Positions 1 to 35,944 of a DNA stretch of 35,944 nucleotides are shown here, piece by piece (within the stretch, counting starts at the first letter, position 1; every line of letters begins with the position of its first letter). Location: positions 1 through 35,944 of the forward strand of contig CAMDMI010000004.1 in assembly GCA_945902135.1 (NCBI GenBank), read 5' to 3'. The notes beneath the pieces are model-generated. The model searched no databases. It saw only the letters and a program-made list of their open reading frames with translations, and had not been told where the DNA came from. A program made the translations under genes and the position numbers. The stretch comes from Spirosoma fluviale. Lineage in GTDB: Bacteria; Bacteroidota; Bacteroidia; Cytophagales; Flexibacteraceae.

Positions 1-456
1 CCGGGTTGTCAGGGAGGAATTAGCATGGGTGAAAACTCTTATATGTACAAGCCAAACGCGGCAGGAGATTGTCTTTTTGAGCTTACTGCAGAGAATTGCA
101 AAGGATTGGTGAATGATCTAGATTTTTCAAAAATCATTCAGGTCCAAACCAGAAATTGCGGTGCCTTTGTTCCAAACCTTGTGATGATCAATGGCGAAAT
201 TGAAAGGAATACAGGATTTTATATTTTCCAGATAATTTCTGATAAAAATTCTCCAGACAAATGGCCATTCCTGAACGGTGGAAAATTGAAAATTTTCAAT
301 CGTTGGGGTAAGCCGGTTTATTCATCAGAAAGTTATAACAATGAGCTATCTTATGAAAAGCTCACAACTGACTACCAGGACGGCGTCTATTTTTACGAAT
401 ACGACAATCAGGAAATCAGCTTTAAAAAATCGGGATATTTTAATATTCAGCGATAA
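1..456 (+). CDS. C-terminal part of a large secreted/surface protein with gliding-motility-associated (CHU_C / T9SS type B-like) C-terminal domain; 5' end outside window
   Basis: Frame +1 is open from base 1 to the stop at 454-456. The 'GGKLKIFNRWGKPVYSSESYNN...DGVYFYEY' pattern is typical of CHU_C domains. Confidence 0.8.
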   Translation, partial: PGCQGGISMGENSYMYKPNAAGDCLFELTAENCKGLVNDLDFSKIIQVQTRNCGAFVPNLVMINGEIERNTGFYIFQIISDKNSPDKWPFLNGGKLKIFNRWGKPVYSSESYNNELSYEKLTTDYQDGVYFYEYDNQEISFKKSGYFNIQR

Positions 457-460
457 GCAA

Positions 461-490
461 AAAAGCCCCGGAAAACCGGGGCTTTTTTTT
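461..490 (+). terminator. Rho-independent terminator
   Basis: Perfect stem AAAAGCCCCGG-AAAA-CCGGGGCTTTT followed by a T run, 4 nt after the stop codon. Confidence 0.9.
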
Positions 491-567
491 GATTCATTTT
501 TTGGATTTAATCCCTTTCACAAGGAATTTCAGACAGATTTTCCTTGTTTTGCACCTTCTTAAATAAC

Positions 568-1521
568 ATGAGAAATTTCGAGGTAACAGGAAGAAAAGAT
601 ACCCGTTCAGGTTTTGGTCAAGCGATGCTGGAATTGGGTGACATTAATCCAAATGTGGTTGCACTTTGTGCAGATCTTACCGGCTCTCTTAAATTGGGAG
701 ATTTTGCTGCGAAATATCCGGAACGGTTTTTTCAAACCGGAATCGCGGAAGCCAATATGATTGGCCTTGCAGCAGGAATGACAATAGGAGGGAAGATCCC
801 ATTCACAAGTACTTTCGCTAACTTCTCTACCGGAAGGGTTTATGACCAGATTCGTCAGTCTGTGGCATACTCCGGGACAAATGTCAAAATATGTGCTTCT
901 CATGCAGGATTAACCCTTGGAGAAGATGGTGCCACGCATCAGATTCTGGAGGACCTTGGTATGATGAAGATGCTTCCACACATGACGGTAATAAATCCTT
1001 GCGATTATAACCAAACCCGGAGAGCAACCCATGCGATTGCTGACTGGCAAGGCCCGGTTTACCTTCGTTTCGGCAGACCTGTAATGCCTATCTTTTTCTC
1101 CGATGACCTCGAATTTACGGTTGGAAAAGGAGTTCTCATGAATGAGGGTACGGATGTGAGTATTTTTGCAACCGGACATCTTGTTTGGGAGGCATTGATC
1201 GCTTGTAAAAATTTGGAAGCAGATGGAATTTTTGCTGAGGTAATCAACATCCATACAATCAAGCCACTGGATGCTGAAATGATTCTTGCTTCTGTTTCGA
1301 AAACTGGTTGTGCCGTTTCTGCAGAGGAGCATCAACTTAATGGAGGACTGGGTGATAGCATCGCCCAATTGCTTTGCAGGAATTACCCTAAACCACTTGA
1401 AATGGTTGGGGTTCACGATTCATTTGGAGAAAGTGGAACTCCGGAAGCACTTATGGAGAAGTACGGATTGAATGCGGCAAACATTGAGGCTGCTGCAAAA
1501 AGGTCAATCTCCAGAAAGTAA
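568..1521 (+). CDS. Transketolase, C-terminal (pyrimidine-binding + C-terminal domain) subunit
   Basis: MRNFEVTGRKDTRSGFGQAMLELG...GLAAGMTIGGKIPFTSTFANFSTGR...HAGLTLGEDGATHQ...; start placed at internal ATG 568 of the listed ORF. Confidence 0.88.
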   Translation: MRNFEVTGRKDTRSGFGQAMLELGDINPNVVALCADLTGSLKLGDFAAKYPERFFQTGIAEANMIGLAAGMTIGGKIPFTSTFANFSTGRVYDQIRQSVAYSGTNVKICASHAGLTLGEDGATHQILEDLGMMKMLPHMTVINPCDYNQTRRATHAIADWQGPVYLRFGRPVMPIFFSDDLEFTVGKGVLMNEGTDVSIFATGHLVWEALIACKNLEADGIFAEVINIHTIKPLDAEMILASVSKTGCAVSAEEHQLNGGLGDSIAQLLCRNYPKPLEMVGVHDSFGESGTPEALMEKYGLNAANIEAAAKRSISRK

Positions 1522-1623
1522 AATTAAATCCAATGGAATATTATTTTGTATAATCTATTTTATTCAAAATTATATTCTTTCTTTATTTGTATTACATACT
1601 TTTTTAAGCAACTATTATTTTTT

Positions 1624-2181
1624 ATGGAAACCCAAAAATTTGATGCCATCGACCGTAATATTCTGGGAATACTTCAGGAGAATGGCAAAATCACAAATGC
1701 TCAATTGTCAATTGATGTAGGACTTTCTCCTGCCCCAACTTTGGAACGCGTTAAGAAACTGGAAAAAAATGGGGTGATTGAAAGTTACCACGCCAAGTTG
1801 AACAAGCAAAAAGTTGGATTAGGCGTTTCTACTTTCGTACATGTTGCCCTGATTAGCCACCGTAAAGGAATTGTAGATTCTTTCGTAGAGCAAATTACCA
1901 GAATTCCTGAGGTTGTGGAATGTCACCACATTACAGGACAAGGAGATTTCATTCTGAAGGTAGTTTCACACGACATAAGCAGCTACCAGAAGTTGTTGGT
2001 GGAAGTTATCAATGAAATTCCCGAAATTGATAACACGCAGTCAACCGTGATTCTCTCTACTTTTAAGGATTCGCGTGTGATGCCGATTCCGGAAGAAACA
2101 AAAGATGATGACGAAGTTGAAGAACCGCTTATTCTGGAAAATCGTAAGTTTAAAAAGGCCGGAACCCGTCCCCGCGCTTAA
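1624..2181 (+). CDS. Lrp/AsnC family transcriptional regulator
   Basis: DAIDRNILGILQENGKITNAQLSIDVGLSPAPTLERVKKLEKNGVI (AsnC HTH) plus a RAM-like C-terminal domain; start taken at ATG 1624. Confidence 0.9.
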   Translation: METQKFDAIDRNILGILQENGKITNAQLSIDVGLSPAPTLERVKKLEKNGVIESYHAKLNKQKVGLGVSTFVHVALISHRKGIVDSFVEQITRIPEVVECHHITGQGDFILKVVSHDISSYQKLLVEVINEIPEIDNTQSTVILSTFKDSRVMPIPEETKDDDEVEEPLILENRKFKKAGTRPRA

Positions 2182-2189
2182 AATTCATA

Positions 2190-3914
2190 ATGATTCCGCC
2201 GCATGTATTAGAACTCTCAGCATTCTGCCTCGAAAGTGGAATTGATGTTTTCTATGCAAGTCCGGGATCAAGATCTGCTCCTTTGTTGCTTGCTCTTCAC
2301 CGCGCAGGTATTCATATTGAGATGCTTGCCGATGAACGCAGTATGGCATTTCGAGCCATGGGCTATAGTTTGGCGAGCGGAAAAGTTGTTGGGATTTTTT
2401 GCACCTCAGGAACTGCTGTCCTCAATCTTGGACCAGCCATTGCTGAAGCTTTTTATCAGCAGGCAAGGCTTTTTATTCTAACAGCAGACAGGCCTGCCGA
2501 ATTGATTGACCAGCACGAGGGTCAGTCGATTCGTCAAACAGGAATCTTTTCTGCACATACGGTTTTCTCGGCATCAATTCCTTCCACTGATCAGCACCCT
2601 GCTGCATTGATCCATACAAGGCGTTTGCTGAATCAGGCTTTATACGCTTGTCTTGCTCCGGCTGGCGGACCTGTTCATTTAAATTTTCCTTTTCGGGAAC
2701 CTTTTTATCCCAAAAGTGCGCTTGAATTCAAGCCAGTTGAGAGTAAAAAAAATGCCGTTAATGTCCAGCGGCCTGAAGCCAGATTACCACGGGAAGAATT
2801 AAGCTTCCTCATTGAGCGCTGGAATGCAGCACCAAAGCGCCTTTTGATTGCAGGGCAATTACTGCCAGACCACGCACTTTCAAATGCATGTAAAGCACTT
2901 TCCGAATATGCTTTTTGTCCGGTTCTTGGAGATGCCAGCCACAACCTTCGCGGCCCTCATGGACTTGTATTGCATTCCGACCATTTTCAGGATGGATTTC
3001 TGGGTTCTGAAGAATGCCGGGCTGATATCATTCTCAGTATTGGGAAAGGCCATGTTTCTAAGTCTGTAAAAAAATACCTTGCCGAAAATCCAGGAACAGA
3101 GCATTGGCATATTCAGGAAGAAGGATATCCTGCCGATCCATTTGGAAACCTGAGCAAGGTTATCAATGCAAAGCCTGAATGGCTCATTACCAAACTTGCC
3201 GAAGCTTCGTGTTTTTCGCCAGTGGAGAATAATTCCATTTCCAAATCTTGGTTTGAGCGTTGGATTCAAGCAGAAGCAGAAGTGACTGCAGCAATGGCAA
3301 AGCTTCTGCCGGAAGTGCAATGGAGTGACCTTTCTGTAACCGCAAAATTTTTAGAAACACTTCCCGACCAAGCAATCTTATTCTTAGGCAATAGCATGCC
3401 CATCAGGTACGCTTTGTGGTTGTCGGGCATCAGTAACGGAAAACAACTTGATATTTACACAAACCGGGGAACCTCAGGAATTGACGGTTGCCTTTCTACG
3501 GCAATCGGGATTGCGGATGCCCACCCGAAAAAGAAGGTTTTTGTTCTCATTGGGGATATGGGTTTTCTTTATGACCGAAATGCATTTTGGACAAACAGGA
3601 TTCCGGGAAACTTAAAAGTTCTGGTCTTAAACAACGGTGGAGGCAATATTTTTCGCATTCTTCCTTCGTCTTCAGGCCTACCCGAAATGGCCGATTATTT
3701 TGAAATGGACCAAAGACAAACAACAGAAGGAACTTGCCTGGATGCGGGAATAATGCGATTTACAGCAAAAAATGAATTTGAGTTTGAGTCAGTTCTGCCT
3801 GAATACTTCAATCATATTGGCACTTCAGTCCTCGAAGTATTTACAGATAAAGAAGTCAACCATTCCGAGATTCAAAAGTTCAGATCCAGAATTAGGCAGG
3901 TTAATGGAAAATGA
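2190..3914 (+). CDS. menD: 2-succinyl-5-enolpyruvyl-6-hydroxy-3-cyclohexene-1-carboxylate synthase
   Basis: ThDP-enzyme architecture: FYASPGSRSAPLLLAL, GTAVLNLGPAIAEAFYQQ, TNRGTSGIDGCLSTAIGIA, IGDMGFLYDRNAFW, LNNGGGNIFRILP. Confidence 0.93.
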   Translation: MIPPHVLELSAFCLESGIDVFYASPGSRSAPLLLALHRAGIHIEMLADERSMAFRAMGYSLASGKVVGIFCTSGTAVLNLGPAIAEAFYQQARLFILTADRPAELIDQHEGQSIRQTGIFSAHTVFSASIPSTDQHPAALIHTRRLLNQALYACLAPAGGPVHLNFPFREPFYPKSALEFKPVESKKNAVNVQRPEARLPREELSFLIERWNAAPKRLLIAGQLLPDHALSNACKALSEYAFCPVLGDASHNLRGPHGLVLHSDHFQDGFLGSEECRADIILSIGKGHVSKSVKKYLAENPGTEHWHIQEEGYPADPFGNLSKVINAKPEWLITKLAEASCFSPVENNSISKSWFERWIQAEAEVTAAMAKLLPEVQWSDLSVTAKFLETLPDQAILFLGNSMPIRYALWLSGISNGKQLDIYTNRGTSGIDGCLSTAIGIADAHPKKKVFVLIGDMGFLYDRNAFWTNRIPGNLKVLVLNNGGGNIFRILPSSSGLPEMADYFEMDQRQTTEGTCLDAGIMRFTAKNEFEFESVLPEYFNHIGTSVLEVFTDKEVNHSEIQKFRSRIRQVNGK

Positions 3915-4458
3915 AAAGGTACCAAATCCATGGAAAACCCTTTCTGAAAAGGAGGTTTATTCAAATCCATGGATTAAAATCTCCCACCACGAGGTAATCA
4001 ATCCTTCAGGAGGAAAAGGAATTTATGGGGTTGTTAGTTTTCGAAACAAAGCCATCGGTGTAGTTCCTGTAGACGATGAATTGCATACTTATTTGGTTGG
4101 TCAATTCCGGTATACGCTCAATGAATACAGTTGGGAAATCCCTGAGGGTGGAGGTCCGGAAGGAGAGGAGCCTGCCATTACGGCAGTGCGGGAACTGCGG
4201 GAAGAAACTGGACTGCAGGCTGGAAGTCTGGAACTTCTGGGTAAAATCCATACTTCTAATTCCGTAACCGATGAGGTTGGTTATCTTTTCCTTGCGAAAG
4301 ATTTAAAGCAACTTGATTCAAGCCCTGAGGAAACGGAAGACATCACAGTGCGCCGGATTCCCTTGGCTCAAGCAGTTCAAATGGTTGAATCGGGTGAAAT
4401 AACCGACTCCCTTAGCATGACCGGAATCCTGCTTGCCGCCAGACGATTTGGCATATAG
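3904..4458 (+). CDS. NUDIX hydrolase (ADP-ribose pyrophosphatase-like)
   Basis: Nudix box GGGPEGEEPAITAVRELREETGLQAG. ATG at 3904 overlaps the menD stop by 11 bp. Confidence 0.9.
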   Translation: MENEKVPNPWKTLSEKEVYSNPWIKISHHEVINPSGGKGIYGVVSFRNKAIGVVPVDDELHTYLVGQFRYTLNEYSWEIPEGGGPEGEEPAITAVRELREETGLQAGSLELLGKIHTSNSVTDEVGYLFLAKDLKQLDSSPEETEDITVRRIPLAQAVQMVESGEITDSLSMTGILLAARRFGI

Positions 4459-4468
4459 GAATATCTCA

Positions 4469-5338
4469 TTAACCGCTGATGGTCCAGGTCCATGGACCGT
4501 GCCTAAAGGTTTTTGCAGTTTGCTGGACTGAATGGGCACTTTCGGGCGTAATTTTATCTGGATTGTCATCCGCTTCCTTTTCTTCATCGGTTCGGATTCT
4601 TGGTTTCCCATGTTGCCAAATGAGATCATCCGGATGAATTACATTTCGATTGCCGTCCACAAAATGTGCTGAAGAACCCATCCAATACGGATACGAATCA
4701 TCGGGTTCAGTTATTTTTTCTTTGACAGGCTCGTTTTCATTTAACCTTATTTCCTTTCTCCAGTACCAGGCCGCCAAACAACCTGCAAGTAAGCCCATCA
4801 GATGGCCTTCCCAAGAGATTCCAGATTTAACCGGGAGCAAGCCATAAACCATTCCTCCGTAAAGGAAGGCCAAGCCGCCAGCGATAACCATGGCTTTACG
4901 ACCCATTCGGGCGAAACCAGCCACAAGGAGGAAACCAAGTAAGGCATAAACCCATCCTGAAGCACCAATTACAATTCCGGGCCTAGCAAAACACCAGGTC
5001 CAAAATCCTGATATGAGAAAAGTAAAAGCCCATACCTTCCAGAATATTTCTTTTACAAGATTGTAAATCAGTGTACTAAGAAGAATAAATGGAAGCAGGT
5101 TTGATGCCAGGTGCATCGCATTGGCGTGAAGGAAAGGAAAGAAAATGATTCCTGCCAAACCTCGAAGTTCCCTTGGGCGCAACCCGTATGAAGAAAAAGA
5201 GGTATCAAAAAACCATTCCAGAAAAAGAATAAAAACCATAAAAGTCCCGGCCAAAGCCGAAGGCAGGAGGGAATAGGCAAACTGGTTCGGGCTGTTGCCC
5301 AAACTTTTTTGTTCCCGGTTTTTATTTTTTTTCAGCAT
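4469..5338 (-). CDS. Rhomboid family intramembrane serine protease
   Basis: GASGWVYALLGF (catalytic Ser), conserved His in 'WEGHLMGLLAG', 'NAMHLASNLLPF', multiple TM segments. Start taken at internal Met (CAT 5336-5338). Confidence 0.87.
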   Translation of the reverse strand: MLKKNKNREQKSLGNSPNQFAYSLLPSALAGTFMVFILFLEWFFDTSFSSYGLRPRELRGLAGIIFFPFLHANAMHLASNLLPFILLSTLIYNLVKEIFWKVWAFTFLISGFWTWCFARPGIVIGASGWVYALLGFLLVAGFARMGRKAMVIAGGLAFLYGGMVYGLLPVKSGISWEGHLMGLLAGCLAAWYWRKEIRLNENEPVKEKITEPDDSYPYWMGSSAHFVDGNRNVIHPDDLIWQHGKPRIRTDEEKEADDNPDKITPESAHSVQQTAKTFRHGPWTWTISG

Positions 5339-5399
5339 TAAGCCCTCACTTTTTTCTGATTCCAAAAATACTATCAATATTGAGGCCAGAATTTGAATC

Positions 5400-6029
5400 A
5401 TGCATATTGCGGTAGCGGGAAACATCGGGGCAGGCAAATCCACCCTAGCACAAAAATTAGCCAATCATTACAACTGGGAGGTTTTCTATGAATCTGTTGA
5501 CGACAATCCGTACCTCTCGGATTTTTATGACGACATGAACAAATGGGCATTCCACCTGCAGGTTTATTTCCTTTCCACAAGGATAAAACAGGTGCTGGAT
5601 ATTCAGGCTACCAGCCGCACAATTATTCAGGATCGGACCATCTATGAAGATGCTGTGATTTTTGCCCGCAACCTTCATGCTTCTGGGCATATAAATAAGC
5701 GTGATTACAACAATTACTTGAACCTGTTTGACACCATGACGGGCTTTGTAAAGCCGCCGGATCTTCTCATTTACCTGCGGGCAAGCACGCCAACCCTTGT
5801 GAAGCGAATCGAAATGCGCGGCCGGGAATATGAAAACAACATCAAGCTGGAATATTTGCGCAAGCTTGGAGAATCATACGAAGACTGGATTTCAACTTAT
5901 GACCGTGGGAATCTCTTGGTTATTAATGCGGATGAACTTGATTTTGTAAGCCACCAGGAAGACTTGGGCAAAATCATCGGCATGGTTGATCGTGAATTGT
6001 ATGGCATTTTTGGTACAAACCAAGCATAG
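5400..6029 (+). CDS. Deoxynucleoside kinase (dAdo/dGuo kinase-like)
   Basis: P-loop MHIAVAGNIGAGKSTLAQKLA; RTIIQDRTIYEDAVIFA; LIYLRASTPTLVKRIEMRGREYE. Confidence 0.92.
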   Translation: MHIAVAGNIGAGKSTLAQKLANHYNWEVFYESVDDNPYLSDFYDDMNKWAFHLQVYFLSTRIKQVLDIQATSRTIIQDRTIYEDAVIFARNLHASGHINKRDYNNYLNLFDTMTGFVKPPDLLIYLRASTPTLVKRIEMRGREYENNIKLEYLRKLGESYEDWISTYDRGNLLVINADELDFVSHQEDLGKIIGMVDRELYGIFGTNQA

Positions 6030-6093
6030 CTAATTTTTATAATTGTTTTGAAATGGCCATCCCTTTTGGCCCAACTACTAATTTTAAATACTG

Positions 6094-8286
6094 ATGATCC
6101 GAATTTCTTTAAATGTTTCAAAAACAACTGGTTTTTTATTTCTACTATTTCTAAGTCAAAATTTTTTGCAGGCCCAGCTTCGCAAGGATTTCACTTTGGA
6201 TGATATCTGGAAAAATCCAGTTTGGAGGTCTGAAGGTGTGGATGAAGTCAACTGGTTTAAAAGCGGTTCACAATATTCAGCCCTGAAAGATGGCAATATC
6301 GAGGTTTATGACATCAAAACGGGCCTTCGGGTTCGCACACTTCTAGAAGGAAGCAAACTGAAACTAGATTCTTCAATCCTTGATATTCAGAATTATACGC
6401 TGAGTCCGGATGAAAACCAGTTGCTGATTGAAACCGGAATAGAGCCAATTTACAGACGGAGTTCCCGGGCTTTTTTCTATTTGTATAATCTAAAATCAGG
6501 GAATCTTCAGGCGATTATGCCAGGGAAAAAGATATACCTCGCAAATTTCTCACCGGACGGAAAACAGGTTGCTTTTGGTTATGAAAATAACCTTTATCTG
6601 CACGATGTGGGCACAGGTAAAGAAAAGGCCATCACAAGCACTGGGAAAATCAATGAGATTATTCATGGAAGTACCGATTGGGTTTATGAGGAAGAATTTG
6701 AGTTTTGGAAGGCATTTCATTGGTCGCCTGATTCCAAAAAAATTGCCTTCATGACTTTTGACGAAAGGGAAGTTCCGAGCTACAATATGCAAATGTGGGG
6801 TAGCCTCTATCCCAAGGATTATAAATTCAAATATCCCAAAGCAGGTGAGCGCAATTCCCGGGTGGATGTTTCTATTTACGACCTTGCAAGTAGTAAAACC
6901 TTGCCGCTGGAAGAAGGCGCTGAGAATGACCAATACATCGCGCGCATGCAATGGACGCGCAATTCTGGAATATTATCCATGCGCAGGTTGAACAGGCTTC
7001 AGAATAAAATAGAACTTCTGCATGCGGATGCCACAAGTGGCAAGCTCACCGTTGTGTTGGAGGAAAATAGTTCCACATTCCATGAAATGAACGATGATTT
7101 ACGCTATCTGGAAAATGGACGGGAATTTATCTGGAGTTCTGATAAGTCTGGATTTCAGCATTTATATCTCCATTCAATGGACGGAAAATTAATCCGACCC
7201 ATTACCAGCGGCAATTGGGAAGTGAGTAGCTTTTTGGGGATTGATGAAAAGAAAGGCTTGCTCTATTTTATGAGTACTGAAGACGGGTCGGTACAAAGAC
7301 AATTATACAGTGTAGCCGTAAGCGGAAATAACAAGCGCCGACTAAGTGAAGGAAAAGGCACGCATTCCGTGGGTTTCAACCCAGACTTTTCCTATTATAT
7401 TGATGATTTTAGTTCTGCAGCCAATGTTCCTGTAACTACCCTTTATCAATCTAATGGGAAGGCGGTAAAGGTTTTAGAAGACAATAAATCGCTGAAAGAC
7501 AGGCTTTCAAATTTCAACATTGCTCCAAAAACATTTTTTGAAGTTACCACAGCCAAAGGCATTAAGCTCAATGCTTGGATGATTAAGCCTATCAATTTTG
7601 ATCCAGGTAAGAAATATCCGGTTCTGATGCATTGCTATGGTGGCCCTGGTCACCAAACGGTAACCGATGCATGGGCTGGGGCTGATTTTTTCTGGTATCA
7701 GATGCTTGCTTCCAAAGGTTTTATTGTGGTTTCTGTGGACAACAGAGGCACTGGCGGAAAGGGCTCCGAATTCAGGAAATCTACTTACGCCCAATTGGGA
7801 AAGCTGGAGTGCGAAGACCAGACCGATGCTGCCCGCTGGCTTGGAACTCAGTCATGGGTTGATGCCGGTAGGATTGGAATCTGGGGATGGAGTTTCGGCG
7901 GATATCTCACTTCCCTTTGCCTGACAAAAGGCGCGGATGTTTTTAAAACAGGAATTGCAGTAGCACCGGTTACAAACTGGCGGTTCTATGACTCAATTTA
8001 TACAGAGCGATATCTGAAATTGCCTTCGGAAAATGCGGTTGGGTACGATGATAATTCCCCTGTTACGCATGCTGACAAACTCAAGGGCAATTATCTTTTG
8101 GTCCATGGAACAGGCGACGACAATGTCCATTTCCAGAATGCAATTTCATTGGTAAATGCTCTTGTAAAGGCAAATAGGCCATTCGATTCGGCTTATTATC
8201 CCAACCGAAACCATGGAATTTATGGTGGAAGCACCAGGCTTCACCTCTATACCAAGATGACAAATTTCATTCTTGAAAATCTGTAA
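6094..8286 (+). CDS. Dipeptidyl-peptidase IV family S9 peptidase
   Basis: N-terminal signal; propeller segment STDWVYEEEFEFWKAFHWSPDSKKIAF; catalytic GIWGWSFGGYLTSLC; LLVHGTGDDNVHFQN; NRNHGIYGG. Confidence 0.93.
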   Translation: MIRISLNVSKTTGFLFLLFLSQNFLQAQLRKDFTLDDIWKNPVWRSEGVDEVNWFKSGSQYSALKDGNIEVYDIKTGLRVRTLLEGSKLKLDSSILDIQNYTLSPDENQLLIETGIEPIYRRSSRAFFYLYNLKSGNLQAIMPGKKIYLANFSPDGKQVAFGYENNLYLHDVGTGKEKAITSTGKINEIIHGSTDWVYEEEFEFWKAFHWSPDSKKIAFMTFDEREVPSYNMQMWGSLYPKDYKFKYPKAGERNSRVDVSIYDLASSKTLPLEEGAENDQYIARMQWTRNSGILSMRRLNRLQNKIELLHADATSGKLTVVLEENSSTFHEMNDDLRYLENGREFIWSSDKSGFQHLYLHSMDGKLIRPITSGNWEVSSFLGIDEKKGLLYFMSTEDGSVQRQLYSVAVSGNNKRRLSEGKGTHSVGFNPDFSYYIDDFSSAANVPVTTLYQSNGKAVKVLEDNKSLKDRLSNFNIAPKTFFEVTTAKGIKLNAWMIKPINFDPGKKYPVLMHCYGGPGHQTVTDAWAGADFFWYQMLASKGFIVVSVDNRGTGGKGSEFRKSTYAQLGKLECEDQTDAARWLGTQSWVDAGRIGIWGWSFGGYLTSLCLTKGADVFKTGIAVAPVTNWRFYDSIYTERYLKLPSENAVGYDDNSPVTHADKLKGNYLLVHGTGDDNVHFQNAISLVNALVKANRPFDSAYYPNRNHGIYGGSTRLHLYTKMTNFILENL

Positions 8287-9283
8287 GCCAGGTTTCCAGG
8301 AACGTAGTTTGAGCGTTAAAAAATGCACTTAAATGCTCTTTCCTAGTTTTCTCAAGGTTTTCAACGAGTTCATTGGCGTTTTTAATATCAGCGTTGTATT
8401 TTCTCACCGCATCTCGGCAAACTTGTTTTTCTGCCTCTGTTTCCATTCCGTTTTTTTTAACTTTTTGACAGTGGACCTTGAAATCTTGTTCAGAAACAAT
8501 GAAATTTTCGATGTGGACAATTTCATTTCTAGCTTCTTTGGCAAATAGCCTTAAACTGTTTAAAGCGGCATTTTTTACAAGGTAATCACCACAGCAAGCT
8601 GGATGATTTTTCAGGTTGATATTGTTGATTTCGACCAATTTAGAAAATTCAGCTCGTCGTTTTTCAGAGGTTTGAATAGAGTCTTTCAGGATGCTTTCCA
8701 TGCAGACGGTCTCCATTTTACTTACCGGAATCAGATACGACTGAATTCCATGCAGGTATTCCAGTCTTTTATGGGCCTGCCTGAAAAATAGAGCAATCCT
8801 GGTGCCATCTTCAGTTCTTGTGAGTTTATTTTCAATGCAATAAACTGAAACTTCCTTTTCTAGTCTTGTGGCAGCGGATAAAACCGATTTGTGGTATTCA
8901 AGAATTTTAGCCCGGGCAACCAGAATGGAATCTTCTTGAATTTCAGATTTTAGGACAGAACACTTTGATCTGAAATCAATGAGTACCTGCAGGAAGCGCG
9001 AATATTCGGATGGAATTGATTCATGGGCCTTCGGAACTTTGTGGTTGTGGAAATGGCTTGATTCCTTTTCCAGTTTGTGTATTAGCATTTTATCAGTTGA
9101 ATTCTCTTTATTCAACTCCTGCTTGCAAAAATCCAAAATTGTGGATTCAATGCTTTCTCTGCAAAGCGGGAAAGTATGCTGTTCAAAATAATTAAGTGAT
9201 TCACGCGCAAGCGTCACAGCCTGCCCAAAAGCCGAGTGGCTTGATGCAATGAACAAAAAGGAAATTAGTAATTGTCTGACCAT
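8267..9283 (-). CDS. Uncharacterised secreted alpha-helical protein
   Basis: 338-aa ORF with N-terminal signal peptide (MVRQLLISFLFIASSHSAFGQA) and heptad-rich sequence with scattered Cys; 3' end overlaps the DPP-IV gene tail to tail by 20 bp. Confidence 0.75.
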   Translation of the reverse strand: MVRQLLISFLFIASSHSAFGQAVTLARESLNYFEQHTFPLCRESIESTILDFCKQELNKENSTDKMLIHKLEKESSHFHNHKVPKAHESIPSEYSRFLQVLIDFRSKCSVLKSEIQEDSILVARAKILEYHKSVLSAATRLEKEVSVYCIENKLTRTEDGTRIALFFRQAHKRLEYLHGIQSYLIPVSKMETVCMESILKDSIQTSEKRRAEFSKLVEINNINLKNHPACCGDYLVKNAALNSLRLFAKEARNEIVHIENFIVSEQDFKVHCQKVKKNGMETEAEKQVCRDAVRKYNADIKNANELVENLEKTRKEHLSAFFNAQTTFLETWLTDFQE

Positions 9284-9309
9284 TGTGTAGAAGTCATCTT
9301 TCTACACAA
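9283..9309. promoter_or_regulatory. Perfect 10-bp inverted repeat adjoining the start codon of the 8267-9283 gene
   Basis: TTGTGTAGAA (9283-9292) / TTCTACACAA (9300-9309), 7-nt spacer; the ATG is CAT 9281-9283 on the + strand. Confidence 0.55.
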
Positions 9310-9368
9310 ATCAATTAATAAAAGAACTTTTAATCCTTCGCCATAATCAAATCAAAAACCAACTTGTC

Positions 9369-11486
9369 TCAATTCTCAGCTGAGATGTTCATCCAACCTG
9401 TCCAACGCCGGCTTCCATCAGAAAGCAGAAGTTCGTAGAAATATTGGCCAGCCACAAAATCATCATTCCTTTTCCAGGCAATTTGATTTTCGACAATTCC
9501 AGAATAAACCAATTTGCCCCATCGATTAAACAATCGAACCTTCATTCCTTCATAGGCACCTTTCAATACCCAATCCTTATTTTCTAAAACGCTGCTTTCT
9601 GGAATTATGAGGTTAGGAATTTCAACTTTATCCCGCATCGTAATATTGAGAAGATCGGAACCAAAACATCTTCTTTGCGGTGAATCCCATGCAGTTACAC
9701 TTATTGTTTGATTGACATTTGGGAAAAAATTCAAAATACTTTCCGTCCTAGGTTCGAAGTCTGAATTGCTGCTGGTCCAGTCACTTTCTGGATACCCACT
9801 TTCAAGGCGAATGGAAAGTCCTCTTTCGATTTCTTGGTCAGGACCTAGCGATGTAGTCGGAACTGACACAGTTTCAAAATTGTAATTTTCTGATGCTGAA
9901 TCGATACAGGCCGATAGATTGCCTGGAAAAATAGCCTTCAAATTATGGTTCCCAGTTGTAATTTGTGCAGGAGGGATTCGATCTGTCAAAATACCATCTA
10001 GGTAATATTTCGTGTCCGGATATCCGTTAATCAGGATGTCTGAACCATTGTTGCAATAAAATGGTTTTCTAAAAAGTGGAATCAGGTTCCCTGGTTTTTG
10101 AAGCGGTTTGAGATGCACAAACTGCTCTGTCCGGCTGCTGCAAGCAGGGGCCGTTTCGATGAAATATTCAATTCGATAGGTATTGTTTGGCAGAAGGATT
10201 TCAGGTGAAAAGACATTTCCCAGTGGAATAATTCCCTGTCCGGAAAAAACCCCACCTGCTGTAAATGGAACCAGATTGATGTTGCCGGAGGAGGGACAGA
10301 TTGTGTCAGGTAAATTTTCAAACCCTGCATCCGGAATGCTGAAAATCTGAACAGTTCGGGTGGAGGTATCTCCACATCCACCGGATGTACTTTGTAAAAA
10401 ATAGCGAATTGTATGAATTCCGGATCCCGCCAATTGGGGAGAAAACTGAATTCCAGAAACCCCTGGTCCGCTGAAAACACCTGGTTGGGGATTCACCGGA
10501 ACAAGGGTAACAGGTGCCGCAGTGATGCAATAGGAGGGAAGTAGCCCGGTGAACTCTGCTGCAGAAAGTGACTTCACCATATTGAACTTGAACCTGGAAT
10601 CGGTTCTGTTTTCATAATATTCCACAACAACATCCCGGTAACCGGCATTCAGGTAAACCCCACATCCATTGCTGCCAGGATTATTGACATCTCTGAATTG
10701 GTGGTCGCTCCAGTCGCTTAAAATCCAGGTAGCGCCCCCATCAATACTCACCCGAAAACCGTCATCGGCCCCGCCTGAAAATAGATAGTAGCCACTTTCA
10801 AACAGATACCGCCTCCGCATTCGAATGGCATAAAATTCCTTGAAGCTTCCGCAAACTTGATTGGTGTCGGCAAATGAACCGGGAGCTGGGGTGTTGTTTC
10901 CCCAGTTAAAATCAAAGTTCATATTCGATTCACTGATATATCCACTATACCTATCCGGATTGAAGGTGTCTTCATTTGTTGCGTCAAAAATGGTTGAACT
11001 GATGCTTGGAATCCAGGTATAAAAATATCCGCGCCAAAATCCTTCAGGATAATAGGAAGGGTCGGAGGCTACTAATTTCGAAACTGCAAAAGGAAATTCA
11101 TTGAGTTGATTGCGGTAGGTAAGTGGACTACTTCCTTTTACTCTTAAACGATAATTTGTTCCAGATTGTATATTGGAAGGGAAGGCTACTGTAAGAAACG
11201 CGGTTTGCAAATTTCCAGACTGGCTCAATTGGCCCTCCATGGTGATTAATCCGCCTCCACCAAAATTGCCATTCAAGGCAATTTCAACAGTAAAAATATT
11301 TCCAGGATTAAAAAGCTCGTGTTCGAATTTAATTTTGAGTAATGAATTGCTGCAGATAGTAGCACCGGCAACATTATAATCTATAAGTTCAGGACGGCGG
11401 ATGTTTGCTGCTTCTGCATTTTTATAATTATTCAGAAGCAGGAAAACTGCCAATACCAAATTAATGGTGAATTTGTTCAATTTCAT
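9369..11486 (-). CDS. Large secreted surface protein with PA14-like segment and CHU_C-type gliding-motility-associated C-terminal domain
   Basis: Signal peptide; 'YYLFSGGADDGFRVSIDGGATWILSDW...AGYRDVVVEYYENRTDSRFKFNM' is PA14-like; C-terminus 'MKVRLFNRWGKLVYSGIVENQIAWKRNDDFVAGQYFYELLLSDG' is CHU_C-like. Confidence 0.85.
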   Translation of the reverse strand: MKLNKFTINLVLAVFLLLNNYKNAEAANIRRPELIDYNVAGATICSNSLLKIKFEHELFNPGNIFTVEIALNGNFGGGGLITMEGQLSQSGNLQTAFLTVAFPSNIQSGTNYRLRVKGSSPLTYRNQLNEFPFAVSKLVASDPSYYPEGFWRGYFYTWIPSISSTIFDATNEDTFNPDRYSGYISESNMNFDFNWGNNTPAPGSFADTNQVCGSFKEFYAIRMRRRYLFESGYYLFSGGADDGFRVSIDGGATWILSDWSDHQFRDVNNPGSNGCGVYLNAGYRDVVVEYYENRTDSRFKFNMVKSLSAAEFTGLLPSYCITAAPVTLVPVNPQPGVFSGPGVSGIQFSPQLAGSGIHTIRYFLQSTSGGCGDTSTRTVQIFSIPDAGFENLPDTICPSSGNINLVPFTAGGVFSGQGIIPLGNVFSPEILLPNNTYRIEYFIETAPACSSRTEQFVHLKPLQKPGNLIPLFRKPFYCNNGSDILINGYPDTKYYLDGILTDRIPPAQITTGNHNLKAIFPGNLSACIDSASENYNFETVSVPTTSLGPDQEIERGLSIRLESGYPESDWTSSNSDFEPRTESILNFFPNVNQTISVTAWDSPQRRCFGSDLLNITMRDKVEIPNLIIPESSVLENKDWVLKGAYEGMKVRLFNRWGKLVYSGIVENQIAWKRNDDFVAGQYFYELLLSDGSRRWTGWMNISAEN

Positions 11487-11577
11487 ATCTAGTAAAGAGC
11501 CTCAAATATGATGAAAACTAACCTTCTGCTCGCAAAATCTTAATGGCCATTTGCAATAGTCATTGAAAAAAGTGGGC

Positions 11578-11585
11578 TACATTTG
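11578..11585 (+). promoter_or_regulatory. Bacteroidetes -7 element TACATTTG
   Basis: Exact TAnnTTTG, 5 nt before ATG 11591; TTTG at ~11550 is an imperfectly spaced -33 candidate. Confidence 0.5.
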
Positions 11586-11590
11586 TTTTT

Positions 11591-11992
11591 ATGAAACGCG
11601 TCCTTTTGGTTGCAATTTTGGCTTCCTTTTTCTTTCCATCATTCCTTTTCAGTCAAACAATAGGGTATAAGGAATGCACCCTCGATCAAACCGACCGGGT
11701 AAATGCAATGCTTGATTCTTCGGCAATTAAAAATCTGGAAGCCAGTAGAATACAGGGTTTTCGTATTCTGATTTATTCCGGCAACAAGCGCTACGAAGCC
11801 ATCAAGGCAAAAGAGAATGCCTATGTTTTATTTCCAAAAGCAGATGTCTATATGACTTACCAGGTACCAAGTTTCAAGGTTCGCTTCGGAGATTTTTATT
11901 CTAGGCTTGATGCCTGGACAACACTTTTAAAATTACAGGCTCAGTTTCCACAGGCCGTAATTACCAATGAGATCGTAAACATAAAGCCTTAA
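11591..11992 (+). CDS. Secreted SPOR-like domain protein
   Basis: Signal peptide MKRVLLVAILASFFFPSFLFSQ; 'QGFRILIYSGNKRYEAIKAKENA...VPSFKVRFGDFYSRLDAWTTLLKLQAQFPQAVI' resembles SPOR repeats. Confidence 0.7.
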   Translation: MKRVLLVAILASFFFPSFLFSQTIGYKECTLDQTDRVNAMLDSSAIKNLEASRIQGFRILIYSGNKRYEAIKAKENAYVLFPKADVYMTYQVPSFKVRFGDFYSRLDAWTTLLKLQAQFPQAVITNEIVNIKP

Positions 11993-12000
11993 TAAAATAC

Positions 12001-12306
12001 ATGTTCCTTTACAATGTGACCATAAACCTGGAAGACAGCATCCACGATGATTGGATGGATTGGATGAAAAACAAGCATCTGGAAGAAGTTATGGCTACAG
12101 GCTGTTTTGTGGCGCACCGCATTCTAAAAGTCCTTTCGGAAATTGAAAACAATGGAACTACATATTCAGTCCAATATTATTTCAATGAAATGACGGATTA
12201 TGTGAGGTATCAGGAAAAATATGCGCCATCACTCCGTGCAGAAGGATTGGAGAAGTTTGGTGATAAAATGATGACTTTCAGGACCCTTTTGGAGGTTATT
12301 TCCTGA
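12001..12306 (+). CDS. DUF4286 family protein
   Basis: MFLYNVTINLEDSIHDDWMDWMKNKHLEEVMATG...SVQYYFNEMTDYVRYQEKYAPSLRAEGLEKFGDK is characteristic of DUF4286. Confidence 0.82.
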   Translation: MFLYNVTINLEDSIHDDWMDWMKNKHLEEVMATGCFVAHRILKVLSEIENNGTTYSVQYYFNEMTDYVRYQEKYAPSLRAEGLEKFGDKMMTFRTLLEVIS

Positions 12307-12320
12307 TCACATCAAAAACA

Positions 12321-12355
12321 AAAGGCTGCCTTGAGATTTCTAGGCAGCCTTTTAT
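12321..12355. terminator. Bidirectional terminator between DUF4286 gene and rhlE-like gene
   Basis: AAAGGCTGCCT (12321-12331) / AGGCAGCCTTT (12342-12352), A-rich one side, T-rich the other, between convergent genes. Confidence 0.85.
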
Positions 12356-12380
12356 TTTATTTAAAATTACTGAATTATTC

Positions 12381-13679
12381 CTAAACAGAAGGCTTCCTTC
12401 CGCGAAACCAACTCTTGGCTTTGTCGGTTCTGTTGGAACTGCTCGGAGGAACTGTTTTTACTCCGGGTGCTGATGCTTTCTTCGCCGGAGCTCCTTGCCT
12501 TTGTGGCTTTTCTACCTCCTGATTTTCCAGCGGATATGGATGCTCGGATTGAATTGGAACTTTTCTTCCAATCAGTTTCTGAATATCGCGCAAGAACTCT
12601 TTTTCTTCCTCATCGCAGAAGGAAATTGCCCTTCCACTGGCACCTGCTCTACCTGTTCGGCCAATGCGGTGCACATATGTTTCCGGAATATTCGGTAGTT
12701 CGAAGTTGATTACATGACTCAGGTCGTCTACATCAATACCACGAGCGGCAATGTCTGTGGCAACAAGAATCCGAATCTGGCTGGCCTTAAAATCACTCAG
12801 GGCTTTTTGCCTGGCATTTTGAGATTTATTTCCATGAATGGCTGCGGCACGAACGCCGGTTTTTTCCAGATCCCGCACAACTTTATCGGCGCCATGTTTG
12901 GTGCGCGTAAATACCAGGGCACGCTGAATGCTCTTATCTTTCAGAACATGGTTCAAGAGACTTTTCTTATCAACCTTATCAACAAGAAAAACCATTTGGT
13001 CCACTGTTTCTGCGGTTGAAGAAACCGGAGTAACCTCAACCTTAACTGGATTTTGAAGGATGCTGTTCGCCAATCCAACAATTTCCGGGGGCATAGTAGC
13101 GGAGAAAAACAGACTCTGGCGTTGTCTTGGCAATTTCGCAATAACCTTCTTCACATCGTGAACAAAACCCATGTCGAGCATTCGGTCTGCTTCATCCAGA
13201 ACAAAAAACTGAATGTGGCCTAGGTTTATAAAGCCTTGATTTATAAGATCGAGCAATCGACCTGGGGTTGCTACCAAAACATCAACACCCCTTTTGAGGC
13301 CTTCTGTTTGTGCATGCTGGGAAACGCCACCGAAGACAACAAGATGTTGCAGTGATAAATGTCGGCCATAAGCCTTGAAACTATCCTCAATTTGAATCGC
13401 CAGTTCGCGGGTAGGAGTGAGGATGAGCGCTTTAATGTCTTTCCTGTTCCTGTGCTGAAAAGAACCTGGATTTTCTTTCCGGACCTTTTCAAGTTGTTGT
13501 AAAATTGGAATGGCAAAAGCGGCGGTTTTTCCGGTTCCGGTTTGGGCGCAACCGAGAAGATCGCGGCCTTCAAGCAAGGACGGAATGGCCTGTGCCTGAA
13601 TGGGTGTGGGTGTGGAATACCCTTCTTCCTGAAGGGCAAGCAGGATTGGATCAATTAGACCCAGTTGGTCAAAAGTCAT
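12381..13679 (-). CDS. rhlE: DEAD-box ATP-dependent RNA helicase (RhlE-type)
   Basis: AQTGTGKTAAF, PTRELAIQI, VLDEADRMLDMGF, SATMP, RGIDVDDLSHVINFELPNIPETYVHRIGRTGRAG. Confidence 0.92.
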   Translation of the reverse strand: MTFDQLGLIDPILLALQEEGYSTPTPIQAQAIPSLLEGRDLLGCAQTGTGKTAAFAIPILQQLEKVRKENPGSFQHRNRKDIKALILTPTRELAIQIEDSFKAYGRHLSLQHLVVFGGVSQHAQTEGLKRGVDVLVATPGRLLDLINQGFINLGHIQFFVLDEADRMLDMGFVHDVKKVIAKLPRQRQSLFFSATMPPEIVGLANSILQNPVKVEVTPVSSTAETVDQMVFLVDKVDKKSLLNHVLKDKSIQRALVFTRTKHGADKVVRDLEKTGVRAAAIHGNKSQNARQKALSDFKASQIRILVATDIAARGIDVDDLSHVINFELPNIPETYVHRIGRTGRAGASGRAISFCDEEEKEFLRDIQKLIGRKVPIQSEHPYPLENQEVEKPQRQGAPAKKASAPGVKTVPPSSSNRTDKAKSWFRGRKPSV

Positions 13680-13924
13680 TTATTATTGTTTAAAACATCA
13701 GGCTCCCGATTTTTTTCGACATACTGAATCGCGCTATTATTTGCGTGATTGCCTGAGAAATCAATCGAAAAAAATTCGAGGGAAGCTCTGGTACCGGCCT
13801 GCAATGTCGGGGCAGTCTCCGGTCTTTGCCTGCTTTCCCAACTGTGGGGCCTGTTTACCGGCCGGGAATGCATTCGCACTGCAAATAAAGATAAAAAAAG
13901 CCGCATAAATCCATAAAATTCCAT
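13676..13924 (-). CDS. Hypothetical small ORF upstream of and start/stop-coupled to the DEAD-box helicase gene; possibly frameshifted
   Basis: 82 codons; TGA overlaps helicase ATG (ATGA); exact TAGGTTTG lies 4 nt before the ATG. Overlapping frame encodes a better signal peptide (see findings). Confidence 0.35.
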   Translation of the reverse strand: MEFYGFMRLFLSLFAVRMHSRPVNRPHSWESRQRPETAPTLQAGTRASLEFFSIDFSGNHANNSAIQYVEKNREPDVLNNNK

Positions 13925-13928
13925 AAGC

Positions 13929-13936
13929 CAAACCTA
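13929..13936 (-). promoter_or_regulatory. Bacteroidetes -7 element TAGGTTTG for helicase transcription unit
   Basis: Exact TAnnTTTG on the minus strand (CAAACCTA on +), 4 nt before ATG at 13924. Confidence 0.5.
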
Positions 13937-14002
13937 TTTATCAGGTTGTCCTGATTTTAGTGCCGTTTATCAAGTCTATTCTGAATGTTTATTGTATGCC
14001 AT

Positions 14003-14010
14003 TATATTTG
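14003..14010 (+). promoter_or_regulatory. Bacteroidetes -7 element TATATTTG for M1 peptidase gene
   Basis: Exact TAnnTTTG; ATG 14015 follows after 4 nt (ccgc). Confidence 0.55.
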
Positions 14011-14014
14011 CCGC

Positions 14015-16378
14015 ATGAGGTTTCAATTCCGGATTTTGGCATCAGCATTTTATCTGATGCCTTTCTTAGTGGGCGCGCAGGCCTATCGCCACACAGGTTC
14101 CAACCACGGCACCCGTTTCGAACAACTTGATTACTTAATACCTTCACCCAATGAATCCCGGACAGCCAGCGGCGCACCGGGTCCGGCTTATTGGCAGCAA
14201 AGGGCGGATTATGACATTGAGGCAACGCTGGATGAAAAGAATCTGAAGCTCACTGGAAAAGAAACGGTTACCTACCACAACAATAGTCCAGGTCCGCTTT
14301 CCTACATCTGGCTTCAATTGGATGAAAATGAACATGATCCAAATTCAAACAACCACCGTTTTGATAAAAGCGGAATTTCGAGCCGAATGAGCGACGCAGA
14401 CCTGGGCCGCTTCGACTACCGCAAAACATTGGATGGTTATGGCGACAAAATTCTGTCTGTAACAGACGCGTCCGGAAAGAAATTACCATACACAATCAAC
14501 CAAACCATGATGCGAATTGACATGCCCCGCGACCTGATGCCGGGACAGAAATTCGTGTTTAAGGTTGAATGGTTTTATAGAATTCCAGACCGTATGAAAC
14601 TTGGTGGAAGAGGTGGTCTGGAGTTTTTCCCTGAAGATGGAAACCACATTTTTACCATCTCTCAGTGGTTTCCGCGCCTTTGCGTTTATTCTGATTTTCA
14701 GGGCTGGCAAAACCATCAGTTTACGGGCAGGGGAGAATTTGCCCTGGCTTTCGGCAATTACAATGTAAAAATGACCGTGCCTGCAGACCATGCAGTTTGC
14801 GCCACCGGCGAAGGCCAGAATTATGCTTCAGTTCTGAGTCCGGCGCAAATGAAACGCTGGCAGCAAGCCCAGACTTCAAAAGAACCGGTAGAAATCATCA
14901 CCCTCGACGAAGCCAAAAAGGCCGAAGAAAACAAAGGAGGAAGCAAATCCTCTGCCACCAAAACATGGCATTTCAAGGCAAACAATGTTCGTGATTTCGC
15001 ATGGGGCAGCAGCCGCAAATTTGTCTGGGATGCAATGGGCATAAACCAGGCCGGCAAAAAAGTGATGTGCATGAGTTTTTATGGCAAAGAGGCTTATCCC
15101 CTTTACCGCAAATATTCCACCAAGGTGGTTGCACACACAATCCGTACTTACAGTAAATTCACCATCGATTATCCATATCCTGTGGCCCAAAGCATCGAGG
15201 CAAGCAGTGGCATGGAATACCCGATGATCTGCTTCAATTATGGCCGCGCGGAAAAAGATGGAACCTACAGCGAAGCCATCAAATACGGCATGATCGGGGT
15301 AATCATCCACGAAGTTGGACACAACTTTTTCCCGATGATCATCAACAGTGATGAAAGACAGTGGAGCTGGATGGATGAAGGCCTCAATACTTTTGTTCAA
15401 TATTTAACGGAGCAGGAATTCGACAACAATTATCCAAGCAGCAGAGGCCCGGCCCATAAGATGGTGGATTATATGCGTTTGGATAAGGATCAGCTAGAGC
15501 CAATCATGACCAATTCGGAAAATATTGTTCAGTTTGGACCCAATGCGTATGGCAAGCCCGCAACTGCTTTAAACATCCTGAGAGAAAGCATTATGGGCAG
15601 AGAGCTTTTTGATTTTGCCTTCAAAACTTATTCAAAAAGATGGGCGTTCAGGCACCCAACCCCGGCCGACCTTTTCCGCACCATGGAAGATGCCTCCGCT
15701 GTTGATCTCGACTGGTTCTGGCGTGGGTGGTTCTTTGGAATTGACCCGGTTGACATCAGCCTTGATTCTGTAAAATGGTATAAAATTGATGCCCAGGCCA
15801 ATGAAATGGCTTTTAAAAAACCAGCATTTGAAAACATCGGAAAAACCCGGAATGCGGCAGATAAGTCCATCACTTTCGCGGTGGATGCCGACACAAGTTT
15901 GAGGGATTTCTATTACCACAACCGCAGTGGCGATGATGATGAAGGCATGTTTAGAAGGATGATGCGTGGTCGTCAGGAGGAAGGTGAGCGATTGTCTGAT
16001 TCTACCAAAGCGCCATGGGCCGGTAAAAATTTCTATGAGTTGAGTTTCTCCAATGTGGGCGGACTTGTAATGCCAATTATTGTTGAGTTTACTTTCAAAG
16101 ATGGCACAACACAGGTGGAACGAATTCCGGCAGAGATCTGGCGCAAAGATGAGCATAAGGTAAAAAAGGCCTTTATGCTTGACAAGGAAGCGGCCAGCAT
16201 TCGCCTCGATCCATTCAAAGAAACCGCCGACATCAACGAAGCAAACGGAATGTGGCCAATCAAAGATATGCCTTCCAAATTCCAGTTGTTCAAAGGCGGA
16301 AGATCTGCACGCGGCGCCAGCAACATGGGCTCAAATCCAATGCAGAAGGCAAGGGAGAAAGCAGCAGAGAAGAAGTAA
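14015..16378 (+). CDS. M1 family metallopeptidase (aminopeptidase N-like)
   Basis: HEVGHNFFPMIINSDERQWSWMDEGLNTF (HExxH-x18-E), M1-like N-terminal domain; start moved to ATG 14015 (MRFQFRILASAFYLMPFLVGAQA signal peptide). Confidence 0.9.
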   Translation: MRFQFRILASAFYLMPFLVGAQAYRHTGSNHGTRFEQLDYLIPSPNESRTASGAPGPAYWQQRADYDIEATLDEKNLKLTGKETVTYHNNSPGPLSYIWLQLDENEHDPNSNNHRFDKSGISSRMSDADLGRFDYRKTLDGYGDKILSVTDASGKKLPYTINQTMMRIDMPRDLMPGQKFVFKVEWFYRIPDRMKLGGRGGLEFFPEDGNHIFTISQWFPRLCVYSDFQGWQNHQFTGRGEFALAFGNYNVKMTVPADHAVCATGEGQNYASVLSPAQMKRWQQAQTSKEPVEIITLDEAKKAEENKGGSKSSATKTWHFKANNVRDFAWGSSRKFVWDAMGINQAGKKVMCMSFYGKEAYPLYRKYSTKVVAHTIRTYSKFTIDYPYPVAQSIEASSGMEYPMICFNYGRAEKDGTYSEAIKYGMIGVIIHEVGHNFFPMIINSDERQWSWMDEGLNTFVQYLTEQEFDNNYPSSRGPAHKMVDYMRLDKDQLEPIMTNSENIVQFGPNAYGKPATALNILRESIMGRELFDFAFKTYSKRWAFRHPTPADLFRTMEDASAVDLDWFWRGWFFGIDPVDISLDSVKWYKIDAQANEMAFKKPAFENIGKTRNAADKSITFAVDADTSLRDFYYHNRSGDDDEGMFRRMMRGRQEEGERLSDSTKAPWAGKNFYELSFSNVGGLVMPIIVEFTFKDGTTQVERIPAEIWRKDEHKVKKAFMLDKEAASIRLDPFKETADINEANGMWPIKDMPSKFQLFKGGRSARGASNMGSNPMQKAREKAAEKK

Positions 16379-16380
16379 TT

Positions 16381-16490
16381 TTTGGGCCTGTCCGTGCCTT
16401 TGGCGCGGTCGGGCTGTTTGTTTCAAGTCCTCGCCGCCACGGCGGCTTGCGGGCTTTTTACTTCCAACCCTCAGGCGAGATGCAGTGAAG
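16381..16490 (+). repeat. GC-rich dispersed-repeat-like sequence, left copy (A)
   Basis: Contains GCCGCC-AC-GGCGGC hairpin; 16453-16485 aligns at 28/33 positions in direct orientation with 17414-17446. Resembles dispersed Bacteroidetes intergenic repeats from memory. Confidence 0.6.
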
Positions 16491-16576
16491 GATTATGTAT
16501 CATTGGCATATGCAAAAGGATATTGTTAATGAAAAAATGCTAAAAACAACAGTATGCAGTTGCTAAACCAAACCCT

Positions 16577-16667
16577 ATAAAAAACGAAACCCGATAGCTT
16601 GAATTGCTTCAGGGGCTACCGGGAATAATATGGCGCAAATATAAATTGAAAAACAATATTTGACAAA
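16577..16667 (-). ncRNA. Candidate short minus-strand RNA: promoter -> hairpin -> U-tract
   Basis: Minus strand: TTTG (16664-16667), 20-nt spacer, TATATTTG (16636-16643), then CCCGGTAGC-CCC-TGAA-GCAA-TTCA-A-GCTATCGGG-TTTCGTTTTTT. The outer stem is fully paired only in the minus-strand RNA (G-U vs A-C mismatch on plus). The interval includes the promoter. Confidence 0.5.
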
Positions 16668-16679
16668 CGATTTGAAAAT

Positions 16680-17366
16680 ATGAAGTATCCTGACTTTGAA
16701 TTTGTGATGTCGCCCACACGTATGAACCGGTATCTGATGGCATCTGCAAATAAAACAAAGGGTGCTATGACCCTTTACCGCAAGAATTTAATGTTATCAC
16801 AAGAATTGTTTACTGTGATAAGTTGCTACGAAGTCGCCTTACGAAATGGAATTAATAGACAGTACTCTTCTCAAATAGGGAACGACTGGCTTAGAGATAC
16901 TGCTATATCTGGTGGTTTATTCGATACTCAAAATTGCAGACACACTAAAAATATTATAAACAAAGCGGTATCTAAACTAGGACATAATTATACCCATGCA
17001 AAAGTTTTGGCAATGATGGATTTTGGCTTTTGGAGATACCTTTTTGCTCAACCTCAATTTTATGCAGGTGGTCAATCGTTACTGAAGATTTTTCCAGCCA
17101 AGCCGTCAAGTACTCCAGCCATTCAATATAACCACACATTTGTATTTAACCAGTTAGGCCAAATAAATGACTTGCGAAACCGTATTGCTCACCATGAACC
17201 AATTTGTTTTGTTCCTGGTAAACCGATAAAAGACACTACATATGCCCGTCAGCATTACAATCTTATCTTGCAGTTGTTTCAATGGATGAGCGTAGATGAG
17301 TCAGCACTTTTGTACGGCCTAGATCATATTCTTACCATATGCAATGAGATAGATGCTTTACAGTAA
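16680..17366 (+). CDS. Abi family protein (Abi_2 / AbiD-AbiF-like, HEPN superfamily), putative phage-defence abortive infection protein
   Basis: LYRKNLMLSQELFTVISCYEVALRNGIN..., MMDFGFWRYLF, and INDLRNRIAHHEPI containing an Rx4H HEPN catalytic motif. Confidence 0.85.
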   Translation: MKYPDFEFVMSPTRMNRYLMASANKTKGAMTLYRKNLMLSQELFTVISCYEVALRNGINRQYSSQIGNDWLRDTAISGGLFDTQNCRHTKNIINKAVSKLGHNYTHAKVLAMMDFGFWRYLFAQPQFYAGGQSLLKIFPAKPSSTPAIQYNHTFVFNQLGQINDLRNRIAHHEPICFVPGKPIKDTTYARQHYNLILQLFQWMSVDESALLYGLDHILTICNEIDALQ

Positions 17367-17379
17367 GGAGGACTAGCCT

Positions 17380-17472
17380 ATGAAAGTATTAGCTAAGTTG
17401 CACTTCGATATGTGCTTTTCACTTCTATCCCTCAGGCGAGAAGTAGTTGAAAAGTCAATAAACTATAGATAG
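17380..17472 (+). CDS. Possible 30-aa ORF downstream of the Abi gene
   Basis: AAGGAGG (17365-17371), 8-nt spacing, ATG 17380, MKVLAKLHFDMCFSLLSLRREVVEKSINYR*; overlaps repeat copy B, so may be spurious. Confidence 0.2.
   Translation: MKVLAKLHFDMCFSLLSLRREVVEKSINYR
17414..17450 (+). repeat. Right copy (B) of the direct repeat bracketing the Abi gene
   Basis: gcttttcacttctatccctcaggcgagaagtagttga vs copy A gctttttacttccaaccctcaggcgagatgcagtga. Confidence 0.6.
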
Positions 17473-17513
17473 GTTCTGTTGTGCCCGGCCTAAATCCACT
17501 TTTGCCAAAACCA

Positions 17514-18758
17514 TCACCCCAGCATTCCCATCACCCTTGCAAGCGATCTTTCAAAGGAATCCAATTCCTCGAGGGTGTTGTAAAATGCGAGTGAAATCCG
17601 AACGGTGCCCGGAACCTGAAATCTCCTCATCAAGGGCTGGCAACAATGGTGCCCGGTCCTGACAGCAATGCCTTGCTGGTCCAGCAAAGTTCCAATATCT
17701 GATGGGTGGGCCTTGTCGGACACAAATGAAACCACCGAAACTTTTTGGGCTGAAGTGCCGATAATTCGTAAACCAGGCTGAGATTGAATGATGTCTGTGG
17801 CCCTTTGAAGCAAAACCTTTTCCTGATTTTCCAGCAGACTCTGATCTTGCTGCGTCAGCCATTCGATTGCAGCGCCCAAACCAATACCACCTGCAATGTG
17901 CGGTGTGCCAGCCTCCAGCCGAAAAGGCAATTCGTTGTATGTCGTTTTTTCAAAGCGGACTTCCTTAATCATTTCACCGCCACCCAAAAATGGTGGCAGA
18001 TTTTCAAGGACTTCTTTTCTTCCCCAGAGAATTCCGGTTCCAGTTGGTCCCAAAAGTTTGTGTCCGGAAAAAACAGCGAAATCTGGCCCGAGTTCCTGCA
18101 CATTCAATCGAAAGTGCGCCACCGATTGTGCGCAATCAAGCACAGTCAAAGCTCCAAAAGCCTTCGCCTTCTGAATCAAACCCTGAACTCGGTTGATGGT
18201 TCCCATCGCATTGGAAACATGCATCAGCGACAGGACTCTGGTTTTTTCGGTAATCAGTTTTTCGGCAGCTTCCAGATCAAGTTCGCCATCGTCAGTAATC
18301 GGGATAACCCGGATTTCTGCACCGCTTCTTTCGCAGGCCATTTGCCAAGGAACGATGTTGGCGTGGTGCTCCATTTCGGTAAGCAAAATTTCATCGCCCT
18401 TTCTCAACCAGGACTGCGCCAATCCGGCAGCAATCATGTTGATGCCGGCCGTGGTTCCAGATGTAAAAATGACTTCACAGCTTTCTTTCGCGCCGATGAA
18501 ATCCCTTACTTTTTCTCTTGCCGATTCAAATGCGGCCGTTCCCTTGTCAGCCAGATAATGCGCTCCTCTGTGGATATTCGCATTCAGGCTTCGGTAATAA
18601 GAATCAATGCTCTTGATTACTGCATCCGGCTTTTGTGAAGTGGCAGCATTGTCAAAATAAATCAATTGATTTTTACCGATGCGTGTTTCAAGAATGGGAA
18701 ACTGTTCCCGTATCCTTTGAATTTCGCCGGCATTCAATTGATTTAGTTCTTCACTCAT
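17514..18758 (-). CDS. sufS: Cysteine desulfurase SufS
   Basis: YFDNAATSQKPDAVI, NIHRGAHYLADKGT, TSGTTAGINM, LMHVSNAMGTINRV, FSGHKLLGPTGTGILWG, VRTGHHCCQPLM. Confidence 0.95.
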   Translation of the reverse strand: MSEELNQLNAGEIQRIREQFPILETRIGKNQLIYFDNAATSQKPDAVIKSIDSYYRSLNANIHRGAHYLADKGTAAFESAREKVRDFIGAKESCEVIFTSGTTAGINMIAAGLAQSWLRKGDEILLTEMEHHANIVPWQMACERSGAEIRVIPITDDGELDLEAAEKLITEKTRVLSLMHVSNAMGTINRVQGLIQKAKAFGALTVLDCAQSVAHFRLNVQELGPDFAVFSGHKLLGPTGTGILWGRKEVLENLPPFLGGGEMIKEVRFEKTTYNELPFRLEAGTPHIAGGIGLGAAIEWLTQQDQSLLENQEKVLLQRATDIIQSQPGLRIIGTSAQKVSVVSFVSDKAHPSDIGTLLDQQGIAVRTGHHCCQPLMRRFQVPGTVRISLAFYNTLEELDSFERSLARVMGMLG

Positions 18759-20008
18759 CAGGATTTGGTCATTTCATCCAGTTGGCGGATTGCCTTTTCT
18801 TCGGCATAAGCCCGCAATGAATCGGAGTTAATCTGCATCAGAATTTCGGAAGCAAATGCCCGAACCAAAAGCAGGCGCGCAGTGGCTAAATCCAAACCAC
18901 GACTGCGCAGATAAAACAAAGGCTCTTCATCCAGCTGACCAATTGTAGCTCCATGCGAGCATTTTACATCATCAGCAAAAATCTCAAGCTGCGGTTTCGC
19001 ATACACTTTTGCATCTGGCGATAAAAGAATGTTACGGCCAGACTGGTAAGCATTGGTTTTTTGAGCAATCTGATCTACCAGAATTTTGCCATTGAAAACA
19101 CCGGTAGATTTTCCGGAATAGATGCCTTTGTAAAGTTGGTTGCTGGTTGTGTTCGGAACCGCATGGTGCAGAAAACTATGGTGGTCGCAATGGAATGAAC
19201 CATTTCCAAGACTCAGTCCAAACATATCTGCATGTGCTCCCGATCCTTCAATGTGGATATCAAGGTTGTTTCGCACAAATCCAGAACCAGTACTTAAAAC
19301 GATGTGCCTGAACAAAGAATTGGCAGCACATGCCACGCGGGTCTGATTGATGATGATGCCATCTGAAGTGCCATCCTGAATATGAAGCCAGTGTAGATTT
19401 GCACCGCTTTCAAGTCTGATTTCATTGACAGCATTGGCAACAAAATGATCGGCAGGCAAGCCTTCCCAGATTTCTCCGAAACTTGCGGAAGAATTGGCTT
19501 CCAGATGAATTGAAATGGAAGGCTGAATCCAACTGCTAAGTCCAGTTGAAGGAATTATGTGAACCAGTAAAATGGATTTTTCAATGCTTGCATTTTTATG
19601 GACATGAAGATGAATGCCTTGCTTTTCGGCACTGGCCTCATTGAGTTTTCCAAACAGATTTTCCTCAAATGGCTTTATCGAATTGTTCAATGGACAAAAG
19701 GAAACTTCTAAGCCTGAAGGCAGGGATTTGTCGCTGAGTTCAGACGAAAACACTCCGTTTACAAAAACCAGTTTGCAGGCATCTGATGGCAATCCTGATG
19801 GAATCGAAGAAACCGGAACTTCTTGCAGGCTGCTCAATTGATAAGAATCTGCCAGAAAATTCGGGATTGAGTATTTCCATTCCTCCTGTTTCTTAACCGG
19901 AAAATGTAATTGCGTTAACGCAGATTCCTTGTCTCCATTAAAATCAACCACATTCCGGATTTGCTCCAGAAGACTTGATTTTAATGATTCAGAATTGGTA
20001 GAAGCCAT
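18758..20008 (-). CDS. sufD: Fe-S cluster assembly protein SufD
   Basis: KKQEEWKYSIP N-terminus; C-terminal 'NAYQSGRNILLSPDAKVYAKPQLEIFADDVKCSHGATIGQLDEEPLFYLRSRGL'; position in operon. Confidence 0.95.
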   Translation of the reverse strand: MASTNSESLKSSLLEQIRNVVDFNGDKESALTQLHFPVKKQEEWKYSIPNFLADSYQLSSLQEVPVSSIPSGLPSDACKLVFVNGVFSSELSDKSLPSGLEVSFCPLNNSIKPFEENLFGKLNEASAEKQGIHLHVHKNASIEKSILLVHIIPSTGLSSWIQPSISIHLEANSSASFGEIWEGLPADHFVANAVNEIRLESGANLHWLHIQDGTSDGIIINQTRVACAANSLFRHIVLSTGSGFVRNNLDIHIEGSGAHADMFGLSLGNGSFHCDHHSFLHHAVPNTTSNQLYKGIYSGKSTGVFNGKILVDQIAQKTNAYQSGRNILLSPDAKVYAKPQLEIFADDVKCSHGATIGQLDEEPLFYLRSRGLDLATARLLLVRAFASEILMQINSDSLRAYAEEKAIRQLDEMTKS

Positions 20009-20020
20009 AATCGAATAGAT

Positions 20021-20773
20021 TTAAGAAATGGCCTCTGCCTTGATCCAGTCGTATCCTTTTTCCTCCAGTTCCAAAGCAAGTTCTTTGGTACCAGATTTTA
20101 CAATCCGGCCATTCCATAGCACATGCACAAAATCCGGAACGATATAATCCAGCAAACGCTGATAATGCGTCACAACGATGGTGGCATTTTGAGGAGACTT
20201 CAATTTATTTACACCTGAAGCTACAATCCGCAATGCATCAATGTCCAACCCTGAATCTGTTTCATCCAGAATTGCCAGTTTGGGCTCGAGCATCGCCATT
20301 TGAAATACTTCATTTCTTTTCTTTTCACCTCCAGAAAATCCTTCGTTGAGTGAACGGCTTAAAAGTGCTTGGTCAATTTCAACCAGCTGGCTTTTTTCCC
20401 TCATCATTTTCAGGAAAGAAACGGCATCCATGGCTGCCTCGCCTCTGTATTTGCGGATTTCATTCACCGCTGTTTTTAGGAAATTGATTGTGGTAACTCC
20501 GGGAATTTCAACAGGATACTGGAATGCCAGAAACAGGCCTTCTCTGGCGCGGTTTTCCGGACTCAACTCAAGCAAATCTTTTCCTAAAAATTCAACTGAG
20601 CCTGCACTCACTTCATAATCTTCTCTTCCGGCAAGCACAGATGCCAGTGTACTTTTTCCACTGCCATTTGGGCCCATTATTGCGTGAACTTCACCTGCTT
20701 TTACTTCAAGGTTAATGCCCTTGAGAATTTCTTTTTCCCCGATTCGGGCGTGGAGGTTGTTTATTTTTAACAT
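20021..20773 (-). CDS. sufC: Fe-S cluster assembly ATPase SufC
   Basis: ABC ATPase: HAIMGPNGSGKSTLASVLAGREDYEV, SRSLNEGFSGGEKKRNEVFQM, LAILDETDSGLDIDALRIV. Confidence 0.96.
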   Translation of the reverse strand: MLKINNLHARIGEKEILKGINLEVKAGEVHAIMGPNGSGKSTLASVLAGREDYEVSAGSVEFLGKDLLELSPENRAREGLFLAFQYPVEIPGVTTINFLKTAVNEIRKYRGEAAMDAVSFLKMMREKSQLVEIDQALLSRSLNEGFSGGEKKRNEVFQMAMLEPKLAILDETDSGLDIDALRIVASGVNKLKSPQNATIVVTHYQRLLDYIVPDFVHVLWNGRIVKSGTKELALELEEKGYDWIKAEAIS

Positions 20774-20883
20774 TACTGACTGTTCTTTTTCTAAAGTAGA
20801 GTTTATCGCTGTGTCAATTTTTAAATTTTCGACCTTGATATTCCTCTTGTTAAATTTTTATTGAGTAGCCTGCGTTCGTTTTT

Positions 20884-22329
20884 TTAGCCGACACTTCCTT
20901 CCAGACTTATGGCCAAAAGCTTTTGCGCTTCTACGGCAAATTCCATTGGAAGTTGGTTTAGAACTTCTTTGGCGTAGCCATTCACAATTAAGGCCACCGC
21001 ATCTTCGGTGGATATGCCGCGCTGGTTGCAGTAGAAAATCTGGTCTTCGCCGATTTTAGAAGTTGTTGCTTCGTGTTCTACCTGCGCAGATGGGTTTTCT
21101 ACTTCCAGATAAGGAAAGGTATGGGCTCCGCAAAGATTCCCGAGCAGGAGACTATCGCACTGGGAAAAGTTCCTGGCGTTGTCCGCCCGCTTCATTACCT
21201 GTACTAGCCCACGATAGGAATTCTGGCTTTTTCCAGCTGAGATACCTTTCGAAACGATGCGGCTTCGCGTATCCTTTCCAATATGAATCATTTTGGTACC
21301 GGTATCCGCTTGCTGAAAGTTGTTGGTAACAGCAACAGAATAAAACTCTCCGACCGAGCCATTTCCTTTTAAAATAACGGATGGATATTTCCAAGTAATG
21401 GCACTACCGGTTTCTACCTGTGTCCATGAAATTCTGGATTTATCGCCCATGCAAATGCCGCGCTTGGTTACGAAATTGTAAATGCCGCCTTTGCCCTCTT
21501 TGTTGCCCGGATACCAGTTTTGTACCGTGCTGTATTTGATGTGGGCATTTTCCATTGCCACCAATTCCACCACTGCAGCATGCAACTGATTTTCATCCCG
21601 CGTGGGAGCAGTGCAACCTTCAAGGTAACTCACATAGGCATCGTCTTCACAAACGATGAGGGTCCTTTCAAATTGACCAGTATTTGCAGTGTTGATTCGG
21701 AAATAGGTGCTCAATTCCATCGGACAACGAACGCCCTTCGGAATAAAGCAAAAAGACCCGTCTGAGAAAACCGCTGAATTCAGGGCAGAATAATAATTAT
21801 CCTTTACAGGAACCACAGAACCCAGGTATTTACGAATCAGCTCGGGATGGTTTTCGATGGCCTCGCTCATAGAGCAGAAGATTACGCCAAGTTCAGCAAG
21901 TTTACTTTTGAATGTGGTGGCAATGGAAACGGAATCGATTACTGCATCCACTGCAACCCCTGAAAGCAACTTTTGCTCAGTCAAAGAAATTCCAAGTTTT
22001 TCAAAAGTTCGCCTAAGCTCTGGGTCAATATCATCCAAGCTGTTGACTACTTTTTTCTGTTTGGGTGCCGCGTAGTAAATGATGTCCTGAAAATTGATTT
22101 CCGGGATGCTAAGATTTTGCCATTGCGGAGGGGTCATGGTTTTCCACAAAGCAAAAGCCGCCAATCTCCATTCCAGCATCCAAGCCGGCTCATTCTTTTT
22201 AGCAGAAATAAACTTAACTGTTTCTTCGCTGAGGCCTGCAGCCAGCGTTTCGGTTTCAATATCAGTTGTAAAACCGTATTTGTATTCCGATCCGGTTATT
22301 TCCTCTAGAATTTCCGTTTCCTTGGACAT
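20884..22329 (-). CDS. sufB: Fe-S cluster assembly protein SufB
   Basis: [97 protein letters not shown]. Confidence 0.97.
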
Positions 22330-22345
22330 GAAGTGAATTCTTTAT

Positions 22346-22360
22346 TTAGAATAATTCTAA
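22346..22360. promoter_or_regulatory. Putative FUR-family (PerR/Fur-like) operator of the suf operon
   Basis: Perfect 7-1-7 palindrome TTAGAAT-A-ATTCTAA between the -7 element and sufB ATG. Confidence 0.55.
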
Positions 22361-22361
22361 G

Positions 22362-22369
22362 CAAAGATA
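22362..22369 (-). promoter_or_regulatory. Bacteroidetes -7 element TATCTTTG for the suf operon
   Basis: CAAAGATA on + strand; exact TAnnTTTG 1 nt from the palindrome. Confidence 0.6.
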
Positions 22370-22416
22370 AAGCCAAAAACCGAAGTCATGGTTTTCGTTT
22401 TAATAAAAAGAAAAGC

Positions 22417-25326
22417 TTAGTGAATTATACTAAGTCTTTCTGTGCCTGCAGAATTCCGGGAAATCCATTTTAATAGATAAATTCCATTGGAAAGTTGCTT
22501 TAGGTCGATTCTTTCTTTGCCAGAAATACTTGATTGCCAAATCATTTTTCCATCCGAACCGAAAAGTGATAATTCAAAATTCTCTGCTGGTCCATCCCAG
22601 AAAAAGATTCCATCAGAAGGATTTGGCCTGATCTGAATTCCTCCTGAAATGGCATTGGAAGATTTGGTAATGGCAGTCACAACAAATGGCTCTGAAAATT
22701 CTGACCAGCAAGAATCCAGTTTGTAACGAACCTGGTAGGCAGAATTGAGCAACCCGCGGATTTTCGCTGAGTTAATTCCTGCCTGAACCTGTCCATTCAC
22801 CATCCACTCATAAGTTGGTGCTGAACTTTGGCAAACAAGTGTATCGCCTGTTGCCTGAATTAAAGCTGTTGGAGGAACCTGACCATTAAGGATCTTCGCT
22901 AGAACTTCAACCTTTTTGCTAGGGCAACCTGTATATTTTGCAATAACCCAATCAAATAAATATGGATAAAGTGCAGAACCAGATATTGCACTTTCCATGC
23001 TCAACAGATTGGTAACTTTCATTGGAAACACTGCAGGGCTGGTAGCCAAAGCCTGGGAGATATTTCTGCACTTCAGTTCGTAACCGTCACCGGGACTTAC
23101 TTTCCAGAAAAGCGGCACTTTGGAGCTGGTAGAACCCTGAACTCCATTCCAATTTCTGGTCATTATTTCTGTTCCATTTTTAGTAAGGACGATTTCACAA
23201 AGCAATCCTGCACCAGTAAGTGCAGTATGAAAAAGTGAAACAGAATCCAATCGGAATGTGGCTGCAGAATTGAACTTTATTCCATTCTCAAGGCTTGAAC
23301 TGGAATTGCCTTCCTGTGTTTTCTTACCGGCGCCAGCGCGGTTGGTACCACCACTTTGCACAAAGAAGGAAGTACTCTGACTTATGCTGGGTGTATTGAA
23401 CTTCCGACCTTGAAATACCGGAACAGTTTCATTAAGACTTGTCGTCCAAATTAAGGATGATCCTCCATTGGCAGAAATTTGAACAGATCCAGTTCCGCAC
23501 CGCTCGCCATTCACCGGCGTAGGAGAGGGGCCAATTGGATTGATACTCAAATTTTTGGCCTGAGGCTTTCCGACATAGGCAGGGCTTGTAGAAAGAAATC
23601 TGACTTTATAAGCATTGCCCATTGGCAAGTTGCCAGGAAGGTTTACCATAACACCTTGTGCCTGAGCCGAATAAATTGTATCCAAATTAAATGGATTGGA
23701 AAAAGATCCTGCGTTATTGCTAAGCTGGGCAATGAAACGATTGTCTGGATTGAAAACTCCGGTAGAGCTCATCGGAATGGTAACCTCAGAGCCTGCGCAG
23801 GTTGTTACTGGCAAAGTTCCAACTTGCATGCAATTGAAAACGAGGTTTGTTTTCTTCTCTCTTGAGCTGCAAGCAAGTTTTTTCACTTTCAGGCTATAAG
23901 AACCTTCTGAACTTTCCTGCAGGTTGGTTACCAGCGGCAATCTATCGTTGCTGGAAAACCCATTCGGGCCTGTCCATAAATACGAATATCCAGCGAGTTC
24001 GTCAACCTGAAATGTGATTGTATCACCGATGCAATAGGGACCTGAATTGGAAGGCGTGAAATTTGGAATAACGATGCTTCCGGCAACGCAAGGCATGTTG
24101 GCATAACCTTCTCTAATTCTATCTCCAGGTAATGGGCCGAAACCCAGCGATAAGTTAACAGATCCAGTTAGGTGGCAGTAACTCATGATGGTTCCAATTC
24201 TACCCTTTACCACAGACTGACAGCCTCCTTCCGCATTCCAACAAGAATCAATTTGTTGAATTACACCCGGAGCAACTTCCCATCCACAATTGTGCGTATG
24301 GTTGCTTGAAAAATTATGGCCCAGTTCGTGGGCAATTGTGCTTAATGTCCAGGAATAAACCGGCAAATCGGCGAAAAAGAAATCAATGTTGGAAAAACCG
24401 TACCTGTAGTCCGAACAAAGTGCATTCAGATAAGCCACACCGCCAAGATTCAAAGGTCGTGTGCTGAGGAGGTGGGCAAGCTGTCCTGGCCAGTTGGCTG
24501 CATTACCTGCTGCCTGAAAATCATCCAAGGCAGCGAATGAAGAAGTATAGGTATATGGATCTGGTGAATCCCAAACTTTTACAGCCTTAACTCCGATGTT
24601 GATGGTTTCATTTTCATACAAAATAGCAGCACCAGTAAACATTGCCTCAAACTGATTTAGGGTTCCCTGAAGGCTTCCACCTTTTTGAAACATATCAAAA
24701 TCGCATTCCCAGTAAATTTCTGTAAGCCTGCAAGTGGAATCATTCTGGACAGAATTTCCAGGATTAGAGGAAGACATTGGATTCGCAGGAACTTCACCGT
24801 CATGGTCAATTCCGCAGGTAAACGGATTTTCTTTCTTCAAATCAGCATCGATGAAAGAAACATAATCGTCTGCTTTTCCACCCAGCTTGGACGGCAGGGA
24901 AGAGATATTCACATTTCCCTCATTAGTGGAGTACAACAACACAAAATTTCCATCTGAAAAGACACTGAGAGTGGCAAGTTGCTTACCTATTTTATTGTTG
25001 GTTCCTTTGAAATGAACTGGCATTTCAAGGTTAGAAGTAACATCTCTTCCAACGGCATTCAAAACCTTGAAACCATCTGCATGGATATCAGTGGAACTGA
25101 ATTCAATGGTTTTAAAACCACCCGGAACCGGAAACTCAAGACTTATAGTGGATGGTTTTGCCAAAAAAGTCTTCTTAACAGCAGCCCGATCCAAAGTAAA
25201 AACAACCGACTTCTTACTGAATTTGCCAAGGTAAGCTGGGTTGAACACAACATTTGAATACCATTTTTCAGTAGCCTGGAGCTGTAAGCTGAGCATGCCC
25301 AGGAAGATGGTGAATATTGACTTCAT
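22417..25326 (-). CDS. Secreted reprolysin-like (M12B-type) metalloprotease with T9SS type A sorting domain
   Basis: TIAHELGHNFSSNHTHNCGWE (HExxHxxxxxH) with Met-turn IMSYCH; C-terminal 'IQIRPNPSDGIFFW...NFELSLFGSDGKMIWQSSI...LSNGIYLLKW'; start at MKSIFTIFLGMLSLQLQA (25326). Confidence 0.87.
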   Translation of the reverse strand: MKSIFTIFLGMLSLQLQATEKWYSNVVFNPAYLGKFSKKSVVFTLDRAAVKKTFLAKPSTISLEFPVPGGFKTIEFSSTDIHADGFKVLNAVGRDVTSNLEMPVHFKGTNNKIGKQLATLSVFSDGNFVLLYSTNEGNVNISSLPSKLGGKADDYVSFIDADLKKENPFTCGIDHDGEVPANPMSSSNPGNSVQNDSTCRLTEIYWECDFDMFQKGGSLQGTLNQFEAMFTGAAILYENETINIGVKAVKVWDSPDPYTYTSSFAALDDFQAAGNAANWPGQLAHLLSTRPLNLGGVAYLNALCSDYRYGFSNIDFFFADLPVYSWTLSTIAHELGHNFSSNHTHNCGWEVAPGVIQQIDSCWNAEGGCQSVVKGRIGTIMSYCHLTGSVNLSLGFGPLPGDRIREGYANMPCVAGSIVIPNFTPSNSGPYCIGDTITFQVDELAGYSYLWTGPNGFSSNDRLPLVTNLQESSEGSYSLKVKKLACSSREKKTNLVFNCMQVGTLPVTTCAGSEVTIPMSSTGVFNPDNRFIAQLSNNAGSFSNPFNLDTIYSAQAQGVMVNLPGNLPMGNAYKVRFLSTSPAYVGKPQAKNLSINPIGPSPTPVNGERCGTGSVQISANGGSSLIWTTSLNETVPVFQGRKFNTPSISQSTSFFVQSGGTNRAGAGKKTQEGNSSSSLENGIKFNSAATFRLDSVSLFHTALTGAGLLCEIVLTKNGTEIMTRNWNGVQGSTSSKVPLFWKVSPGDGYELKCRNISQALATSPAVFPMKVTNLLSMESAISGSALYPYLFDWVIAKYTGCPSKKVEVLAKILNGQVPPTALIQATGDTLVCQSSAPTYEWMVNGQVQAGINSAKIRGLLNSAYQVRYKLDSCWSEFSEPFVVTAITKSSNAISGGIQIRPNPSDGIFFWDGPAENFELSLFGSDGKMIWQSSISGKERIDLKQLSNGIYLLKWISRNSAGTERLSIIH

Positions 25327-25445
25327 TTTATTCTCTTTGATTAATAAGGTATATAATTGGCGTTGGCAGGATTTTGTTTTCATTTTTGCGGAAGCAAGGC
25401 GCAATTTAGGAGGTCAATTTCCTTTTGCAACCAGATTCATATGAA

Positions 25446-26456
25446 ATGATGAATAAAGAAAATTCAAATCAGGAAGTTGAGTTAACCGAATGCCTCAATT
25501 GTGGAGCACAAATCACTGACCGATTTTGTTCGCATTGCGGTCAGGATAAAAATGACTTTCAAAAGACCATTTGGCAGATTTTAGCAGATTTTGCTGCCTC
25601 AATTTTCGATTTGGATGGAAAAATTCCAAGGAGCCTTGGGCCATTGTTGTTGAAACCAGGCAAGCTCACAATTGAGTTTCTGGAAGGGAAAAGGAAAAGT
25701 CAGATTAATCCCTTTCAACTTTATGCCTTCTTTTCATTCGTTTTTTTTCTCACAGCTATTTACTTGCCAAATTTTACGGACAAGGGGATTTCGAAATTTG
25801 AGCCTGATATAAAAATTAACGCTACAAAATCAACTTCAGGAAGTTTAAAAACCGAGGATCAGCCGGATTCAAGCTTTGGCGCTCAGGTTCAAAAAGTTAG
25901 TCACGAGGCCTTAATTAAATTTGGGCCAAACGGATTGCTGCACCATTACGATTCTGTTCAACGAAGTCTTCCAGAAGACCAAAGAGATGGGCTAGTAAGC
26001 GGTTTTTTCAGAATGAAAATGCACGCGTTTGGAGACAGGCTTGCTCAGGATAAAACTGTTACGGAGAAACTACTCGAAAACATGAAGGAAAATATTTCAA
26101 ACACCCTCATTTTTCTGCTGCCAGTTTTCGCTTTAATCCTGAAATTGCTTTACATAAGGAAGCCCTTTCATTATGTAGGACACCTCATCCTTTCCATTCA
26201 CTTGTTTTGTTTTTTATTTTTTCTGGGCTCATTCTTGTTTCTGATAAACACCTTTTTACCAAACCAAAATGATGTTTTTCAGATTCTGGGCCTAATTGCA
26301 GTTCCGGTGTACTTCGTTTTGTCAATGAAAAGAGTTTACCGGCAATCTCTCAGAAAAACCATTTTCAAGTATTGTATAGCCAGTTTTTGCTTTATCGTGA
26401 TTTCAATTTCAGCAATGATTCTGAATTTCATCTTTGCCGTATTGATTCAGGCTTAA
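25446..26456 (+). CDS. DUF3667 domain-containing membrane protein
   Basis: N-terminal zinc ribbon CLNCGAQITDRFCSHCGQDK, 'LDGKIPRSLGPLLLKPGKLTIEFLEGKRKSQINPFQLYAFFSFVFF', C-terminal TM helices. Start 25446 or 25449. Confidence 0.85.
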   Translation: MMNKENSNQEVELTECLNCGAQITDRFCSHCGQDKNDFQKTIWQILADFAASIFDLDGKIPRSLGPLLLKPGKLTIEFLEGKRKSQINPFQLYAFFSFVFFLTAIYLPNFTDKGISKFEPDIKINATKSTSGSLKTEDQPDSSFGAQVQKVSHEALIKFGPNGLLHHYDSVQRSLPEDQRDGLVSGFFRMKMHAFGDRLAQDKTVTEKLLENMKENISNTLIFLLPVFALILKLLYIRKPFHYVGHLILSIHLFCFLFFLGSFLFLINTFLPNQNDVFQILGLIAVPVYFVLSMKRVYRQSLRKTIFKYCIASFCFIVISISAMILNFIFAVLIQA

Positions 26457-26463
26457 AAGGAAA

Positions 26464-27387
26464 TCAGCTACTGGAATAACCGAATCTTTTGAGCTTCCGC
26501 TTTTCTCTTTTCCAGTCCTCCTCAACTTTTACAAAAGTTTCAAGGAATACTTTTTTATCGAAAAACTTTTCCATTTCCATTCTGGCCCTCGTCGCAATTT
26601 TCTTGATTGTGCTGCCCTGATGACCAAGAATAATCGCTTTTTGAGAATTTCTTTCTACATAAAGGATGGCAGATATTCTGAGCAATTCGTCTGTGTCTTT
26701 GAATGAATCAACCAAAACAGCAGTGCTATATGGAACTTCCTTCTCAGTATTGGCAAACACCTGCTCCCTAATCATTTCTGCGGCCACGAATCGCTCACTT
26801 TGCTCAGTAATCTGGTCCATCGGATAGTAGGGTGGACTCAATGGCGTTTTTTCAAGGACTAAAGCCATTAATCCATCGAGGTTGAATTTCTCTTTAGCAG
26901 AAACCGCTAGGATTTCAGCATCCGGAAGTACCGCCTTCCAATCCGAAATCTTCTGTTCAATCTCCTCCTGAGTTGATTTATCTATTTTGTTAATTACCAG
27001 AACCTTAGGAAGTGCGGAAGCTGAAATCACTTCCAATAATTCCGGGTCGGTTCCAGGCTTGAGGCAATCTGTAACTGCCAAAATAATATCGGCATCCTCC
27101 AGAGCGGTATCCACAAAATGCATCATTGTCTTTTGCAGTTCATAGGCTGGCTTAATCAAGCCGGGCGTATCACTGTAAACAAGTTGATAATTTTCTCCGC
27201 TCAAGATTCCGAAGATTCGATTTCTGGTGGTGGATGCTTTGTGGGATACAATGCTGAGTTTTTCCCCAACCAAAGCATTCATTAATGTGGACTTGCCCAC
27301 ATTTGGCTTGCCAACGATGGCAATAAATCCTGCCTTGAAATTTTCCGGGATATTCTCGATCGGGAGCCCTGATTCTATGCCATTCAT
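26464..27387 (-). CDS. era: GTPase Era
   Basis: FIAIVGKPNVGKSTLMNALVGEKLSIVSHKASTTRNRIFGI, DTPGL, NKIDK, KH-domain VERNSQKAIILGHQGSTIKKIATRARMEMEKFF. Start re-set to 27387. Confidence 0.94.
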   Translation of the reverse strand: MNGIESGLPIENIPENFKAGFIAIVGKPNVGKSTLMNALVGEKLSIVSHKASTTRNRIFGILSGENYQLVYSDTPGLIKPAYELQKTMMHFVDTALEDADIILAVTDCLKPGTDPELLEVISASALPKVLVINKIDKSTQEEIEQKISDWKAVLPDAEILAVSAKEKFNLDGLMALVLEKTPLSPPYYPMDQITEQSERFVAAEMIREQVFANTEKEVPYSTAVLVDSFKDTDELLRISAILYVERNSQKAIILGHQGSTIKKIATRARMEMEKFFDKKVFLETFVKVEEDWKREKRKLKRFGYSSS

Positions 27388-27455
27388 GATGCAAAGATGA
27401 GGCAAGCATCCGGTTTTTTCAGGATAGGTTGTAATCTTGCGCAATCTTTGCAGCC

Positions 27456-28493
27456 ATGGCAGTAACCCGCAACACCAAGATTGGAATCCTGTTGACCTTC
27501 GTAATCGTGGTCATTTCCACAATTTTTTACTTCTATCAGGTCTTTTTTGAAAGCAATTTCCTCGTTGGGAAATCAGAGTCAAAGTGGCTCTACATCCCTG
27601 AAAAAGGCAATTTTGCTTCAGTAAAGGACTCTTTGGAAAAGAACGACATCGTGCATAGAATGATGCCTTTCGCATTTGTTGCTCGACTGATGGGCTATCA
27701 AAATTCTATCAAACCAGGGGCTTATGAAATTTCTCCTGATGAGAATAATTTCTCAGTAATCAGGCGACTTCGGGCGGGAAGGCAGACACCAATCAAGCTT
27801 ACTTTTAATTCTTTCAGAACAAAACGGCATCTAAGCGAAAAAATAAGTCAAAAGCTTAATATGTCCTCTGAAGCCATTCTGGAAAAATTAAACACGCCAG
27901 AATTCACGGCGCAATACGGATTGGATACCGCCAATATTATCAGCCTGTTTGTTCCTGATAGTTACGAAGTGTACTGGACCATTTCTGTAGATGATTTGAT
28001 TTCAAAAATGGGAAAAGCCTATTCAAAACTTTGGAATGAAGATCGACTTGAAAAGGCAAAAAATCTTTCACTTACACCAGCCCAAGTAATGACGATTGCC
28101 AGCATCGTACAATCTGAAACCAACAAAGTGGACGAAATGCCGAGAGTGGCTGGCGTTTACCTGAACCGGCTGTCTCAAAATATGCCACTTCAGGCTGACC
28201 CAACTGTGGTTTTTGCAGTTGGTGATTTCAGTATTAAACGCGTTCTCAGCGGACACAAGGCAAAGGATTCGCCTTACAACACTTATAAATACGGAGGTTT
28301 ACCGCCAGGTCCAATTGCCATTGCCATTCGGCCAGCGATTGATGCGGTGTTAAAACCAGAAAAACATGATTTCCTGTTTTTCTGTGCGCGGGAGGACTTT
28401 TCTGGCTATCATAATTTTACGAAAGACTTTGAAACGCATTTAAAAAATGCAAGAATTTACCAGGCTGCCTTAAACAAAGCAGGTATTTACTGA
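27456..28493 (+). CDS. mltG: Endolytic transglycosylase MltG
   Basis: IASIVQSETNKVDEMPRVAGVYLNRLSQNMPLQADPTVVFA, SPYNTYKYGGLPPGPIAIAIRPAIDAVL, N-terminal TM. Confidence 0.94.
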   Translation: MAVTRNTKIGILLTFVIVVISTIFYFYQVFFESNFLVGKSESKWLYIPEKGNFASVKDSLEKNDIVHRMMPFAFVARLMGYQNSIKPGAYEISPDENNFSVIRRLRAGRQTPIKLTFNSFRTKRHLSEKISQKLNMSSEAILEKLNTPEFTAQYGLDTANIISLFVPDSYEVYWTISVDDLISKMGKAYSKLWNEDRLEKAKNLSLTPAQVMTIASIVQSETNKVDEMPRVAGVYLNRLSQNMPLQADPTVVFAVGDFSIKRVLSGHKAKDSPYNTYKYGGLPPGPIAIAIRPAIDAVLKPEKHDFLFFCAREDFSGYHNFTKDFETHLKNARIYQAALNKAGIY

Positions 28494-28834
28494 TGAAAAA
28501 ATATCTTGAGAAACTAAAGACCAAATGGGAAATCAAGAGTGATTTTCAAATGGTCATAGTATTTATTGTTTTTGGAATTACAGGATCCAGCTCAGTCAAA
28601 TTGGCCGATCCACTAATGAATATTCTAGGAATTCCATCTGATATGAATCTTTGGATTTGGATTCCACTTCGAATTCTTATTGTCCTGCCCGTGTATCAGA
28701 TTATGCTTTTGGTAATCGGAACGGCTTTCGGCCAGTTCAGGTTCTTTTTTAATCTTCAGAAACGATGGTTGCGAATTGGAGGCAAGAATAACCCCAATAA
28801 TCTATCGAAGAATTTTAGGGTCGGAGAGAACTGA
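28493..28834 (+). CDS. Small membrane protein (DUF6787-like)
   Basis: LKTKWEIKSDFQMVIVFIVFGITGSSSVKLADPLMNILGI...QIMLLVIGTAFGQFRFFFNLQKR; TGATG overlap with mltG. Confidence 0.65.
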   Translation: MKKYLEKLKTKWEIKSDFQMVIVFIVFGITGSSSVKLADPLMNILGIPSDMNLWIWIPLRILIVLPVYQIMLLVIGTAFGQFRFFFNLQKRWLRIGGKNNPNNLSKNFRVGEN

Positions 28835-30151
28835 AATAAAAATATCTTCTTCTCCCGCTGATACCAGAGATTGTTTTCCAAAATTGGCTTTTCCAGTAAA
28901 AGATCCACAAATATTGAGTTTTCCCTGGCTATTTATTTTGCGTCCCTCACAGGTGAAAGTGGAGTGAAAAGGTAGTTTTCGTAATTCATCCAGGTTGCCC
29001 CGATTATCCCAACGCGCCATAAAAAACTGGTTGTCGTAATCTGCAGTAATGGTTTTATGGCCATGTGTCATAAATTTATTGAATTGTCCTGCCATCAGTA
29101 TTGATTTTCCATCAGGCAAAAGTTCCAGAACCGAGGCATCATCTGTTTCGCTGCCACCAAGGGTTGAAATCCAGCGCAGATTTCCATTTTTATCGATTGC
29201 CGTAAGAAATGCATCTGTTTGTCCTTTAGAACTTGCCGGTACTTCCCCGAATTGTGTTTCACCCGAAAACTTTCCAGCCAGGTAGCAAGTTCCCTGAAGG
29301 TCTGTAACTGCATCATTTATTGTGCATTGTGCATCCTGACCTGTAATTACTTTGGTCCAAACCAAAGAGCCTGTTGATTCATACAAGATGGCTGCTCCGG
29401 ATTTTGAGCTTTGTCCTTCTAATTCCTGCTCATTCACAAATATGTGCCGATCGAAAACTGCACCCACCAAAACGCGCCCCCAAGGATCGGTTCTAAGCAC
29501 ATTTACTTCATCAAATCCAGCGCCACCAAAAACCTTGGTCCAAGTTCTGTTGCCTTCCCAATCCAGTTTACAAACGAAGCCATCCGTTTGGCCCATTTGC
29601 CATTTTATTTTGCCGTCTAAATTGCCTGAATAAACGCCACCAATAAATGCGCCGCCCTGCTCGGTAACCGCAATGGTTGAAGAAATGGCTGTTCCTGAAG
29701 TTTCAAGTGATTTTGCCCAAACAATATTTCCTTTCGAATTAAGCTTTGCAGCGAAAAGTTCACTGCCTTTGGCCACCAATTGGGTTTGATCAAAACTGGC
29801 TGAATCGGTAAAAACGCCTGTGATGTAAATGTTACCATCGGGGTCGCCTGTGATTGCATTGGAGAAATCATCCAGTTTTCCTCCGAAGGTTTTCACCCAG
29901 AAAAGTGATCCACCAGAATTGAATTTTGCTACATAAACATCGCCACCACCACGACTAAAAACTTCTGTTTTGAAAAACTTGGCGCTCCCGCTCACACTTC
30001 CGGTAATAAAAACATTTCCTTGATTATCGGACCACAATCCATTGGCCAAATCAGGACTTGAACCTCCCGCTCTTTTCAACCAATCTGCTTGAGAAAAAGC
30101 AAGTGTCGGAAGCCAGAATAAAAAGGATAATACAGCAAAAAATTTATACAC
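28802..30151 (-). CDS. Secreted beta-propeller (SBBP-repeat-like) protein
   Basis: Repeats of the form 'W.K.FGG...D..NAITGDPDGNIYITGVFTDSASF'; signal peptide MYKFFAVLSFLFWLPTLAFSQA; GTG start at 30149-30151. Confidence 0.78.
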   Translation of the reverse strand: MYKFFAVLSFLFWLPTLAFSQADWLKRAGGSSPDLANGLWSDNQGNVFITGSVSGSAKFFKTEVFSRGGGDVYVAKFNSGGSLFWVKTFGGKLDDFSNAITGDPDGNIYITGVFTDSASFDQTQLVAKGSELFAAKLNSKGNIVWAKSLETSGTAISSTIAVTEQGGAFIGGVYSGNLDGKIKWQMGQTDGFVCKLDWEGNRTWTKVFGGAGFDEVNVLRTDPWGRVLVGAVFDRHIFVNEQELEGQSSKSGAAILYESTGSLVWTKVITGQDAQCTINDAVTDLQGTCYLAGKFSGETQFGEVPASSKGQTDAFLTAIDKNGNLRWISTLGGSETDDASVLELLPDGKSILMAGQFNKFMTHGHKTITADYDNQFFMARWDNRGNLDELRKLPFHSTFTCEGRKINSQGKLNICGSFTGKANFGKQSLVSAGEEDIFISVLSDPKILR

Positions 30152-30248
30152 GGTGTTGAAAGGAAATACAAGACCAAATAAAGCCCATTTCCACCATACG
30201 CGAAACTATTCGTTAATAAGTCATGTAATATTCGCGGAAAATTATCAA

Positions 30249-31700
30249 TCAATTGATAGACTGCAACTGCTTCTTGAGATCATCTACTGTTCTCTTGAAA
30301 GCCTTGTCTTTATCGATTAGATTGTGGACACATTGAACGGCATGTATTACGGTACTATGGTCCCTGCCTCCAAAATACTGTCCGATTTGTTTGAGGGAAT
30401 AATCGGTATATTCTTTCGCAAAATACATGGCAACCTGCCTTGCGGTAGCTACTTCTTTTCGTCTGGTTTTGTCTTTAAGATCAGCAACAGAAATTGAAAA
30501 ATAAGAAGAAACAGACTTTTGAATTTTGTCGATGTCTACTTGCTTTTCAATGTTGTTAACAATATTGTTAAGGATTTTCCGGGCCTGACTAAGATCAAAT
30601 TCGTGCTTATTGAGGGAACTGTGAGCGATAAGCGATATCAATGCGCCTTCAAGTTCACGGATGTTGGTATCGATATTTTGAGCAAGATATTCAACAACAT
30701 CCATTGGCATATTCAAACCATCATTTTGCATCTTGGTGTGAATAATTGCCATCCTTGTTTCAAAGTCTGGTTGTTGAAGATCAGCTGTAAGGCCCCATTT
30801 AAAGCGAGAAAGCAATCGCTCATGCATGCCGCGAAGGTCTTTCGGCGGACAGTCAGAACTCATAATAATTTGCTTTCCAGCTTGTTGAAGGTGATTGAAA
30901 ATGTGAAAAAAAATTTCCTGGGTTTTCTCTTTTCCTGCCAAAAACTGGATGTCGTCCACAATGAGAACATCCATGTTCATGTAATGCTCGGTGAAATCAC
31001 TCGCAGCATTTTTTGTCAGCGACTCAATAAACTGGTTGGTAAATTTCTCAGATGAAATATATATAACCTTCCGGCTTGGATCGATTTCACGGATTTTATT
31101 TCCGATGGCATGCATGAGGTGGGTTTTACCCAATCCAACGCCACCATAAAGCATCAATGGATTAAAAGAAGTAATGCCGGGTTTGGCAGCAACTGCCAAA
31201 CCTGCAGAGCGGGCAAGTCTATTGCAATCACCTTCTACAAATCGGTCAAAAGTATAAGTCGGAATCAAATTAGATTCATCGAAAATCCGGTCTTTTTCTA
31301 GGCGATGAAAAAAAGCCGACTTACCAGCTTCCTTTTTTTCGAAAGATTTTGAATCATTCTTATAACCTCCGTAACTCTGCGAATCTTGTTGATTTTGCGA
31401 TTTAGAATGATTCGGCAACGTCATATGAAGTGGTCTATGGTTTCTGTCACCACGATCCACAACAATAGAATACTCAAGTCGCGCATCCTGACCAATCACG
31501 GAAGCAAGCGCCAATTGCAATTCCTTTACAAAATGTTCTTCGAGCCACTCATAAAAATACTGAGAAGGCACCTCAATCGTAAGTTGGCTTCCATTGAGTG
31601 AAAGAGGTGCAATGGGTTCGAACCAAGTGGAAAATGACTTCTCATCCACCTTTGTACGAAGGATTTGAAGACACTGATTCCATGCAGTCCTGTGGTTCAT
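30249..31700 (-). CDS. dnaA: Chromosomal replication initiator protein DnaA
   Basis: NPLMLYGGVGLGKTHLMHAIGN, VDDIQFLAGKEKTQEIFFHIFN, GRDHSTVIHA C-terminal motif; true start MNHRTAWNQCLQILRTKV at 31700. Confidence 0.97.
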   Translation of the reverse strand: MNHRTAWNQCLQILRTKVDEKSFSTWFEPIAPLSLNGSQLTIEVPSQYFYEWLEEHFVKELQLALASVIGQDARLEYSIVVDRGDRNHRPLHMTLPNHSKSQNQQDSQSYGGYKNDSKSFEKKEAGKSAFFHRLEKDRIFDESNLIPTYTFDRFVEGDCNRLARSAGLAVAAKPGITSFNPLMLYGGVGLGKTHLMHAIGNKIREIDPSRKVIYISSEKFTNQFIESLTKNAASDFTEHYMNMDVLIVDDIQFLAGKEKTQEIFFHIFNHLQQAGKQIIMSSDCPPKDLRGMHERLLSRFKWGLTADLQQPDFETRMAIIHTKMQNDGLNMPMDVVEYLAQNIDTNIRELEGALISLIAHSSLNKHEFDLSQARKILNNIVNNIEKQVDIDKIQKSVSSYFSISVADLKDKTRRKEVATARQVAMYFAKEYTDYSLKQIGQYFGGRDHSTVIHAVQCVHNLIDKDKAFKRTVDDLKKQLQSIN

Positions 31701-32311
31701 TGCGTTAGTTTTGAAAGAATAAAGTTCCGGGTAGGGGTACAAACTTGAGCATGGATTCGGAACAATAAAAGCCCCGATTTCAAAATTGAAAGAATCGCAT
31801 GGAAGATTATTTGAAAATAGATTTGCCTCGGATATTTTAATATTCATTATCAAAATGTTAACAAAAATCAAGCTTCGCAACATTGGGTACATTTTTTAAA
31901 AACTCCATAATTTAAGAAGATATATGCCCAAAGATTTTCAAATTTCAACTTGGGTAGATCGAATAAAAATGAATCGAAAAATGAAGCATATAAAGGTTTA
32001 AATATTTTTTTTACTTCGTTATGTCTAAATTAACAATAAAGGCCTGTTCGTCGGCAATGTTCTAACTTCAGCTCAATTCTTCTGAATTTGGTCGAAGGCT
32101 TGTGATTTCTCCTTTTTTAAAAATATAGATTTCGAAAACCATCCGGACTTGCACCTGCTCAGGATGAAAAATATGCTTTGTTTTGGCGCTTCCTAATTTT
32201 CACATTTTTCTGTTGGACAAATGGATTGACTTGGGAACCATTCATCTGAAATTATTCACTAAAAAATACGGCTTTGTTTTTAGGGAAACTGGGATCTGAT
32301 TTCCTTGCGGC

Positions 32312-32992
32312 ATGTTTGAATCGCCATTCAGGAAAATACTGGTTTGCTTTATGTTTCTGCCCAATTTCCTGATCGGGCAAAACTGCCAGTTAGAAGAAGC
32401 AATGTTGAACAGTGGTTTGCAGGACATTCAAAAATCCCTGCCCAAGGTTTTGGTTGAACTTCGATATTCAGGTACCAATAATTTTGCAGGCCAGGATGTT
32501 TATGGCTGTTTATCCAAAGCTTTGGCAAGGCCTGAGGTTCTTACCAAATTGAGAATTGCTTTTCAATTTCTACAGAAGAAACATCCAGGCTTTACTTTTT
32601 TAATTTATGATGCTGCGAGGTCTTCATCTGCACAAAAAGCCCTTTGGAATGCGATAAAATTGCCTGAATCAAAAAAGCACATTTACTTGGCGAACCCCAA
32701 AAGAGGTTCAATACATAATTATGGTTGTGCCCTTGATATTACGATAGCTGGACCTGATGGAAAGGCCATTGATATGGGTACAGAATTTGATTATTTTGGA
32801 GAGCTGGCTCAGCCCCGATGTGAAGGTCGTCTCTTAAAATCGGGCAAGCTCAGTCAAAAACAATTTGACAATAGAATGATCCTTAGATCATGCATGGAAT
32901 CTGCAGGATTTTTAACGACAAGTTCTGAATGGTGGCATTTTAATTCCTGCTCACTTTCAAAGGCGAAGGCGAGTTATAAAGTCATTCCTTGA
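32312..32992 (+). CDS. M15 family D-Ala-D-Ala dipeptidase (VanX/DdpX-like)
   Basis: Signal peptide; FLIYDAARSSSAQKALWNA, GSIHNYGCALDIT (SxHxxGxAxD), SEWWHFN. Confidence 0.87.
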   Translation: MFESPFRKILVCFMFLPNFLIGQNCQLEEAMLNSGLQDIQKSLPKVLVELRYSGTNNFAGQDVYGCLSKALARPEVLTKLRIAFQFLQKKHPGFTFLIYDAARSSSAQKALWNAIKLPESKKHIYLANPKRGSIHNYGCALDITIAGPDGKAIDMGTEFDYFGELAQPRCEGRLLKSGKLSQKQFDNRMILRSCMESAGFLTTSSEWWHFNSCSLSKAKASYKVIP

Positions 32993-33078
32993 TTACCCAA
33001 CTACCTCCTTAAAGCTTGTAAGATGTTCGCCAATTCAAAATTCAAAAAACACTGTTTATTTCCGCATTTTCTTTGTAA

Positions 33079-33140
33079 AATGTGGATAACTCCGCCGACT
33101 TATCCACATTGATTGCGGATTTGCCATACTTATCCACATT
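33079..33140. other. DnaA-box cluster, candidate oriC
   Basis: Perfect boxes TGTGGATAA 33081-33089 (minus), TTATCCACA 33100-33108 and 33130-33138 (plus); AT-rich DNA follows. Confidence 0.7.
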
Positions 33141-33261
33141 CTAACTTGTGTTTTTTAAACGATCAAAAATTATTAGAGTCCAGTTTGGATGTAATTTACC
33201 TTTCAATTTTTCACCAAAATCTTATGAGTGAAATCATAAATGGCTTTAATTTTTAATCAGT

Positions 33262-34212
33262 TTATTTTTTCAAGTGTCTTGATAAATCAAAAATCCCATC
33301 CAGAAATCGTGGTCCCGGGCGGCTTGCAAGGTTGTCATCCAATGGAAAAATCTTCTTATTTTTATATGCTTTCAGTCGCTTGAGTTCTGGGTAAAGCGTA
33401 AAAAAACTGCTATCCATCTTGCCAAAACTTCCCCCGAAAATTATATCCGGATCAAGTTTCAAAATATATTCCCTACCCAAAAGCGGATAGGGTTTTTCCA
33501 GCTTTTGTAAAAGAACATTTTTCCCGCCAGCCAGCCTCATTTTATCGCTCATCCAGGTTTCAGAGCCATAAGCAAAAACCGGGTCGAACCAGGTAAGCGC
33601 AAGCATTCTAACTCTATTTTCATCTGAAAATTTAGAAGAAGACAATTCAAGAGAATCAAGTTTGGTTCGCAGGCTGTCGCACATTGCTTTTGATTCCTTC
33701 CCTGCGCCTGTCCAGATGCGAATTGAATCCATCGTATTCAGGACATCTGCCACTTTACAATAAGAAAATACAACGACTGGAATGCCCATTTTCCTAAGCC
33801 TCATAATGTCTTCGATGGAAGTCATTCCTTCCTCAGTGAAAATAAGGTCCGGCCTGATTTTTAGAATTGCTTCAATGTCCAGCGGCATCACGCCAATTAT
33901 TTGCTTCGACTTTACTTTTTCAGTGGGAAAATCACAGTGCGGTGTTACTGCAATAATGCTTGAATCAGGTAGAAGAGAGAATAGAATTTCAGTCAGGGCA
34001 GGGGATAAGCCCATAACCTTTTTGATTTTTTGGGGAAGAATCGTTTCATACGAAGTCGCATCTTTAATAATTCTCCCTTTGGCATTTTCAGAATCTGTTG
34101 GATTCTGGCAACCTGGAATTATGGCTGTCAAAATGAAAAGCAGGAGGATTTTGCTTCTTATTGATTGGAGCCAATCTAAATCCCTAATTTCGCTTTCAAA
34201 TTTTAACCGCAT
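33262..34212 (-). CDS. Helical-backbone metal/cobalamin receptor, ABC transporter substrate-binding lipoprotein (BtuF-like)
   Basis: Lipobox LTAIIPGC; 'ATSYETILPQKIKKVMGLSPALTEILFSLLPDSSIIAVTPHCDFP', 'ILKIRPDLIFTEEGMT'. Confidence 0.85.
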   Translation of the reverse strand: MRLKFESEIRDLDWLQSIRSKILLLFILTAIIPGCQNPTDSENAKGRIIKDATSYETILPQKIKKVMGLSPALTEILFSLLPDSSIIAVTPHCDFPTEKVKSKQIIGVMPLDIEAILKIRPDLIFTEEGMTSIEDIMRLRKMGIPVVVFSYCKVADVLNTMDSIRIWTGAGKESKAMCDSLRTKLDSLELSSSKFSDENRVRMLALTWFDPVFAYGSETWMSDKMRLAGGKNVLLQKLEKPYPLLGREYILKLDPDIIFGGSFGKMDSSFFTLYPELKRLKAYKNKKIFPLDDNLASRPGPRFLDGIFDLSRHLKK

Positions 34213-35176
34213 GATTGTCGTAACGGGTGCTGCCGGGTTTATTTCCAGCTGTTTGATTGCAAAGCTAAACCGGGAAGGTTACAAGGCCATCGTTGCAGTG
34301 GATGATTTCTCAGTTAAATCAAAGGAGACAAACCTGGCTGGGAAAGATATAATAGCATTTGTGGACCGAAGCGAATTCGCGGATTGGTTGAGAACCAATG
34401 CCATGGAAACTGAATTTGTTTTCCACCTTGGAGCCCGGACAGATACGACTGAAACTTCCGTTGAAATTTTCGACAAGCTTAACCTCAATTATTCAAAAGA
34501 GGTTTGGGCAATCTGCACTGAATTTCAAATTCCAATGGTGTACGCGTCCTCCGCCGCAACCTATGGGGCAGGTGAATATGGATATTCTGACGATCCGACA
34601 ACCATTTCTTCACTTAAGCCGCTCAATCCCTATGCGAACTCCAAGCATGATTTTGACCTTTGGGTTCTTTCGCAAAATAAAACACCTTTTTTCTGGGCAG
34701 GACTTAAGTTTTTCAATGTGTATGGACCGAATGAATACCACAAAGGAAAAATGGCCTCCGTTATTTTCCACGCATTTAAACAAGTTCGGGAAAAAGGCCG
34801 GATGTCTTTGTTCGAATCGCACAAGGAAGGAACAGCCAATGGCCACCAGCAAAGAGATTTTATTTATGTAAAGGATGTGACGGAAGTGTGTTTTTGGTTG
34901 ATGCAACACAGAAAAAATTCTGGCATTTACAATCTGGGTACTGGTAAGGCGAGAACTTTTCAGGATTTGGCGCTTGCAACCTTTCTTTCCTTGGGAATAG
35001 AACCTTCCATTGATTACATCCCAACGCCACTGGAAATCAGAAATTCATATCAGTACTTTACCGAAGCAGAAATGGGGCGTTTGAAAGATGCGGGCTATCC
35101 AGGATCTTTTACTTCCCTTGAGGATGGGATTGCCGATTATGTTGGTAATTACCTTGTTACGGATAAGTATGAATAA
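34211..35176 (+). CDS. ADP-L-glycero-D-manno-heptose-6-epimerase-like (NAD-dependent epimerase)
   Basis: MIVVTGAAGFISS, FHLGARTDTTE, YASSAATYGAGEYGYSD, NPYANSKHDFD, KFFNVYGPNEYHKGKMASV, QQRDFIYVKDV. Start at 34211, not 33782. Confidence 0.9.
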   Translation: MIVVTGAAGFISSCLIAKLNREGYKAIVAVDDFSVKSKETNLAGKDIIAFVDRSEFADWLRTNAMETEFVFHLGARTDTTETSVEIFDKLNLNYSKEVWAICTEFQIPMVYASSAATYGAGEYGYSDDPTTISSLKPLNPYANSKHDFDLWVLSQNKTPFFWAGLKFFNVYGPNEYHKGKMASVIFHAFKQVREKGRMSLFESHKEGTANGHQQRDFIYVKDVTEVCFWLMQHRKNSGIYNLGTGKARTFQDLALATFLSLGIEPSIDYIPTPLEIRNSYQYFTEAEMGRLKDAGYPGSFTSLEDGIADYVGNYLVTDKYE

Positions 35177-35208
35177 AAAAAGCCTTCCCAATAAGGGTAG
35201 GCCTTTTC
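35176..35208 (+). terminator. Rho-independent terminator
   Basis: aaaaaagccttcccaataagggtaggccttttc, imperfect hairpin plus T tract directly after the stop. Confidence 0.75.
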
Positions 35209-35417
35209 TTTCACTTTTCAACCCAAAAATAAAACTTGTGTTTTATCCGACACAATTATCCGATATTTTCTTTGTAACAGCAAAAAATGTATGGCCAATA
35301 CCTTGTTTTGCTTTATGAATCCTTGTTTTTTCGCTATGAATGAAGAATTGACCTTCGATTATTTTGTCCATTTAGTTTTTTCAAAAATGAATCTTTCACC
35401 ACTTTTTTTGCAATTCT

Positions 35418-35944
35418 ATGAAGCGAAAAGAAAGAACCGCCGAAATTCTTAACTGGTTCCGAAATACCCAGGCATCGGCAGAAACTGAGTTAAATTATAC
35501 CAATCCTTTTGAGCTTTTGGTTGCGGTGGTCCTTTCTGCGCAATGCACTGACAAAAGAATCAACCTAGTTACTCCAGCGCTGTTTGAAAATTTTCCCGAT
35601 CCATCTGCATTGGCTGCAGCAAGCTTTGATGAGGTGTTCTCCCTGATTAAAAGCGTTTCATACCCCAACAACAAAGCGCGGCACCTTATTGGCCTGGCTC
35701 AAAAATTAATAAGTGATTACAATTCAGAAATTCCTGAAACAGTTGAGGAATTGCAAAAATTACCTGGCGTTGGCCGAAAAACCGCAAATGTGATTGCCTC
35801 TGTGATTTACAGCCAACCAACCATGGCGGTTGATACCCATGTATTCAGGGTTAGTCGGAGGCTTGGAATCGTACCGTCTACGGCAAAAACGCCGCTGGCA
35901 GTTGAACTTCAATTGTATAAGGTAATCCCGAAGGAAGATATTCC
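35418..35944 (+). CDS. nth: Endonuclease III, 3' truncated by window edge
   Basis: MKRKERTAEILNWF...NPFELLVAVVLSAQCTDKRINLVTPALF...LQKLPGVGRKTANVIASVIY...MAVDTHVFRVSRRLG; HhH and catalytic region. Not in the ORF track because it runs off the end. Confidence 0.93.
   Translation, partial: MKRKERTAEILNWFRNTQASAETELNYTNPFELLVAVVLSAQCTDKRINLVTPALFENFPDPSALAAASFDEVFSLIKSVSYPNNKARHLIGLAQKLISDYNSEIPETVEELQKLPGVGRKTANVIASVIYSQPTMAVDTHVFRVSRRLGIVPSTAKTPLAVELQLYKVIPKEDI

What the first reader, a model, noticed from the sequence alone, without database searches (positions are those of the whole stretch)
16381..17472. Cassette-like Abi_2/HEPN defence islet between convergent housekeeping genes, bracketed by a diverged direct repeat
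An Abi_2-type gene with an Rx4H HEPN motif (RNRIAHH) sits alone between the 3' ends of the M1 peptidase (16378) and sufS (17514), where insertion breaks no promoter. It is flanked by direct repeats: 16453-16485 (gctttttacttccaaccctcaggcgagatgcag) and 17414-17446 (gcttttcacttctatccctcaggcgagaagtag) match at 28/33 positions by hand alignment. No transposase or recombinase is visible, so the islet may be a non-autonomous or homologous-recombination-driven defence cassette. The rest of the window is housekeeping.
Basis: partly seen in the sequence, partly recalled or inferred. Interest (0 to 1): 0.72.

Follow-up and report, generated by a model that had tools for sequence, protein, structure and literature searches.

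The report
Abi_2 toxin gene with divergent RNA
A small, mobile phage-defence gene for a predicted RNA-cutting toxin always travels with a tiny RNA gene on the opposite DNA strand, which probably acts as its antidote; this pairing is widespread in Bacteroidota, has no Rfam entry, and is arranged differently from the known toxin-plus-RNA systems that are related to Cas13.

Summary
The gene and the repeats are as described, but the repeats are not the cassette. They belong to dispersed Flavo-1-like elements that sit between housekeeping genes elsewhere in this genome. The transferred unit is smaller: window 16572-17365, about 790 nt. A same-genus genome carries it on a different contig at 87% nt and 94% protein identity, although its sufS is only 69% identical.

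The unit has two parts: the Abi_2/HEPN gene (16680-17366, +) and a conserved element 5' of it. In about 80 relatives that element is a roughly 50-60-nt RNA gene on the opposite strand. It has a sigma-ABfr promoter (TTTG-N19/20-TAnnTTTG), a 13-bp hairpin with a CCC/A internal loop, and a U-run. The hairpin is 98% paired with strong covariation. Wobble pairs occur 56:1 in favour of the minus strand. Nothing in Rfam 15 matches it.

The protein's only confident structural match is PbAbiF, solved as a dimer bound to an ncRNA. True AbiF relatives in the same phylum carry Rfam abiF RNA on the same strand as the gene; this clade does not.

Best reading: a type-III-like toxin plus RNA-antitoxin module, a new variant with a divergent, self-promoted RNA. 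The RNA gene and its strand are well supported. Toxin neutralisation by direct binding is inferred from AbiF and untested.

The parts
16680..17366 (+). Abi_2/AbiD/F-type HEPN gene, 228 aa, predicted RNase toxin
   Evidence: Pfam Abi_2 27.3 bits against cut-off 25.6; PADLOC PD-T4-5 38 bits, AbiD 22 bits; AlphaFold model pLDDT 95.4; Foldseek: 8vz6 PbAbiF-ncRNA, prob 1.00, TMq 0.67, the only hit with E <= 0.001
17175..17201 (+). HEPN catalytic motif RNRIAHHEP (R166, H171)
   Evidence: R166 N167 R168 A170 H171 H172 E173 P174 invariant in 40 homologues of 52-94% identity
16574..16633 (-). ncRNA gene divergent from the Abi gene; exact ends inferred
   Evidence: model R1 81.3 bits, E = 8e-18 (this sequence is in the training set); only hit in this genome at E <= 0.001
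16590..16623 (-). hairpin CCCGGUAGC-CCC-UGAA-GCAA-UUCA-A-GCUAUCGGG: 9-bp outer stem, CCC/A internal loop, 4-bp inner stem
   Evidence: MFE -16.7 kcal/mol, z -4.3; 98.1% of cells paired in 69 sequences, 7 pairs with double changes, covariation 0.293 against 0.119 shuffled
16579..16584 (-). U-run that follows hairpin and UUUCG: intrinsic-terminator-like 3' end
   Evidence: UUUCGUUUUUU directly visible; T-run columns at least 90% conserved
16636..16667 (-). sigma-ABfr-type promoter of the ncRNA: TTTG-N20-TATATTTG
   Evidence: only exact match of TTTGN{19,21}TANNTTTG in the 36-kb window, although about one is expected by chance; conserved at this place in relatives: -7 at fixed offset in 53/71 loci, -33 TTTG at fixed spacing in 41/62
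16572..17365 (.). horizontally shared unit (ncRNA plus gene)
   Evidence: exact extent of 87.4% nt identity with the same-genus genome locus L056 (= L070); the same -100 to stop-codon extent recurs in most pairs of relatives
16403..16481 (-).
   Evidence: RF01705 26.5 bits, E = 0.0074, below the gathering score 42; other copies in the genome
   Evidence: 85% identical to 16453-16486; lies outside the shared unit

Best explanation
The locus is a two-component toxin plus RNA-antitoxin (abortive infection) module. The 228-aa Abi_2 HEPN protein is a predicted RNase toxin. A roughly 50-60-nt RNA is made from its own promoter on the opposite strand, starting between the hairpin and the Abi start codon and ending at the hairpin's U-run; it probably binds the HEPN protein and keeps it inactive. 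When the RNA falls, for example during phage takeover of transcription, the longer-lived protein would be released and cleave RNA. The two parts move together between bacteria as one block of about 790 nt. Shown: the gene, the conserved covarying RNA hairpin, its strand, its promoter and its linkage to the gene. Inferred: toxicity, neutralisation by direct RNA-protein binding, and release on infection.
For: Structure: 13 pairs, 98.1% of cells paired in 69 sequences, 84 cells with compensatory double changes against 19.7 shuffled, collapse when slid by one column. Strand: 56 G-U cells if the minus strand is the RNA, 1 if the plus strand is. Promoter: TAnnTTTG at one fixed offset on the minus strand in 53/71 loci, TTTG 23-24 nt upstream of it in 41/62 and TTG in 53/62; this is the sigma-ABfr consensus (PMC7366714). 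A betaproteobacterial copy has instead a 10/12 sigma-70 promoter at the same place and strand and the same fold. Linkage: the model hits upstream of abi on the opposite strand in 78 of the 80 genome-scan loci, including L120 (21 bits) and L109 (1.1 kb away because an IS sits between); the other two end at the contig edge; hits on held-out loci L066, L067, L068 score 36.7, 31.3 and 47.8 bits; no hit near more distant Abi_2 genes. Unit: homology between relatives runs from the RNA's U-run to the stop codon. Protein: only confident PDB fold match is PbAbiF bound to ncRNA. Decay: in one genus 4 of the Abi copies beside the RNA are frameshifted or carry stops while the RNA stays intact, and two loci have lost the gene but kept the RNA. 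Trans action: in L109 an IS with 13-nt inverted repeats and a 9-nt direct repeat separates an intact RNA gene from an intact Abi gene. By analogy AbiF of C. difficile is toxic and neutralised by direct RNA-protein interaction (PMC12373285).
Against: No expression, toxicity or binding data for this clade. The RNA lies opposite and close to the gene, so an antisense role is possible; in part of the family a plus-strand TAnnTTTG lies just upstream of the element (24/71 against about 6% background). The protein shares only 16% identity with PbAbiF over the structural alignment. In the genome samples 8 of 15 strong RNA copies have no Abi gene beside them, so the RNA can be separated from the toxin.
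Confidence: 0.68

Rival explanations
1. Type-I-like control: the minus-strand RNA is an antisense RNA to the 5' leader of the Abi mRNA, or its transcription interferes with the Abi promoter. It then controls synthesis of the toxin and does not bind the protein.
For: The RNA lies opposite and directly upstream of the gene. Plus-strand TAnnTTTG is enriched just upstream of the element (24/71 against about 6%), so in part of the family the Abi mRNA would contain the full complement of the RNA. Antisense pairs of this layout are reported as putative type I systems in B. thetaiotaomicron (PMC7366714).
Against: Antisense pairing does not require a covarying hairpin with wobble pairs on one strand only and an invariant internal loop. 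In L109 an IS separates the two parts and both remain intact. The window has no plus-strand match of the full promoter pattern (one search found only the minus-strand one).
Confidence: 0.2
2. The RNA is a cofactor or sensor rather than an antitoxin: the HEPN protein needs it for activity or uses it to recognise phage RNA, as a forerunner of a Cas13-type guide.
For: AbiF is proposed as the ancestor of Cas13 and binds one ncRNA per monomer (PMC12737573, PMC12373285). The apical loop varies in length and sequence while the CCC/A core is fixed.
Against: The loop is only about 3-10 nt and is nearly identical (GCAA) in many species, so there is no guide-like variability. Intact RNA beside broken Abi genes fits an antidote better than a cofactor.
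Confidence: 0.07
3. The hairpin is not an RNA gene: it is a terminator, or a DNA hairpin that acts as the end of a mobile unit.
For: The shared block ends at the hairpin's A/T-run. Orphan hairpins of about 50 nt, 98-100% identical, sit at unrelated loci.
Against: Conserved -33/-7 promoter at fixed spacing on the minus strand, host-type promoter swap in Neisseria, conserved internal loop. No second end, recombinase or target-site duplication; one copy in this genome.
Confidence: 0.04
4. One reading: a non-autonomous or homologous-recombination-driven cassette bounded by the 16453/17414 direct repeats.
For: The repeats are real and recur elsewhere in the genome.
Against: They are pieces of a dispersed Flavo-1-like element that elsewhere lies in housekeeping spacers. 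The DNA shared with G001 begins inside them. No Flavo-1 match at the other Abi loci scanned.
Confidence: 0.01

Closest known systems
AbiF / AbiFr and C. difficile AbiF-RCd22 (type-III-like RNA antitoxin; Rfam abiF RNA RF03085; PDB 8vz6)
   Same: Abi_2 HEPN protein with Rx4H motif and an adjacent small hairpin RNA with an asymmetric internal loop; the fold of our protein matches 8vz6.
   Different: Protein is 228 aa, against 297-300 for PbAbiF. Our RNA is on the opposite strand with its own promoter; RF03085 is on the same strand as abiF in phiC2 and beside the PbAbiF-like genes of G368 and G400. Our RNA does not match RF03085; its internal loop is CCC/A instead of A/CAAAUC.
PD-T4-5 (plasmid-borne distant AbiF/D relative, E. 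coli; abortive defence)
   Same: PADLOC PD-T4-5 profile matches 40 of 40 family members; PD-T4-5 defends by an Abi mechanism and was called TA-like (PMC9519451).
   Different: Only distantly related; the paper passages read describe no partner RNA. Proteobacterial Abi_2 relatives examined here have a different conserved upstream element.
ToxIN-type type III toxin-antitoxin systems
   Same: Proposed logic: RNA binds and holds an RNase toxin until infection (PMC5772629, abstract).
   Different: There the antitoxin RNA is co-transcribed with the toxin as a pseudoknot; here it is a plain hairpin, mostly single-copy, on the opposite strand.
Flavo-1 RNA (RF01705)
   Different: It is a neighbour of the module, not part of it.

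Membership tests
Abi_2 (AbiD/AbiF) HEPN family | Pfam Abi_2 profile above the curated cut-off | tested here: met
   27.3 against 25.6 bits
Abi_2 (AbiD/AbiF) HEPN family | HEPN Rx4-6H motif and all-helical fold | tested here: met
   RNRIAH invariant at R166 and H171 in 40 sequences; model matches 8vz6
Abi_2 (AbiD/AbiF) HEPN family | RNase activity, toxicity and phage defence | not testable with these tools
AbiF-abiF RNA (RF03085) system | RF03085 motif upstream of the gene | tested here: not met
   no RF03085 match up to E 5-10 in the window region or in 18 loci
AbiF-abiF RNA (RF03085) system | ncRNA on the same strand as the toxin | tested here: not met
   wobble test 56:1 for the opposite strand, promoter on the opposite strand; controls phiC2, G368 and G400 are same-strand
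Type III toxin-antitoxin | antitoxin RNA binds the toxin protein | not testable with these tools
   inferred from the fold match with PbAbiF-ncRNA only
Type III toxin-antitoxin | antitoxin RNA lies upstream in the toxin operon, read in the same direction | tested here: not met
   opposite strand
Type I toxin-antitoxin | RNA antisense to the toxin mRNA | tested here: inconclusive
   plus-strand promoter upstream of the element in about a third of loci, none clear in the window
Type I toxin-antitoxin | small hydrophobic toxin peptide | tested here: not met
   toxin is a 228-aa HEPN protein
Repeat-bracketed mobile cassette | repeats coincide with the ends of the transferred DNA | tested here: not met
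   shared block 16572-17365; repeats at 16453-16486 and 17414-17447
Flavo-1 RNA (for the repeat) | score above gathering threshold 42 | tested here: not met
   26.5 bits; a relative, not a confirmed member

The most novel reading that the evidence does not exclude
Partnering with a small structured RNA is the rule for Abi_2 proteins, with several unrelated RNAs: RF03085 on the same strand, this divergent hairpin, a roughly 140-nt proteobacterial element and perhaps c4-2. The divergent clade would be a distinct class of RNA antitoxin that can act both on the toxin protein and, being complementary to the toxin leader, on its mRNA.
Probability: 0.3. Interest if true: 0.85.

Novelty: new variant of a known kind. 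Interest (0 to 1): 0.62.

Why it matters
AbiF-type proteins bound to small RNAs are the proposed ancestors of Cas13, but the described pairs use one RNA motif on the toxin's own strand. Here a second clade, spread across Bacteroidota and reaching Neisseria and MAGs labelled Acidobacteria, has a different, very compact RNA with its own promoter. If confirmed, it gives a minimal RNA-toxin pair of about 790 nt for structural and engineering work, a searchable RNA family absent from Rfam, and a test of whether RNA partnering came before or after the split of the Abi_2 clades. It also warns that defence genes called single-gene systems may lack half of the system in annotations.

Tried and rejected
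Repeats as cassette ends: rejected by the block boundaries and genome-wide dispersal. Empty-site test at pepM1-sufS: impossible, since no relative searched has that junction. Known Rfam RNA in the module: none. Plus strand as the functional RNA, although its internal loop has the short side 5' as in abiF RNA: rejected by wobble pairs, promoter and U-run. Viral origin: no homologue in IMG/VR by the pattern scan; phage records gave only hits of about 30% identity. Insertion of an RNA-bearing element into rhuM (L160): the other half of rhuM was not found in the 14 kb examined, so no conclusion. Sigma-70 scan for L155 and L072 gave nothing at the tool's threshold, so a promoter swap is claimed only for Neisseria. 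The full text of the PbAbiF structure paper is not in the library; its RNA was judged from secondary sources and from RF03085 beside PbAbiF-like genes.

Full report
OBSERVATION. The Abi_2 gene (16680-17366, +) and the 34-nt, 85% direct repeat (16453-16486 / 17414-17447) are present as stated. The left copy is the 3' half of an element at 16403-16481 that resembles Rfam Flavo-1 on the minus strand (26.5 bits, E 0.0074, below the gathering score). A 114-nt query found other copies in this genome (89% on C28, 79% on C54), and the Flavo-1 model has ten further matches at E <= 5e-4, one above the gathering score. They lie in spacers mostly beside housekeeping genes. The repeats are therefore dispersed intergenic elements and not a signature of this gene.

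THE REAL UNIT. The Abi protein has a 94% identical homologue in the same-genus genome G001, on contig C121; sufS of G001 is on C7, is only 69% identical and is followed by a TetR-type gene. The other three same-genus genomes lack the gene. DNA similarity between the two loci runs exactly from window 16572 to 17365: about 108 nt before the ATG to the stop codon, 87.4% identical, nothing outside. The same extent (about -100 to the stop codon) recurs in most pairs of relatives of 74-92% identity, for example a Chryseobacterium plasmid and a Belliella chromosome at 83%. The piece that moves is thus a non-coding stretch of about 100 nt plus the gene.

THE NON-CODING PART IS AN RNA GENE ON THE OTHER STRAND. 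A scan of 85,000 species genomes gave 80 loci with 50-94% protein identity, and plasmids gave more. Nearly all carry the same element upstream. On the minus strand it reads TTTG-N20-TAnnTTTG, about 10 nt, UUCCCGGUAGY-CCC-UGA-loop-UCA-A-RCUAUCGGG-UUUCGUUUUUU. In 69 aligned sequences 98.1% of pair cells are standard pairs, with 84 double-change cells against 19.7 in shuffles and a covariation score of 0.293 against 0.119; sliding the partner by one to three columns destroys the signal. Relatedness inflates such shuffle controls, but the slide control and the variety of pair types (G-C, A-U, C-G, U-A; G-U and U-G at one pair) are hard to explain otherwise. Of the non-Watson-Crick cells 56 are G-U if the minus strand is the RNA and 1 if the plus strand is. 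The -7 element lies at a fixed offset in 53 of 71 loci, and a -33 TTTG lies 23-24 nt further upstream in 41 of 62, TTG in 53 of 62. This is the sigma-ABfr consensus (PMC7366714). In the window the full promoter pattern occurs once, exactly here; about one match is expected by chance in 36 kb, so the weight comes from conservation and position. The Neisseria copy (40% identical protein) keeps the fold and has a sigma-70 promoter, TTGACG-N17-TATAGT, on the same strand at the same place.

LINKAGE AND SPECIFICITY. The covariance model R1 matches on the strand opposite to abi in 78 of the 80 genome-scan loci; the other two (L113, L133) end at the contig edge. L120 scores only 21 bits. In L109 the RNA is 1.1 kb away because an IS with 13-nt terminal inverted repeats and a 9-nt direct repeat sits between RNA promoter and gene. 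Most of these loci trained the model; held-out loci also match, including L066, L067 and L068 at 36.7, 31.3 and 47.8 bits. Abi_2 genes of about 25-35% identity have no R1 match. In 297 Bacteroidota genomes R1 found 11 strong copies and 12 in a genus of 65 genomes. Of the 15 distinct strong copies 7 have the Abi gene divergent and adjacent, 4 of them with a frameshift or stop, and 8 do not. Two of the latter are syntenic with an Abi-bearing locus from which about 820 nt covering the gene has gone while the RNA stays. Toxin decay with antitoxin retention is what a toxin-antitoxin pair predicts; the remaining orphans are unexplained.

PROTEIN. AlphaFold gives a confident all-helical model (pLDDT 95.4). 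The only PDB match at E <= 0.001 is 8vz6, PbAbiF dimer bound to ncRNA (prob 1.00, TMq 0.67, 16% identity). R166 and H171 are invariant in 40 homologues. PADLOC profiles PD-T4-5 and AbiD match all 40.

MECHANISM. AbiF of C. difficile is toxic and is neutralised by RCd22 through direct RNA-protein interaction; R202/H207 align with the R210/H215 pair whose mutation inactivates PbAbiF (PMC12373285). By homology and layout I infer that the RNA here holds the HEPN RNase inactive and that its loss, for example on phage infection, releases it. An antisense role is the main rival: in about a third of loci a plus-strand TAnnTTTG lies just upstream of the element (24/71 against about 6% background), so the Abi mRNA of those species would contain the complement of the RNA. 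The one-strand wobble signal, the fixed internal loop and the L109 arrangement favour a trans-acting structured RNA.

COMPARISON. Rfam abiF RNA (RF03085) is on the same strand as abiF in phage phiC2 and immediately upstream, same strand, of PbAbiF-like genes in G368 and G400. Our clade lacks it and has a different RNA on the other strand. It therefore works like AbiF-AbiFr but is not a member of that RNA family. I found no description of this RNA in Rfam 15 or in the papers searched; the primary PbAbiF paper could not be read, so prior mention there is not excluded.

Noticed in passing
L191 328-470, L192 328-470, L193 328-470, L069 1330-1470, L211 893-1025, L212 868-1005, L213 893-1030, L214 894-1030: Abi_2 genes on proteobacterial plasmids (Aeromonas, Klebsiella, Pseudomonas, Pantoea, E. 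coli) have a different, strongly conserved upstream element of about 140 nt with a GGCCCUG-UUAU-CAGGGCC hairpin and a terminator-like end; no Rfam match in L069, the one locus scanned; strand not decided.
   Followed up: partly
L059 1216-1291 (+): An Abi_2 gene of 27% identity has a c4-2 RNA (RF02944, 49 bits, above gathering) directly upstream.
   Followed up: no
L209 1501-1537; G400:C2:31194-31233: PbAbiF-like genes in Bacteroidota carry RF03085 abiF RNA on the same strand, directly upstream.
   Followed up: yes
L153, L154, L158, L160, L186, L188: Orphan copies of the ncRNA without an Abi gene, near a DNA methylase, an MNT-HEPN-like pair, or a truncated rhuM gene in a defence island; a core of about 50 nt is up to 100% identical to Abi-linked copies with no flanking similarity.
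   Followed up: partly
L072 and L075 (about 200 nt before abi); L093 1300-1359 and 1396-1455: Loci with two tandem copies of the hairpin (a second, partial copy visible in L072/L075; two model hits in L093), as C. difficile RCd22 has two abiF motifs.
   Followed up: no
L109 442-1493: IS with 13-nt inverted repeats and 9-nt direct repeat AAACAACAA inserted between the ncRNA promoter and the Abi start codon, leaving both parts intact.
   Followed up: yes
L017 754-1044; L015 669-947: Two of about ten Flavo-1 elements of this genome lie within 0.7 kb of a ParE toxin (L017, Pfam 35 bits) or a ParE-like ORF (L015, no Pfam hit).
   Followed up: no
window 17004-17027 / 17488-17511: 24-nt inverted repeat, 83% complementary, one arm inside the Abi gene and one next to the sufS end; may be chance.
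   Followed up: no
L064 158-1063: A Chryseobacterium plasmid carries a second, larger Abi family gene directly upstream of the RNA-Abi module; no Rfam abiF RNA found there.
   Followed up: no
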